DNA of 64,000 nucleotides from Lysobacteraceae bacterium (lineage in GTDB: Bacteria; Pseudomonadota; Gammaproteobacteria; Xanthomonadales; Rhodanobacteraceae). The DNA is taken from assembly GCA_028870665.1 (NCBI GenBank), contig JAGWPB010000001.1, positions 37,216 through 101,215 of the forward strand, given 5' to 3'. The stretch's first letter is position 1; each line of letters starts with the position of its first letter. Under the pieces are notes generated by a model. The model was given only the letters and a program-made list of their open reading frames with translations. It had not been told where the DNA came from and did not search any database. Made by a program: the position numbers and the translations under genes. Below, piece by piece: positions 1-64,000 of this stretch.

Positions 1-79
1 CCGGAATGCCCGCGGCGTCCAGCGCATCCTTGACGAGCTGGGCATCGACCAGCGATTCGGCGTGATAGACGATGCGCAT
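1..79 (-). CDS. DUF2007-family protein, N-terminal fragment
   Basis: The gene reads leftward from an ATG at 79 and runs off the window edge, so only about 26 residues are visible. They begin MRIVYHAESLVDAQLVKDAL, which fits the start of small DUF2007 proteins (often annotated putative signal-transducing protein), where an initial beta strand leads into a helix with a conserved DA-LVK pattern. It is divergent from glnS. The family has no established biochemical function, and the short fragment limits certainty. Confidence 0.6.
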   Translation of the reverse strand, partial: MRIVYHAESLVDAQLVKDALDAAGIP

Positions 80-177
80 GCGGCGACGCTAACCCCCGGC
101 GGCGCCCGCGGCAAGCCCGTCCGCGCCGAGCATGGCAACCGCTACACTTCGCGGCTCGACCTCATGCAGAAGCCGCC

Positions 178-1911
<1,734 letters not shown>

Positions 1912-1912
1912 C

Positions 1913-2473
1913 ATGCTGTACGCCCAGGTTCACCTCACCCTGCCGCCCTGGGTTCACCAGCTGGATCTCGAGGGCCGACTCTACGCCGATGATGATGCGC
2001 GCATCGCGCTGGCGATCGAATTGGCGCGCCGGAATGTCGAGCATCGCACCGGAGGCCCCTTCGGTGCCGCGCTGTTCAACGGCGCCGGACGCCTGCTCGG
2101 TGTCGGCGTCAATCGCGTGATCGAGCACAATTGCTCGGTTGCGCACGCCGAGATGATGGCCTTCATGTGCGCGCAGGGACGACTGGCACGCCATCGGCTC
2201 AACGAGGACGGCGTGCGGGTCGTGCTGGCAACCAGCGCGCAACCCTGTTGCCAGTGCTACGGCGCCACGTTCTGGGCCGGCATCGACGAGCTGCTGATCG
2301 GAGCGCGCAGCGCGGACGTGATGCACCTGACCGCCTTCGACGAAGGCCCGCTGCCGGCGGACTGGATCGGTGAACTCGAACGCCGCCGCATCGCGGTCAA
2401 ACGCGACCTGCGCCGCGACGAGGCCTGCGCGGTGCTTGCCGCGTACGCTGCCGCGGCCGGAGTGACGTATTGA
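1913..2473 (+). CDS. Nucleoside deaminase (cytidine/deoxycytidylate deaminase fold)
   Basis: A 186-residue zinc-dependent deaminase of the CDA/guanine deaminase superfamily. The zinc and proton-shuttle motif HAEMMAF (HAE) lies near residues 81-87. The second metal motif is QPCCQC, equivalent to PCxxC, and G-PFGAAL precedes both as in guanine deaminase and TadA relatives. The substrate cannot be read from sequence; a free nucleobase or nucleoside is more likely than tRNA because the gene lacks TadA-specific features. The start follows glnS by one base, and its end overlaps the TTG start of rlmM by four bases, giving a three-gene operon-like run. Confidence 0.8.
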   Translation: MLYAQVHLTLPPWVHQLDLEGRLYADDDARIALAIELARRNVEHRTGGPFGAALFNGAGRLLGVGVNRVIEHNCSVAHAEMMAFMCAQGRLARHRLNEDGVRVVLATSAQPCCQCYGATFWAGIDELLIGARSADVMHLTAFDEGPLPADWIGELERRRIAVKRDLRRDEACAVLAAYAAAAGVTY

Positions 2474-3540
2474 ACGTGCCCGTCGTCTCGCCGATCTGCG
2501 GCCGCCTGGCGCTGTGCCGGCCGGGGTTCGAGCGCGAGTGCGTGCAAGAGCTGGAGCAGGCCGCGCGCGCGGCCGGGCTCTCCGGCTACGCCCGCGCCCG
2601 CGAAGCCGGCGGCTACGCCGAGTTCATCCTGCACGATGGCGCCGACGCCGGCGCCTTGACCATGGCGACGCAGTGGAATGCGCTGATCTTCGCGCGTCAG
2701 GCACTGGATCTGATCGCGCGTCTGGATGGCCTCGACCCGGTGGACCGGATCGGGCCGCTGCTGGTCGCGTTGAGCGGACGCGGCGAATGCTTCGGCGACA
2801 TTCGCATCGAACACACCGACAGCGATGCCGGGCGCGAGCTGTCCGGCCTTGCCCGCAGTCTGACGCCACCGCTGCGCACGGCGCTGCAACGGGCACACCT
2901 GCTCGATACGGCTGCGCCGCGGCATCTGCACGTTCTGCTGCTGGCCGGCGACAGCCTGATACTGGCTGCGGCCGCACCCGCCGCGTCCGCGCCCGATGCC
3001 GGCGGCATCCCGCGCCTGCGCTTCCCGGCCGGAGCGCCCAGCCGTTCGACGCTGAAACTCGAAGAAGCACTGCTGGTGCTTCTGAGCGATCGCGAACGCG
3101 AGCGCTGGCTGCGCGCCGGCATGACCGCGGTCGACCTCGGTGCCGCGCCGGGCGGCTGGACCTTCCAGCTGGTGCGCCGTTCGCTGCGGGTGATCGCGGT
3201 GGACAACGGGCCGATGGATCGCGCCCTGCTCGATTCGGGGCTGGTCGAACATCGTCGCGAGGACGGCTTCCGCTTCCGGCCGGCGAGGCCGGTCGACTGG
3301 CTGGTCTGCGACATGGTCGAGCAGCCGCGCCGGATCGCCGCGCTGATAGCGGCGTGGCTGGGTGAACGCTGCTGCAGGCATGCGCTGTTCAATCTCAAAC
3401 TGCCGATGAAAAAGCGGCTCGACGAGGTCCGCCTGTGTCTGGCGCTGATTCGCGACACGGTGCCGGGCATCGAGCTGCGCGCGCGCCAGCTTTATCACGA
3501 CCGCGAGGAAATCACGGTCCTCGCGGTGCCGTCCACCTGA
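2470..3540 (+). CDS. rlmM: 23S rRNA (cytidine-2'-O)-methyltransferase RlmM
   Basis: SAM-dependent Rossmann methyltransferase for C2498 of 23S rRNA, 356 residues as expected. The N-terminal THUMP-like part opens with LCRPGFERECVQEL, typical of RlmM. The SAM site is VDLGAAPGGWTFQL, followed by VCDMVEQP and NLKLPMKKR (catalytic K-D-K-type residues). There is no ATG near the N-terminus: translation must begin at TTG 2470, overlapping the previous stop as TTGA, or at GTG 2476. The next ATG, some 60 residues in, would delete the LCRPGFE block. The overlap suggests translational coupling to the deaminase gene. Confidence 0.93.
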   Translation: MNVPVVSPICGRLALCRPGFERECVQELEQAARAAGLSGYARAREAGGYAEFILHDGADAGALTMATQWNALIFARQALDLIARLDGLDPVDRIGPLLVALSGRGECFGDIRIEHTDSDAGRELSGLARSLTPPLRTALQRAHLLDTAAPRHLHVLLLAGDSLILAAAAPAASAPDAGGIPRLRFPAGAPSRSTLKLEEALLVLLSDRERERWLRAGMTAVDLGAAPGGWTFQLVRRSLRVIAVDNGPMDRALLDSGLVEHRREDGFRFRPARPVDWLVCDMVEQPRRIAALIAAWLGERCCRHALFNLKLPMKKRLDEVRLCLALIRDTVPGIELRARQLYHDREEITVLAVPST

Positions 3541-3609
3541 CCTTCGACGCATTGGGCGCTCCGCGCCGTGCGGCTATGCTTGTCCGGATACCTCTCTCCA
3601 CCCCCATCG

Positions 3610-4296
3610 ATGCAACGCCTGCGCGCCCTGCTCCCGCTGCTGCTGCTGCTCGCTACCGGCATCGTGCTGGTGAGCTCGGGTACCTTGCGGCATTTCGACC
3701 CGCAGCATCTCGCTGCCGAGCACGCGCACCTGCGCCGTCTGGTCTTGGCGATGCCGTGGCTGGCTCGGCTGAGTTATCTCGGCATCATGGTGCTGGCCGT
3801 TGCCAGCGGCGTACCCGGCCTGCTCTTCGTGACCATCGCCGGCGGGCTGATCTTCGGACTGGTCGAGGGCACGCTGCTGTCAACGCTGGGCCTGGCGCTG
3901 GGCTCGCTGCTGCTGTTCCTCGCCGCACGCTACGCGCTGGGCAGCAATGGCAGACCCGCGCCGACGCTGGCGGAACGCATCCGCGCCGGCTTTCTGCATC
4001 ATCCGGCAAGCTACACGCTGTTCCTGCGCCTGGTGCCGATCTTCCCGTTCGGCGGGGTGACCCTGGCGCTGGCCTGGCTGCGCTGCCCGCTGTGGCTGTT
4101 CATGGCCGCGACCGCTGCCGGCGGCATGGTGATGGAAGCCTTCGAGAGCGCGATCGGTGCCGGACTCAGCGAAGCGCTGGCACGCGGCGAGCCGATCGGC
4201 ATGCGTCTGGTCCTCGAACCGCACGTGCTGCTGCCGCTCGCTGCGCTCAGCCTGCTGGCGCTGCTGCCGGTACTGCTGGGGCGACGGCGCCGCTGA
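3610..4296 (+). CDS. TVP38/TMEM64 (DedA-like, VTT domain) membrane protein
   Basis: Inner-membrane protein of about 228 residues with several hydrophobic segments: a first helix at residues 5-22, then a core resembling the VTT (SNARE-associated) domain with G-GLIFG and a membrane-re-entrant RLVPIFPFGG-type segment. Proteins of this family are linked to lipid scrambling or membrane homeostasis; this one's role is unknown. An upstream in-frame codon at 3568 exists, but the ATG at 3610 places the signal-anchor at the N-terminus and is preferred. It follows rlmM by 69 bases. Between here and purK (4297-4492) I see no gene or clear signal. Confidence 0.8.
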   Translation: MQRLRALLPLLLLLATGIVLVSSGTLRHFDPQHLAAEHAHLRRLVLAMPWLARLSYLGIMVLAVASGVPGLLFVTIAGGLIFGLVEGTLLSTLGLALGSLLLFLAARYALGSNGRPAPTLAERIRAGFLHHPASYTLFLRLVPIFPFGGVTLALAWLRCPLWLFMAATAAGGMVMEAFESAIGAGLSEALARGEPIGMRLVLEPHVLLPLAALSLLALLPVLLGRRRR

Positions 4297-4492
4297 ACCG
4301 GCGCCACGGCGAAGTCATGGCCGCGGCGCGCGGCGGCAAGGCGATGCGTGCATGTTGCGGCGCCATCGCCGGAGCGCTGCCTTGACCCTGCGTATCCGCC
4401 GCGCCGCTGCGAATCACCGTGGGCGAGCCGCAATCGGGCGTCGTCCGGCCGCAAGCCGGATCGTCACCGGCGCGAAGCCGGATGCGCGCACC

Positions 4493-5653
4493 TCAGCGCA
4501 AGGTGCCGAGCGTCCGCAGCGCGCCGGTCACCTGCGTTTCGCGGCCCAGGGCCGCGGCGATGCCGTGCACGCGCGCTTGCAGGGTGGCGGCATCCGCGGC
4601 GCACACGGTCGCATGCCCGACCTTGCGGTGCGGACGCGCCGACTTCCCGTAGTCGTGCCAGTGCGCATCCGCCGCTGCCAGTACAGGCGTCACCGCGGGC
4701 AGCTCGCCGATCCAGTTGAACATCAGGCTGCACCCGCGCGCATCGGTATCGCCGAGCGGCAGTCCCAGCACGGCGCGCACGTGGTTCTCGAACTGGCTGG
4801 TGACCGCGCCCTCGATGGTCCAGTGTCCCGAGTTGTGCACGCGTGGCGCCATCTCGTTGCCGAGCAGGCGCCCCTGGTCGACGAACAGTTCCAGCGCGAA
4901 CACGCCGACATAATCCAGCCTTTCGGCCAGCGCGCGCGCATGGTCGGCAGCCTGGGACTGCAGCGCCTCGACCTGCGGCGCCGGCGCCAGACTGGCCGCG
5001 AGAATGCCGTCATCGTGCCAGTTCTGGGTCAGCGGCCAGGTGACGAAGCGGCCATCGCGGCCGCGCGCTGCAAGCACCGACAGCTCACGCTCGAACGCCA
5101 CGAAGGCTTCGAGAACCAGGCCGTGGGCGCCAGCCTGGGGGCCCAGCGCGGCCCAGGCCGCGTCGGCATCGGCCAGCGCACGGATGCGGAACTGGCCCTT
5201 GCCATCGTAGCCGAGCCGGCGCGTCTTCAGGATCGCCGGGGCGCCCACCGCCCTCAACGCCTGCGCAAGATCCTCGCGGCTGGCGACCGCCGCGAATGCC
5301 GGCGTGGCCAGGCCAATGGCATGAAACAGGGTCTTTTCCTCGATCCGGTCCTGGGCCACGGCCAGCGCGCGCGGGTTGGGAAATACCGGTGCGCGTGCGG
5401 CGAGCCACTGCGCGGTCGCGGCCGGCACATTCTCGAAATCGAAGGTGATGACATCGACGCGTTCGGCAAAACGCGCCAGAGCCTCGTAATCGCGCCAGTC
5501 CGCGACCAGCAGTGGCGCCACCTGGGCCGCGCAGGCATCGGCCGCGCTGTCGACCACCAGGGTACGTACACCCAGCGGCGCGGCTGCCAGCGCCAGCATG
5601 CGCGCCAGCTGACCACCACCGAGAACCCCCAGGGTCGGCTGGCGGCGGCTCAT
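4493..5653 (-). CDS. purK: 5-(carboxyamino)imidazole ribonucleotide synthase PurK
   Basis: ATP-grasp enzyme of purine synthesis that converts AIR, ATP and bicarbonate to N5-CAIR. The 386-residue product opens with [17 protein letters not shown], the PurK signature. The ATP-grasp core includes [13 protein letters not shown] and [13 protein letters not shown], and the metal/product region is [14 protein letters not shown]. The ATG at 5653 overlaps the purE stop as ATGA, and the longer upstream frame is just the tail of purE in another frame. Encoded directly after purE, it supplies the substrate for PurE. Confidence 0.97.
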
Positions 5654-6156
5654 GCCAGGCGTGGATCCGGGCTGGCCAGCACCTCGGCGGTCTGCGCGGC
5701 ACGCCACTGTTCCAGACGCTCCGCCAACGCGACGTCGGTCAGTGCCAGCATCGAGGCCGCCAGCAGCGCGGCATTGATCGCGCCCGCGCGTCCGATCGCC
5801 AGCGTGCCCACCGGCACCCCCGCCGGCATCTGCACCATCGACAGCAGCGAGTCCATGCCATTGAGCGACAGCGAGGGCACCGGCACGCCGAGTACCGGCA
5901 AACGGGTCTTGGCCGCCAGCATGCCCGGCAAGTGTGCCGCGCCGCCGGCGCCGGCAATCAGCACGGCCAGTCCGCGGTCAACGGCTCGACCGGCATAATC
6001 GAACAGCAGATCGGGGGTGCGGTGCGCCGAGACCACCCGCACCTCATGGGCGATCTCCAGGCGCGCCAGCGCCTGTACCGTGTGCTGCATGGTTTCCCAG
6101 TCGGAACGCGACCCCATCACCACGCCCACGCGCGGCGCCTGCTCGCTCGATGCCAT
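5650..6156 (-). CDS. purE: N5-CAIR mutase PurE
   Basis: Class I PurE converts N5-CAIR to CAIR in purine synthesis. The 168-residue product has the substrate-binding [13 protein letters not shown] motif, the VVSAHRTPD motif with its conserved His, and the [12 protein letters not shown] loop typical of the mutase. ATG 6156 is used because the GSRSDW block then starts about ten residues in, as in homologues. First gene of a purEK operon, divergent from the Trm112-like gene across 59 bases; a TACAAT box lies 25 bases upstream. Confidence 0.97.
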
Positions 6157-6180
6157 GGCCGATCCTGTCCGAAAAACGCT

Positions 6181-6186
6181 ATTGTA
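6181..6186 (-). promoter_or_regulatory. Candidate -10 box for purEK
   Basis: On the minus strand this reads TACAAT, five of six matches to the sigma-70 -10 consensus, and lies 25 bases before the purE start in the short divergent gap. No good -35 hexamer is visible at the usual spacing, so this is a composition-aware guess. No purine-repressor-type palindrome was seen. Confidence 0.35.
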
Positions 6187-6215
6187 CGGCTCCCGCTCCA
6201 CACGATGCGCCGCCC

Positions 6216-6482
6216 ATGGACAAACGCATGCTCGACCTGCTCGTGTGCCCGGTGAGCAAGGCGCCGCTGCGCCCGCTCGGCGTGGGCGAGCTGGCCATTC
6301 TCAACCGCGCGATCAGCGCCGGCCAGGTGACCACGGTATCCGGCGCCGCAGTGGCCACGCCGCTCGCGGCTGGTCTGATCACCCGCGACGGCCACGTCAT
6401 TTATCCGGTGGTTGACGAGATCCCGGTGATGCTCCGCGAAGCCAGCATCGGAACCATCCAGCTCGAAGGTTTTCCGCGCTGA
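6216..6482 (+). CDS. Trm112-like (UPF0434) small protein
   Basis: An 88-residue protein matching bacterial Trm112-like proteins, short zinc-ribbon relatives of the eukaryotic methyltransferase activator Trm112. It begins [20 protein letters not shown] and carries the conserved C-terminal [20 protein letters not shown] block. The family's first CPxC pair is reduced to CPVS, so a complete zinc ribbon is unlikely; this loss is common in xanthomonad members as I recall them. The ATG at 6216 is the only sensible start. Divergent from purE; function in bacteria is not firmly known. Confidence 0.85.
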
Positions 6483-6493
6483 ACCGCTTCGAG

Positions 6494-6509
6494 CGTGACT
6501 GCGGTCACA
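6494..6509. promoter_or_regulatory. Candidate CRP/Clp-type operator
   Basis: The sequence CGTGA-CTGCGG-TCACA matches the CRP consensus TGTGA-N6-TCACA at nine of ten informative positions. It sits 55 bases before the DUF1631 gene and just after the Trm112-like stop. Xanthomonads carry Clp, a CRP homologue that responds to cyclic di-GMP and uses a very similar site, so this gene could belong to the Clp regulon. A candidate -10 (GACAAT near 6528) lies downstream. Prediction from sequence only. Confidence 0.45.
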
Positions 6510-6564
6510 CTTCCGAGGGCACAATGAAAGACAATGTAACCCCGCGGTCTGGCCAGGCGCCGCC

Positions 6565-8847
6565 ATGAATCAGCCCCCCGAAGCCGCACCCGGCAAAATC
6601 GTTCCGCTGGGTCCGCGCGGCGATGCGCGCGGCGAACGCGTCGGTGACTTGCTTGTTGCCGCGCGCGGCATCGCCCAGCGGCATCTGCAGGCATTGACCA
6701 GCACGCTGTTCGACAACGTCGATGACGCCCTGTTCGATCTCGCCGAAAAGGCCGAAAGCAACGCCGCGCAAACCCAGTTCTTCGACGGCATGCGCGAGGC
6801 ACGCAAGAAGCGCACGCTGACCGAGCGCCTGTTTCTCGAAGAGGTCGCACGCAGCATCACCGAGCTTGCCGCGGGCAAGCTGCGCTCGCGCGGCAGCGCC
6901 GAGCAGACCCGCGGCGGCGGCGAGCTCAGCCTGGTCGAGGACAGTGAGCTCGAAGAATCGCTTGCCGTCGGAAGCATGGGCAGCAAGGCGGAAATGCGCC
7001 TGTCGCGCGTGCTTTTCGCGCTGCATCAGCGGCTGGCGGTGATCTGCGGGGGGGTCAAGCTTGACGACACCAGCAACCCGCTGGCACCGGCGGCGATCGC
7101 GCAGGCGTTTCGCATGGCACAGCGCGAGCTGGCTGTCGAGACGCGCGTACGCCTGATCATCTACAAGCTGTTTGACCGCTACGTCATGAGCGGACTCGAT
7201 CCGCTCTACGACGAGCTCAACATCACTCTGGCGCGTGCCGGCGTGTTGCCACAGTTGCGCTATACCAGCGGATCGCGTGCGCGTGGCGGTGGCGGTGGCG
7301 GTGGCGGTGGCGGCTCGCAAGCGCCGGACGCCGACCCCGGGGACACCATGCTGCAGGCCGAACTGGTGCAGACCTTGGGCAACCTGCTCGCGGCACGTCG
7401 TGGTCACGCGGGCAGCGGCATGCCGCATGGCGGCACGACTGGCAATCACGCCCCGCTGCCCGGACCGGCCGAACTGCTGGGCGCGTTGAGCCTGCTGCAG
7501 GGCGAAATCTCCAAGGCCCACAACTACGCCGATGCCGACGAAGCCAACCTGCTGAGCGAGGTCCAGCAGATCAAGGACCAGTTGCTGGCCCAGGTGGCGC
7601 AGCTCAGCGGCCAGGCCAAGGGCCGCGTTTCAGGCGCCGACGAGGACACCATCGATCTGGTCGGCATGCTGTTCGAGTTCATCCTCAAGGATCGCAACCT
7701 GCCCGCCGAAATGCAGGTACTGCTGGCGCGCCTGCAGATCCCCTATCTCAAGGTGGCGATTCTTGATCGCCGCCTGTTCGCCCAGCGCAATCACCCGGCA
7801 CGACGCCTGCTCGATGCGCTCGCCGATGCGGCCAAGGGCTGGTCGCAGGAGTCCGACCGCGACCAGCAACTGCTGGGTTGCGTGCGCGGCATCGTCGAGC
7901 GCCTGCTGCAGGAATTCGACGACGACCTCGGCATCTTCCAGCGCCTGCACGACGACCTGGCCGCGTTTCTCGACAGCCACCGCAAGCGCGCCGACATCGC
8001 CGAACAGCGCGCCGCCGAAGCCGCGCGCGGACGCGAGAAGTTGCAGGATGCGCGCCGGCGGGCGGCACGCGAGATCCTCGCCCGCATCGAGGGCCGTGCG
8101 CTGCCGCCGCTGGTACAGAACGTTCTCGTGAGGCCATGGGCCAACTACATGGTCCTGACCCTGCTGCGGCATGGCGAGGACTCGCCGGAGTTTCGTGCCA
8201 CGCTGCGCTTCGTCGATGATTTTGTCTGGAGCGCCGAGCCGCGCCGCGACCCGACCGAACGCGAGCGTCTGCGCAATCTGCTGCCGGGCGTGGAGAAAGC
8301 GCTGCGGCAAGGCCTGGCGACGGTCGCCTTCCAGGAAGCCGATGTCGCGCGGCTGATGGGCGAGCTGAACCTGCTCTACCGCCAGCAGCTGGGCGAGGCC
8401 GCAGCGCTGATCCCCGACGGCATTGCCGCGATGAGCGAGCCGAGCTCGCCCCCGGTCCGGCCGCTGTCGATGCCCGAGTCGATCGAGGCCATCGCGGTCC
8501 CCGAGGTTGCGGCGCCCGCAGAGGATGTGGGCGACGATACCTCGCCGGAAGCCGTGCTGGTGCGCGAACTCAAGCCGGGCTGCTGGATCGAATTCATCGA
8601 TGCCCAGGGTGCGCGTGAACGCGCCAAGCTGTCGTGGATCAGCCCGATCAGTGGCCGCTACCTGTTTGTCAACCGGCGCGGCCTGAAGGTGGCCGACAAG
8701 ACGGTCGCCCAGCTGAGCGCCGAATTGCGAGCCGGGACAGCCCAGATCCTCGAGGAAGTACCCTTGTTCGACCGCGCGCTGGATGCGATCGTCGAGCGCC
8801 TGCGCCAGGGGCATGTCCAGGCCGAGAGCATCGTCAAGGCGCCATGA
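6565..8847 (+). CDS. DUF1631-family protein of unknown function
   Basis: A 760-residue, probably cytoplasmic protein that matches the DUF1631 family, sometimes mislabelled thymidine phosphorylase. Visible parts are an N-terminal helical region, a ten-glycine run from about residue 240 encoded by a GTGGCG tandem repeat, a long helical middle, and a C-terminal small beta domain around LKPGCWIEFIDAQGARERAKLSWISP. That last domain looks PilZ-like by pattern, though the canonical RxxxR and D/NxSxxG motifs are not clear. It overlaps nadC by ATGA. A CRP-like palindrome lies upstream. No function can be assigned. Confidence 0.8.
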   Translation: MNQPPEAAPGKIVPLGPRGDARGERVGDLLVAARGIAQRHLQALTSTLFDNVDDALFDLAEKAESNAAQTQFFDGMREARKKRTLTERLFLEEVARSITELAAGKLRSRGSAEQTRGGGELSLVEDSELEESLAVGSMGSKAEMRLSRVLFALHQRLAVICGGVKLDDTSNPLAPAAIAQAFRMAQRELAVETRVRLIIYKLFDRYVMSGLDPLYDELNITLARAGVLPQLRYTSGSRARGGGGGGGGGGSQAPDADPGDTMLQAELVQTLGNLLAARRGHAGSGMPHGGTTGNHAPLPGPAELLGALSLLQGEISKAHNYADADEANLLSEVQQIKDQLLAQVAQLSGQAKGRVSGADEDTIDLVGMLFEFILKDRNLPAEMQVLLARLQIPYLKVAILDRRLFAQRNHPARRLLDALADAAKGWSQESDRDQQLLGCVRGIVERLLQEFDDDLGIFQRLHDDLAAFLDSHRKRADIAEQRAAEAARGREKLQDARRRAAREILARIEGRALPPLVQNVLVRPWANYMVLTLLRHGEDSPEFRATLRFVDDFVWSAEPRRDPTERERLRNLLPGVEKALRQGLATVAFQEADVARLMGELNLLYRQQLGEAAALIPDGIAAMSEPSSPPVRPLSMPESIEAIAVPEVAAPAEDVGDDTSPEAVLVRELKPGCWIEFIDAQGARERAKLSWISPISGRYLFVNRRGLKVADKTVAQLSAELRAGTAQILEEVPLFDRALDAIVERLRQGHVQAESIVKAP
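7283..7312 (+). repeat. In-frame GTGGCG hexanucleotide tandem repeat (5 copies)
   Basis: Five perfect copies of GTGGCG followed by a partial GC lie inside the DUF1631 gene and encode part of a run of ten glycines. Because the unit is six bases, gain or loss of copies keeps the reading frame and only changes linker length. Confidence 0.9.
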
Positions 8848-9701
8848 GCGCATCGCGGATCGCTCCACCCGATCCGGCATCGGTCGCCGATGACGTCAGC
8901 CGCGCCCTCGCCGAGGATATCGGTGATGATGACGCCACTTCCGCCCTGTTGCCTGCCGGCGTGCGGAGCACGATGCAGCTCAGCGTCCGCGAGGCGGCGG
9001 TGCTGGCGGGTCGTGACTGGTTCGCCGGCTGCTTTCGCGCGCTCGATCCGGCGGTCTCGCTGCAGTGGAGCGCAGCCGACGGCGAGCGCGTCACGGCCGG
9101 CAGCATGCTGTGTCGCGTCACTGGCGACGTGCGCGCCCTGCTCGGTGCCGAGCGCAGCGCGCTGAACTTCCTGCAGACGCTGTCCGCCACCGCGACCCGC
9201 ACAGCGCGCTACGTCGAGGCGGTCGCCGGCACGCGTGCGGTGATCCTCGACACCCGCAAGACCCTGCCGGGACTGCGTCAGGCGCAAAAATACGCGGTGC
9301 GCTGCGGCGGTGCCTGCAACCACCGCATGGGCCTGTTCGATGCGGTGCTGATCAAGGAAAACCATATTGTCGCAGCGGGCGGCATTGCCGCCGCGATCAC
9401 CGCCGCGCGACGGCTGCGGCCCGGACTGCCGGTGGAGGTGGAGGTCGAGTCGGACGCCGAACTGGAGCAGGCACTGGCGGCCGCGCCCGACCGCATCATG
9501 CTCGATGACTTCGATCTCGACGGCATCGCCGCGGCGGTGCGGCGCGTCGCCGGGCGCGTGCCTCTGGAGGCATCCGGAGGCGTGGATTTGGCCCGTGTGC
9601 GCGGCATCGCCGAGACCGGTGTTGATTTCATCTCGATCGGCGCGCTGACCAAGCACGTGCGCGCCATCGACCTGTCGCTGCGACTGCTGCCACCGGATTG
9701 A
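8844..9701 (+). CDS. nadC: Nicotinate-nucleotide pyrophosphorylase (carboxylating)
   Basis: Quinolinate phosphoribosyltransferase, which makes nicotinate mononucleotide from quinolinate and PRPP in NAD synthesis. The 285-residue protein has the usual signatures: ALAEDIGDDDATS near the N-terminus, the NFLQTLSATAT segment, DTRKTLPGLRQAQKYAVRCGG (Arg/Lys/His contacts for quinolinate), IKENHI, VEVEVES, and a C-terminal EASGGVD...ISIGALTKH. The ATG at 8844 overlaps the preceding stop as ATGA, implying coupled translation with the DUF1631 gene. It converges with sspB across 88 bases without an evident terminator. Confidence 0.97.
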   Translation: MSASRIAPPDPASVADDVSRALAEDIGDDDATSALLPAGVRSTMQLSVREAAVLAGRDWFAGCFRALDPAVSLQWSAADGERVTAGSMLCRVTGDVRALLGAERSALNFLQTLSATATRTARYVEAVAGTRAVILDTRKTLPGLRQAQKYAVRCGGACNHRMGLFDAVLIKENHIVAAGGIAAAITAARRLRPGLPVEVEVESDAELEQALAAAPDRIMLDDFDLDGIAAAVRRVAGRVPLEASGGVDLARVRGIAETGVDFISIGALTKHVRAIDLSLRLLPPD

Positions 9702-9789
9702 GGTGTCGCGCGATCGGCGTGCCGCGGCACTCCGGAATTTCCCTGCGCGGCGATCGCGGCCGCGGTCTCGCCACAACGGGTCCGCGTCG

Positions 9790-10266
9790 CTATTTGACCA
9801 CGCGCAGACGCGGCGGCCCTTTCGGCCGCGGCGGCTCACCGTCCTCGCTGACACCGGTCTCCTCGCCACGCAGTGGCGCATCGGCGATCGCGGGTACGGC
9901 GCCTGCATTGGCCGCGCCGGCCGTGCTGTCTGACTCCGCCGACTGGCCGGACTCGGGCAGCTCGGGCTCGAACATCATGCCCTGGCCATTTTCCTGTGCG
10001 TACACGGCGCGCACGGCCTGGATCGGGACGACCACGTTGTGGCTGACCCCGCTGAAGCGAGCCATGAAGCGTACGGCGTCGTTGCCGAGCTCGAGCTGGG
10101 CGACTGCCCGCGTGGCGATATTGAGCACCACGCGACCCTCGCGCACGGTATGCGGCGGCACGCGCACGCCCGCAACCGTGGCGTCCACCAGCAGGTAGGG
10201 CGTCAGACCGTTGTCGCTGATCCAGTCCGCCACCGCGCGCAGCAGATAGGGACGGTTGGAGCTCAT
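9790..10266 (-). CDS. sspB: ClpXP adaptor SspB
   Basis: SspB tethers ssrA-tagged peptides to the ClpXP protease. The 158-residue protein has the folded N-terminal domain (RPYLLRAVADWISDNGLTPYLLVDA, then ARFSGVSHNVVVPIQAVRAVYAQENGQGM) and a long Pro/Gly/acid-rich linker. It ends in PPRLRVVK, the short ClpX-binding tail typical of SspB. It lies 13 bases downstream of sspA in the classic sspAB pair. Confidence 0.95.
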   Translation of the reverse strand: MSSNRPYLLRAVADWISDNGLTPYLLVDATVAGVRVPPHTVREGRVVLNIATRAVAQLELGNDAVRFMARFSGVSHNVVVPIQAVRAVYAQENGQGMMFEPELPESGQSAESDSTAGAANAGAVPAIADAPLRGEETGVSEDGEPPRPKGPPRLRVVK

Positions 10267-10279
10267 CGCCGGCGGCGGC

Positions 10280-10903
10280 TCAGTCACGCAGTGCACGCTC
10301 GTCCGCGGTGAGGCTGCGCGCGAAGCCCTGGCTGGCGAACATGCGCTCGCCGTAATCCAGAACCGGCTTGGCCTCGCGCGCCAGCTGCACGCCCAGCACC
10401 GGCAGCCGCCACAGGATCGGAGCCACCAGACAATCGGCGAGGCTGATTTCGGGGTTGAGGAAGAACTTCGACGCCTTGAACAGCGGCACCGCCGCCAGCA
10501 GCGCCTCGCGCAGACGCCGGCGCCCGGTCTCGGCAGGTCGACCACCGGCGCGGATGGTGGCGACCAAAGGCATCCAGTCGCGCTCGATACGCACACAGGC
10601 CAGGCGCAACCGCGCCCGCGCCAGCGGGTCCACCGGCATCAGCGGCGGGTGCGGATAGCGCTCGTCGAGATATTCGCAGACCACCGCCGTGTCATAGAGC
10701 ACGAGATCGCGATCGACCAGCGTCGGCAGCGTGCCATAGGGATTGAGGTCGGCGAGATCCGCGGAAGGCTTGTCCGGATTGACGAGCTCGCGCTCGTAGG
10801 CCACGCCCTTGGCGGCGAGTACCAGGCGCGCCCGATGGCACTGGATGTCATCCGGCGCGGTGTACAGGGTCAATATGGTTCGCGAACGGGCACTCAGGGC
10901 CAT
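10280..10903 (-). CDS. sspA: Stringent starvation protein A
   Basis: A glutathione S-transferase-fold protein that binds RNA polymerase and affects stress gene expression. The 207-residue product has the GST N-terminal segment LTLYTAPDDIQCHRARLVLAAKG, the DLNPYGTLPTLVDRDLVLYDTAVVCEYLDERYPHPPL region and an all-alpha C-terminal half, as in SspA. The GST catalytic residue is not expected in this family. Expressed with sspB; petC ends 65 bases upstream, so read-through from the bc1 operon is possible. Confidence 0.95.
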   Translation of the reverse strand: MALSARSRTILTLYTAPDDIQCHRARLVLAAKGVAYERELVNPDKPSADLADLNPYGTLPTLVDRDLVLYDTAVVCEYLDERYPHPPLMPVDPLARARLRLACVRIERDWMPLVATIRAGGRPAETGRRRLREALLAAVPLFKASKFFLNPEISLADCLVAPILWRLPVLGVQLAREAKPVLDYGERMFASQGFARSLTADERALRD

Positions 10904-10968
10904 GCCGACTCTCCCCCCTCAACCGCGGATCGGGTGCGCGGCGGGTCCCCGCCCGCCACGCTTCCGCA

Positions 10969-11709
10969 TCAGTGTACGTCCTTCCAGTACTCGCGCTTCA
11001 GCAGGAGCGCCAAGAAGGTGAACACCGCCAGGTACAGCAGCACCCATACGCCGATGCGCTCGCGCTGCAGCGCCGCCGGCTCGGATACGTACTGCAGGAA
11101 GGTGGTCAGGTCGCGGATGGTGCGGTCGTACTGCGCAGGAGTCTGCAGGCCGGGCTGGCTGATCTGCAGCTTTTCGACCTGGGGATCGTGCCCCGGCTGC
11201 GCCGGAGCGTAGACCGGCGTCTGCACACCCTGCAATTCCCACAACGGAAACGGCATCGATACATTGGGGAATACCGTGTTGTTCCATCCCGTCGGCCGCG
11301 TCGGGTCAAGGTAGAACGACTTCAGATAGGTGTAGACCCAGTCCGGACCCTTGGCCGCGACTTCCAGCGACAGGTCCGGCGGCGCCTTGCCGAACCATTT
11401 CGCGGCATCCGCTGCAGGCATCGCCGAGATGGCCGGATCGCCGAACTTGTCTCCGGTCGTGTCGAGATTGGCCATCACCTGCGCCTCACTCAGGTCCAGA
11501 TCCTGGGCGATGCGCGAGTAGCGCATGTACTGCAGCGAGTGGCAGCCGGCGCAGTAGTTGAAGAACGTGCGCGCGCCGCGTTGCATCGCGGCGACGTCGT
11601 GGATGTTGGTGTGCGCCGCGTCCAACGCGTCACCCTCCGCGCCCAGCGCGGCGGTGGCGGTCAACAGGCCGAGTGCGAGGACCCAGGAGCGGAAGATTGG
11701 CTTAGTCAT
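10969..11709 (-). CDS. petC: Cytochrome c1 of the bc1 complex
   Basis: Haem c subunit of respiratory complex III, passing electrons from the Rieske centre to soluble cytochrome c. The 246-residue precursor has a signal peptide cleaved after about residue 23 (TAALGA). The haem-binding CAGCH is at 53-57, with a distal FPNVSMPFPLW containing the likely Met ligand. A single C-terminal transmembrane anchor (VLLYLAVFTFLALLL) is followed by the positive tail KREYWKDVH. It overlaps the petB end by eight bases in the petABC operon. Confidence 0.97.
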   Translation of the reverse strand: MTKPIFRSWVLALGLLTATAALGAEGDALDAAHTNIHDVAAMQRGARTFFNYCAGCHSLQYMRYSRIAQDLDLSEAQVMANLDTTGDKFGDPAISAMPAADAAKWFGKAPPDLSLEVAAKGPDWVYTYLKSFYLDPTRPTGWNNTVFPNVSMPFPLWELQGVQTPVYAPAQPGHDPQVEKLQISQPGLQTPAQYDRTIRDLTTFLQYVSEPAALQRERIGVWVLLYLAVFTFLALLLKREYWKDVH

Positions 11710-12958
11710 GCGTGGTCACCCGCAGCGGAACCGGCTTGGTCTTCTCCCAGCCGAAGTAGGTATAGGCCCAGAGGAAGATGAAGAAGGCGAAATAGACGCC
11801 GGTCAGCGCGCGGCCGATGTAGGTGTCGCCGATCCAGGTTCCCTCGCCGCCGCCGATCTTGCCCAGCCAGATGAAGGCCAGCGCGAACAGGCCGAGCGCG
11901 ACCTTGTAGCCGGCACCACGATAGCGCCACGACTTGACCTTGCCGCGATCGATCCAGGGCATGAAAAACAGCAGCGCGATCGCCGAGAACAGCGTGATCA
12001 CGCCCAGGCCCTTGCTGGGGATCACGCGCAGCATCGCGTAGAAGGGCATGAAGTACCACACCGGATGAATCGCCGCCGGGGTCACCAGATTGTTGGCGGG
12101 CACGAAGTTGTCATGCTCGAGGAAGAAACCGAAGAAGGTCGGCTGGTAGAAGATGATGAAGGCGGCGATCAGCAGGAACACGCCGACACCGAACAGATCC
12201 TTCACCGTGTAGTAGGGATGGAACGGAATGCCGTCCAGCGGTCGGCCGGCGGCGTCCTTGCTCTCCTTGATCTCGACGCCGTCGGGATTGTTGGAGCCGA
12301 CTTCGTGCAGCGCCCACAGATGCAGCACCACCAGCATCAGCAGCACCAGCGGCAGCGCGATGACGTGCAGGGCGAAGAAACGGTTGAGGGTGGCGTCGGC
12401 GGGCAGGAAGTCGCCCATGATCCACTCCACCAGCTTGTTGCCGATCACCGGCACCGCACCGAACAGCGAGATGATCACCTTGGCGCCCCAGAACGACATC
12501 TGCCCCCACGGCAGCACATAGCCCATGAAGGCCTCGGCCATCAGCGCCAGATACACGAACATGCCGAGGATCCACAGCAGCTCGCGCGGCTTCTTGTAGG
12601 AGCCGTACATCAGCGCGCGGAACATGTGCAGATACACCACGACGAAGAACAGCGAAGCGCCGGTGGTGTGCATGTAGCGGATCAGCCAGCCCCACTCGAC
12701 GTCGCGCATGATGTACTGCACCGAGGCGAAGGCGCCGGCCGCGCTCGGATTGAAGTTCATGGTCAGGAAGATGCCGGTGACGATCTGGTTGACCAGCACC
12801 AGCAGCGCCAGCGAGCCGAAGTAGTACATCACGTTGAAGTTCTTCGGCGCGTAGTAGTCGGTGGTCGCCGAACGCATGAAGCCGATGATCGGCAGGCGCT
12901 CCTCGATCCAGGCGAGCACCTTGTTGTCCGGCTTGTAGGCATCGTGCGCGGCGGCCAT
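11702..12958 (-). CDS. petB: Cytochrome b of the bc1 complex
   Basis: Membrane core of complex III with two b haems and the quinol oxidation site. The 418-residue product has eight or nine hydrophobic helices. Visible motifs include FGSLALLVLVNQIVTG, the haem-ligand helices with RYMHTTGAS and ALHVIALPL, GYVLPWGQMSFWGA of the Qo region, and the PEWY-equivalent HPVWYFMPFYAML. ATG 12958 overlaps the petA stop by one base (TGATG); the longer upstream frame reads petA DNA in the wrong frame. Confidence 0.97.
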   Translation of the reverse strand: MAAAHDAYKPDNKVLAWIEERLPIIGFMRSATTDYYAPKNFNVMYYFGSLALLVLVNQIVTGIFLTMNFNPSAAGAFASVQYIMRDVEWGWLIRYMHTTGASLFFVVVYLHMFRALMYGSYKKPRELLWILGMFVYLALMAEAFMGYVLPWGQMSFWGAKVIISLFGAVPVIGNKLVEWIMGDFLPADATLNRFFALHVIALPLVLLMLVVLHLWALHEVGSNNPDGVEIKESKDAAGRPLDGIPFHPYYTVKDLFGVGVFLLIAAFIIFYQPTFFGFFLEHDNFVPANNLVTPAAIHPVWYFMPFYAMLRVIPSKGLGVITLFSAIALLFFMPWIDRGKVKSWRYRGAGYKVALGLFALAFIWLGKIGGGEGTWIGDTYIGRALTGVYFAFFIFLWAYTYFGWEKTKPVPLRVTTHD

Positions 12959-13554
12959 CACGCGGCTCCTTTCGGGCTGACGCCGATACGCACGTGGGTA
13001 TCGTCGATGAAGTGGTAGGGCGGGATCACCATGTTCAGCGGCGCGGGCACGCCCTGGAACACGCGGCCGGAGACGTCGTAGCGCGACTTGTGGCAAGGGC
13101 AGAAGTAGCCGCCCTTCCAGTGGGCATCGAAGGGCTCGGGCCGGATCTCGCCGTAGTAGTCGGGCACGCAACCGAGATGGGTGCAGATGCCGATCATCAC
13201 CAGCCATTCCGGCTTGATCGAACGCCAGGTGTTCTTGCAGTAGGAAGGCTGCTGGTCTTCCTCGCACTTGGGATCACGCAGGCGCGGATCCAGCGACGGC
13301 AGGTCGGCCAGCTGTTCCTTGGTGCGGTTGGCGACGAACACCGGCAGTCCGCGCCAGGCGAAGCGCACCATCTGGCCCAGCTCGATCTTGCTGATGTCCG
13401 CGGTCACCGGGGCTCCCGCGGACAGGGCGCGTGCGCTCGGCTCCCAGGATTCGATGAACGGTACTGCCGCGGCCACCACACCCACGCCGCCGATCACGGC
13501 GGTGGTGGCAGTGAGGAAGCGGCGGCGGCCGTGGTCTACGCCTTCATTCGCCAT
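12958..13554 (-). CDS. petA: Rieske iron-sulfur subunit of the bc1 complex
   Basis: The 2Fe-2S protein that takes the first electron from quinol. The 198-residue protein begins with a Tat-type signal (RRRFLT at 10-15, then a hydrophobic anchor), as Rieske proteins are folded before export. Cluster ligands are C124 and H126 in CTHLGC and C152 and H155 in CPCH; C129 is placed for the stabilising disulfide. ATG 13554 is chosen because it places the Tat motif about ten residues in. First gene of petABC, divergent from the DegS-like gene. Confidence 0.97.
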   Translation of the reverse strand: MANEGVDHGRRRFLTATTAVIGGVGVVAAAVPFIESWEPSARALSAGAPVTADISKIELGQMVRFAWRGLPVFVANRTKEQLADLPSLDPRLRDPKCEEDQQPSYCKNTWRSIKPEWLVMIGICTHLGCVPDYYGEIRPEPFDAHWKGGYFCPCHKSRYDVSGRVFQGVPAPLNMVIPPYHFIDDTHVRIGVSPKGAA

Positions 13555-13640
13555 CAGGCTCTCCGGAACGGCATTGCGACGGTGGGAAGGGGCGGGTACC
13601 CCCAAAAAACGGCCTAGTGTAACGAGTGGCTTGGCCCCCT

Positions 13641-13646
13641 TACAAT
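13641..13646 (+). promoter_or_regulatory. Candidate -10 box for the DegS-like gene
   Basis: TACAAT, five of six matches to the sigma-70 consensus, lies 31 bases before the protease start in the divergent gap with petA. The hexamer about 17 bases upstream is a poor -35. Confidence 0.3.
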
Positions 13647-13677
13647 CAAGTCCTGCCTTTCTGCGGCGACTTTACGC

Positions 13678-14847
13678 ATGCTGCGCCCTTACGAACTGCT
13701 TGCGTTTGCGCTGCGCGCCGCGGTGACGGGACTGGCCGTGGCGATACTGGTCATTCTGGTCTGGCCGGCTGCCGGAACCGCGCTGCGCGCGCGCCTCGGA
13801 CTCGCTGCGCCACCGCCGGCGGCGGCACCGGCGGCCGTCGCGGCACCGGCGTCGTATGCCGACGCGGTGGCGCGGGCGGCGCCCGCGGTCGTCAACATCT
13901 ACGCCAACCGCACCGTGCTCGAACAGCCGCTGCGGGCGTTCTCCGACCCTCTGCTGCAGCAACTGCTGGGCCCGCAGGCCTACGGCCCGGCGCGCCCGCG
14001 GCGAGTGCAGAACCTTGGTTCCGGCGTGATCGTCAGCAGCAAGGGTTACGTGCTGACCAACAACCACGTGATCGCCGGCGCCGACAACATCCAGGTGATG
14101 CTCTACGATGGCCGCGTGGCCAAGGCCACGGTGATCGGCAGCGATCGCGACACCGATCTGGCGGTGCTGAAGATCGACGCTCACCCGCTGCCCGCGGTGG
14201 CGATCGAGGACCCGCGTCCGGTACGCGTCGGCGACGTGGTGCTGGCGATCGGCAACCCGCTGGGCATCGGCCAGACGGTGACGATGGGCATCGTCAGCGC
14301 GCTGGGCCGCCAGCTCAGCCTGTCCACCGACGAGGACTTCATCCAGACCGACGCCGCGATCAACTCCGGCAATTCCGGCGGCGCGCTGGTGAACTCGCTG
14401 GGCGAGCTGGTCGGCATCAACACCGCCATGCTCGGCCGCGCCTCGGGCGCCGAAGGCATCAGCTTTGCCATCCCGGTGCGCACCGCACGCATGGTGCTGG
14501 AGCAGATCATCCGTCACGGCCGGGTGGTACGCGGCTGGCTGGGCGCCGATTACGCGCCGATCGCGCTGACGCGCGGCGGCCTGCCGATGGCGGCGCGCGG
14601 CGCCATCGTCACCGAGGTCTATCCGGGCGGGCCGGCCGCCGAAGCGGGGCTGCGCCCCGGCGACGTGCTGCTGCGCATCGACCGGACCGACATCCTCGAC
14701 CCCGCCGATCTGCGCCAGCGCGAGTCGGCGCTGACGCCCGGTACGGAGGTGACCCTGTCCGGCCTGCGGCTTGGAGTGCCGTTCCATGTCCGCGTGCGGC
14801 TGGCGGAACGGCCTCCGCAACCGATGGGCCTGCCCTCCGCCGGCTGA
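13678..14847 (+). CDS. DegS/HtrA-type periplasmic serine protease
   Basis: A membrane-anchored trypsin-like protease of 389 residues. One N-terminal transmembrane segment (about 10-30) and an Ala/Pro-rich linker precede the protease domain, whose catalytic triad is H130 (TNNHVI), D160 (DTDLAV) and S233 (GNSGGAL). A single PDZ domain follows (about 285-375). One PDZ domain and a membrane anchor fit DegS, the site-1 protease that cleaves anti-sigma factor RseA under envelope stress, better than the soluble two-PDZ DegP. No rseA/rpoE genes are nearby, so the regulatory role is inferred. Confidence 0.88.
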   Translation: MLRPYELLAFALRAAVTGLAVAILVILVWPAAGTALRARLGLAAPPPAAAPAAVAAPASYADAVARAAPAVVNIYANRTVLEQPLRAFSDPLLQQLLGPQAYGPARPRRVQNLGSGVIVSSKGYVLTNNHVIAGADNIQVMLYDGRVAKATVIGSDRDTDLAVLKIDAHPLPAVAIEDPRPVRVGDVVLAIGNPLGIGQTVTMGIVSALGRQLSLSTDEDFIQTDAAINSGNSGGALVNSLGELVGINTAMLGRASGAEGISFAIPVRTARMVLEQIIRHGRVVRGWLGADYAPIALTRGGLPMAARGAIVTEVYPGGPAAEAGLRPGDVLLRIDRTDILDPADLRQRESALTPGTEVTLSGLRLGVPFHVRVRLAERPPQPMGLPSAG

Positions 14848-14863
14848 CCTCGCCGCGTCTGAC

Positions 14864-15793
14864 TCAGCCGCCCTGCGCCAGCGAGGGCTCGATGGCCGCA
14901 CGATAGCGCCGGTGCAGCAGCGCCACTCGCTGCACGTAGAGCCGCGTCTCGTCGTACGGCGGTATGCCGTTGTACTTGCGCACCGCCGCCTCGCCGGCGT
15001 TGTAGGCCGCCGTGGCGAGACGCTCGTTGCCGTGGAAGTCCCTGAGCAGCTGGGCCAGGTAGCGCGCGCCGCCGTCGATATTCTGTCCGGGCAAGAAAGC
15101 GTCGCGCACGCCCATGTCGGCAGCAGTACCGGGCATCAGCTGCATCAGGCCCTGCGCGCCCTTGTCCGACACCGCCCGCGGATCGAAGGCGCTTTCGGCG
15201 TGAATGACCGCGCGCAGCAGCGCCGGATCGACGCCGTAACGGCTTGCGGCCGAAGCGATTTCGGGCGCATAGGCGTGCACTCGCAGCGGCGTGGTCGCCC
15301 AGTCGATGCCGGAATGCGTGCTGCAGGCGAAGCAGGTCGATATGTAGGTGAACAACATGTCCACGCGCTTGACCGTGATACCTACCGGCCGCACGTTGGT
15401 GTACTCGACGGTACCGTCGGCAAGGGTGACGCGATAGACGCTGCCGCGCAGGATGCGCGCATGCCGGCGCAACGACGGCAGCGTGGTGACCTGATCCGGC
15501 TGCAGCTCCGCGACCAGCGGCTGCGCCGCGGTGGGGCTCTCCGCCGCGGCGCCGGGTCCGGCATCGGCGCCGCGGTTGCCGACCGTCGTGCCGGCAGCGG
15601 CACGGCGTTCGGAGGGGTAACTCATGCGCCGGCACTGACCGTAGCCGCCGCGGCTGGTGCTGAAGACGGTTTCACCGTGGGTGCCGATGCAGCGCCACAG
15701 CGCGCCGGCATGCCCCGGCCACGCCATCAGCAGGCCGCTCGCGGCGAGCAGCGGCAGGGCGAAGCGGCGGCGGGGAAGCGAGAGGGCCGGCAT
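14864..15793 (-). CDS. Lytic transglycosylase, SLT domain, with N-terminal DUF4124-like region
   Basis: A 309-residue exported murein hydrolase. A signal sequence follows the start (RRRFALPLLAASGLLMAWPGHA). Next comes a region with WRCIGTHGETVFSTSRGGYGQC resembling DUF4124, which often precedes SLT domains in this order. The catalytic domain holds AVIHAESAFDPRAVSDKGAQ, with the catalytic Glu in HAES, then GLMQLMPGTA and ATAAYNAGEAAVRKYNG, the three SLT motifs. It should cleave peptidoglycan glycan strands in the periplasm. It converges with the DegS-like gene across 16 bases. Confidence 0.9.
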   Translation of the reverse strand: MPALSLPRRRFALPLLAASGLLMAWPGHAGALWRCIGTHGETVFSTSRGGYGQCRRMSYPSERRAAAGTTVGNRGADAGPGAAAESPTAAQPLVAELQPDQVTTLPSLRRHARILRGSVYRVTLADGTVEYTNVRPVGITVKRVDMLFTYISTCFACSTHSGIDWATTPLRVHAYAPEIASAASRYGVDPALLRAVIHAESAFDPRAVSDKGAQGLMQLMPGTAADMGVRDAFLPGQNIDGGARYLAQLLRDFHGNERLATAAYNAGEAAVRKYNGIPPYDETRLYVQRVALLHRRYRAAIEPSLAQGG

Positions 15794-15907
15794 GGGTCGG
15801 CAGTCTGCTACGGACCGCGCGCAGTTCCAAGCGACCGCGTCACACGGCTGGTGAGGCGACGGCGGCACGCGTAGACTGCGACGTTCGCCGAAAATCCAGC
15901 ATCGATC

Positions 15908-17251
15908 ATGCCCGGCAAGCTCTTCATCAAGACCCACGGCTGCCAGATGAACGAGTACGACTCCGCCAAGATGGCGGACGTGCTGCGGGTCGCACACGGG
16001 CTGGAGATCACCAGCGACGAGACCGCGGCGGACGTGATCCTGATCAACACCTGTTCGATCCGCGAGAAAGCCCAGGACAAGGTGTTCAGCCAGCTCGGTC
16101 GCTGGAAGCGGCTCAAGCAGCGCAATCCGGATCTGGTGATCGGCGTCGGCGGCTGCGTCGCCAGCCAGGAGGGCGAGGCGATCGTGCAGCGCGCGCCCTG
16201 CGTGGACCTGGTGTTCGGCCCGCAGACCCTGCATCGCCTGCCGGCGATGATCGATGCGCGCCGCGCAAGCGGCCGTGCCCAGGTGGATATCCGTTTCCCC
16301 GAGATCGAGAAGTTCGACCGCCTCCCCGAGCCGCGCGCCGAAGGCCCCTGCGCCTTCGTCTCGATCATGGAAGGGTGCTCCAAGTACTGTTCCTACTGCG
16401 TCGTGCCCTATACCCGCGGCACCGAGATCAGCCGGCCGTTCGACGACGTGCTGGCCGAGGTGGCCGCGCTGGCCGAGCAGGGTGTGCGCGAGGTCAATCT
16501 GTTGGGCCAGAATGTCAACGCCTACCGCGGACCGCTGCACGGTGGCGGCGCGGCTGATCTGGCGCTGCTGATCCGCGCCATCGCCGAACTCGACGCTATC
16601 GGCCGCATCCGCTTCACCACCTCGCATCCGCTGGAATTCAGCGACAGCCTGGTCGCGGCCTACCGCGACGTTCCCAAGCTGGCCAACTACCTGCACCTGC
16701 CGGTGCAGGCCGGTTCGGATCGCATTCTCGCGGCGATGAAGCGCGGCTACACCGTGCTCGAGTACAAGCAGAAGATCCGCCGCCTGCGCGCGGTGCGCCC
16801 GGACATCGCGATCAGCACCGATCTGATCGTCGGCTTCCCCGGCGAGACCGCGGCCGAGTTCGCGCAGACCCTGAGGCTGGTTGATGAAATCGGTTTCGAC
16901 CAGAGCTTCTCCTTCATCTACTCGCGCCGTCCCGGCACGCCCGCCGCCAGTCTCGCCGACGACGCCACCGACGCGGTCAAGCACGAGCGCCTGGCTCGCC
17001 TGCAGGCGGCACTCAACGCCAATGCGCGCCGCTACAGCGAGGCGATGGTCGGCAGCACGCAGGTCGTGCTGGTCGAAGGTCCGAGCCGGAAGAACCCGGA
17101 CGAGCTGACCGGGCGCACCGAGAACATGCGCGCCGTCAATTTCCCCGGCCAGCCGCGGCTGATCGGGCAATTCGTCGCGGTCACCATCACCGAGGCACGC
17201 GCCAACTCGCTGCGCGCATGCATCCGCCAGGCGGACGATGCCGCGGCCTGA
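15908..17251 (+). CDS. miaB: tRNA-2-methylthio-N6-dimethylallyladenosine synthase MiaB
   Basis: Radical-SAM methylthiotransferase that modifies i6A37 of tRNAs. The 447-residue protein carries the N-terminal UPF0004 cluster ligands C12, C49 and C83, the radical-SAM triad C157/C161/C164 in CSKYCSYC, and a C-terminal TRAM domain ending near [16 protein letters not shown]. Start ATG 15908 gives the family-typical [26 protein letters not shown] box at 15872-15877 may be its -10. It begins the miaB-phoH-ybeY-corC block common in gammaproteobacteria. Confidence 0.98.
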
Positions 17252-17273
17252 ACCGGCGCGCCCGTCCGAACCG

Positions 17274-18314
17274 ATGACCGACACCCTCATGCACCGTGAT
17301 TTTGCGCTCGCCCCCGACGATGGCGTGCGGCTGGCCAACCTGTGCGGTCCCTTCGACGAGCATCTGCGCCAGATCGAGCTGCGCCTCGGCGTCGAAATCG
17401 TCAACCGTGGCGCCGTCTTTCGCGTGATTGGCGACGAGCGTGCCGCCGCTGCCGCCGAGCGCGTCCTGCGGACCCTCTACGGCGCCTCCGCAGACGTGAC
17501 TCTCGACGCTGCTCGCGTGCATCTGCAGCTGGCCGAATCCGGCGCCGAGAGCGGCGTCGAGCGCGGCACCGACGATGCGCAGGAGGTGGTGATCCGGGTC
17601 AAGCGCGGCATGATCAAGGGCCGCGGCCCGACCCAGGCCCGCTATCTGCACGCGATCGCGCGTCACGACATCAGCTTCGGCGTCGGGCCCGCCGGCACCG
17701 GCAAGACCTACCTGGCGGTGGCCAGCGCGGTGGAGGCGCTGGCGCAGAACCGCGTGCAGCGGCTGATCCTGGTGCGCCCGGCGGTCGAGGCCGGCGAGAA
17801 GCTCGGCTTCCTGCCCGGTGATCTGACCCAGAAGGTCGATCCCTATCTGCGGCCCCTGTACGACGCCCTCTACGAGATGCTCGGTTTCGAGCGCGTGGCC
17901 AAGCTGATCGAGCGCAACGTGATCGAGATCGCACCGTTGGCCTACATGCGTGGGCGCACACTCAATGATGCCTTCGTGATTCTCGACGAGGCGCAGAACA
18001 CCACCGTCGAGCAGATGAAGATGTTCCTGACCCGCATCGGCTTCGGCGCGATGGCCGTGATCACCGGCGACGTGACCCAGACCGACCTGCCGCGCCAGGT
18101 GCGCTCGGGCCTGCGCCACGCCGTCGAGGTGCTGCGCGAGGTCGACGGCATCAGCTTCACCTTCTTCACCTCGCGCGACGTGGTGCGCCATCCGCTGGTG
18201 GCGCGCATCGTGCGGGCGTACGAGGCGTTTGAGGAGAACGGGGTCCGGGACCCGGGAAATGCCGAGCAAAAGCCGAGGTTCGGCGATCGCGAAAAGCGCG
18301 ATCCAACGCTCTGA
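17274..18314 (+). CDS. phoH: PhoH-like ATPase (YbeZ)
   Basis: A cytoplasmic P-loop ATPase of about 346 residues linked to ribosome and RNA metabolism, usually encoded beside ybeY. Walker A is GPAGTGKT at 138-145 and Walker B is VILDEAQN, with the family block LVRPAVEAGEKLGFLPG between them. ATG 17274 is preferred; an in-frame ATG at 17238 would overlap miaB. The normal family end is near AYEAFEENG; the last 25 or so residues (VRDPGNAEQKPRFGDREKRD) are encoded by a GGGTCCCGGG-type repeat and look like a recent extension. Confidence 0.95.
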   Translation: MTDTLMHRDFALAPDDGVRLANLCGPFDEHLRQIELRLGVEIVNRGAVFRVIGDERAAAAAERVLRTLYGASADVTLDAARVHLQLAESGAESGVERGTDDAQEVVIRVKRGMIKGRGPTQARYLHAIARHDISFGVGPAGTGKTYLAVASAVEALAQNRVQRLILVRPAVEAGEKLGFLPGDLTQKVDPYLRPLYDALYEMLGFERVAKLIERNVIEIAPLAYMRGRTLNDAFVILDEAQNTTVEQMKMFLTRIGFGAMAVITGDVTQTDLPRQVRSGLRHAVEVLREVDGISFTFFTSRDVVRHPLVARIVRAYEAFEENGVRDPGNAEQKPRFGDREKRDPTL

Positions 18315-18450
18315 ATCGCCCGCGCCATGCCTCGCCACCCCACGCACTTTGCTCTTCCGAGTCCCGAACCCCGGGTCCCGGCTCTTCAGGTCCGGGGCCC
18401 CGGCTCCTCCCCAGATCCCGCGTCCCGCGTCCCGCGTCCCGGCGGCAGCC
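18241..18450. repeat. GGGTCCC/GGGACCC-type repeat block between phoH and ybeY
   Basis: The segment contains a 12-base inverted repeat (CCGGGACCCGGG at 18245-18256 and its complement at 18370-18381), an inner GGTCCGGGGCCCCGG palindrome, and a short tandem of CCCGCGT near 18419-18440. Such GTCCCGGGACC-rich intergenic elements are familiar from xanthomonad genomes. It forms the 3' end of phoH and the region just upstream of ybeY. Confidence 0.65.
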
Positions 18451-18455
18451 CCATC

Positions 18456-18926
18456 GTGCACGTCAGCTACGCCCTGCCCCGCCGCGGCCTGCCGGCACCG
18501 GTGTCGTTCCGGTGCTGGGTGACGGCGGCACTCGCCGGTGCCCGCCGGCGCGCAGCAGCCGAGCTGGCGATCCGCATCGTCGGCACCAGCGAGAGCCGCG
18601 CGCTCAACCGCCGCTACCGTGATCGCGACCGCGCCACCAACGTGCTGTCGTTCACCGCCGAGCTGGCGCCGGGACTGCGCCTGCCGCTGCTGGGCGACCT
18701 GGTGATCTGTGCACCGGTGGTGGCGCGCGAGGCGCGCGAACAGGGCAAGCCGCCAGCCGCGCACTACGCCCATCTGACCATCCACGGGGTGTTGCACCTG
18801 CTTGGCCATGATCATCAGCTCGAGGCTCCGGCGCAGCGCATGGAGACACTGGAAACACGGATCCTGGCCGGTCTCGGAATCGCCGATCCCTACGCGGATG
18901 AACGCGGGCGCCGCCCTTTCGGCTAG
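18456..18926 (+). CDS. ybeY: Endoribonuclease YbeY
   Basis: Zinc-dependent RNase for 16S rRNA maturation and ribosome quality control. The catalytic metal site is HGVLHLLGHDH, matching HxxxHxxxxxH, and the preceding blocks NRRYRDRDRATNVLSF and LGDLVICAPVVAREA are characteristic. An upstream ATG at 18327 would add over 40 residues translated from the low-complexity repeat block, with no family support. GTG 18456 places the protein start at VHVSYALPRRGLP, in line with homologues, giving 156 residues. Followed by corC after 40 bases. Confidence 0.93.
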   Translation: MHVSYALPRRGLPAPVSFRCWVTAALAGARRRAAAELAIRIVGTSESRALNRRYRDRDRATNVLSFTAELAPGLRLPLLGDLVICAPVVAREAREQGKPPAAHYAHLTIHGVLHLLGHDHQLEAPAQRMETLETRILAGLGIADPYADERGRRPFG

Positions 18927-18966
18927 ACTTTCAGATTCCACCCCACCGACACGATCCACGCCGTCA

Positions 18967-19809
18967 ATGAGCGAGGACCCGAGTACCAGCGGCCCGGCGC
19001 GCTCCTTCTGGGGCCGCCTGGGCCACATGCTTTCCGGCGAGCCGCGCAACCGCGAGGAACTGCTCGCCGAGCTGCGTGCCGCCCACGACAACGGCCTGCT
19101 CGCCCGCGATACCCTGGCGATGATCGAGGGCGCGATCGAGGTCAGCGAGCTGATCGTGGCCGACGCGATGATTCCGCGCATGCAGATGGTGATGCTGGCC
19201 GTCGATGCGCCGTTCGCCGACCTGTTGGCCACGGTGGTCGAATCCGGTCACTCGCGCTTTCCGGTCCACGGCGAGGACAAGGACGAGATCCTCGGCATCC
19301 TGCTGGCCAAGGACCTGCTGCGCACCTTCGGCAACGCCGAGGGCTGCGCCATTCGCGCCCTGTTGCGACCGGCGGCCCTGATTCCGGAATCGATGCGGCT
19401 GAACGTGCTGCTGGGCGAGTTCAAGCTCACCCGCAACCACATGGCCATCGTGATGGACGAGTACGGCGGCGTCGCCGGGCTGATCACCATCGAGGATGTG
19501 CTGGAGGAGATCGTCGGCGACATCGCCGATGAGCACGATGATGCCGAGGCCACCCCGCGCGTGCAGTCGCAGCCCGACGGCAGTCATCTGGTGGACGCGC
19601 TGATGCCGATCGATGACTTCAACGAGCGCTTCGGCACGCAGTTCCCCGACGCGGAATCCGACACCGTCGGCGGCCTGGTCACCGCCGCGATCGGCCATCT
19701 TCCGGAAGCCGGCGAAAGCGCCAGCATCGACGGCTACGCCTTCGAGGTCGTCGCCGCCGACGACCGCCGCGTGATCCGCCTGAAGCTGCGCGCGCCCGAT
19801 GCGGCCTGA
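18967..19809 (+). CDS. corC: CorC-type CBS-domain protein
   Basis: A 280-residue cytoplasmic protein with an N-terminal helical segment (NREELLAELRAAHDNGLLARD), two CBS domains (about residues 60-185, with MIPRMQMVMLAVDAPFADLL and VMDEYGGVAGLITIEDVLEEIVGD), and a C-terminal CorC_HlyC domain (about 200-275). Proteins of this type modulate magnesium and cobalt efflux or resistance and, unlike CNNM proteins, have no membrane domain. Being in one block with corA (21.1 kb) fits a role in divalent cation handling. Its end overlaps the DUF4105 gene by 11 bases. Confidence 0.92.
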   Translation: MSEDPSTSGPARSFWGRLGHMLSGEPRNREELLAELRAAHDNGLLARDTLAMIEGAIEVSELIVADAMIPRMQMVMLAVDAPFADLLATVVESGHSRFPVHGEDKDEILGILLAKDLLRTFGNAEGCAIRALLRPAALIPESMRLNVLLGEFKLTRNHMAIVMDEYGGVAGLITIEDVLEEIVGDIADEHDDAEATPRVQSQPDGSHLVDALMPIDDFNERFGTQFPDAESDTVGGLVTAAIGHLPEAGESASIDGYAFEVVAADDRRVIRLKLRAPDAA

Positions 19810-21037
19810 GCGGCTCCGGGTCCCTGCGACCCTGCTGGCGCTCCTGCTGCTGGCCGCCCTGCTGCCCGGCACCGCCCGCGCCGGACTGGCCGATGCGCCG
19901 GGAGCCAGCCTCGAGGTGGCGCTGGTCACCTACGGCCCGGGCACCGCGGTATGGGAGCGCTTCGGCCACATCGCCATCTTGCTGCGCGATCGCGCCAGCG
20001 GCGAGGCACGCACCTTCAATTACGGTATCTTCGATTTCGCGCAGAAGGACTTCTACCTCAACTTCGCGCGCGGCCGGATGATCTACCGCATGGACTCCGA
20101 CCCGGCCGACGACGACATCGCGTCGTACATGGCCCAGGGCCGCTCGGTACGCGAGGAGATCCTGGCGTTCACGCCGGCGCAGGCCGCCGCGCTGCGCGAT
20201 TTCCTGTACTGGAATCTCGAGCCGCAGCACGCGCGTTACCGCTACGACTACTTCACCGCCAACTGCTCGACGCAGGTGCGCGACGCGCTCGATCGCGCGC
20301 TCGGCGGCGTCATCCTGGCGCAGACCCAGGCACCCTCCAGCGGCTTCACCTACCGCATGCAGACCGATCGCCTGCTGGCACCGGACCCGGCGCTGATGCT
20401 GCTGGTGGACCTCGGCCTGGGCCCCTACGCCGACCGCCGGCTGTCGTACTGGGACGAGAGCTTCGTGCCGATGGTGCTGGCGCGGGTGTTGCGCGAGGTG
20501 CAGGTGCCGGTCGCCGGCGGCGGCTTGCGCCCGCTGGTGGTCTCCGATCGCCTGCTGGCGCCCAACCGCATCACGGCACCACCGGCGCTGCCACCCGACC
20601 TGCGCCTGCCGCTGCTGGCGACGGGCTTGCTGTGGGCGGCACTGATTGCCGCGCCGCTGCGCTGGCCGCAACGCCGCGCCCTGCGCCGGGTCAGTGCCGT
20701 CGCGGGCGGGCTGTATGCCCTGCTTGGCGGACTCGCCGGCCTGCTGATGCTGGCGCTGTGGACCCTGACCGCGCACCGCGCCGCCTGGGGCAACGAGAAC
20801 CTGTGGCTGTTCGACCCCGCATTGCTGCTGCTGATCGTGCCGCTGCTGCGGCAGGCCGGCACTGCTGCGCGCAGCAGCGTGTTCGCGCGCGGGCTGTCGC
20901 TCCTGCTGGCGCTGGCGGCCGCGTTCGCGCTGTTTTCCAAGATCCTGCCCGGGTTTCCGCAGCAGAACCTGCCCTGGATCCTGCTCGGCCTGCCGCTGGA
21001 TCTGGCGCTGGCCGGGGTGCTGTGGCGGCGTCGTTGA
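19799..21037 (+). CDS. DUF4105 (Lnb N-terminal-like) membrane protein
   Basis: A 412-residue protein with a signal peptide (cleavage near TARAG), a periplasmic domain of about 240 residues and four or five C-terminal transmembrane helices. The periplasmic part has the family landmarks VWERFGHIAILLRD, FNYGIFDF and YFTANCSTQVRDAL; the His and Cys in FGH and NCS resemble a papain-like active site. The Lnb name comes from an enzyme that makes lyso-form lipoproteins in some bacteria; whether that applies here is unknown. It overlaps corC by 11 bases. Confidence 0.8.
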   Translation: MRPERLRVPATLLALLLLAALLPGTARAGLADAPGASLEVALVTYGPGTAVWERFGHIAILLRDRASGEARTFNYGIFDFAQKDFYLNFARGRMIYRMDSDPADDDIASYMAQGRSVREEILAFTPAQAAALRDFLYWNLEPQHARYRYDYFTANCSTQVRDALDRALGGVILAQTQAPSSGFTYRMQTDRLLAPDPALMLLVDLGLGPYADRRLSYWDESFVPMVLARVLREVQVPVAGGGLRPLVVSDRLLAPNRITAPPALPPDLRLPLLATGLLWAALIAAPLRWPQRRALRRVSAVAGGLYALLGGLAGLLMLALWTLTAHRAAWGNENLWLFDPALLLLIVPLLRQAGTAARSSVFARGLSLLLALAAAFALFSKILPGFPQQNLPWILLGLPLDLALAGVLWRRR

Positions 21038-21068
21038 GCGCGCCCGCCGCGGCGGGCATGATCGGCGC

Positions 21069-22058
21069 ATGAGTGCGCCCGCGCCGATGGTAGTCAACTG
21101 CGCCGCCTACGATCGTGCCGGCCGGCGCGTGGCCGAGATTCAGGATCTCGGCGCCATCAGCGACGTGCTGGCGGCGGGCGATCGCTTCGTCTGGATCGGC
21201 CTGCACGAACCCGACGCGGCCCTGCTGGACACGCTGCAGCAGGAGTTCGGCCTGCACAACCTGGCGGTCGAGGACGCGCGCAACGCGCACCAGCGGCCCA
21301 AGATCGAGGCCTACGGCGAATCGCTGTTCGTGGTGGTGCAGACCGCGCAGCTGGTCGCCGGCGCGATCGCCTTCGGCGAGACGCATGTGTTCATGGGCGC
21401 GAACTATCTGGTCAGTGTCCGCCACGGTGCTTCGCTGTCCTATGTCACCGCCCGGCGCAGCGCGGAGCAGTCGCCGGAGCTGCTGGGCCTGGGTCCGAGT
21501 TACGCGCTCTACGCGGTGCTCGATTTCGTCGTCGACAACCTGATGCCGATCGTGGACGCCTATCGCGCCGAACTGCGCGAGCTGGAAGGCGACATCTTCG
21601 CTGCGCAATGGAAGCGCGACAGCATCCGCCGCCTGTACGAGATGCAACGCGAACTGATGACGCTGCGCCTCGCGCTGGCACCGCTGCAGGACATTCTCAG
21701 CCAGCTGGTACGGCTGTATCCGGCGCTGGTGCGCGAGGAGACGCGGGTGTACTTCCGCGACGTGTTCGATCACGTCAGCCGCCTCAACGAGGCGGTCAAC
21801 GCGATGCGCGAAATGCTGGGCGCGGCGATGACGGTGTCGCTGTCGCTGGTGACCGTGCGCCAGAACGAGGTGGTCAAGCGCCTGGCCGGCTGGGCCGCGC
21901 TGCTGGCGGCGCCGACGCTGATCGCCAGCTGGTACGGCATGAACTTCCGGCACATGCCCGAACTGGATGCGCCGTGGGCCTACCCGGTGCTGATCGGTGT
22001 GACCGCCTTGATCTGCGGCGGGCTGTTCGTCGCCCTGCGCCGCGCGCACTGGCTGTAA
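21069..22058 (+). CDS. corA: CorA-type magnesium/cobalt transporter
   Basis: Inner-membrane divalent cation channel subunit of 329 residues. A large cytoplasmic alpha/beta N-terminal domain and long helix are followed by two C-terminal transmembrane segments. The first ends in the CorA selectivity motif YGMN (SWYGMNFRHMPEL), and the C-terminus is basic (RRAHWL). It follows the DUF4105 gene by 31 bases and lies in the same run as corC. It converges with the S9 peptidase gene. Confidence 0.95.
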   Translation: MSAPAPMVVNCAAYDRAGRRVAEIQDLGAISDVLAAGDRFVWIGLHEPDAALLDTLQQEFGLHNLAVEDARNAHQRPKIEAYGESLFVVVQTAQLVAGAIAFGETHVFMGANYLVSVRHGASLSYVTARRSAEQSPELLGLGPSYALYAVLDFVVDNLMPIVDAYRAELRELEGDIFAAQWKRDSIRRLYEMQRELMTLRLALAPLQDILSQLVRLYPALVREETRVYFRDVFDHVSRLNEAVNAMREMLGAAMTVSLSLVTVRQNEVVKRLAGWAALLAAPTLIASWYGMNFRHMPELDAPWAYPVLIGVTALICGGLFVALRRAHWL

Positions 22059-22107
22059 CCGCCGCGGCGCCGCGCCACGGGGCGGCAGCGTACCGAACCC
22101 CCCGTCT

Positions 22108-24192
22108 TCACTCTTTGCCCGGCGTTGCCGTCCAGCGCCGGATCCAGGCCAGCACGGTGTCGTGCCACATCACGCTGTTCTGCGGCTTGAGCACGTGGTG
22201 GTGCTCGTCGGGGAAATACAGCAACTGGCTGGGAATGCCACGCCGCTGCAGGGCGGTGAACGCGCCCAGGCTCTGCTCGTCGGGGATGCGATAGTCGCGT
22301 CCGCCCTGGATCACCAGCATCGGCACGCGCCAGTCGCCGACCTGGTTGAGCGGGTTGAATTTCTCGTAGTTCGCAGGCTGCGCGTACTGCGGCCCACCGT
22401 GCTCCCATTCCTCGAACCACAGTTCGTCGGTGGCGTAGTACATCGAACGGCTGTCGAACACGCCGTCGTGGGCGACGAGGCACTTCCACGGCTGATTCCA
22501 CACACCGGCCATCCAGTAGATCATGTAGCCGCCGTAGCTCGCGCCCAGGGCGCAGGCGCGGTCGGCGTCGAGGAACGGGTAGTCCCGCAATGCGGCTTCC
22601 CAGCCGCGCTTGAGATCCTCGAGCGGTTTGCCGCCCCAGTCACCCGAGATCGAATCGGTGAACGCCTGGCCGTAGCCGGTCGAACCGTGGAAATTGATCG
22701 CCACCACGGCGAAACCCGCGCCGGCATAGATCTCGGGGTTCCAGCGATAGTGGAAGTCGTCGTGCCAGGCACCCTGCGGCCCGCCGTGGATCAGGAAGGC
22801 CACCGGGTATTTCCGGCCCGGCTGGTAACCGACCGGCTTGACCACATAGCCCTGCACGCTGGTGTCGTTCCAGCCCTTGAACGTGAAGAACTCGGCGGCG
22901 CCGAAGCGCGCCTCGGCCAGGCGTTCGGCGTTGAAGTGCGTCACCGGCGTCAGGTTCTCTCCATCGGCGTCGGCGGTGTAGAGATCGGTCGGATGGGTGA
23001 AGTCCTGGCGCGCGACGACCAGCCCGTGCCGGCCGACCGCGAAGCCGGTGACGGTGCCGCCGGCGACCAGTCGCCGCGCTTCGCCGCTCGCCACGTCGAT
23101 CGCGAACAGCGGACGCTGGCCCTCGTCGTCGGCGACGCCATACAGCGTGCGCCCGTCGGCGCTGATCGCGAGCGGCCCGGCCGAGCGGTCCCAGTGCGCG
23201 GCGACCTCGCGACGGGCCCCGCTGGCCAGATCCAACGCCATGATCGCGAAACGGTCGGCCTCGAAGCCCGCGCGTCGCATCGCCAGGTAGTACAGCATGC
23301 GGCCATCGGGCGACGGCAGCGGAAAGGCATCCCAGGCCGGATTGCCAGCGGTGAGATTGCGCGGCGCGGCGGTGCCGTCGGTGGCCACCGCGTAGACGTC
23401 GAAATTGGTCGACCAGGGCTCGTCGCGACCGGCGATGCGTGCGCCGAAGTAAAGCATCTGCCCATCGGGGCTGAAGGCATACTCGTCGGTGCTGCCGTCA
23501 GGCTTCGAGGGCACGTCGCCATCGATGCCGGATGTCAGCAGGCGCGGCTCGCCAGCCGCCTTGCCGTCGGCGCCGAGGGCAGCCAGGAACAGCTGCGATC
23601 GACGGCCATCGGCCCACTGGTCCCAGTGCCGCACGAACAGCTTGTCATACAGACGGCCGCTGGCCCGGGCCGGCACATGCGCGTCCAACTTCGCCTTGCT
23701 GCAGGCGAGGTCCGCGCATGCGGGGAAGACATCGATCGAAAGCGCCAGATGGCGGCCATCCGGGGACACCCTGAAGGTGCCGACATCGAGCGGGTAGTCG
23801 GTCACCTGCACGGGTGTGCCGCCGTCGACCGCGACGCGCCAGACCTGGCTGCTGCCCTTGGCGTCGGCGAGATGGAAGATCGACGCGCCATCCGCCGACC
23901 AGCGCGGATCGCTGCCGACGGCGAGCTTCACCGGCGTCGCGTCGGCTTGTGCGAGATCGAGCAGCCACACCGATGTGATGCCCTTGTTGGCGGCATAGTC
24001 GGTGCTGCGCACGCTGAAGACGACGGCGCGGCCGTCCGGTGCCAGCTGCGGATCGGACACGCGATCCAGCATCACCAGATCGCGCACGTCGAACGGATGC
24101 GCGCCGCGGCGAGATTCAGGCGCCTCGGCAGCCACGGCCATCAGCGGTGCCGCGGCGATCGCGAACGCAGCCAGCAGGGATGTCGGATTCAT
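22108..24192 (-). CDS. S9-family prolyl oligopeptidase (exported)
   Basis: A 694-residue secreted serine peptidase. A signal peptide (MNPTSLLAAFAIAAAPLMAVAAEA) precedes a seven-bladed beta-propeller built from WD40-like/PD40 repeats (for example FRVSPDGRHLALSI, YAFSPDGQMLYFG, LPSPDGRMLYYL). The C-terminal alpha/beta hydrolase has the nucleophile in GASYGGYMIYW, the acid in GGRDYRIPDEQS and the His in DEHHHVLKP. ATG 24192 is chosen because it gives a proper signal peptide. Such enzymes release dipeptides or residues from short peptides in the periplasm, as common in peptide-feeding xanthomonads. Confidence 0.93.
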   Translation of the reverse strand: MNPTSLLAAFAIAAAPLMAVAAEAPESRRGAHPFDVRDLVMLDRVSDPQLAPDGRAVVFSVRSTDYAANKGITSVWLLDLAQADATPVKLAVGSDPRWSADGASIFHLADAKGSSQVWRVAVDGGTPVQVTDYPLDVGTFRVSPDGRHLALSIDVFPACADLACSKAKLDAHVPARASGRLYDKLFVRHWDQWADGRRSQLFLAALGADGKAAGEPRLLTSGIDGDVPSKPDGSTDEYAFSPDGQMLYFGARIAGRDEPWSTNFDVYAVATDGTAAPRNLTAGNPAWDAFPLPSPDGRMLYYLAMRRAGFEADRFAIMALDLASGARREVAAHWDRSAGPLAISADGRTLYGVADDEGQRPLFAIDVASGEARRLVAGGTVTGFAVGRHGLVVARQDFTHPTDLYTADADGENLTPVTHFNAERLAEARFGAAEFFTFKGWNDTSVQGYVVKPVGYQPGRKYPVAFLIHGGPQGAWHDDFHYRWNPEIYAGAGFAVVAINFHGSTGYGQAFTDSISGDWGGKPLEDLKRGWEAALRDYPFLDADRACALGASYGGYMIYWMAGVWNQPWKCLVAHDGVFDSRSMYYATDELWFEEWEHGGPQYAQPANYEKFNPLNQVGDWRVPMLVIQGGRDYRIPDEQSLGAFTALQRRGIPSQLLYFPDEHHHVLKPQNSVMWHDTVLAWIRRWTATPGKE

Positions 24193-24402
24193 GCAGGCTT
24201 CCCGGAACAACGGACGGATCGCGACGCTAGCCAGCGCCCAGCGCCGGCGCAAGCGCCATGGGTCATGGGGCGAAGCCGATGACGGACGGGCGGTCCGGCA
24301 AACGCACCCGGTACCGGTGTCGCCGCAGCGGCGCCGGATGCGCGGCCGCAGGCAATCCGCCGCGCGCAGGGCGCGTCGGCCAGCGGCTGGCGGCAGCCGC
24401 GC

Positions 24403-25707
24403 TCAACCCTCGGCCGGCTGCGGATGCGGGAATCGCACCGTGACCGCGGTGCCGGCATTGAGTTCGCTCTCGAACTCGACCTGCCAGCCGAAACGGTCGG
24501 CCAGCCGGCGCACGATGGTGAGGCCGACGCCATGGCCGTCCGAGCGACTGCGGCCGGCGCGGAAGAACGGCTGGGTGACCCGTGCCAGTTCCTCGGCACT
24601 CATGCCGATGCCGGTATCGGCGATACGCACCGTGCCTTCGCCGACGGTGGCGGTGACGCTGCCGCGCTCGGTATACAGGCAGGCGTTGCGGATCAGGTTG
24701 CCGATCAGGACCGCGAACACGCGCGGTGACGCGTGCAACGCGAAGCGCTGGGGCTGCTCCAGCAGCAACTGCACCGGCTTGCCGATCACCAGGTCCTGGG
24801 CGCGCTCCAGCTCGTCACGCACCACCTCGTTGGCGATGAAGTCCTCCTCCGGCAGACCGGTGTTGTCCTCGCGCGCCAGGATCAGGAACGACTCGATCAG
24901 CGCCTCCATGTCGCGCGCGGCGCGACGGATGCGATGCACCGAGCGCTGGCCGAACGGCGACAGCGCGGGCTCTTCCTCGAGCACGCCGGCAGCGACCTTG
25001 ACCACGGTCAGCGGCGTGCGCAGCTCGTGACTGGCGTCGCGGGTGAAGTTGCGTTCGCGTTCGATGAACGACTCGATGCGGCTGGCGAATCCGTGCAGCG
25101 CACGCGCCAGCACCTCGACATCACCGTCGCTGTTGGGCGGCAGGTTGGCGGGCTCCAGCGCGGCCAGATCGGGATGCTTGGGATCCCAGCGCCGTACCAC
25201 GCTGGCGAGGCCGATCACCGGCGACAGCGCGCGCCGTGAAGCGCGATAGGTGAGGTAATGGGTGATGTAGATGATCAGCAGCACCACCGACAGCGGCACG
25301 AAGCCGAACAGGAAGGCGAGGCGATCGACCTGCTCCTGCTTGAACACCAGGTACAGCTGGCCGGGCGCGGCGTCGGTGACGTAAACCAGATCCTCGTGCC
25401 CGGACCCGCCCAGGCGGTGATACCCGGGAGCCAGCGCGCGCAGGGCCGCCGGCAGTGCCGACCGTGTCCCGCCCGGCGCCAGCAGATAGCCGCGCATGTT
25501 GGCGGTATTGGGCAGCTGCGCCGAGGGATCGGCCGCCCGGAAGGCCCAGAAGTGGGCAGCCTCCTCCTTCAGTGCCTGCTTGATCAGCACATCCTCGAGG
25601 ATGGTCGCGGCGCCGTACACGCTGAGCACGGTGGCGAAGCTGATCGCCGCCAGCTGCATCACGAACACGACCCACAGCTTGCGGCGGATGCCGGCAGGAC
25701 GACGCAT
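24403..25707 (-). CDS. Sensor histidine kinase, ColS-like
   Basis: A 434-residue membrane sensor kinase: transmembrane helix at about 10-32, a periplasmic domain of roughly 110 residues, a second helix near 145-165, then HisKA with the phosphoacceptor in RDASHELRTPL. The HATPase domain has N-box NLIRNACLY, G1 DTGIGM and G2 GHGVGLTI. FASRIESFIERERNFTRDASHE closely follows ColS-type kinases of xanthomonads. It is encoded 142 bases after its response regulator. Start 25707 skips a short N-terminal extension that lacks support. The signal sensed is not evident; ColS homologues respond to metals and envelope stress. Confidence 0.88.
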   Translation of the reverse strand: MRRPAGIRRKLWVVFVMQLAAISFATVLSVYGAATILEDVLIKQALKEEAAHFWAFRAADPSAQLPNTANMRGYLLAPGGTRSALPAALRALAPGYHRLGGSGHEDLVYVTDAAPGQLYLVFKQEQVDRLAFLFGFVPLSVVLLIIYITHYLTYRASRRALSPVIGLASVVRRWDPKHPDLAALEPANLPPNSDGDVEVLARALHGFASRIESFIERERNFTRDASHELRTPLTVVKVAAGVLEEEPALSPFGQRSVHRIRRAARDMEALIESFLILAREDNTGLPEEDFIANEVVRDELERAQDLVIGKPVQLLLEQPQRFALHASPRVFAVLIGNLIRNACLYTERGSVTATVGEGTVRIADTGIGMSAEELARVTQPFFRAGRSRSDGHGVGLTIVRRLADRFGWQVEFESELNAGTAVTVRFPHPQPAEG

Positions 25708-25849
25708 CGAAGCCTCTTGATGGACAGCTGCAACCCGTTGCATGCGCGGCGCTCGCGCGGCCGCTCGCGCCAGGCACGGAAGTCACGAATAGCGGCAATC
25801 TACGCGATCGGCACGGGCACGGATGCGAGGGCAGGGATTCCCCGCGTGC

Positions 25850-26584
25850 TCAGCCGACCTGCCGGGCGGCGCCGGAGACCTCGCTGTCGAGATCGGCCAG
25901 ACGGTAGCCCGCACTGTGGATGGTGTGCAGCAGGGGTTTCTGGAACGGCTTGTCGATCACCTTGCGCAGGTTGTAGAGGTGGCTGCGCAGGGTGTCGGAA
26001 TCCGGCAACAGGTCGCCCCAGATCTCGCGCTCGATGTCGCGCCGGCTCACCACGCGCGGGGATTCGCGCATCAGGATCGTCAGCAGCTTGAGGCCGATCG
26101 GCGAAATCTGCAGGTCCTGCCCGGCGCGAGTCAGGCGCAGGGTGGCGGTGTCGAGCACCAGGTCGCCCACCTTCAGGACCTCGGCCGAAACCTGGCGACG
26201 GTCGCGACGGATCAGCGCCTTGACGCGCGCCTCGAGCTCGCGGATCTCGAAGGGCTTGATCAGATAATCGTCGGCGCCGGCATCGAGGCCGACCAGCTTG
26301 TCGTCCAGCGTGTCGCGCGCGGTCAGCATCAGGACCGGGGTGGACTTCTTGGCCTCCTGGCGCAGCTTGCGGCACAAGTCGAGCCCGTCCATGCCCGGCA
26401 GCATCAGGTCCAGCACGACCACGTCATAGCTGTTGGATACCGCCAGATGCAGGCCGGTGATGCCGTCGGCGGCGTAGTCCACCGAATAGCCGCGGCGCTC
26501 CAGGAACTCGCCTACCATTTCGGCGATGCTGCGGTTGTCCTCGATCAGCAGGATCAGGCCTGCCTGTTCGTCGCGTGCGCTCAT
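25850..26584 (-). CDS. OmpR/PhoB-family response regulator, ColR-like
   Basis: A 244-residue regulator with receiver domain (LIEDNRSIAEMVGEFLERRG, phosphoacceptor D59 in VVVLDLMLPGMDG, then LTARDTLDDKLVGLDAGADDYL and the conserved KPF) and a winged-helix DNA-binding domain (LRLTRAGQDLQISPIGLKLL to LRSHLYNLRKVIDKPFQKPLLHTIHSAGYRL). It resembles ColR of xanthomonads. The start at 26584 has a GGAG eight bases ahead; the alternative ATG 26611 lies inside a palindrome that may be an operator. Transcribed towards its kinase and downstream of tesA. Confidence 0.9.
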   Translation of the reverse strand: MSARDEQAGLILLIEDNRSIAEMVGEFLERRGYSVDYAADGITGLHLAVSNSYDVVVLDLMLPGMDGLDLCRKLRQEAKKSTPVLMLTARDTLDDKLVGLDAGADDYLIKPFEIRELEARVKALIRRDRRQVSAEVLKVGDLVLDTATLRLTRAGQDLQISPIGLKLLTILMRESPRVVSRRDIEREIWGDLLPDSDTLRSHLYNLRKVIDKPFQKPLLHTIHSAGYRLADLDSEVSGAARQVG

Positions 26585-26602
26585 CGGGCGGCTCCAGGTC
26601 AT

Positions 26603-26616
26603 TTCACTCATGTGAA
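26603..26616. promoter_or_regulatory. Palindromic TTCAC-N4-GTGAA operator candidate
   Basis: A perfect 5-base inverted repeat with a 4-base centre lies 19 bases ahead of the response-regulator start. GTGAAGA of its right half recurs as a direct repeat at 26646-26652, between the regulator and tesA. The layout suits autoregulation by the response regulator, but the binding factor is only inferred. Confidence 0.35.
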
Positions 26617-26671
26617 GATTGGAACCGGGGCCGGGTGATTCTGCCGTGAAGAGACCTAAGGCCGCGCCGGA

Positions 26672-27310
26672 TCAGAGGGTTTTCAACGTCGGCGCCAGCA
26701 CCGACCAGACGTTGGCCAGCACGCGCGGTTCGCCGGCCGCGACAGGATGCAGGCCGTCGGACTGCATCAGCGCCGGATCCAGCGCCACGCCCTGCAGCAG
26801 GAACGGCAACAGCGGCAGATGGTGCTCCCGGGCCAGGTCGGCGTAGATCGCCTGCAAGCCGTCGCGATAGGGCGGGCCGTAGTTGACCGGCAACTCGATG
26901 CCCAGCAGCACGACCTTGGCGCCGGCTTGACGGCAGTCGCGGATCATCGCCTGCAGATTGGCGCGGATCCCGGCCAGCGGCAGGCCTCGCAGGCCGTCGT
27001 TGGCGCCCAGTTCCAGCAGGACCAATGCAGGGCGGTAGCGTTCGAGCAATCCGGGCAGACGACTGACGCCGTCGGCCGTGGTCGCGCCGCTGATGCTGGC
27101 ATTGATCACTGCGCGCGGCGGCCGCATGTTGGCAAGACGCGCGCCGAGCAGGTGCACCCAGCCGTCCTGCTCGGCAATGTTGTGCGCGGCGGAGAGCGAA
27201 TCGCCCAGCACCAGGACGGGCCGCGCGACGGAAGCAGCCGCCGGCGCAGCGCAGGCCGGTAGCGGCAGACACCCCAACGCCAACAGCATCAGTGCCAGGA
27301 AACGCCGCAT
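26672..27310 (-). CDS. tesA: Arylesterase/acyl-CoA thioesterase I (TesA family)
   Basis: A 212-residue periplasmic SGNH hydrolase acting as thioesterase, esterase and lysophospholipase. A signal peptide (MRRFLALMLLALGCLPLPACAA) precedes block I VLVLGDSLSAAHN with the nucleophile Ser. The block II Gly is in NASISGATT, the block III Asn in LELGANDGLRG, and the block V Asp/His in MQSDGLHPVAAGEPRVL. Its ATG overlaps that of the divergent ABC ATPase gene, the same pairing as tesA and ybbA in Escherichia coli. Confidence 0.93.
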   Translation of the reverse strand: MRRFLALMLLALGCLPLPACAAPAAASVARPVLVLGDSLSAAHNIAEQDGWVHLLGARLANMRPPRAVINASISGATTADGVSRLPGLLERYRPALVLLELGANDGLRGLPLAGIRANLQAMIRDCRQAGAKVVLLGIELPVNYGPPYRDGLQAIYADLAREHHLPLLPFLLQGVALDPALMQSDGLHPVAAGEPRVLANVWSVLAPTLKTL

Positions 27311-27998
27311 GACCATCGCCATCCCCATGCTCAGTGCCCGCGATGTTAGCAAGGCACTGGTCGGCCCCGAGGGCCGCATCGACATTCTGGCGGGCATCGA
27401 TATCGAGGTCGCGACCGGCGCCAGCGTCGCCATCGTCGGCGCCTCCGGCTCGGGCAAGACCACCCTGCTGGGCCTGCTCGCCGGGCTCGACCTGCCGAGC
27501 GGCGGCGGCATCCGTCTCGACGGCCACGCGCTGGAGACGCTGGACGAGGAGGCGCGCGCCGCATTGCGCCGGCGCCTGGTCGGCTTCGTGTTCCAGTCGT
27601 TCCATCTGCTGCCGGCGCTGACGGCACTGGAAAACGTCATGCTGCCGCTGGAGCTCGAGGGCGAGTCCGCGGCACGCAGGCGGGCGCGCGAGGCATTGCA
27701 GGCCGTGGGCCTCGACGCGCGCTGCGGTCACTACCCGTACCAGCTTTCCGGCGGCGAGCAGCAGCGCGTGGCGCTGGCGCGCGCCTTCGTGCACCGTCCG
27801 CGACTGCTGTTCGCCGACGAGCCCACCGGCAACCTCGATCGCCGGACCGGCGCCGGCGTTGCCGAGCTGCTGTTCGAGCTCAACCGCGCGCACGCCACCA
27901 CGCTGGTGCTGGTGACCCACGATGCCGCACTGGCCGCGCGTTGCGGACGCACGCTGGAGCTGGTCGACGGTCGACTGGTCGACGGCGCGCCGGCATGA
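27309..27998 (+). CDS. ABC transporter ATPase, YbbA/LolD type
   Basis: A 229-residue cytoplasmic ATPase with Walker A GASGSGKTT, Q-loop FVFQSFHLLPALTALENVMLP, signature LSGGEQQRVALARA, Walker B LLFADEPTGNLD and H-loop VLVTHD. The signature and ENVMLPL place it in the MacB/LolD/YbbA group that drives mechanotransmission or lipoprotein release rather than solute transport. ATG 27309 shares two bases with the opposite tesA start codon; ATG 27327 is an alternative. The stop overlaps the permease start as ATGA. Substrate unknown; context suggests YbbA. Confidence 0.92.
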   Translation: MTIAIPMLSARDVSKALVGPEGRIDILAGIDIEVATGASVAIVGASGSGKTTLLGLLAGLDLPSGGGIRLDGHALETLDEEARAALRRRLVGFVFQSFHLLPALTALENVMLPLELEGESAARRRAREALQAVGLDARCGHYPYQLSGGEQQRVALARAFVHRPRLLFADEPTGNLDRRTGAGVAELLFELNRAHATTLVLVTHDAALAARCGRTLELVDGRLVDGAPA

Positions 27999-30475
27999 AC
28001 ACGCTGCGCCTGGGCCTGCGCACGCTGCGCCGCGAGTGGCGCCTGCCCGAACTGCGCACGCTGGCCGCGGCGCTGCTGCTTGCGGTTGCCGCGCTCGGCG
28101 CGGTGGCGACGCTGGCCGCGCGCGTCGAGGCGGCGCTGCTGGCCAGCGCCGCCGAGCTGATCGGCGGCGACGCCGGCATCAGCGACAACCGGCCGCTGCC
28201 GCCGGCGGTGGCAGCCGAAGCGCAACGCCTCGCGCTCACGGTCAACCGCAGCAGCACGTTCCCATCGGTCGCCTTCAACGGCACGCTCAGCCAGCTGCTC
28301 GACGTGCGCGCGACCGATGCGTCCTATCCGCTGCGCGGCACGCTTCGGCTGGCCGACGCGGCCGGGCGCATCATCGACGGCCGCGGTCCCGCAGCGGGAA
28401 CGGTTGATCTCGATCATCGCGCCCTGGTGGCGCTGGATCTGACCGTCGGCGATCGCGTGCAGATCGGCGGACGCGAGCTGACCATCGGCGCCGAGATCGT
28501 GCGCGAACCGGACGGCGGCGAGCTGTTCGCGATCGCCCCGCGTGCGCTGATGAGCCTGGCTGATGCCGAAGCCGCGGGCCTGCTGGGCACCGGCAGCCGC
28601 GTGCAGCATCGCCTGCTGGTGGCGGGATCTGCGGCCAGCGTCGATGAATTTGTCGTTTGGCTGAAAGCCCATCGGCCGCCGGATGCCGAGTTGATCACGC
28701 CCGAGCGCACGCAGCAGCGATTGCGCATCGCCTTTGACCGCGCCGGTGCCTTCCTGCGCCTGTCGGCGCTGCTGTCGGCGCTGCTGGCCGGTGTCGCCAT
28801 CGCGCTGTCGGCGCAGCGCTACGCCCGGCGCAAGACCGACGAGATCGCCCTGCTGCGCGCGCTGGGCGCGCCGCGTGGCCAGGTGCGCGCGCTGGTGCTG
28901 GTCACCCTGCTGGGCATGGCGCTGCCGGCGCTGCTGCTGGGCGCGCTGCTGGCGCTGGGCCTGTCGAGCGCGGCGTGGACGCTGGCGCGCGGGCTGCTGC
29001 CCGGCACCGCGGGTGGTCTGCCGTTGCTGCCCGCGCTGGCGGCCGCGATCGCCGGCCTCGCCCTGCTGCTGGGTTTTGCGCTGCCGCCGCTGGCGCGATT
29101 GGCCGAGGTCGCGCCGGTCGCGGTGTTCAGGCGCGGCGCACGGCAACGCGTGCGCGCCCTTGATGCGCTGTATCTGCTGCCGGTGCTGGTCGCGGTGGGC
29201 CTGGCCTGGTTCGAGAGTGGATCGTTTCGGCTGGCCGGCATCCTCGCCGCCAGTCTCGCCGGCGTCGCCGTGATCGCGGCCCTGCTGGCGACGCTGCTGC
29301 TGGCACTGATCCGCCGCCTCGCGCCGGGTGCGCATCCGGCGTTGCGGCTGGGGCTGGCCGCGCTGGCGCGACGGCGTGCACTGAGCCTGATCCAGGCCAC
29401 CGCGCTGGCGCTGGGTCTGACCGCGCTGCTGCTGCTCGCGGTGATCGCCCCGGCCCTGCTCGACCGCTGGCGGGCCGAGCTGCCGGCCGACACGCCCAAC
29501 TGGTTCGCGCTCAATATCCAGGATGACCAGCGGATGCCGGTGACGACCGCGCTCGACCGCCTGGGCGCGCGCAAGCTCAATAGGCTGCCCTTGGCGGTCG
29601 GCAAACTGGCCAGCATCAATGGCGTGCCGGTCGCCAGCGTGCACTTTCGCGACCGGGCGACGCGCGACTGGGCCGAGCAGCAGCTGCGACTGTCGTGGAG
29701 CGCGGTGCTTCCGCCAGCCAACACGCTGGTCGCGGGCCGCTGGTTCACGGCCGATCCCGCGCAACCCCAGGCCTCGGTCGAACAGGGCTGGGCGCAGCGC
29801 TTCGGCGTCAAGTTGGGCGATACCCTGGGCTTTCGCATCGGCGAAGACACCTACACCGCGCGCGTCACCAGCCTGCGCAAGGTCGACTGGACCAGCTTCC
29901 GGGTGAACTTCTTCCTGCTGCTGGATCCGGCGCACGCCCGCGCACTCCCGCACAGCTGGCTGGCGAGCTGGTATCTGCCGCCAGGAAACGCGCCGGCGCT
30001 GGCCGCCTTCAACCGCAGCTACGGCAATCTCAGCCTGATCGACGTCAACGCCCTGCTCGACCGCGTGCGCGACATCATCGTGCGGGTGACCGCCGCGGTG
30101 CGCTGGGTGCTGGGCTTCAGCCTGCTGGCCGGCGCGCTGGTGCTGGCCGCAGCCCTGGCGTCGAGTGCCGCCGAACGCCGCCGCGAAGCCGCACTGCTGC
30201 GCACCCTGGGCGCGTCCTCGGCCCAGTTGCGCGCGGCGGCCGCCGCGGAGTTCGCGCTGCTCGGCCTGATCGCCGGCCTGACCGCCGCGCTGGGCGCGGC
30301 CGCGACCGGAGCGTGGATCGCCGCCAGCGTGATGGACCTGCCCGACTTCGTTCCGCCCCTGCCGACGCTGGGGCTGGCCGCACTGGCCGCGGCGCTGGGC
30401 GTGATGCTGCTGGGTCTGGCCGGCACGCGCCGCGTGCTGGCGACCTCGCCGCTGGCCCTGCTGCGTCGCGGCTGA
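27995..30475 (+). CDS. FtsX-type ABC permease, YbbP-like
   Basis: An 826-residue inner-membrane protein with two FtsX permease domains: an N-terminal helix (about 20-40), a periplasmic domain, three helices near 250-370 (RLSALLSALLAGVAIAL, LVLVTLLGMALPALLLGALL), more helices in the middle (390-490), a second periplasmic domain, and a C-terminal three-helix FtsX unit ending GVMLLGLAGTRRVLA. Ten or so membrane segments match YbbP rather than MacB or LolC. With the upstream ATPase and divergent tesA this reproduces the tesA/ybbAP arrangement. A strong terminator lies 98 bases downstream. Confidence 0.9.
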   Translation: MNTLRLGLRTLRREWRLPELRTLAAALLLAVAALGAVATLAARVEAALLASAAELIGGDAGISDNRPLPPAVAAEAQRLALTVNRSSTFPSVAFNGTLSQLLDVRATDASYPLRGTLRLADAAGRIIDGRGPAAGTVDLDHRALVALDLTVGDRVQIGGRELTIGAEIVREPDGGELFAIAPRALMSLADAEAAGLLGTGSRVQHRLLVAGSAASVDEFVVWLKAHRPPDAELITPERTQQRLRIAFDRAGAFLRLSALLSALLAGVAIALSAQRYARRKTDEIALLRALGAPRGQVRALVLVTLLGMALPALLLGALLALGLSSAAWTLARGLLPGTAGGLPLLPALAAAIAGLALLLGFALPPLARLAEVAPVAVFRRGARQRVRALDALYLLPVLVAVGLAWFESGSFRLAGILAASLAGVAVIAALLATLLLALIRRLAPGAHPALRLGLAALARRRALSLIQATALALGLTALLLLAVIAPALLDRWRAELPADTPNWFALNIQDDQRMPVTTALDRLGARKLNRLPLAVGKLASINGVPVASVHFRDRATRDWAEQQLRLSWSAVLPPANTLVAGRWFTADPAQPQASVEQGWAQRFGVKLGDTLGFRIGEDTYTARVTSLRKVDWTSFRVNFFLLLDPAHARALPHSWLASWYLPPGNAPALAAFNRSYGNLSLIDVNALLDRVRDIIVRVTAAVRWVLGFSLLAGALVLAAALASSAAERRREAALLRTLGASSAQLRAAAAAEFALLGLIAGLTAALGAAATGAWIAASVMDLPDFVPPLPTLGLAALAAALGVMLLGLAGTRRVLATSPLALLRRG

Positions 30476-30572
30476 TCCGGATTGCGTGTCAACCGCAGCC
30501 GCGGCGGTGCGTTGTCTGGCATGGCGGCTCCCTCTCGCCGCCGACAAGAAAATCCCCTTGCTTGAATTTGCA

Positions 30573-30598
30573 GGCGGACCCGGATGGTCCGCCTTTTT
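30573..30598 (+). terminator. Rho-independent terminator after the permease gene
   Basis: A perfect 8-base stem (GGCGGACC / GGTCCGCC) with a 5-base loop is followed by TTTTT. It should end the ATPase-permease transcript. A second hairpin (GGCGGC-N8-GCCGCC, 30523-30542) lies just upstream, so the 3' region could also give a small stable RNA. The DUF4097-like gene converges from the other side. Confidence 0.85.
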
Positions 30599-30607
30599 GT
30601 TGGGCGC

Positions 30608-31435
30608 TCAATCGCCACGCCGTGGCACGCTGACTGTGCCCTTGACGTCACGGTAGCGGAGATCGCCGCTGCGGGTGGCGCCGACCGTCAGGTTGCCGGC
30701 GACACCACTGACGACGACATCGCCGGAGCCTGTAGCGCCGACATGCACGCTGCCGCGCACGTCGCGCGCGCTGATGTCGCCGGAGCCGGTGCCGGCCACA
30801 TCGACGCTGCCGCCGACGCCCTCGAAGCCGAGATCGCCCGAACCGGAGTGCCCCGCACGCACATCGCCGCGCACGTGCTCGGCGTGCACATCGCCCGATC
30901 CGGTACCGCGCAGGTCGAGGCTGCCGATATCGGCCAGTCGCGCATCGCCCGAGCCCAGGCGCAGGCCGACCGCACCGGCGACGCTGCTCGCGCTGAGGTC
31001 CCCCGAGTCCGAGGTCACGTCCAGCGCCGCGACCTGCTGCGCGTCGACATCGCCCGAGCCGGTGTCCACCACCAGTGCCAGCGTCGCCGGCACGCGCACG
31101 CTCAGCGTGAAGCTGCGGCGGCCCCGGAAAAACCAGCCGCCGCTGCCGTTCGGCATCCTTGCGGTCACGACCACCCCATCGCCCTGGCGCTGCGTTACCA
31201 GCGTCATGCCGGCCAGCGCCGCGGGATCGGAGGCACAGGCCCGGCCACGCACCTCGATCCTGGCCAGTCCGGGTACACCGATCACCTCGAGATCGGCCGC
31301 ACCCAGCACGAGACGCGCCTGGCGCAGGCCCGCGGCATCGAGATCGAGCGTGCGCAGAGTCGCGTGTGGACAGGAGCTGGCCGCAGCCAGCACGGGCATC
31401 CACAGCAGGGCGAAGCAGGCAAGCAGTCGGCGCAT
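30608..31435 (-). CDS. Exported GSGD-repeat protein (DUF4097/GIN-like beta-helix)
   Basis: A 275-residue secreted protein: signal peptide (MRRLLACFALLWMPVLAAAS), an N-terminal beta domain, then from residue 126 eight copies of a 17-19-residue unit beginning with GSGD, DSGD or RSGD (for example GSGDVHAEHVRGDVRAGHS). Such repeats form a right-handed beta-helix in DUF4097/GIN-type proteins, often encoded beside ECF sigma factors. No enzyme motif is seen. It is the last gene of a run with the sigma factor. ATG 31447 is an alternative start. Confidence 0.8.
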   Translation of the reverse strand: MRRLLACFALLWMPVLAAASSCPHATLRTLDLDAAGLRQARLVLGAADLEVIGVPGLARIEVRGRACASDPAALAGMTLVTQRQGDGVVVTARMPNGSGGWFFRGRRSFTLSVRVPATLALVVDTGSGDVDAQQVAALDVTSDSGDLSASSVAGAVGLRLGSGDARLADIGSLDLRGTGSGDVHAEHVRGDVRAGHSGSGDLGFEGVGGSVDVAGTGSGDISARDVRGSVHVGATGSGDVVVSGVAGNLTVGATRSGDLRYRDVKGTVSVPRRGD

Positions 31436-31503
31436 GACGGGCTCCATCACGGGGTGGGCGGTGCGTAGCGCGTGAATGAACGATCGGGCGACGAAGGACC
31501 CGG

Positions 31504-31914
31504 TCAGTCGCGGGTGCGACGGTGCCCGGCCAGGTCGGGAAGTTGCGGCCAGCCATCGTCGCCGAAGGTCAGGACCGCGCCGATCGTCAGTGCGCCGCAG
31601 AGCACCAGGCAGGGCCCCAGCGCCTGCACCAGCAGCGGCAGATCCCGCGGCATCGCCAGGCCGGCAAGCGCGGGCAACCGGAACCCGGTGGCGACAAGGG
31701 CAGCGGCGATCACCATGAACATGCCCAGCACGGTCAGGGCTCGCGTCCAGGGTGCCGCAACGCGCGGCGCGATGTGTGCGATGACGCGCTCGCTGAAGCC
31801 GGCGTCCGCGGGCCACGGATCACGGCGCGCATCCGCGCGCAGCAGGGCTTCGACGCGCGCGGCGGCATCGGGCAGGCCGGAAGCATCATGGGGCGAATTC
31901 CAGTGACCGTTCAT
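31504..31914 (-). CDS. Small membrane protein, possible anti-sigma factor
   Basis: A 136-residue protein with a hydrophilic N-terminus (about 1-50, including AARVEALLRADARRDPWPADAGFSE) and two predicted transmembrane helices (ALTVLGMFMVIAAALVATG and LGPCLVLCGALTIGAVL). It starts one base after the ECF sigma stop. In many sigma operons the next gene is a membrane anti-sigma factor, so that role is possible. It lacks a zinc HxxxCxxC motif, which makes the assignment a guess from position. Confidence 0.7.
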   Translation of the reverse strand: MNGHWNSPHDASGLPDAAARVEALLRADARRDPWPADAGFSERVIAHIAPRVAAPWTRALTVLGMFMVIAAALVATGFRLPALAGLAMPRDLPLLVQALGPCLVLCGALTIGAVLTFGDDGWPQLPDLAGHRRTRD

Positions 31915-31915
31915 G

Positions 31916-32485
31916 TCAGATCCTCACCGGGATATCCTCGCCCAGCCGTCTGCGCAGTTTCTGCAGGGCCCGCGCGAGATGCGATTTCAGTGTACCCAGC
32001 GGGCAGCCGATGACGAAGGCGGCCTCGCGGTGGCTGAGGTCGAGGTAATAGCAGTGCACGATGACCGCGCGCTCGGGCTCGCTCAGGCAGTCCAGCGCGC
32101 GTCGCACTTCGCCCTGCGCAACCAGGTCCGCCCCGGACTCCGCGGCCGGGCCTGCGTCGTCGGCGTCCCAGCGCTCGTCGAGCGGCTGGGTGGATCGGAC
32201 GGACGGGCGACGCACGTGCATCAGAAACGTGTTGTAGGCGATGCGATAGAGCCAGGTGCCAAAGGCGGCTTCGCCGCGAAAATGCTCGAGCCGGCGCCAT
32301 GCCTGGACCAGCGCATCCTGCGCCAGATCGTCCGCGAGCGCCGCATCCTCCCGGCACAACCGGCGCAACAACGCCCGCACCCGGCCCTGGTGCCGACGCA
32401 CCAGCTCGCCGTAGGCCCGGCGGTCGCCGGCCATGGCCTGCCGGATCAGCAGCGCCTCGGCGTCCGCGTCCGCATCCGCATCCAT
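31916..32485 (-). CDS. ECF-type RNA polymerase sigma factor
   Basis: A 189-residue sigma factor of the ECF group. Region 2 is DDLAQDALVQAWRRLEHFRGEAAFGTWLYRIAYN and region 4 is LSEPERAVIVHCYYLDLSHREAAFVIGCPLGTLKSHLARA, with a linker lacking regions 1 and 3. The start at 32485 gives MDADADADAEALL, encoded by four repeats of GAYGCG; an in-frame codon seven residues upstream is less likely. It is one base from the downstream membrane protein, its probable partner, and 32 bases after the DUF6249-like gene. Confidence 0.92.
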   Translation of the reverse strand: MDADADADAEALLIRQAMAGDRRAYGELVRRHQGRVRALLRRLCREDAALADDLAQDALVQAWRRLEHFRGEAAFGTWLYRIAYNTFLMHVRRPSVRSTQPLDERWDADDAGPAAESGADLVAQGEVRRALDCLSEPERAVIVHCYYLDLSHREAAFVIGCPLGTLKSHLARALQKLRRRLGEDIPVRI

Positions 32486-32517
32486 CCGCGATCCTCCGTC
32501 GCGCAAGGCCCCTGTCG

Positions 32518-32904
32518 TCAGGGCAGATGCTCCGGTGTACCGGAGTCCCTGCGTGGCGTCACGCGTCGGCCTTCGATCCAGTGCACGAGCAGCAATCCGA
32601 GGCCGACCAGCAACGGGATGAAGCCCGCCGCCAGAATCGGGCGCTGGCCGTTCATGGCGCCGAAGACGACCAGGCCCAGACCGACGGCGGCCCAGACGAT
32701 CGCCGCGCGCAGCGGCGAGCGCGGGGTCGGGTTCGTCGGCTGCAGCAACTCGGCCGGAATCGGCTGCCCCGATTCGACCAGCTTCAGCAGCAGTTGCTGA
32801 CGCAGCTGAGCCCGCCGATAGCTGTAGACCAGCCCGGCGACCACGATGATGATCGGCATCCCCAGACTCAGCACCACCGCGAGCACATCGACCAGCTCTT
32901 CCAT
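32518..32904 (-). CDS. DUF6249-like two-helix membrane protein
   Basis: A 128-residue inner-membrane protein. A first hydrophobic helix (VLAVVLSLGMPIIIVVAGLVYSY) is followed by a basic amphipathic stretch RRAQLRQQLLLKLVESGQPIPAELL, then two more hydrophobic segments (AAIVWAAVGLGLVVFGA and AGFIPLLVGLGLLLVHWI). The ESGQPIPAEL pattern is typical of DUF6249-type proteins that accompany sigma factors. ATG 32904 has GGAGG 9 bases ahead, which rules out the longer frame. Function unknown. Confidence 0.8.
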   Translation of the reverse strand: MEELVDVLAVVLSLGMPIIIVVAGLVYSYRRAQLRQQLLLKLVESGQPIPAELLQPTNPTPRSPLRAAIVWAAVGLGLVVFGAMNGQRPILAAGFIPLLVGLGLLLVHWIEGRRVTPRRDSGTPEHLP

Positions 32905-33066
32905 ACGGCCTCCTTCGCGAACGATCGCGATGTCTGCCGATTTGGATGCGGCGCGGGGACGTCTGGTTGCATTACCGACAGCAACGGTCCCGTTGGCAGG
33001 AACACGTGCGCGAGCCGGCACTGCGCCGTTCGGGATTCGCAGGGGCCGGATGCCCGCGGCAAACGG

Positions 33067-33333
33067 TCACTGGCGCAGTCGTCCGTGAACGCTCGCCAAG
33101 GAGCGGTCCGCCTCGTCGTGCGCCCAGGCCGTGGTCAGCCGCCGCCAGGCTCGCCGTGCCAGCAGCGTGTTGACGACCAGCGCCATCAGCATCACGGCGC
33201 TCAGGATCAAGGCATGGCCCTCGTGGGCAAGTCGGCAGGCCAGGACCGGCACGCCGAACGCCAGCAGCACCACGCCCTGGGCAAGCAGATAGCGGTCGGT
33301 CAATCGCGAACACTCCTGACGCAGTCGTTCCAT
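33067..33333 (-). CDS. Small membrane protein of unknown function
   Basis: An 88-residue protein with a basic/acidic N-terminal segment (MERLRQECSRLTDRYLLAQG), two hydrophobic helices (VVLLAFGVPVLACRL and ALILSAVMLMALVVNTLLA) and a polar tail. A GGGAGGG sequence precedes its ATG at proper spacing. It lies upstream of the DUF6249-like gene and sigma factor and may belong to the same transcription unit. No family recognised. The 283 bases beyond it (33334-33616) hold no gene or clear signal. Confidence 0.65.
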   Translation of the reverse strand: MERLRQECSRLTDRYLLAQGVVLLAFGVPVLACRLAHEGHALILSAVMLMALVVNTLLARRAWRRLTTAWAHDEADRSLASVHGRLRQ

Positions 33334-33616
33334 CGCACGGCCCTCCCGGGCAAGCCTGTCGAAGGCGCTGACGCCTTCGCGCCGGCATCCAGTTCACAAC
33401 CGGATCGGTTCCCGCGCTGACGGCCGCATCGCTGATTGACGTTCCGTCACAATCCGATCGGGGAACTGCGACGGCACGCACATGCCGGCGGATGCGCTGC
33501 CTTGGCAGCGACGCGCGATCGGATCGCGAACGCCTGCGTGATCGAGCGCCCGCGCGCCCGCGACATGCGCCGCCACGGGAACGGGCCAGGCCTGTCCTCC
33601 AGTTGCCCTGGGCACC

Positions 33617-34468
<852 letters not shown>

Positions 34469-34631
34469 GCGGGAAGTGTCGCAGGAAATCCGGATCGCGG
34501 CAGGTGCTGCGCGGCGCATGCAGGGCTGCCCGCACATCGGGCGACTTCAGATGGATGCGGCGCACCGGATCCGGATCCACGCCGGCCCCGGTGCGTCTGA
34601 CAGCTCGGGATGGCCGTGTCGTGAGCCTGCG

Positions 34632-35438
34632 TCAGCCGGCCAACGCAAGTTTCTTGCGCCAATCCTGCGCCGGATCGCCGACGGCGATGAAGTGCGGATT
34701 GAGCAGGGACTCTTTGGTGTTGTAGGCAAGCGCCGTGCCGGCGAGGCCGAGCACCGCACCGCCGGCCTCCTCGAGCACACACTGCGCGGCGGCAGTGTCC
34801 CACTCCGAGGTCGGGCCGAGGCGGACATAGAGATCCGCCGCGCCTTCGGCCAGACGCAGGAGCTTCAGCGACGAGCCCAGCGCCAGTGCATCATGCGGCC
34901 CGAGCCGGGCCAGCAACGCCTGTTCCGCGGGCGAGGCGTGCGAGCGGCTGCCGGCCACCAGCGGCCGCTGCGGCAGCGCGCGGCTGTGCAGTCGCTGCGG
35001 TGTCGCGCCCGGTCCTGCCTCGCGCCAGGCACCGCCGCCCTGCCAGGCCAGCACCAGCTCGCCACTGACCGGCGCCAGCACCACGCCAAGGATGGGCCGG
35101 TGGTCGTCGATCAGCGCCACGTTGACGGTGAACTCGCCGTTGCGCTTGACGAACTCGCGGGTACCGTCCAGAGGATCGACCAGCCAGTAGCGCGACCAGC
35201 GCCGACGCTCGGTCCATGGCACGTCGGCGGATTCCTCCGACAGCACCGGCCACGACGGCGCCAGTGCCTCCAGTCCCGCGACCAGGATACGGTGCGCGGC
35301 GAGGTCGGCCGTGGTCAACGGCGAGGCATCGTCCTTGAATTCGACCGCGAAGGCACCGGCGTACACCGCCATGATCGCTGCGCCCGCATGCCGCGCGAGG
35401 TCGGCCACGGCACGCGACAGCGCGGGCAGGCTGTTCAT
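34632..35438 (-). CDS. cysQ: 3'(2'),5'-bisphosphate nucleotidase CysQ
   Basis: Inositol monophosphatase-fold, magnesium-dependent phosphatase that converts the sulfate-assimilation by-product PAP to AMP. The 268-residue protein has LSEESADVPW (metal-binding EE), WLVDPLDGTREFVKRNGEFTVNVALI (DPLDGT motif) and the C-terminal TSEWDTAAAQCVLEEAGG (WDxAA). ATG 35438 overlaps the nudE stop as ATGA; the longer upstream frame is the wrong frame of nudE. The nudE-cysQ pair is a known gammaproteobacterial arrangement. Confidence 0.95.
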   Translation of the reverse strand: MNSLPALSRAVADLARHAGAAIMAVYAGAFAVEFKDDASPLTTADLAAHRILVAGLEALAPSWPVLSEESADVPWTERRRWSRYWLVDPLDGTREFVKRNGEFTVNVALIDDHRPILGVVLAPVSGELVLAWQGGGAWREAGPGATPQRLHSRALPQRPLVAGSRSHASPAEQALLARLGPHDALALGSSLKLLRLAEGAADLYVRLGPTSEWDTAAAQCVLEEAGGAVLGLAGTALAYNTKESLLNPHFIAVGDPAQDWRKKLALAG

Positions 35439-35992
35439 CGCGACCGCAGCCGTCCGGCCAGGTACTCGCGGGCGATGAACAGCGCGGCGATCGAGCGGCC
35501 TTCGCTCACGTCCTCGCGCGCCAGCAAGGCGTGCAGCTCGGACAGCTTCCAGGGCACCACTTCCAGCTCCTCCGGCTCGTCGCCCTGCAGGCGCTCGGGA
35601 TAGAGGTCCTCGGCCAGTACCACATGGGTCATGTGCGTCATGTACGCTGGCGACAGCGACAGCGTGGTGAGGATGCGCAGATGGTGCGCTCCGTAGCCGA
35701 CCTCTTCCTTCAACTCCCGGTTGGCGCCCTGTTCGACGGTTTCGTCGCGATCGAGCCGACCCTTGGGCAGGCCGAGCTCGTAGCGCTCGACGCCGACCGC
35801 ATACTCGCGCACCAGCAGCACGGTGTCGGCGTCCAGCATCGGCACGATGATCACCGCGCCGAGGCCGGAGGGCATCAGACGCTCGAAGGTGCGGCGTTCG
35901 CCGTTGGCGAACTCGAGATCGACGCGCTCGACGCGCAGAAACGGCGTGGAATCGGCGGCATGCGTGGCGAGGATGCGCGGCAGACGGGACAT
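35435..35992 (-). CDS. nudE: ADP compounds hydrolase NudE
   Basis: Nudix hydrolase acting on ADP-ribose, NADH and diadenosine polyphosphates. The Nudix box is GRLDRDETVEQGANRELKEE, with VG following, matching GX5EX7REUXEEXGU. The 185-residue length and C-terminal ARLFIAREYL-like block (IAALFIAREYLAG) fit NudE. ATG 35992 is chosen because the family start MSRLPRIL follows; a TACAAT box ends only 7 bases upstream, so the mRNA may have almost no leader. Coupled to cysQ by ATGA. Confidence 0.94.
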   Translation of the reverse strand: MSRLPRILATHAADSTPFLRVERVDLEFANGERRTFERLMPSGLGAVIIVPMLDADTVLLVREYAVGVERYELGLPKGRLDRDETVEQGANRELKEEVGYGAHHLRILTTLSLSPAYMTHMTHVVLAEDLYPERLQGDEPEELEVVPWKLSELHALLAREDVSEGRSIAALFIAREYLAGRLRSR

Positions 35993-35999
35993 GCGCGCG

Positions 36000-36005
36000 A
36001 TTGTA
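36000..36005 (-). promoter_or_regulatory. Candidate -10 box for nudE-cysQ
   Basis: Minus-strand TACAAT (five of six matches) ends 7 bases before the nudE ATG, so transcription would begin at or next to the start codon. No convincing -35 is visible. Confidence 0.35.
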
Positions 36006-36066
36006 GCCTCGCGTGCGGCGCTCGCGGCGCTTGAGCCGCATGGCATCGCGCGCGGATGATAGGCGG

Positions 36067-37446
36067 ATGGACGACCCCGCCGCCGCACTGGCCGCACGCG
36101 ACCTCGCCGTGCTCTGGCACCCCTGCACGCAGATGCACGATCACGAGCGCGTGCCGATGCTCCCGATCGCTCGCGGCAAGGGCGCGTGGCTGATCGGCAC
36201 CGACGGCCGCCGCTACCTCGACGCGATCAGCTCGTGGTGGACCAACCTGTTCGGCCACGCCGATCCGCGCATCGCCGCCGCGATCGCCGAACAGGCGCGC
36301 ACGCTGGAACAGGTGATCTTCGCCGGCTACACGCACGCACCCGCCGTCGAGCTCGCCGAACGCCTGCTGGCAATCGCGCCGCCGGGGCTGAGCCGGGTGT
36401 TCCTCGCCGACAACGGCTCGGCCGCGGTCGAGGTCGCATTGAAGATGAGCTTCCACTACTGGCGCAACCGGGGCGAGGGCGAGCGCAGGCGCTTCATCGC
36501 GCTCAGCGGCGGCTACCACGGCGAGACCCTGGGCGCGCTGGCGGTCAGCGACGTCGGCCTGTACCGCGAAACCTACGCGCCGCTGCTGTTCGAGCGCCTG
36601 CTGGCACCCTCGCCGGACGCCTGGGAGGGCCTGCCCGGCGAATCCGCCTCCGCGGTCGCGACACGCCGCCTCGGCGAGCTGCGCGGCCTGCTCGAGCGTC
36701 ACGCCCACCAAGTCTGCGCGGTGATCGTCGAGCCGCTGGTGCAGTGCGCGGGCGGGATGCGCATGTATCACCCAAGCTATCTCACCGGCCTGCGCGCGCT
36801 GTGCGACGCGCATGGCGTGCATCTGATCGCCGACGAGATCGCGGTCGGCTTCGGACGCACCGGCACGCTGTTCGCCTGCGAGCAGGCGCCGGCGGCGCGG
36901 CCTGGCGCCAAGCCCGGGATCACACCCGATTTTCTGTGCCTGTCGAAGGGCCTGACGGGCGGTTTCCTGCCGCTGTCGGCGGTGCTGACCACGCAACGCG
37001 TCTACGAGGCTTTCTACGCCGACTACAGCTCCGGCAAGGCCTTCCTGCATTCGCACAGCTACACCGGCAACCCGCTGGCCTGCCGCGCGGCGCTGGCGAC
37101 GCTGGACATCTTCCGCGACGAGCCGGTGCTGGAGCGCAACCGCGCGCTGGCTGTGCATCTCGCCGGGCGGCTGGCGCCACTGGTGGAGCACCCGCATGTC
37201 GCCGAGGTGCGCCAGACCGGCCTGATCGCCGCCGTGGAGCTGGCCGCCGACAAGGCCACGCGCACACCCTTCCCCGCTGCCGAGCGCCGCGGCCTGCGCG
37301 CGCGCCTGGCCGCGCTGGAGCACGGCGTGGTGCTGCGTCCGCTCGGCGAGGTGATCTACGCCATGCCTCCCTACTGCACCACACCGGAGGAAATCGACTT
37401 GATCGCCGATGCCATCGCCGCCGGCATCGACGCTGCCTGCCGCTGA
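36067..37446 (+). CDS. bioA: Adenosylmethionine-8-amino-7-oxononanoate aminotransferase BioA
   Basis: PLP enzyme of biotin synthesis that forms DAPA from KAPA using SAM as amino donor. The 459-residue protein has the BioA opening LWHPCTQMHDHE, the substrate segment ISSWWTNLFGHADPRI (WW), the phosphate-binding NGSAAVEVALKM, the PLP ring contact DEIAVGFGRTG and the Schiff-base Lys in LCLSKGLTGGFLPLS. No other biotin genes are nearby. It is divergent from nudE across 74 bases and is followed by rsmE after 8 bases, so the two are likely one transcript. Confidence 0.95.
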   Translation: MDDPAAALAARDLAVLWHPCTQMHDHERVPMLPIARGKGAWLIGTDGRRYLDAISSWWTNLFGHADPRIAAAIAEQARTLEQVIFAGYTHAPAVELAERLLAIAPPGLSRVFLADNGSAAVEVALKMSFHYWRNRGEGERRRFIALSGGYHGETLGALAVSDVGLYRETYAPLLFERLLAPSPDAWEGLPGESASAVATRRLGELRGLLERHAHQVCAVIVEPLVQCAGGMRMYHPSYLTGLRALCDAHGVHLIADEIAVGFGRTGTLFACEQAPAARPGAKPGITPDFLCLSKGLTGGFLPLSAVLTTQRVYEAFYADYSSGKAFLHSHSYTGNPLACRAALATLDIFRDEPVLERNRALAVHLAGRLAPLVEHPHVAEVRQTGLIAAVELAADKATRTPFPAAERRGLRARLAALEHGVVLRPLGEVIYAMPPYCTTPEEIDLIADAIAAGIDAACR

Positions 37447-37454
37447 GTGCCGCC

Positions 37455-38189
37455 ATGCGCTCGATCCGTCTCCACGTCGACCTGCCGCTGGTACCCGACT
37501 CCGATGTCACCCTGCCCGCCGCCGCCGCCGAGCACGCCACCCGCGTGCTGCGGCTGCGCAGCGGCGACGCGCTGGTGCTGTTCAACGGCGATGGTCACGA
37601 CTATCCGGCGCATCTTCTGGCCGTGTCCCGCGCCGGCGCCAGCGTGCGCATCGCGACGCGCGACGCACCTGCGGCGCCGGAGTCACCGTTGACACTCACC
37701 CTGGCGCAGGGCATCGCGCGCGGCGAGAAGATGGACCTGATCCTGCAGAAAGCCACCGAGCTGGGCGTGACGCGCATCGTGCCGCTGATCACCGCCCGCA
37801 CCGAGGTCAGGCTGGATGCCGGGCGCGGCGAAAAGCGCATGACGCACTGGCGCGGCGTGATCGCCGGTGCCTGCGAGCAGTGCGGCCGCGCGCGCCTGCC
37901 CGAACTCGCGACGCCGCGGTCGCTGGCGGAGTGGACGGCCGCCTCGGATGCGCTCGACGGCCTGCGGCTGTGCCTGGACCCGGAGGCCGCCTGCGGTCCG
38001 CGCCAGCTTCCCGCCTTTGCCGCGGCATGCCTCGTGGTCGGTCCGGAGGGCGGTCTTGCGCCCGCCGACCATGCGCTGCTGCAGAAGGCGGGATTCACCG
38101 GAATGCGCCTGGGTCCGCGCGTGCTGCGGACCGAAACCGCCGGCCTCGCCACGCTGGCTGCACTGCAGGCGCTGCATGGCGACTTCTGA
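37455..38189 (+). CDS. rsmE: 16S rRNA (uracil-1498-N3)-methyltransferase RsmE
   Basis: SPOUT-fold methyltransferase modifying U1498 of 16S rRNA. The 244-residue protein has an N-terminal PUA-like part (HATRVLRLRSGDALVLFNGDG) and the C-terminal SPOUT knot with LAQGIARGEKMDLILQKATELGVTRIVPL, CEQCGRARLPEL, VGPEGGLAPADHALL and LGPRVLRTETAGLATLAAL. All are standard RsmE blocks. ATG 37455 is the only plausible start. It converges with suhB over 78 bases. Confidence 0.96.
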   Translation: MRSIRLHVDLPLVPDSDVTLPAAAAEHATRVLRLRSGDALVLFNGDGHDYPAHLLAVSRAGASVRIATRDAPAAPESPLTLTLAQGIARGEKMDLILQKATELGVTRIVPLITARTEVRLDAGRGEKRMTHWRGVIAGACEQCGRARLPELATPRSLAEWTAASDALDGLRLCLDPEAACGPRQLPAFAAACLVVGPEGGLAPADHALLQKAGFTGMRLGPRVLRTETAGLATLAALQALHGDF

Positions 38190-38267
38190 CGGACGGCCCG
38201 GCAGTACCGGAACCGTCGAGCTCAGCGGCATCGGCTGGCGGCAGGCCGCCCGCGGGCGCCGCAACGC

Positions 38268-39071
38268 TCAGGCACGCAGCAGTTCGGGCGGCAGCTCCGG
38301 GCCGATGGTCCGGACCATCGCCTGCATCAGCTTGTGGTTGGCGGCGACCACGTTGCCGCTGGCGGGCAGGCCGTCGCGACCGGCGAAATCGGTGTAGCTG
38401 CCGCCGGCCTCGCGCACCAGCAGGCAGCCGGCCGCCATGTCCCAGGGCTTGAGGCCGATCTCGAAATAGCCGTCGTATCGCCCGGCGGCGACGTAGGCCA
38501 GATCAAGCGCGGCCGAACCGGAACGGCGCAGATCCTCGGCGCTGCCCAGCAGGGCACGAGTCATGCCCAACTGGGCCGGCAGATGCGCGCGCTGGCGCCA
38601 CGGGAAACCGGTGGCCAGCAGTGCCCCGTCCAGGGTCTCGCGCGCACTCACGCGCATGCGGCGATCGTTGAGAAACGCGCCGTCGCCCTTGCTGGCGGTG
38701 AACAGCTCGCTGCGCAGCGGGTCGAAGATCACGCCGTGGATCGGCTCGCCACGCTCGAGCAGACCGATCGAGACGCAGAAATGCGGGATGCCGCGCAGGT
38801 AATTGTGAGTGCCGTCCAGCGGATCGACCATCCAGGTGAACTTGCCGCGGCTGACCTCGCCCGACTCCTCGGCGACGATGCCGTGATCGGGATAGGCGCG
38901 GCGCAGCTCGCGGATGATCTCGGCCTCGGCGAGGCGATCCACCTCGCTGACGAAGTCGAGCCGCTGCTTTTCGACCACCGTCACGCTCTCGAGGCGGTTC
39001 ATGTAGCGCAGGATGACGCTGCCTGCGGCGCGCGCGGCGCGCACCGCGATGGTGACGGCGGGTCTGGGCAT
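38268..39071 (-). CDS. suhB: Inositol-1-monophosphatase SuhB
   Basis: Magnesium-dependent monophosphatase of 267 residues that in enterobacteria also joins the rRNA antitermination complex. Metal motifs are AEESGEVSRGKFTWMVDPLDGTHNYLRGIPHFCVSI (EES and DPLDGTHNY) and the C-terminal GLKPWDMAAGCLLVREAGG (WDxAA). The FTWMVDPLDGT and RRSGSAALDLAYVAAGRYDGYFE blocks distinguish it from CysQ, which is also in this window. It is divergent from trmJ; a CATAAT box lies about 45 bases upstream. Confidence 0.95.
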   Translation of the reverse strand: MPRPAVTIAVRAARAAGSVILRYMNRLESVTVVEKQRLDFVSEVDRLAEAEIIRELRRAYPDHGIVAEESGEVSRGKFTWMVDPLDGTHNYLRGIPHFCVSIGLLERGEPIHGVIFDPLRSELFTASKGDGAFLNDRRMRVSARETLDGALLATGFPWRQRAHLPAQLGMTRALLGSAEDLRRSGSAALDLAYVAAGRYDGYFEIGLKPWDMAAGCLLVREAGGSYTDFAGRDGLPASGNVVAANHKLMQAMVRTIGPELPPELLRA

Positions 39072-39116
39072 GGCTGGGGCTCGAAAGAACGGTTCCGCGC
39101 GGGACGCGGCTCGCGC

Positions 39117-39122
39117 ATTATG
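39117..39122 (-). promoter_or_regulatory. Candidate -10 box for suhB
   Basis: Minus-strand CATAAT (five of six matches) lies 45 bases before the suhB start in the divergent suhB-trmJ gap. No good -35 was found. Confidence 0.3.
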
Positions 39123-39163
39123 CCAGCCTGTCGCGCACCGCGCCGCCGCCCCGAGCCTGCTCC

Positions 39164-40000
39164 ATGCGTTCCACCGCCGATCCCGACCTTGCGCGCTTGC
39201 GCTTCGTGCTCACCCGCCCTTCGCATCCGGGCAACATCGGCGCGGCGGCGCGCGCCCTGCGCACCATGGGTTTCGAGCGCCTGGCGCTGGTGGCGCCGGC
39301 GCGCTTCCCCGACCCCGAGGCGACCGCGCTGGCAGCCGGCGCAGACGCCGTGCTCGCCACCGCGGCCTTGCACGCCACCCTGCCCGATGCGCTGGCCGAC
39401 TGCACGCTGGCGCTGGGCCTGAGCGCGCGCCGGCGCGGCGTCAGCCTGCCGGAACTCGACCCGCGCGCCGCTGCCGCCGTGGTCTGGACCGCGCTGCGCC
39501 GCGGCGAAACGGTGGCCCTGGTGTTCGGCAACGAGCGCACCGGACTGGAGAACGACGAGCTGGCGCGCTGCCACGTGATGGTGCGCATCCCCAGCGTCGA
39601 CGATTTCAGCTCGCTCAACCTCGCGCAGGCGGTGCAGGTGATGGCCTATGAGCTGCGCATGGTCGAACGGGCCGATGCGGCCGCCGCGACCACCACCGCT
39701 CCCGCCCGCGAACCGCCGGCCGGCGGCGCCGACATGGAGCGCTTTTTCGACCACCTGTTTGCCGCGCTGCACACCATCGACTTCCACAAGGGCCGCGCGC
39801 CGATCACGATCGAGCAGCGCCTGCGCAAGCTGTTCCTGCGCGCAAAACCCGATGCACGCGAGCTGCGCGTGCTACACGGCATTCTCAGCGACGCCGAGCG
39901 CATGGCGCGGCTGGCCGGGCGCGCGACGTCAGAACAGACGGCGCAGCAGGGTCAGGATCGCGCCGCTGGCGCTGGCAAAGGTGCCGATGGTGACCAGTGA
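39164..40000 (+). CDS. trmJ: tRNA (cytidine/uridine-32-2'-O)-methyltransferase TrmJ
   Basis: SpoU-class SPOUT methyltransferase for ribose 32 of tRNA. The 278-residue protein carries FVLTRPSHPGNIGAAARALRTMGF, LVFGNERTGLENDELARC and FSSLNLAQAVQVMAYELR, the three SpoU motifs. The usual C-terminal helical region (MERFFDHLFAALHTIDFHKG) follows. The family normally ends near ERMARLAGRA; the last two dozen residues (SEQTAQQGQDRAAGAGKG) run 72 bases into the convergent ExoD-like gene and have no family counterpart that I recognise. Confidence 0.95.
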   Translation: MRSTADPDLARLRFVLTRPSHPGNIGAAARALRTMGFERLALVAPARFPDPEATALAAGADAVLATAALHATLPDALADCTLALGLSARRRGVSLPELDPRAAAAVVWTALRRGETVALVFGNERTGLENDELARCHVMVRIPSVDDFSSLNLAQAVQVMAYELRMVERADAAAATTTAPAREPPAGGADMERFFDHLFAALHTIDFHKGRAPITIEQRLRKLFLRAKPDARELRVLHGILSDAERMARLAGRATSEQTAQQGQDRAAGAGKGADGDQ

Positions 40001-40534
40001 CAGCCCCCAGGCGACCAGCAGCAGCACGCCGTCGCGCTCCAGCAGGGTGACTCCGTAGAGCAGCAGCAGGGCGCCGATCGGCCAGTTGGTAAACGGGATC
40101 GGCAAGGCCAGCAGGATGCCGACCAGCACCAGCAGCAGGCCGCTGAACAGACTGGCCGGGCGCCGGGTCAACGCTTCCAGCCGCGGCCGGCACAGGCGCT
40201 CCAGCCACGAGAGCAGCGGCTGCCCGGCACGGACCACGCGCTCGGCGATGCCGCGCCTGAGCGTGTAGTCGGCGATGCGGCCCGGCAGCCAGGGGCGGTC
40301 CAGACCGAGCAGCATCTGCAGGCCGGCCAGTACCACCAGCACACCCATCGGGCCGCCGATGCCGATCGGAACCGGAACGAAGTTGGGCAGCGCCAGGATC
40401 AGCAGCAGAAAGCCGAACGCGCGCTCGTGCAGCGGATCGATCAGCGCGCCCAGGCGGATGCTGTCGCCCGGATGCGCACGCAACGCGGCGGCGAGCAGCT
40501 CGCTGGTACGCGGATCGTGTCCTCGCTCGCTCAT
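39929..40534 (-). CDS. ExoD-family exopolysaccharide-related membrane protein
   Basis: A 201-residue inner-membrane protein matching the ExoD family, named for an exopolysaccharide-synthesis phenotype in rhizobia. It has a cytoplasmic start with GDSIRLGALIDPLHERAFGFLLLILALPNFVPVP, the conserved PNFVPVPIGIGG turn, then several helices including LFSGLLLVLVGILLALPIPFTN and GALLLLYGVTLL. Biochemical function is not established. Its 3' end overlaps the trmJ tail on the opposite strand by 72 bases. Confidence 0.85.
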   Translation of the reverse strand: MSERGHDPRTSELLAAALRAHPGDSIRLGALIDPLHERAFGFLLLILALPNFVPVPIGIGGPMGVLVVLAGLQMLLGLDRPWLPGRIADYTLRRGIAERVVRAGQPLLSWLERLCRPRLEALTRRPASLFSGLLLVLVGILLALPIPFTNWPIGALLLLYGVTLLERDGVLLLVAWGLSLVTIGTFASASGAILTLLRRLF

Positions 40535-40557
40535 CGCGATCGGCCGGCGGCGCGCAT

Positions 40558-41883
40558 TCAGGCATCCGCCGCGCCGGCTTCGGCCGGCGGCACGACCAGC
40601 ACCTTGTCGATGCGTGCACCGTCCAGGTCCAGCACCTCGAAGCGCATGCCGTGCCAGCTGAAGGCCTCGCCGGCCTGGGGAATGCGGCCAAACGCGGCCA
40701 TCATCATGCCGGCAACGGTGCGGAAATCGTGATCCTCCTCGTTGGGCAGCTGCTCGATGGCAAGCAGTTCGCGCAGATCGTCGGTGGCCAGCGCGCCGTC
40801 CACCAGATAACTGCCGTCTTCGCGGCGCGCGATGGGGGCATCCCGCGCGACGCTGGCGCCTTCGGTGGACATGCTCTTGCCGACGACCGCCTCGAGCAGG
40901 TTGTTGAGGGTGACCAGGCCCTCGATGTCACCGTATTCGTCCACCACCAGCGCCAGCGGCGTCTCGGCGTCGCGGAACTCCTCCAGCAAATCGAAGGCGC
41001 GCGCGCTGGCCGGCACATACAGCGGCTTGACCAGCACGCGAAAGAGGTCGGTCGGATGCACGCCGCGGACGATGCCCTCCAGCAGACTCTTGACCTCGAG
41101 CACACCCAGCACCTCGTTTTCGCTGAGGCGATAGACCGGATAGCGCGAGTACGGCGTGTCGTGCAGCACCGCGAGATTGTCGGCCAGCGGCGCGGCGGCA
41201 TCCAGCCAGGCGATGCGCGGACGCGGCGTCATCACGCTGTCCACCGTGCGGTCGCCCAGGCGCAGCACGCGGCTGACCATGTTGCGCTCGTCTTCGTCGA
41301 GCACGCCTTGCTCGGCGCTTTCGGCGACCAGCAGACGGATCTCCTCCTCGCTGACCTGCTCGCGGCTGGCGCGATCCAGACGCAGCAGGCGCAGCAGCAG
41401 CGAGCTGGCGGCGTTGAGGATCCACACGAACGGCGCGACCAGGCTGCCCAGCACCCGCATCGGCACCGCGACCAGCACGGCCAGGCGTTCGGGTGCCACC
41501 AGTGCGGCGCGCTTGGGCACCAGTTCGCCGACGACGATGTTGATGAAGGTGATCAGGCTGATGCTGAGGATCAGCCCCAGCGGCAGCGCGTAGGCGGCCA
41601 GCCACGGCAGGCCCAGCGCCGCCAGCCAGATCGACAGGCGCCGGCCGATGCTGGCGCCGGTGACCACGCCGGTGATGATCGCGAGCAGGGTGATGCCCAC
41701 CTGCACAGTGGACAGGAAGCGTTCAGGCCGCTCGACCAGGCGCAATGCCACCGCTGCGCGACGACTGTGCGTCGCCAGCGCCTTCAGGCGCGACTTGCGC
41801 GCCGCGACCATCGCGATCTCGCTCAGCGCGAAAAACCCGTTGACCAGCGCGAGCAGAAGGACAAGCCCGAGTTCACTCAGCAT
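40558..41883 (-). CDS. CNNM-domain/CBS hemolysin-type membrane protein (CorB/YoaE-like)
   Basis: A 441-residue protein with an N-terminal DUF21/CNNM membrane domain of three or four helices (LGLVLLLALVNGFFALSEIAMVAARKSRL, FLSTVQVGITLLAIITG, ISLITFINIVVGELVPKRAAL), two CBS domains (VMTPRPRIAWLD and LVVDEYGDIEGLVTLNNLLEAVVG) and a C-terminal CorC_HlyC domain. CNNM proteins are linked to magnesium export. Start ATG 41883 gives MLSELGLVLLLALVNG, the family opening. It differs from the corC gene at 19 kb by having the membrane domain. Confidence 0.92.
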   Translation of the reverse strand: MLSELGLVLLLALVNGFFALSEIAMVAARKSRLKALATHSRRAAVALRLVERPERFLSTVQVGITLLAIITGVVTGASIGRRLSIWLAALGLPWLAAYALPLGLILSISLITFINIVVGELVPKRAALVAPERLAVLVAVPMRVLGSLVAPFVWILNAASSLLLRLLRLDRASREQVSEEEIRLLVAESAEQGVLDEDERNMVSRVLRLGDRTVDSVMTPRPRIAWLDAAAPLADNLAVLHDTPYSRYPVYRLSENEVLGVLEVKSLLEGIVRGVHPTDLFRVLVKPLYVPASARAFDLLEEFRDAETPLALVVDEYGDIEGLVTLNNLLEAVVGKSMSTEGASVARDAPIARREDGSYLVDGALATDDLRELLAIEQLPNEEDHDFRTVAGMMMAAFGRIPQAGEAFSWHGMRFEVLDLDGARIDKVLVVPPAEAGAADA

Positions 41884-41950
41884 CGGGGCGGGCGCATTCG
41901 AGGCATGCCGCGAGTGTAGCAAGAGCACCCGCTGTTGCCGCGACAGCCGC

Positions 41951-42352
41951 TCAGAGCGCGTCGCCCTCGACCGCCATGGCCTGTTCCAGCTGATCGCCGA
42001 GCACGCCCAGCTCGGCAATCAGGCGATCCAGTTCGTGCACGGTGAGTATCTCGTAGGGGCGGTTCTCGCACAGGTGCAGGTACGGCGATCCCTCCAGATC
42101 ACTGACCGCGAGATAGCCGATGCGCTGCTCCCAGTTGAAGCGCAGGCAGCGTTGCGCGTCCATGCCGGCGAGCGGGCCGATCGGCGTGGACACACGCAGG
42201 GACTTGCGGCCGTCTTCGCCGTCCAGCTCGATCAGGTAGATGCCCTGGTGACGCTGTCCGACCGCAAGGTCGAAGCTGATCAGGTACGGGTCGTTGGTCT
42301 CCAGACTGTGCCGGCCGCCGATATGCGAGCGGATGTTCTCGAAGGTCAGCAT
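41951..42352 (-). CDS. Conserved hypothetical protein
   Basis: A 133-residue soluble protein with alternating strands and helices (ISFDLAVGQRHQGIYLIELDGE, LRVSTPIGPL, IGYLAVSDLEGSPYLHLCENRPYE) and a C-terminal helix (LTVHELDRLIAELGVLGDQLEQAM). The overall pattern, with a two-layer sandwich and terminal helix, recalls YbjN/type III chaperone-like folds, but I do not recognise a family. ATG 42352 is chosen because upstream translation is low-complexity antisense of the next gene. It is divergent from the ATL gene. Confidence 0.65.
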   Translation of the reverse strand: MLTFENIRSHIGGRHSLETNDPYLISFDLAVGQRHQGIYLIELDGEDGRKSLRVSTPIGPLAGMDAQRCLRFNWEQRIGYLAVSDLEGSPYLHLCENRPYEILTVHELDRLIAELGVLGDQLEQAMAVEGDAL

Positions 42353-42403
42353 GGCAACGTCCCGGCCCCAGGTAGGGATGCCATGGTAGCGTGCCGGCCA
42401 CCG

Positions 42404-42745
42404 ATGATGAATCCGCAGCACGTCCGCATCCTCGAGGCCGTCGCCGCCATCCCGCGCGGGCGCGTGGCCAGCTACGGCGCGATCGCCGCCCGTGCCGGAC
42501 TGCCGGGCCGCGCGCGCCTGGTCGGACGTGCGCTGCGCGAAGCACCGGCCCTGCCGGCCCTGCCCTGGCATCGCGTGCTGCGCGCGGATGGCCGCATCGC
42601 GCTGCCGCAGGGCAGCACCGGATTCGCCGAGCAGTGCCGACGCCTCGCCGCGGAAGGCGTCACGGTGCGCAACGGCCGCGTGGCGCTGGATGCATTCGGG
42701 CTCGATCCCGATCTCGATCGCGCACTGTGGGGGCAGCGGAATTAG
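42404..42745 (+). CDS. Alkyltransferase-like (ATL) DNA-binding protein
   Basis: A 113-residue protein homologous to the DNA-binding domain of O6-alkylguanine-DNA alkyltransferases. The fold landmarks are IPRGRVASYGAIAARAGLPGRARLVGRAL and PALPWHRVLRADGRIALP. The catalytic PCHRV of Ada/Ogt is PWHRV here (W55), so it cannot transfer alkyl groups. This is the defining change of ATL proteins, which bind O6-alkylguanine and channel it to nucleotide excision repair. Start ATGATG at 42404 or 42407. It converges with the LuxR-type regulator gene. Confidence 0.92.
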   Translation: MMNPQHVRILEAVAAIPRGRVASYGAIAARAGLPGRARLVGRALREAPALPALPWHRVLRADGRIALPQGSTGFAEQCRRLAAEGVTVRNGRVALDAFGLDPDLDRALWGQRN

Positions 42746-42764
42746 GGCCGGGCATTGCCGGCCC
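42745..42764. terminator. Hairpin between convergent ATL and LuxR-type genes
   Basis: A 7-base stem (GGGCCGG / CCGGCCC) with a 6-base loop begins at the last base of the ATL stop codon. There is no T-tract on either side, so it is a possible but weak bidirectional terminator. Confidence 0.35.
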
Positions 42765-42821
42765 GCGAGATCAGTCCGCGGCGATGCGGCACATGCCGGT
42801 TCCCGGGTCTCGGCGCACCAT

Positions 42822-43424
42822 CTACAGCCAGCCCTTCTGCCGTGCCAGACGATAGGCTTCGATGCGGTTGCCGACACCGAGCTTGCCGATCGCCTCGCTG
42901 AGATAATTGCGCACCGTGCCGTGGGAAAGGTTCAATCGTGCGGCGATACCGGAGGCAGCCAGCCCCTCGCCGGCCAGACGCAACACCTGGCGCTCACGCT
43001 CGCTGAGCGGATCGGCCTCGGTCCAGGCCTCCAGCGCCAGCTGCGGATCGATCGCGCGGCCGCCCCGATGCACGGTGCGCAGCGCTTCGGCCAACTGCTC
43101 GGCCGGAGCATCCTTGAGCAGATAGCCTGAAACGCCGGCATCCAGCGCGCGGCGCAGGAAACCGGCGCGAGCGAAGGTGGTCACGATCACCACCCTGACC
43201 GGCCATCCGTGGCGCTGCAGGCGCTGTGCCAGCTCCAGACCGGTCAGACCCGGCATCTCGATGTCGGTCACCAGCACGTCGGGCTTGAGACGCTGCAGTT
43301 CACGCCAGGCGGCTTCGCCGTCGGCGGCCGTGCCGAGCACCTCGAGGTCGGATTCGAGACTGAGCAGCGCCGACAGCGCCCCGCGCACCATGGCCTGATC
43401 CTCGGCCAGCAGGATGCGGATCAT
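42822..43424 (-). CDS. NarL/LuxR-family response regulator, DesR-like
   Basis: A 200-residue regulator: receiver domain with LLAEDQAMVRGALSALLSLE, phosphoacceptor D54 (VLVTDIEMPG) and the conserved LLKDAP Lys, then a GerE helix-turn-helix (LSERERQVLRLAGEGLAASGIAARLNLSHGTVRNYLSEAIGKLG). The short HTH with HGTVRNYLSEA resembles DesR-type regulators paired with DesK-type kinases. ATG 43424 overlaps the kinase stop as ATGA. Last gene of a four-gene operon whose first two genes encode an ABC transporter, probably its target. Confidence 0.93.
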   Translation of the reverse strand: MIRILLAEDQAMVRGALSALLSLESDLEVLGTAADGEAAWRELQRLKPDVLVTDIEMPGLTGLELAQRLQRHGWPVRVVIVTTFARAGFLRRALDAGVSGYLLKDAPAEQLAEALRTVHRGGRAIDPQLALEAWTEADPLSERERQVLRLAGEGLAASGIAARLNLSHGTVRNYLSEAIGKLGVGNRIEAYRLARQKGWL

Positions 43425-44677
43425 GGCCCGGCCCCGCGCCGTGTGCTGCCGGCCGCCGCACTGTCGGCGGCTTGTGTGACGATCGCCCGCTGCACCGGCA
43501 TCGCAGCGGCGGCACACAGACGACCTGGCGCCAACGCACCCTCGGCCAGGCCAGCCCCGGTACGCGGGCAGCCGAGATCGGCGCAAAGACGCGTGCCGTG
43601 ACCGGGCTCCGAATCGATCTGCAGGGTGCCGCCCAGCGCCGCCAGCCGCTCGCGCATGCCGATGAGGCCATTGCCCTCACGCACGACGCCGCCACAGCCG
43701 TCATCCTCGATGCACAAGCGCACCCGTTCGCTCGTGCGCGTCAGTACGACGCCGACGCGATGCGCGCTGGCGTGGCGCTGGATATTGGTAGCGGCCTCGC
43801 GCAGCACCATGGCCAGCGCGGCGTCAAGGGCCGGTGGCAGATCGGCGGTATCGGTGCGGCTGTCCACCAGAATGCCGGCGGTTTCCAGCAGCAACCGCGC
43901 GCTGGCCATTTCGGCCAGCAGCTGCGGCGCGTGCAGTCCGCTGACCGCGGCGCGCACCTGCGTCAGCGCCTCGCGCGCCACGCGCTCGACCTCGCGCATC
44001 TCGCGCCCGGCCGCAGCGGCGTCGCGCTCGACCAGACGCGCGGCGAGTTCACTCTTCAGCGCTACCAGCGATAGCGTGTGGCCCAGCAGATCGTGCAGGT
44101 CACGGCCGATCCGTTCGCGTTCGGCGGTGGCGGCGAGGCGGCGGATTTCCTCATGACTGAGACGCAGCTGCGCGTCAGCCTGACCCTTGCTGCGATACAT
44201 CATGTTCATGCCGCCAATCACCAGCGCCCACAACGTCACACTGAGAATGGTCGGCCACGACCAGCCCAGTGCCCGCGCCTCGACGGTGTAGGCAGCAAGC
44301 AGGCCCAGCATCGCCAGGAGCGAGATGCGAACGCCGCGGAATGCAAAGCCGCTGAACACGCAGGCGTAGATCACGTAGGTCAGCGCACCGGGATTGACCG
44401 GCGAAAGCACGAAACCCAACGCGGCGATCGCGGCGACATAGCCCTTGATCTGCCGGACCGGCACGGCATAGGCGCGCAAGTACAGCCATATGAACAGCGC
44501 GTACGACAGCAGGGTGGCCGGCATCCAGGCGCGCCATGGCATGGAATTGAGCACCGGCACGGCCACGATCCACACGCCCCACACCAGATTGGCGAGCGCG
44601 AAGCGCCACGCCTTGTGCGATGGCTGGGTGCCACGGGTGTAACCGAGGATGGAATCCGGCGCGATGTCGAAACGCAT
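43421..44677 (-). CDS. DesK-type sensor histidine kinase
   Basis: A 418-residue membrane kinase with five or six N-terminal transmembrane helices in the first 160 residues and no large periplasmic loop, as in the thermosensor DesK. The HisKA_3 domain has ERERIGRDLHDLLGHTLSLVALK with H195, and the HATPase domain has REAATNIQRHA and NGLIGMRERLAALGG. After the ATPase domain (near residue 355) comes an Ala/Gly-rich tail of about 60 residues with no recognisable domain. Membrane fluidity or a drug acting on the membrane is a plausible signal given the linked ABC transporter. Confidence 0.92.
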   Translation of the reverse strand: MRFDIAPDSILGYTRGTQPSHKAWRFALANLVWGVWIVAVPVLNSMPWRAWMPATLLSYALFIWLYLRAYAVPVRQIKGYVAAIAALGFVLSPVNPGALTYVIYACVFSGFAFRGVRISLLAMLGLLAAYTVEARALGWSWPTILSVTLWALVIGGMNMMYRSKGQADAQLRLSHEEIRRLAATAERERIGRDLHDLLGHTLSLVALKSELAARLVERDAAAAGREMREVERVAREALTQVRAAVSGLHAPQLLAEMASARLLLETAGILVDSRTDTADLPPALDAALAMVLREAATNIQRHASAHRVGVVLTRTSERVRLCIEDDGCGGVVREGNGLIGMRERLAALGGTLQIDSEPGHGTRLCADLGCPRTGAGLAEGALAPGRLCAAAAMPVQRAIVTQAADSAAAGSTRRGAGP

Positions 44678-44727
44678 GCGTCCTCCAGGATCGCGATACC
44701 GCCATCATAGGCGCGTCGCGCTTGTGT

Positions 44728-45489
44728 TCACCCGGCGCTGCGCAGGCGCCGCACGGCGAACACGAAGCACAGCGCCGTGAACAGCAGCAGCGTCTCGACG
44801 TGCGGCAGCACGGAGGCGGGCGCCATGCCCACGGCATGCAGGCTGAGCCGGCCCAGATGATAGGCCGGCCACAGCGGCGCCAGTCCCTGCAGCACGTGCG
44901 GCATCGCCTGCAGCGGCACCCACAGCCCGGACAGGAACGACATCGGCAGGTAGATCAAATTGGCGAGTGCCGGCGCCGCCTGCGCGCTGGCCCAAGTGCC
45001 GATCAGCAGGCCGATGGCGCAGAACGGCAGCACGCCCAGCACCATCACCAGAGCCAGTGTCAGCCACTGCGCCGGCGCTAGGCGCACGCCACCGATACTC
45101 GCCGCCAGCACGGCCAGGATCACGAAGATCAGCGCAGCGAACAGCATCGCCATTGCCATCTTGGCAGCGAGATAGGCGCCCGGCGGTACCGGCAACGCGC
45201 GCTTGAGCGCCAGCAGGCCACGCTCGCGATCGATCGCCACCCCGATGCCGAGCGCGAACAGGCCCGGCGCCATCACACCGAAGGCACCCATGCTGCCCAG
45301 CACGTAGACCGCCTGCTGCGGACCGTGTCCGCCGAAAACGACCCCGAACAACAGATAGAACATCGCCGGAAATGCCAGCATCGGCACCACCGCACCAGGC
45401 GCGCGCAGCAGGCGCAGGAATTCGTACCCGGCATCCGCCGCGTAGATGCGCGCAAGGCGAGGCAATGGCAGGGTATCGACAGCATTCAT
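44728..45489 (-). CDS. ABC-2 type transporter permease
   Basis: A 253-residue inner-membrane protein with six hydrophobic segments of the ABC-2 type (FLRLLRAPGAVVPMLAFPAMFYLLFG, MAPGLFALGIGVAIDRERG, AMAMLFAALIFVILAVLA, VMVLGVLPFCAIGLLIG, ANLIYLPMSFLSGLWVPL). The IDRERG element between helices 2 and 3 and the LSGLWVPL segment are typical of bacterial exporters. It overlaps the ATPase stop by one base (TGATG). Substrate unknown; context with DesK/DesR suggests lipid, drug or bacteriocin-type export. Confidence 0.9.
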   Translation of the reverse strand: MNAVDTLPLPRLARIYAADAGYEFLRLLRAPGAVVPMLAFPAMFYLLFGVVFGGHGPQQAVYVLGSMGAFGVMAPGLFALGIGVAIDRERGLLALKRALPVPPGAYLAAKMAMAMLFAALIFVILAVLAASIGGVRLAPAQWLTLALVMVLGVLPFCAIGLLIGTWASAQAAPALANLIYLPMSFLSGLWVPLQAMPHVLQGLAPLWPAYHLGRLSLHAVGMAPASVLPHVETLLLFTALCFVFAVRRLRSAG

Positions 45490-46388
45490 CAGGCGACCTC
45501 GCGAGTGAGTTCGGTAAAGGCTTCGGCCAGCCCTGCGCGCTGCACTTCCAGCGCACTGAGATGCGGATCGGCGTCGAGCAGTCGCCGCAGCACCGGCTCG
45601 GCCTGCTGCAGCGTGGTGATGGTCAGCAGCCCGTTTTCGACCTGGCTTTCGCACACTCCCGGCCAATCGCGCACCGACTCGACAGTGAGCGCGCTGCAGC
45701 AGCGGATGCGCTTGCGGGCAACACGGGCGCGAATCGACTCGACGCTGCCCTCGGCCAGCACGCGGCCGCGCGCCAGTACGGTCACGCGACCGGCCAGCGC
45801 TTCGGCCTCCTCCAGATCGTGCGTGGTCAGCAGCACCGCGCAGCCTTCGGCGACCAGGCCACGGATCGTGGCCCACAGGCGCTCGCGCGCCTCGAGGTCC
45901 ATGCCGACCGTGGGTTCGTCGAGAAACAGCAGTTCGGATCGCCCGCACAGCGCCAGCGCGAACTGCACGCGGCGCTGCTGCCCGCCGGACAATTGGCCGT
46001 AGGGACGCTTGAGCAAATCGCCGATACCGGCCAACCGGGCGCTCTCGGACAGCGGGCGCGGGCGCGGGTAGTAGTTGGCGGCCATCGCCAGCAGTTCGCC
46101 GACGCGCAGCGTTTCCGGCAAAGCCCCGGACTGCAGCATCACGCCGACGCGCCGGCGCGGCACCAGCGTTTGCGGATCCGCTCCGAACAACTCGACGCGG
46201 CCGCTGTCCGCCCGCGCCAGCCCCAGCAGCAGGGCGATCGCCGTGGTCTTGCCGGCGCCATTGGCACCAAGCAGGGCATGCAGTTCGCCCCTCTTCAGCA
46301 TGAGATCAATGCGGTCGAGCGCACACTGGGTGCCGAAGTGCTTGCGCACTTCGCGCAGCGCGGCGACGGGCGAGTCTGCAGGTGCCAT
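45489..46388 (-). CDS. ABC transporter ATPase (ABC-2/DrrA type)
   Basis: A 299-residue ATPase with Walker A GANGAGKTT, Q-loop VGVMLQSGALPETL, signature LSGGQQRRVQFALAL, Walker B LLFLDEPTVGMD and H-loop LLTTHD. A C-terminal extension of about 75 residues follows, as in DrrA-like exporters. ATG 46388 is preferred over an upstream start at 46457 because the added part is low complexity. First gene of the operon ATPase-permease-kinase-regulator. Confidence 0.92.
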   Translation of the reverse strand: MAPADSPVAALREVRKHFGTQCALDRIDLMLKRGELHALLGANGAGKTTAIALLLGLARADSGRVELFGADPQTLVPRRRVGVMLQSGALPETLRVGELLAMAANYYPRPRPLSESARLAGIGDLLKRPYGQLSGGQQRRVQFALALCGRSELLFLDEPTVGMDLEARERLWATIRGLVAEGCAVLLTTHDLEEAEALAGRVTVLARGRVLAEGSVESIRARVARKRIRCCSALTVESVRDWPGVCESQVENGLLTITTLQQAEPVLRRLLDADPHLSALEVQRAGLAEAFTELTREVA

Positions 46389-46597
46389 CCGCTTCCTCCA
46401 CGGGTGGCGGCAGTGTGGATGAGCGCGCGGCGGCGCAGCACTCGCCAACGTCAACACTCGCGCCTGACAGCCGTCATCCGGGGGTACCGGCGGCGGCGGC
46501 GCGATGTTATGCTTGTCGCCTATTTTCCTTTCCCAATAAAGGCTTAGCGCGTCAGGCGGGACTCATGACTGAGTCCCCAGGACGCCCCGGAGGAGCC

Positions 46598-48109
46598 ATG
46601 AACCTGATCAGCCGACTCGCCAGCCTGCGCCACGCCGGCGGCACGATCCGCACCCATGGCCTGGATGATGCGGCGATCGAACGCTTCGCGGCGCTCGATC
46701 CCGCGCTGGTACAGGCGGTCGATGCCGCGTGCGTGGAATTCCAGCGCCTGCAGATCGAGATGCCCGAATTCCTGCGCCTCGACGAGCAGGAACAGATCGA
46801 TCGCGTGCAGTCGGGTTTCGTCAACTTCTACCCCGACGACGCGGTGAATCCCTATATCGCGCTGGCGGCACGGGCGTCATGGATCGTCAGTCTCAAGGGT
46901 GCCGTAATCCAGGATTGCGGTGGCTACGGCATGCTCGGCTTCGGCCACGCGCCGCAGCCGGTGATCGACGCCATGGCCGGGCACCAGGTGATGGCCAACG
47001 TGATGACACCGAGCTTGTCGCAGCTGCGCTTCGATCAGGCCCTGCGCCGCGAGATCGGCCACACGCGCGGTGGTTGTCCCTACAGCCATTTTCTGTGCCT
47101 GAACTCGGGCTCGGAGTCGGTCAGCCTGGCTGGCCGTTTCGCCGATGTGAACGCCAAACTGATGACCGAGCCGGGCGCGCCGCATGCCGGGCGCAGCATC
47201 AAGCGCATCGCGGTCAAGGGCGCATTCCACGGCCGCACTGAACTGCCGGCGCTGTATTCGGATTCTTCACGCAAGGCGTATGTGCAGCATCTCGCCAGTT
47301 ATCAGCACCACGAGTCGCAGCTGATCACCGTCGAGCCCTACAGCGTCGAGCATCTTGCACGGATCTTCACCGAGGCCGAACGCGAGGGCTGGCACATCGA
47401 GGCCATGTTCCTCGAGCCGGTGATGGGCGAAGGCGATCCGGGTCGGGCGGTCACACCGGAGTTCTACCGCGCCGCGCGCGAGCTGACGCTGGCACATGGC
47501 ACCCTGCTGCTGGTCGATTCGATCCAGGCGGGACTGCGTGCGCACGGCGTGCTGTCGATCGTCGATTACCCCGGCTTCGAGGGCCTGGACGCGCCGGATA
47601 TGGAGACCTACTCCAAGGCGCTCAACGCCGGCCACTACCCGCTCTCGGTGCTGGCGGTGAATGCGCGCACTGCCGCGCTCTACCGCAAGGGCATTTACGG
47701 CAACACCATGACTAGCAACCCGCGCGCCCTGGACATCGGCTGCACGGTACTCGGCATGCTGAGCGATGCCCTCCGCGAGAACATCCGCGCGCGCGGCCGC
47801 GAGTTTCTGGACAAGCTCAGCCGACTCAAGGACGAATTGCCCGGTCTGATCACCAAGGTGCAGGGCACCGGCCTGCTGTTTTCCTGCGAGCTGGCACCCC
47901 AGTTCAAATGCTATGGCGCCGGTTCGATCGAGGAATGGCTGCGCGAACACGGCATCGGCGTGATCCACGGCGGCGCCAACTCGCTGCGCTTCACCCCGCA
48001 CTTTCGCGTGACCAGCGCCGAGGTCGATCTGATCGCGCAGCAGGTGCGCAGGGCACTGCTCGAAGGCCCCGGCGCGACGGCCGTCGCGCCGAAGGCCGCG
48101 GCGGCCTGA
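46598..48109 (+). CDS. Class III PLP-dependent aminotransferase, substrate unknown
   Basis: A 503-residue enzyme of the ornithine aminotransferase fold. Landmarks are QDCGGYGMLGFGHAPQPVI, LNSGSESVSLAGRFADV (phosphate-binding NSGSES), FLEPVMGEGDPGRAVTPEFY, LLVDSIQAGLRAHG (Asp contacting the pyridine N) and METYSKALNAGHYPLS (Schiff-base Lys). An N-terminal extension of about 80 residues (LQIEMPEFLRLDEQEQIDRVQSGFVNFY) distinguishes it from ArgD or BioA. ATG 46598 has GGAGGA upstream, better than ATG 46565. No pathway partners are adjacent. Confidence 0.88.
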   Translation: MNLISRLASLRHAGGTIRTHGLDDAAIERFAALDPALVQAVDAACVEFQRLQIEMPEFLRLDEQEQIDRVQSGFVNFYPDDAVNPYIALAARASWIVSLKGAVIQDCGGYGMLGFGHAPQPVIDAMAGHQVMANVMTPSLSQLRFDQALRREIGHTRGGCPYSHFLCLNSGSESVSLAGRFADVNAKLMTEPGAPHAGRSIKRIAVKGAFHGRTELPALYSDSSRKAYVQHLASYQHHESQLITVEPYSVEHLARIFTEAEREGWHIEAMFLEPVMGEGDPGRAVTPEFYRAARELTLAHGTLLLVDSIQAGLRAHGVLSIVDYPGFEGLDAPDMETYSKALNAGHYPLSVLAVNARTAALYRKGIYGNTMTSNPRALDIGCTVLGMLSDALRENIRARGREFLDKLSRLKDELPGLITKVQGTGLLFSCELAPQFKCYGAGSIEEWLREHGIGVIHGGANSLRFTPHFRVTSAEVDLIAQQVRRALLEGPGATAVAPKAAAA

Positions 48110-48190
48110 TACCCCGCCCAGCGCGATCGAGACACGCGACCGCGACGCCCGGATGGCGCTGCACGGTACGGAACGGATGCTGATCCTGCC

Positions 48191-48224
48191 CCCGGATTCC
48201 ACCCTCCGCGAGGCTGCATCCGGG
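48191..48224. repeat. REP-like palindromic element
   Basis: On the minus strand the sequence runs GTAGCCCGGATGCAGCCTC, continues through GCGGAGGG and ends GGAATCCGGG. This is the CCCGGAT/ATCCGGG palindrome family (7-base stem) seen as dispersed REP elements in many gammaproteobacteria. It lies in the 179-base gap between two convergent genes. Only one clear copy is visible here. Confidence 0.55.
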
Positions 48225-48288
48225 CTACCCATTGCGGCAATCGAACGCAACCTGGCACCGGCCAATCGGCGCCGCGTGTCCCCTGCGA

Positions 48289-49395
<1,107 letters not shown>

Positions 49396-49406
49396 TCAAG
49401 CGCGGG

Positions 49407-49412
49407 ATTCTA
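49407..49412 (-). promoter_or_regulatory. Candidate -10 box of tRNA-Pro
   Basis: Minus-strand TAGAAT (five of six matches) lies 20 bases before the mature tRNA 5' end. The best -35 (TTCACC) is at an over-long 19-base spacing. Confidence 0.4.
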
Positions 49413-49438
49413 GCAGGGCGCCGCGCCCGCGGGTGAAC

Positions 49439-49795
49439 TCAGCGCCGCAGCAGATGCAGCACTTCCTCAAGCTCGATGCGCACCTGACGCACCACCTGGG
49501 TCGTCAGGTTCACCTCCTCGCGGGCCTGCTGTCCTTCGAGGCGCTGTCGCGCGCCGGTGATGGTGAAGCCGTGCTCGTAGAGCAGCGAGCGGATCTGCCG
49601 GATCATCAGCACGTCATGGCGCTGGTAGTAGCGCCGGTTGCCGCGCCGCTTGACCGGCTTCAGGCCGGTGAACTCCTGTTCCCAGTAGCGCAGCACGTGC
49701 GGCTTGACGCCACACAACTCGCTGACCTCACCAATGGTGAAGTAGCGCTTGGCCGGGATGGCCGGCAGCTCGCTGTTACTGCCTGGGTCCAGCAT
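49439..49795 (-). CDS. MerR-family transcriptional regulator
   Basis: A 118-residue regulator with the MerR winged-helix ([25 protein letters not shown], then [37 protein letters not shown]) followed by a short helical dimerisation segment. It lacks C-terminal cysteines for metal sensing. This small MerR protein after ihfA is conserved in gammaproteobacteria, and its regulon is not established. It overlaps the ihfA end by 20 bases. Confidence 0.92.
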
Positions 49796-50075
49796 AGGCC
49801 TCCACCTGCATCTTCAATTTCTGACCGGGACGGAACGTGACCACGCGGCGGGCGGAGATCGGAATCTCCTCGCCCGTCTTCGGGTTGCGTCCCGGCCGCT
49901 GGTTTTTCTGGCGCAGGTCGAAATTGCCGAAACCCGACAGCTTGACCTGCTCCCCCTGTTCCAGGGCCTCGCGGATCACCTCGAAAAAGGCATCCACGAA
50001 TTCCTTGGCTTCACGTTTGTTCAGGCCGACCTCATCGAACAGGCGCTCCGCCATTTCCGCTTTCGTCAGCGCCAT
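49776..50075 (-). CDS. ihfA: Integration host factor alpha subunit
   Basis: DNA-bending nucleoid protein of 99 residues, acting as a heterodimer with IhfB. It begins [27 protein letters not shown] and has the beta-arm segment [26 protein letters not shown], including the intercalating Pro. [25 protein letters not shown] is the standard HU/IHF signature. It starts two bases after pheT ends, preserving the conserved pheST-ihfA order. Confidence 0.97.
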
Positions 50076-50077
50076 GC

Positions 50078-53917
<3,840 letters not shown>

Positions 53918-53929
53918 GGTCTCACCTCC

Positions 53930-54127
53930 TCAAGCGTAGGGAAGCATGCGCGCAACACCCTTTTGATCGGATGCATGCACATGGTTGGGGCCGCGAAGAT
54001 TGCGCTTACGCTTGGTCGACTTCTTGGTCAGGATGTGCGACTTGAAAGCGTGTCCAGCCTTGAATTTGCCGCTGGCGGTCTTGCGGAACCGCTTGGCAGC
54101 GGCCCGATTGGTCTTGATCTTGGGCAT
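53930..54127 (-). CDS. rpmI: 50S ribosomal protein L35
   Basis: A 65-residue basic ribosomal protein with [23 protein letters not shown] and the [11 protein letters not shown] segment typical of L35. The ATG at 54127 is used; the upstream part of the open frame is unrelated. The 151-base gap to infC holds a GGCCC-N7-GGGCC hairpin (about 54211-54229) followed by TTGTTT, possibly a leader structure or weak terminator. Confidence 0.97.
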
Positions 54128-54278
54128 GGTCGTGTTCCTTCCGATCGTTCTTGACTGACGCGGGCGGCGGCGCAGCCGCGCTTTCCATCCTGCCCGGGTC
54201 GGCGAAACAAGGCCCATCCGACGGGCCAAGTCATTCAGTTTAATGCAAAAGCTGCTGCAGCGGGCAAGCCGTCGGCAA

Positions 54279-54803
54279 TTATTTCTTCTTCGGGCCGATC
54301 ATCATCACCATCTGCCGACCCTCGAGGCGAGGAAACTGCTCGATCACGCCCTGTTCGCCCACATCCGTCTCGATCTTCTTGGCCAGGTTGTAGCCCAGCT
54401 CCTGGTGCGACATCTCGCGACCGCGGAATCGGATGTTGACCTTGACCTTGTCGCCCTCGTCGAGAAAGCGCAGCAGGTTTCGCAACTTGATCTGGTAATC
54501 GCCGACGTCGGTGGTCGGACGGAATTTCAGTTCCTTGATCTCAACCTGCTTCTGCTTCTTCTTGGCGGCGTTGGCCTTTTTCTGCGTCTCGAACTTGAAC
54601 TTGCCGAAATCCATGATGCGGCAGACCGGCGGATCCGCGTTCGGCTGGATCTCGACCAGATCAAGCCCGACCTCCTCGGCCTGACGCAGCGCGTCGTCAC
54701 GCGACAGGATGCCGACCATTTCGCCATCCTCGCCGATCACGCGCACGCGCGGTACACGGATCTCTTGGTTGCGGCGGTTGGCCTTGTTCTCAGGGGTAGC
54801 GAT
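54279..54803 (-). CDS. infC: Translation initiation factor IF-3, probable AUC start
   Basis: IF-3 of 174 residues, binding the 30S subunit and proofreading start codons. It contains [49 protein letters not shown] and the C-terminal domain with [17 protein letters not shown]. No ATG or GTG is available. The best start is ATC at 54801-54803, which has GGAGGA eight bases upstream and gives the usual N-terminus [13 protein letters not shown] after the initiator. A TTG five codons earlier lies in the Shine-Dalgarno. Non-canonical AUU/AUC starts are a known autoregulatory feature of infC. It follows thrS by 38 bases. Confidence 0.93.
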
Positions 54804-54841
54804 ACCAGCGTCCTCCAAATGTTCGATGCGATGCCGCGGCC

Positions 54842-56743
54842 TCAGTGCAGGGCCTCGGCCTCCAGGCGATGGGCAAGATCGACGATGGACATGCTGCCGT
54901 GATCTTCCCCGTTGCGCGTGCGCACAGCAACGTGTCCCGAATCCCGCTCGCGGTCACCAACCACCAGCAGATAGGGCACTTTCTGCAACGTATGCTCGCG
55001 GATTTTATAGCCGACCTTCTCGTTTCGCAAATCGGCCTCGACGCGGAAACCTTTTCCGACAAGGGTTTGCGCAAGCTCGCGGGCATAGTCGGCCTGGGCA
55101 TCCGTGATGTTGAGGACCACGGCCTGCAGCGGCGCCAGCCAAAGCGGCAGGTTGCCGGCATGGTGCTCAATCAGGATGCCGATGAAACGCTCCATCGAGC
55201 CGACGATAGCCCGATGCAGCATCACCGGATGGCGACGGCGCGAATGCTCATCCACGTATTCGGCGCCCAGACGCTCGGGCATCATGAAATCGACCTGCAT
55301 GGTCCCGACCTGCCAGGCGCGGCCGATCGAATCGTGCATGTGATACTCGATCTTGGGCCCGTAGAAGGCACCCTCGCCCGGCAATTCCTCCCAGCTGATG
55401 TCGCAGGCAGTCAATGCCGCGCGCAACGCCTCCTCGGCCTTGTCCCAGACCGCATCGGCACCGATGCGCTGATCGGGCCGCAGGGCGATCTTCAGCGCGA
55501 TATCGCTGAAACCGAAGTCCGCGTAAACCTGCATCGCCTGGCGATGAAAAGCCGTCACCTCGGCCTCGATCTGGTCCTCGGTGCAGAAGATGTGACCATC
55601 GTCCTGGGTGAAGGCGCGCACGCGCATGATGCCGTGCAGCGCGCCGGAGGGTTCGTTGCGATGGCAGGCCCCGAACTCGCCGTAGCGGATCGGCAGGTCG
55701 CGGTAGCTGTGCAGGCCGGCGTTGTAGATCTGCACGTGGCCCGGGCAGTTCATCGGCTTCACCGCGTAATCGCGCTTTTCCGACTCGGTGAAGAACATGT
55801 TTTCCTTGTAATTGTCCCAGTGCCCCGAGCGCTTCCACAGCGATACGTCAAGAATCTGCGGGCAGCGCACTTCCTGATAGCCGGAGGCCTTGTACACGCG
55901 GCGCATGTATTGCTCGACCTGCTGCCAGAGCGCCCAGCCGCGCGGATGCCAGAACACCATGCCCGGCGCTTCCTCCTGCTGGTGGAACAGGTCCAGCGCC
56001 TTGCCGATCTTGCGGTGATCGCGTTTCTCTGCCTCCTCCAACTGGTTGAGATAGGCCTTGAGATCCTTGTCGTTGAGCCAAGCAGTGCCGTAGATGCGCG
56101 AAAGCATCGCGTTGCGGTGGTCGCCGCGCCAGTAGGCGCCGGCCACCTTCATCAGCTTGAAGGCCCTGAGCCGCCCGGTGTCCGGCACATGCGGCCCACG
56201 GCAGAGGTCGGTGAACTCGCCCTGGCTGTACAGCGACAGCTCCTCGCTGGCCGGAATCGATTCGATGATCTGCGCCTTGTACTCCTCACCCAGTCCGCGG
56301 AAGAACGCCACTGCCTCGTCGCGCGGCAACACGCGACGCGAAACCGGCAATGCCTCGGCGGCGATCTTCCTCATCTCCGCCTCGATCTTCGGCAGATCCT
56401 CGGGCGTAAATGGTCGATCGTAGGCGAAGTCGTAATAGAAGCCGCTGTCGATCACCGGGCCGATCGTGACTTGCGCGCCGGGATACAGCCGCTGCACGGC
56501 CTGCGCCAGAAGATGCGCCGTGGAGTGGCGAATGATCTCCAATGCCTCAGGGCTTTTCTCGGTGATGATCTGCAGATGTCCGTCGCTCTCGATGCGCTGG
56601 CCGAGATCAAGCGTACGCCCATCCAGCTTGCCGGCGATGGCGGCCTTGGCGAGGCCCGGACCGATCGCTGCGGCGATATCGCGCAGGGTAACGGGATGGT
56701 CGAAGGACTTCTGGCTGCCGTCGGGGAGCGTGATGGTGATCAT
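54842..56743 (-). CDS. thrS: Threonyl-tRNA synthetase
   Basis: Class II synthetase of 633 residues. Domains are TGS (1-60, [14 protein letters not shown]), editing (about 65-240, [16 protein letters not shown] and the HxxxH/C metal site), catalytic core (motif 2 [19 protein letters not shown], motif 3 [18 protein letters not shown], zinc ligands in NCPGH) and anticodon-binding domain (from [12 protein letters not shown]). Start 56743 follows a 200-base structured leader with a strong promoter, hairpin and terminator. Synthesis is therefore likely attenuated. Confidence 0.98.
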
Positions 56744-56821
56744 GAAATGGATTGAGTGGTGGTGGCCCGACGGCGCTTGCCTATGAAGCGCAGCACGGTC
56801 GCGACATGGGGGGCAACAACG

Positions 56822-56842
56822 AAAAAGGGCGCCGGGCGCCCT
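56822..56842 (-). terminator. Attenuator-like terminator in the thrS leader
   Basis: On the minus strand AGGGCGC-CCG-GCGCCCT is followed directly by TTTTT: a 7-base stem with a 3-base loop and a good T-tract. It lies about 110 bases after the predicted transcription start and 79 bases before the thrS ATG. It may attenuate thrS or end a separate small RNA. Confidence 0.75.
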
Positions 56843-56875
56843 CATGGAGACTGCGGCCCAGCGCGCGATGGATGC

Positions 56876-56896
56876 TCAGTCGATCCGTGTCCTCAT
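56876..56896 (-). other. Possible 6-residue leader peptide of thrS
   Basis: A mini reading frame ATG...TGA encodes MRTRID. GAGGG lies 6 bases ahead, a good ribosome-binding site, and the frame falls between the two leader hairpins. It contains one Thr codon (ACA), far fewer than classical attenuation peptides. Whether it is translated is unknown. Confidence 0.3.
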
Positions 56897-56907
56897 GTCG
56901 CACCCTC

Positions 56908-56929
56908 GACGCGCGGTTACCCGCGCGTC
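56908..56929 (-). promoter_or_regulatory. 9-base-pair hairpin with GTAA tetraloop in the thrS leader
   Basis: On the minus strand GACGCGCGG-GTAA-CCGCGCGTC forms a perfect stem capped by a GNRA tetraloop, about 20 bases after the predicted transcript start. GNRA loops often make tertiary contacts or bind protein. It may protect the RNA end or resemble a tRNA arm for ThrRS autoregulation. Confidence 0.65.
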
Positions 56930-56956
56930 ACCCAGTCGGCATCGTATTCGAAGTGC

Positions 56957-56985
56957 AAACTAGAGCAGCATCCGCACGCTGTCAA
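56957..56985 (-). promoter_or_regulatory. Sigma-70 promoter of the thrS leader
   Basis: On the minus strand a perfect -35 (TTGACA, 56980-56985) and a -10 of TAGTTT (56957-56962, four of six matches) are separated by 17 bases. This is the best promoter in the window. Predicted start near 56950, about 207 bases before thrS. It should serve the thrS-infC-rpmI-rplT-pheST-ihfA block. Confidence 0.75.
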
Positions 56986-57111
56986 CGCATGCCAGCCGCG
57001 GCTTCGAAGACGCACCATCGACCGAACGTCACGCGCCGCACCGGCGCCAGCATGCGCCCCTGCTAAACTCGACGGCTGCTGAGGCGGCAGTGGCCGCAAC
57101 GGATTTCTGCG

Positions 57112-58095
57112 ATGCGCATCCTGGTGACGGGCGCCGCCGGATTCATCGGCGCGGCACTGGTCGAGCGCCTGCTGGCCCGCGGCGATGCGGTGTCGGGCCT
57201 CGACAATCACAACGACTACTACGATCCCGCGCTGAAGGAAGCCCGGCTGGCGCGCTTTGCCGATCATCGCGCCTACCATCATCTGCGCGCCGACGTCTCC
57301 GACGCGCCCGCGGTCGAGCGCGCTTTCGCCGAAAGCCGGCCCCAGCAGGTGATTCATCTGGCCGCGCAAGCCGGGGTGCGTTACTCGTTGACGCATCCCG
57401 AGTCGTACATCCAAAGCAACCTCGTCGGTTTCGGCCACGTGCTGGAGACCTGTCGCCGCCACGCGGTCGGTCACCTCGTGTACGCCTCGTCGAGTTCGGT
57501 CTACGGTGCCAACCGCAAGCTGCCGTTCGCCGTCGACGACGCGGTGGATCACCCACTTAGCCTGTACGCCGCCAGCAAGCGCGCCAACGAACTGATGGCG
57601 CACGCCTACAGTCATCTGTATGCGCTGCCAACGACAGGGCTGCGCTTCTTTACCGTGTACGGTCCGTGGGGCCGCCCGGACATGGCGCCGATGCTGTTTG
57701 CCGAGCGCATCCTGCGCGGCGAACCCATCGACGTGTTCAACCAGGGCCATCACCGTCGCGACTTCACCTACATCGACGATATCGTCGACGGCGTGCTGCG
57801 CGTGCTCGATCATGCCCCCGCGGCTGGCGCCGATCCGGCATCGGGCGCGCCGTATCGGCTGTACAACATCGGTAACGATGCTCCGGTCGAGCTGTTGCGC
57901 TTCATCGAACTGCTCGAACGCGAGCTTGGACGCGGCGTCGAGAAACGCCTGCTGCCGATGCAGCCCGGCGATGTCGAATCCACCTGGGCCGACATCGAAC
58001 CGTTGCGTCGCGATACCGGATGGGCGCCGTCGATCGCGATCGAGGATGGCATCGCCCGGTTCGCCGCGTGGTTTTGCGACTACCGCCACCTATGA
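57112..58095 (+). CDS. UDP-glucuronate 4-epimerase-like NAD-dependent epimerase
   Basis: A 327-residue short-chain dehydrogenase fold enzyme. The NAD site is GAAGFIGAALVERLLARG, the catalytic Ser/Tyr/Lys are in SSSSVYG and YAASKRANELMAH, and substrate loops include RFFTVYGPWGRPDMAP and RRDFTYIDDIVDG. LDNHNDYYDPALKEARL near residue 30 is typical of UDP-glucuronate 4-epimerases, giving UDP-galacturonate for surface polysaccharides. UDP-glucose or GlcNAc epimerase is the main alternative. It lies 85 bases before glmS, another nucleotide-sugar gene. Confidence 0.85.
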   Translation: MRILVTGAAGFIGAALVERLLARGDAVSGLDNHNDYYDPALKEARLARFADHRAYHHLRADVSDAPAVERAFAESRPQQVIHLAAQAGVRYSLTHPESYIQSNLVGFGHVLETCRRHAVGHLVYASSSSVYGANRKLPFAVDDAVDHPLSLYAASKRANELMAHAYSHLYALPTTGLRFFTVYGPWGRPDMAPMLFAERILRGEPIDVFNQGHHRRDFTYIDDIVDGVLRVLDHAPAAGADPASGAPYRLYNIGNDAPVELLRFIELLERELGRGVEKRLLPMQPGDVESTWADIEPLRRDTGWAPSIAIEDGIARFAAWFCDYRHL

Positions 58096-58180
58096 GCGCC
58101 GTCACCCAGCCCGCGCAGCGCCCGCACCCTGCCTTTATGCTGGCGGATCATTGCCGCTGCCCTTTCCGGAGATCCTGACC

Positions 58181-60007
58181 ATGTGCGGAATCGTCGCCGC
58201 CGTTGCCCAGCGCGATGTCGCGCCGATCCTGATCGAGGGTCTCAAGGCGCTGGAATACCGCGGCTACGACTCGGCGGGCCTGGCTGTGCTCGGCGCCAAC
58301 GGCATCCGCCGCGTGCGTGCCAAGGGCAAGGTGCGCGAGATGGAGTCCCTGTATCTGGCCGATCCGTTCCCCGGCGGCACCGGCATCGCGCACACGCGAT
58401 GGGCCACGCACGGAGTGCCCAGCGAGATCAACGCGCACCCGCAGGCGGCCGGCCGCGTCGCGGTGGTGCACAACGGCATCATCGAAAACCACGTCACGCT
58501 GCGCAGCGAATTGCAGGCACGCGGCCGCGTGTTCACCTCGGAAACCGACACCGAGGTGATCGCGCATCTGATCGACGACCTGATCGGGCAAGGTCACGGC
58601 CTGCGCGAGGCCGTGCTGGCCGCGGCTCGCCGGCTGGAAGGCGCCTATGCGATCGCGGTGATCAGCCAGAGCGAACCCGATCGCGTGGTTGGCGCACGCC
58701 GCGGCGCGCCGCTGGTGATCGGCCTCGGCATCGGCGAGAACTTTCTGGGCTCGGACGTGCAGGCGCTGATCAAGGTGACCAACCGCGTGATCTATCTCGA
58801 AGAGGACGACATCGCCGAGATCAGCCGCGAGGCGGCGACGACCTACACGCTGGACGGTCGGCCGGCCCATCGCGCCATCCACCAGAGCGAACTGACTGCA
58901 GACGCGGTCGAACGCGGCGAATACCGGCACTACATGCAGAAGGAGATCTTCGAGCAGCCGCGCGCCGTCGCCGACACGCTCGAAGGTCGCATCGGCGCCA
59001 ACGGCGTGCTGCCCAACATCTTCGGCAGCGACGGCGACCGTCTGCTTGAGCGCGCATGCGGACTGCACATCGTCGCCTGCGGCACCAGTTACCACGCCGG
59101 GCTGGTGGCCAAGATCTGGATCGAGCAACTGGCACGGCTGCCGGTCAGCGTCGAGGTGGCCAGCGAGTACCGCTACCGCGACGTGGTGGTGCCCGCCGCT
59201 ACCCTGTTCGTGGCCGTATCGCAGTCGGGCGAAACCGCCGACACCCTGGCGGCACTGCGCGAGTCGCGGCGACGCGGCTATCTCGGCTCACTGGCGTTGT
59301 GCAACGTACCGGAATCCTCACTGGTGCGTGAGGCCGACCTCAAGCTGATGACTCGTGCCGGCCCCGAGATCGGCGTTGCCTCGACCAAGGCTTTCACTAC
59401 CCAGCTGACCGCGTTCGCCCTGCTGGCGCTGCAGCTGGGCCATATGCATGGTCTGGACGGCGAACGTTATCGCGCATTGTGCGCCGAGCTGATGCACTTG
59501 CCGCGCGCCATCGAGAGCGCACTGGCGCTGGAGCCGGCGATCGAGACGATGGCGGCGCGCCTGGTGCATCGCCAGCACGCGCTGTTCCTCGGTCGCGGCA
59601 CCCAATATGCCGTGGCGATGGAAGGCGCGCTCAAGCTCAAGGAGATTTCCTACATCCATGCCGAGGCCTACCCGGCCGCTGAACTCAAGCACGGCCCGCT
59701 GGCGCTGGTGGACGAAAACATGCCGGTGATCGCCGTCGCGCCGAACAACGAGCTGCTCGACAAACTGCAGTCGAACCTGCAGGAAGTACGCGCCCGCGGC
59801 GGCGAGCTGTATGTGATCGCCGATCGCGGTGCCACGCTTGAGCATGAGGACGCCGCGCGCACGCTGCGTCTGGATGCCGGAGGCAGCTTCATTGCACCGG
59901 CGGTGTTCACCGTGCCGTTGCAGCTGCTGGCCTATCACGTCGCGGTACTTCGCGGCACCGACGTCGATCAGCCGCGCAATCTGGCGAAATCCGTCACGGT
60001 GGAATGA
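58181..60007 (+). CDS. glmS: Glutamine-fructose-6-phosphate aminotransferase GlmS
   Basis: Makes glucosamine-6-phosphate for peptidoglycan and LPS. The 608-residue protein starts MCGIVAAVAQRDV with the Ntn-type catalytic Cys at position 2 after Met removal, so ATG 58181 is fixed. The glutaminase domain includes RWATHGVPSEINAHPQ and HNGIIEN; two SIS domains follow with CGTSYHAGLVAK, SQSGETADTL, GRGTQYAVAMEGALKLKE and the C-terminal LAKSVTVE. It converges with the barrel gene with only six bases between. No glmS-type ribozyme is seen. Confidence 0.98.
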   Translation: MCGIVAAVAQRDVAPILIEGLKALEYRGYDSAGLAVLGANGIRRVRAKGKVREMESLYLADPFPGGTGIAHTRWATHGVPSEINAHPQAAGRVAVVHNGIIENHVTLRSELQARGRVFTSETDTEVIAHLIDDLIGQGHGLREAVLAAARRLEGAYAIAVISQSEPDRVVGARRGAPLVIGLGIGENFLGSDVQALIKVTNRVIYLEEDDIAEISREAATTYTLDGRPAHRAIHQSELTADAVERGEYRHYMQKEIFEQPRAVADTLEGRIGANGVLPNIFGSDGDRLLERACGLHIVACGTSYHAGLVAKIWIEQLARLPVSVEVASEYRYRDVVVPAATLFVAVSQSGETADTLAALRESRRRGYLGSLALCNVPESSLVREADLKLMTRAGPEIGVASTKAFTTQLTAFALLALQLGHMHGLDGERYRALCAELMHLPRAIESALALEPAIETMAARLVHRQHALFLGRGTQYAVAMEGALKLKEISYIHAEAYPAAELKHGPLALVDENMPVIAVAPNNELLDKLQSNLQEVRARGGELYVIADRGATLEHEDAARTLRLDAGGSFIAPAVFTVPLQLLAYHVAVLRGTDVDQPRNLAKSVTVE

Positions 60008-60013
60008 ATACGC

Positions 60014-61354
60014 TCAGAGCATGAACGGGACCTTGAAACCCATCGTGACATCAGGCGCGTCCGGAGTCAGGCCGACGCCCAGCGAAGCGACCAGGGTGAA
60101 CTTCGGGCTGATCGCATAGGTCATGCCCAGATTCAACGCGGCGGCGTTGCCATCGCTGCCGATTACGCCTTGCCAGTAGCCGAGATTGTCTGCTCGCACG
60201 CGGGTGGCGCCATTGAACCGGTGCGTGAGCGCCATGCTCAGGCTGGTGCGTTCATTCAGGGCGAACGCCACGCCGACGCCGTAGTTGAAAGCGTTGCCGA
60301 GATCGACCCGCCCCGGATTGCGGGTGGCGGGATTGGTGTCGAGATCGTCGAAGTGGCGCGCGAAGGTATGCGTGTAACCGATGCTGGCGAACAGGATCGC
60401 GGGATCCAGCGTCTTGACGAATGACAGCCCCGCCGACGCACCCCACACGCCGTTGCCTGTCGGCTGCGTCTCCGGTACTGCAAACTGGATGTAATCGCCC
60501 TGGCTTTCAAGCACCCGCCAACTGATGCCGTAGGGTGCGCGCCCGGTCGGGATGCTGACGCTGGTGTTGAGCACGATATCGGGCCGGGTCGCGGTCTCGC
60601 CAAACAGTCGGTAGCTGACGCCGCCGATGACGTCGCCAACATGCGCATCCGATCCGACCTGTTGCTCCGCAACCACCGCCGCCGCGCCGCCCGCGCCACC
60701 TTTCTGATAGGTGGTCCAGCGCTGAAGCACGGGCACATCGACATTGACGGTCAGATTGGGCGTCAGCGAGTAACGCGCCGAGCCGGTAAAGGTGAAGGTG
60801 TCGGACTCGACATTCTCGATCGCGATATTCCCGAGAAAGATCGCATCCAGTGCGAGAAACCCGTTGAGGGTGAGCTGCTTACGATCATAGCGGGCGTAGG
60901 TCATGCCCGCCTCGAGGATCAGGGGCTGATTGAACACCGCATGCTCCTGCAGCAGCACATCCTCAACACTGCGCGAAGCGCCAGCCGAACGCGTGGCAAT
61001 CGGGGGGCGGTTGGCGTCTTCGGCCTGAACCTGCGCCACAGCGCTGGCACCAGGCGCCGCCGAGACGGAGTTGTCCGCAATCATCGGTGCCGTCACTGGC
61101 GGCACGGCCGGAGCGCTCTGGACCGCTGCGCTCCCGCTCATCCGCGCAGTCAGCGCCTGCAGACGAGCGTCAATCTCGCGTAGCTTGCGAACTTCCTCCG
61201 CGTAGTGCTGCTTGAGCGTCTGCAGCTCGCGCTGCAGCACCTGCACCTGGGCCGCATCACTACCTGTCTGCTCGTCGGCCGCGAGCAATGGCTCCGGGTC
61301 CAGCGCCGAGAGTGTCATCAGCCCCAGCAACGCGCGCTCACGAATGCTCCGCAT
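60014..61354 (-). CDS. FapF-like outer-membrane barrel with N-terminal coiled coil
   Basis: A 446-residue exported protein: a basic N-terminus and hydrophobic signal (MRSIRERALLGLMTLSALDP), a coiled coil at about 34-72 (VQVLQRELQTLKQHYAEEVR), an Ala/Pro linker, then from about 160 a beta-barrel of alternating strands (FLALDAIFLGNIAIENVES, ARYSLTPNLTVNVDVPVL, KFTLVASLGVGLTPDAPDVT) ending MGFKVPFML, an outer-membrane C-terminus. This layout, with a C39 protease gene upstream, matches FapF, the amyloid export channel; phenol-degradation MetA-type transporters share the barrel. An upstream start at 61474 would mask the signal peptide. Confidence 0.75.
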   Translation of the reverse strand: MRSIRERALLGLMTLSALDPEPLLAADEQTGSDAAQVQVLQRELQTLKQHYAEEVRKLREIDARLQALTARMSGSAAVQSAPAVPPVTAPMIADNSVSAAPGASAVAQVQAEDANRPPIATRSAGASRSVEDVLLQEHAVFNQPLILEAGMTYARYDRKQLTLNGFLALDAIFLGNIAIENVESDTFTFTGSARYSLTPNLTVNVDVPVLQRWTTYQKGGAGGAAAVVAEQQVGSDAHVGDVIGGVSYRLFGETATRPDIVLNTSVSIPTGRAPYGISWRVLESQGDYIQFAVPETQPTGNGVWGASAGLSFVKTLDPAILFASIGYTHTFARHFDDLDTNPATRNPGRVDLGNAFNYGVGVAFALNERTSLSMALTHRFNGATRVRADNLGYWQGVIGSDGNAAALNLGMTYAISPKFTLVASLGVGLTPDAPDVTMGFKVPFML

Positions 61355-61486
61355 GATGCGAACCCCCAGTCGTTTGTGCTCAGTGCTGCCATCAGGGCAT
61401 CTGACTGCAGCGAGCGGGATGCGTGTTACGGGACCCAGGAACTTGTCGTAACGGAAATAATCGAAAAAATGCATCGCCAGGCGTCG

Positions 61487-61849
61487 TCATACACGAATGA
61501 TGCTCTCTTTCAACGAATAGAGAATAGCGATGACTTCGCTTTGGGAGTCGACGTCCACATCATGCTTTTTCAACGCATTGAGAATGTCATCCATTACTGC
61601 CAAATATTCTTGTTCGCTGATGTTCATGCCCTTGTGAGCAGCAAGCATGTCTTTGCCCGTGTATGGTTCCGGGCCGCCGGAGCCTGCGCCGAAAAATTCG
61701 CGCGCCATCCGCTTGGCATGTCCTATATCCTTGATGGCCTCGAAGCGGGCCTTGACGATAGGATTATCCAGATGCGCGGCGATGACATCATCCACGATGC
61801 GGGCAATGCCATTCGCCCCACCAAGGCGTTGATAGAGCGTTGCGGTCAT
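61487..61849 (-). CDS. Group 1 truncated hemoglobin
   Basis: A 120-residue haem protein of the trHbI (GlbN) group. It has LYQRLGGANGIARIVDDVIAAHLDNPIVKARF, HAKRMAREFFGAGSGGPEPYTGKDMLAAHKGMNIS with proximal H72, and the GG turns of the two-over-two fold. Such proteins bind O2 or detoxify NO. ATG 61849 has a GAGAGG upstream; the longer frame is unsupported. It lies between the FapE-like and FapF-like genes; base composition is less GC-rich than its neighbours. Encoded 132 bases before the barrel start. Confidence 0.92.
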   Translation of the reverse strand: MTATLYQRLGGANGIARIVDDVIAAHLDNPIVKARFEAIKDIGHAKRMAREFFGAGSGGPEPYTGKDMLAAHKGMNISEQEYLAVMDDILNALKKHDVDVDSQSEVIAILYSLKESIIRV

Positions 61850-61948
61850 ATCGTACCTCTCAGTGCTTGAGTTATGTACGACAATTGAATCAAACGACAC
61901 TTTGCGAGTGATCTAAGGTTGCTGTAAAATCGCGGCTCAGATTTTCAT

Positions 61949-62350
61949 TCAGAGCATGCCACGCAAGAGTCTGACTTTCTCGCCACGCGGGGTCAGGACG
62001 GCCAGTACCGCTGCCACGACAAGGAGCGCGGGCACATCACCAAGGAGATGGCCAGCGCTGCCCGCACTGGTAAACGACTGAGCCGCCATGATCCCGCCAT
62101 GCACCACGCTTGACCAGACAGTGAACCAGATCAGGCTGAGATGATCGAGTGGATTCCGTGCGGCGATGATCAGGAAAATGCCGAGAGTCGCGTAAATACC
62201 TATGATCATCGGCGGATAGTTCGAATGGCCCGTGTGCCACACCCAACCGGATGGCCAGACGATCATGAGCAGGTAGATCCCGGCAACGAACATCAAGCCG
62301 GTCAATACCAGCGCGATCTGCAGATACTTGAGCGGGTGAATGTCGGTCAT
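61949..62350 (-). CDS. DUF6632-like four-helix membrane protein
   Basis: A 133-residue inner-membrane protein with four hydrophobic helices (LQIALVLTGLMFVAGIYLLMIVWP, MIIGIYATLGIFLIIAARNP, LSLIWFTVWSSVVHGGIMAA, LLGDVPALLVVAAVLAVL). The blocks IYATLGIFLIIAARNPLDHLSLIWFTVWSS and HLLGDVPALL fit a DUF6632-type family as I recall it. No function is known. It follows the FapE-like gene by 124 bases and precedes the globin by 99 bases; that AT-richer gap could hold a globin promoter, but I found no clear boxes. Confidence 0.75.
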   Translation of the reverse strand: MTDIHPLKYLQIALVLTGLMFVAGIYLLMIVWPSGWVWHTGHSNYPPMIIGIYATLGIFLIIAARNPLDHLSLIWFTVWSSVVHGGIMAAQSFTSAGSAGHLLGDVPALLVVAAVLAVLTPRGEKVRLLRGML

Positions 62351-62474
62351 GGCAGCTTCCTTCGAGTTTTACCGCTTGGCGGCGAGGCGGGCTGCCAGTG
62401 CGTGGACGGAATCAATGCAGATCACAGCTCAGCCGATAATGAAATGCGCGAGCCCGGCCCGAGGCATATCGCTC

Positions 62475-63263
62475 TCAGGGATGGCCAAGCCCACGCATTT
62501 GGGACAGCGACTGCGCGACGTTCTGCCGCAGCAGGCTCGTCAGATCCATCTGCTGCAGCACCAGTGTCATCTGCAACTGGTTGGTAATTAGGTGGTTGTC
62601 GCCCAGCACGGTGGCGCTTTGCAGCACGCTGCCCATGCCGGCGCCGTTGCCGCGAATCAACTGCTGGACCAGACCCTGGTCGGCCAGCGCCAAGGTCACA
62701 CCGATGCCGTCCGGTGTGAACGCAACCTGCGCACTGGCACCGTCACTGGCTAACTGCGCCGAATCCGGACCGCCGCCAGCGGTACTACCGGAGGGTATGG
62801 CGCCCAGTACGTCCAGACGCAAGGTGTTGCCGACGCGGTTGTGGTCGCCGGTCACCTGGATGTTCTGTACCAGGCCTGAGGCGTTGGCGACGCCGCTGCT
62901 GTCGATCGTGCGCCCGGAGGTGTCGGCCAGTGTTCCATGCGGCCCGATGCTCGTGATACTGACCGTTGGCGTGAAGCTGATTACCGGTACTCCGCTGCGA
63001 AAATCGATATTCACCAAGGCGCTGCCGCTGAGCAGGCGACCATCCGGCATCTGCCAGCTCGACAGCATCTGCACGCCGAAATAGAGCACCGTATTGCTGC
63101 CGACCAGATAGCGGCCGCGCATGTCGCCCAGAGTGGCCTCGGGCAACTCCTGCAGGCCGCGGGCCAGCGGACGACCCATATCCGCAGCGCTTGCGGTACC
63201 GCCCAGGCAACTGGCGCACGCCAGCGCCGCTGCAATCGTCAACCCCATCACTCGCGTCGGCAT
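62475..63263 (-). CDS. Secreted protein of a Fap-like amyloid cluster (FapE-like)
   Basis: A 262-residue exported protein with signal peptide (MGLTIAAALACASCLGGTASA). The mature part is Gly/Ser/Asn/Gln-rich with repeated hydrophobic strands. Two related motifs are visible, NIQVTGDHNRVGNTLRLDV and ATVLGDNHLITNQLQMTLV, resembling the NNASGNIGVNxAAGDxNxQxN pattern of Fap components. A GAGGGAG Shine-Dalgarno precedes ATG 63263. The gene starts 11 bases after the C39 peptidase gene, the place of fapE in Pseudomonas. It could instead be a minor subunit; the assignment rests on context and this pattern. Confidence 0.65.
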   Translation of the reverse strand: MPTRVMGLTIAAALACASCLGGTASAADMGRPLARGLQELPEATLGDMRGRYLVGSNTVLYFGVQMLSSWQMPDGRLLSGSALVNIDFRSGVPVISFTPTVSITSIGPHGTLADTSGRTIDSSGVANASGLVQNIQVTGDHNRVGNTLRLDVLGAIPSGSTAGGGPDSAQLASDGASAQVAFTPDGIGVTLALADQGLVQQLIRGNGAGMGSVLQSATVLGDNHLITNQLQMTLVLQQMDLTSLLRQNVAQSLSQMRGLGHP

Positions 63264-63274
63264 CACACACTCCC

Positions 63275-63976
63275 TCAAAACAGATCTGCATGGGTGAATC
63301 CGAAATCGAGCAATTCGCCATCGGAAATAGGACTCTGCAGCGCAAACAGCGCGCGCGCACTGGGCGGACCGGAACGATCGAACAGCACCGTGTCGCGATC
63401 GAATCCGCTGCCGATCACGGCGAACACGGCCTTGCTCGGCCACATGCGCTGAAAGTCGGCCAGCGCATACGACTTGTTGCCCAGCGCCGGATCGGCCACG
63501 TCGACGCGACCTCCGGCAACGCGCTTGAGCACGACGAAATGCTTGTAACCTTGAGTATCCAGCAAGACGATCGTGGGGATGCGCAGGCTCTGCAGCCGCT
63601 GCAGGTCGACACGGTACCCACGCCCTCGCATACCCAGGCTTTCGACGTAGCGCTTGATGTCGAGTAGTGAAAAACCCCGCTCGCGCACCAACGCCGGATC
63701 GGCGACGGCGAGCATGCCCTGCATCACGACGTTCTCGTCCACGTCCATGCGGTAGGCATAGCGCAGCAAGGTCGCCAGTGCCGCCGCGCCGCAGCTGAAG
63801 TCAGTCCGCTGCGGGATCAGGTTGACGTAGCGCGACTCGCGCAAGCTGACCACATTGCGCGCCAACAGGCTTCCGTCGGGCAGCACGCCGCCAAAACGGA
63901 CGTCCGCGGCATCGACGCCGAAGCTCGCCAGCAGGACAGCCGCCGAGGTGATCGCACGGAACAGGATCCGCTCCAT
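63275..63976 (-). CDS. C39-family cysteine peptidase, FapD-like
   Basis: A 233-residue exported papain-like protease. A signal peptide ends near VDAADVRFGG. The active site is QRTDFSCGAAALATLLRYAY (oxyanion Q56, nucleophile C62), GYKHFVVLKRV (H145) and VDVADPALGNKSY (D162), a complete C39 triad. Unlike bacteriocin-transporter C39 domains it is free-standing, as is FapD, which supports amyloid secretion in the Fap system. ATG 63976 has GGGGAG upstream. The next upstream genes, beyond the window edge, should tell whether amyloid subunits are present. Confidence 0.8.
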   Translation of the reverse strand: MERILFRAITSAAVLLASFGVDAADVRFGGVLPDGSLLARNVVSLRESRYVNLIPQRTDFSCGAAALATLLRYAYRMDVDENVVMQGMLAVADPALVRERGFSLLDIKRYVESLGMRGRGYRVDLQRLQSLRIPTIVLLDTQGYKHFVVLKRVAGGRVDVADPALGNKSYALADFQRMWPSKAVFAVIGSGFDRDTVLFDRSGPPSARALFALQSPISDGELLDFGFTHADLF

Positions 63977-64000
63977 CGATACTCCCCGCCGCTTGCTGCC

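Follow-up and report, generated by a model that had tools for sequence, protein, structure and literature searches.

The window analysed here, a stretch of 64,000 nucleotides, carries near its end a gene whose product contains two similar short motifs, GDHN and GDNH. From the letters alone, this product had been described as a secreted protein with a duplicated turn motif of amyloid or beta-solenoid type, which might itself form fibrils or cap a fibril. The locus raises the question of whether such a protein builds a fibre or serves one built of other subunits, and of how it would be matured on the way.

The 262-residue open reading frame lies on the reverse strand within the limits first assigned to it (ATG at 63263, stop at 62475). 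Pfam provided no family for it, a PDB sequence search gave chance matches only and tblastn of plasmids returned no match. The NCBIfam FapE model NF058559 aligns to residues 38-259 with 75 bits, below its curated cut-off of 250 bits. Since this cut-off was reached by none of 300 genomes of the order but by four Pseudomonas-type genomes, we regard it as a Pseudomonas-type naming threshold rather than a biological definition. The gene is situated 11 bases downstream of fapD, in the following neighbourhood:

63275 to 63976, reverse strand: fapD, periplasmic C39-type cysteine peptidase (NCBIfam NF058616, 2.2e-77; Pfam PF03412, 2.8e-19)
62475 to 63263, reverse strand: fapE, divergent FapE (NCBIfam NF058559, E=4.7e-21; between fapD and fapF)
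63180 to 63263, reverse strand: Sec-type signal peptide of FapE, about residues 1-28 (by inspection; hydrophobic stretch ending ...GGTASA, followed by ADM)
61949 to 62350, reverse strand: gene for a DUF6632 small membrane protein, between fapE and fapF (PF20337, 1.9e-41)
61487 to 61849, reverse strand: truncated-haemoglobin gene, before fapF (PF01152, 5.9e-10; start by inspection)
60014 to 61354, reverse strand: fapF, outer-membrane secretion pore (NCBIfam NF058560, 2.9e-116; start at 61354 by inspection)

Judged by profile match and gene position, the product is a divergent FapE and belongs to a family and an operon type that are already known. The fibres made by Fap systems give biofilms stiffness and stability. 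The description of the protein as secreted, internally repeated and amyloid-associated was right, FapE being a minor component of the Fap fibre; secretion is predicted here from the signal peptide assigned by inspection, and the fibre data come from Pseudomonas (PMC3684753).

The window represents the end of a contig (C21), and its last 206 bases (63795-64000) overlap the end of a second contig (C7) with one apparent single-base difference. C7 encodes FapC (3.6e-51), FapB (1.8e-28) and a weakly matching FapA (5e-4), in the expected order, and the fapA-fapB-fapC genes are preceded by a gene for a sigma-54 activator with a VpsR-type domain. On L026, a public contig whose FapE is 100% identical, all genes from fapB to fapF lie together. 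The split of the operon is, from the sequence, a product of assembly, absent in nature. The same operon order was found in 80 further loci, mostly from Xanthomonadales (Stenotrophomonas, Luteimonas, Lysobacter, Rhodanobacter, Dyella and others), barring cuts at contig ends and a few loci without detectable fapA. Thus, the fapD, fapE and fapF matches, the fapA to fapC genes on C7 and the order kept in 80 loci indicate that the window carries part of a fap operon, assigned as fapABCDEF of an uncultured Rhodanobacteraceae-type bacterium; the system was first surveyed across genera in PMC3792158. A site resembling the sigma-54 -24/-12 element, TGGCAC-N5-TTGC, is present upstream of fapA (L004:6813-6828 and related loci), and, when up to 2 mismatches are allowed, was recovered in 75 of 78 loci versus 5 of 77 in a control stretch. 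The promoter of the operon is probably of the sigma-54 type.

Among the 80 further loci, the DUF6632 gene occupies the gap between fapE and fapF in the closest relatives only. Both the DUF6632 and globin insertions are found in L026 and L027, DUF6632 alone in L029 and L030, and neither in L028, and in L031 a globin gene is located after fapF. A weak DNA match on contig C93 was considered as a second fap locus and rejected, as it corresponds to an ordinary NHLP-type C39-containing ABC exporter. L005:5988-9472 encodes a second, ordinary C39-containing ABC exporter with an HlyD-like partner, elsewhere in the genome.

Both segments on which the proposed duplication was based are present in the FapE reading frame, with GDHN at residues 139-142 (62849-62838) and GDNH at residues 221-224 (62603-62592). 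They fall within two imperfect repeats:

62805 to 62912, reverse strand: imperfect repeat 1, residues 118-153 (hhalign to FapB/FapC repeats; GDHN turn at 62838-62849)
62559 to 62642, reverse strand: imperfect repeat 2, residues 208-235 (hhalign to repeat 1; GDNH turn at 62592-62603)

When the mature protein is compared with itself, the best off-diagonal match pairs residues 126-153 with 208-235. In the single sequence this match is borderline, with 20 of 300 shuffles reaching its score, which would fit a fortuitous similarity within a beta protein rich in Gly and Asn. Such a coincidence is nevertheless highly improbable, because neither site varies across the family and the two profiles align without any motif being supplied. 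Specifically, 79-80 of 81 homologues, essentially every full-length FapE, have the pattern Q-x6-[D/N]-x5-N at each of the two sites, and the invariant residues are Q, G, D, N and N in copy 1 and Q and N in copy 2. Internal repeat detection, which had been suggested as a check, was performed with halves cut without reference to the motif (residues 105-180 and 181-262): hhalign aligned residues 129-153 with 211-235 (E 1.8e-5) at a score of 30.1, exceeding all 200 column shuffles (maximum 22.9), and the N-terminal domain, used as a negative control, matched neither half. The duplication is thus real, as judged from homologue conservation and profile-profile comparison. The shared pattern, originally given as V-GD-H/N-N-x2-x-N-x-L, is better written as G/L-x2-Q-x6-D-x-[N/Q/H]-x3-N-x-L.

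To place the two copies, we compared them with 469 repeats of FapB and FapC from the loci that had supplied the FapE set. Repeat 1 aligned over 35 residues (hhalign probability 92, score 32.2, versus 15.3 for the best of 100 shuffles), whereas repeat 2 performed no better than shuffles against the same repeats. Repeat 1 is, by this profile comparison, a degenerate Fap repeat of the FapB/FapC family, and repeat 2, which matches repeat 1 but fails directly against FapB/FapC, is related to them through copy 1. The kinship of repeat 1 agrees with a published remark on Asn/Gln-rich sequence that resembles the amyloid repeats and lies in the C-terminal part of FapE (PMC5557850). Like FapE, the first FapC repeat has G-D-x-N-x3-N and a strand-turn-strand pattern, and this turn between two strands is common to FapE and the FapC/FapB repeats (PDB 9u4u, 9nqd). 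However, FapC and FapB have three repeats and FapE has two divergent copies, in which the central Asn of the published FapB/FapC pattern is replaced.

Structure prediction placed these units in the context of the whole protein. The AlphaFold2 model of FapE, built with 53 homologues (mean pLDDT 75, pTM 0.66), contains a helix at residues 42-49, a strongly conserved N-terminal domain with strands 59-71, 76-87 and 94-105 (pLDDT about 87-95), two strand-turn-strand units (131-138/143-153, turning at GDHN, and 212-220/225-236, turning at GDNH), further strands between the two motif units and a terminal helix:

62949 to 63089, reverse strand: N-terminal beta domain, residues 59-105, strongly conserved (AlphaFold2 strands, family alignment)
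62493 to 62543, reverse strand: C-terminal helix, residues 241-257 (AlphaFold2, low confidence)

The reading of the motifs as amyloid-type turns survived structure prediction in part: GDHN and GDNH are predicted turns between strands, but the model does not match the FapC fibril fold. Foldseek retrieved no PDB entry for the FapE model at E<=0.001, not even the FapC fibril, whereas the model of FapC from the same operon (L026; pLDDT 59), used as a control, retrieved the FapC fibril 9u4u with probability 1.00 and a target TM of 0.73. FapE is accordingly predicted to have the local unit of FapC without its layered fibril fold, a monomer model being weak evidence on assembly.

These results bear on whether FapE forms amyloid fibrils itself, as a third subunit homologous to FapC and FapB. 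We consider this unlikely. The two internal repeats, one of them matching the FapB/FapC repeats, the occurrence of FapE in fibres (PMC3684753) and the description of published FapE models as beta-solenoid-like (PMC11787515) would all fit a subunit. However, the published minimal Fap repeat, X15-G-X4-N-X3-G-X6-N-X7 (PMC3792158), is found in 0 of 81 FapE, whereas three copies per protein are present at nearly all of the same loci in FapB (75 of 79) and FapC (79 of 80); the FapE model is unlike the FapC fibril retrieved by the FapC control; and FapE in fibres is below gel detection (PMC3684753). The suggestion that the protein is itself fibril-forming is thus not supported, given two divergent copies, the second unrecognisable against FapB/FapC, and an unmatched FapC fibril fold. 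Because the FapE model misses this fold and the FapC control matches it, FapE probably associates with the fibre as a cap, an anchor or an initiator, instead of being a main subunit. An accessory fibre role of FapE is already known in Pseudomonas, and a recent review assigns anchoring to FapE and the processing of FapE and FapF to FapD (PMC12822426, 2025). The alternative part of the sequence-only reading, fibril capping, would fit this accessory or anchoring role, and capping, anchoring and docking are proposed here in that sense.

The question of the FapD substrate and of the FapE function dates back to at least 2017 (PMC5557850). In that study, the FapD target was called unclear and all Fap proteins were described as lacking a canonical C39 site; secretion needed the active-site Cys of FapD and was abolished when either FapE or FapD was lost, and FapE was the sole Fap protein with complete N-terminal processing (PMC5557850). 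In the FapE family, we observed a conserved segment following the signal peptide, [L/I]-x3-E-L-x2-M-R-G-[R/K] before [Y/F], which is a new observation:

63111 to 63155, reverse strand: C39-leader-like segment, residues 37-51 (-15 to -1), LQELPEATLGDMRGR (leader spacing, conservation, AlphaFold2 helix)

Positions are numbered backwards from the second Arg of RGR (Arg51 = -1). RGR is present in 81 of 81 FapE, with a Met before it in 80 of 81; in more distant FapE, Tyr or Phe comes after RG[R/K], and Pseudomonas-type FapE above the curated cut-off also carry the segment, as IELKDQELAQLRG[K/R]Y. The published consensus of C39 substrates is L(-12)xxxE(-8)L(-7)xxxxG(-2)G(-1), with positions -10 to -4 forming a two-turn helix (PMC6959990, PMC6363468). 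FapE resembles the double-glycine leaders of the ComA, LahT150 and PCAT1 substrates in its hydrophobic residues at -15, -12, -7 and -4 and Gly at -2 (this spacing in 80 of 80 FapE), in usually having Glu at -8 (69 of 81, with Thr instead in the window protein and in its closest relatives) and in the predicted short helix, which spans -10 to -3 (residues 42-49) in the model. With substitutions allowed, the consensus at -12, -8, -7 and -2 (scored as L-12, E-8, L-7, hydrophobic -4 and Gly-2) was recovered in 80 of 81 FapE. Unlike those substrates, FapE violates the Gly/Ala/Ser rule at -1, with Arg in 81 of 81 members of the first set and Arg or Lys in a diverse set; the segment is therefore leader-like rather than a canonical double-glycine leader. 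It also differs in following a Sec signal and in that the predicted cut would be made in the periplasm by a stand-alone peptidase.

FapD has the catalytic residues in place (Gln56, Cys62, His146 and Asp162 when aligned with LahT150 and PCAT1), and the catalytic motifs are conserved in its homologues. It differs from GG-type C39 peptidases in having Thr instead of Tyr/Phe two residues after the active-site Gln and Asp instead of Asn just before the catalytic His; as a lead, these differences might explain tolerance of a basic P1 residue. We infer that FapD binds the FapE leader and cuts after RG[R/K], that is, between Arg51 and Tyr52 in the window protein. In the published mass spectrometry, FapE lacks peptide coverage for its first ~70 residues, a stretch that reaches beyond the proposed site. 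The tryptic peptides just past the site would be hard to see, one being very short and one very long (judged from L211). Trypsin itself cuts at the same Arg/Lys, which suggests why mass spectrometry based on it could not have placed the proposed cut. The literature searched, which largely excluded subscription journals and preprints, contains no description of the site. A precise, conserved candidate reduces the question of the FapD substrate to one experiment.

Alternatively, MRG[R/K]-[Y/F] could remain uncut and play a structural or FapF-targeting role, the real FapD substrate being the FapF linker. In the published form of this alternative, FapF has GG/GA motifs just before the plug and its linker peptides are missing (PMC5557850); moreover, Arg/Lys at P1 is foreign to C39 enzymes. 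Nevertheless, the full leader spacing is present in every FapE, whereas in FapF it was matched, more loosely, in 14 of 79 proteins, in 1 of 79 with GG/GA/GS and never with D-10/E-8 (0-3 matches were found in each of FapA to FapD). Furthermore, complete N-terminal processing is confined to FapE among Fap proteins, and a segment with true GG adjoins FapD-like peptidases in non-fap loci. We therefore consider this alternative rather unlikely, though not negligible.

Ten non-fap loci (L178, L179, L180, L182, L184-L188 and L207) each encode a stand-alone FapD-like C39 peptidase and a small Sec-exported neighbour that carries ...EL..[M/L]RGG before F, or a close variant, e.g., VSNQELDQLRGGF. A FapF-like porin is encoded nearby, and FapB/FapC are absent. 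The four of these small proteins that were compared with NCBIfam had no meaningful family match, and the similarity of two of them to the FapE profile is essentially limited to the leader segment. A strict leader pattern was found in 13 of 371 ORFs near a C39 gene versus 0 of 1431 elsewhere, a descriptive comparison rather than a blind test, because the pattern was written after the first GG proteins had been seen. FapD- and FapF-like proteins also hit models of the putative FilB/FilC pilus system. These hits are much weaker than those to models for Fap, and no FapE-type leader was seen in the five loci nearest to FilB. The nap island of Neisseria, compared by its literature description, combines the C39 peptidase NapP and the FapF homologue NapF with leader-bearing exported GG peptides, as proposed for Fap, but its peptides have true Gly-Gly and are microcin-like, and it has no amyloid subunits (PMC11798529). 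This pairing supports a general scheme of a C39 peptidase with a FapF-type pore. On balance, we lean towards FapE being the physiological FapD substrate through a leader with Arg/Lys in place of the second Gly. Fap would then belong, as one branch, to a broader and mostly undescribed group of systems, in each of which a Sec-exported protein with a leader, encoded near a FapF-type pore, is matured by a stand-alone C39 peptidase of the periplasm.

The explanation that we find likely to account for the locus as a whole, fapE of a fapABCDEF operon with a FapD-cut leader, degenerate repeats and an initiator, anchor or cap function, joins the identity, operon, repeats, repeat 1 kinship and leader conservation and spacing observed here to secretion through FapF, FapE in fibres, FapD/FapE-dependent secretion and N-terminal processing of FapE, known from Pseudomonas (PMC5557850, PMC3684753). 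FapE would be exported by Sec with a signal of about residues 1-28. In the periplasm, residues ~37-51 would act as a C39-type leader, the short helix docking on FapD, which would cut after the invariant Arg-Gly-Arg, before Tyr52. Mature FapE would then leave through FapF and take its place on the FapC/FapB fibre, or else at its base or end, where its two degenerate repeats (strand, GD-x-N turn, strand) might pair with the fibre layers. FapE would thereby initiate, anchor or cap the fibre, the bulk of which is built otherwise.

Pseudomonas FapE (NF058559) shares with the window protein the position between fapD and fapF, the signal peptide, the conserved N-terminal domain, a clear first motif site and the leader-like segment. 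In contrast, its second motif site is less regular, the window FapE scores far under the Pseudomonas-calibrated cut-off (75 versus 250 bits), and the DUF6632 and globin genes precede fapF in the window operon, unlike in Pseudomonas. In one further genome (G778; L214 and L216), several FapE-like copies lie close together, and a 158-residue protein carries the FapE-type leader DLASIRGRF.
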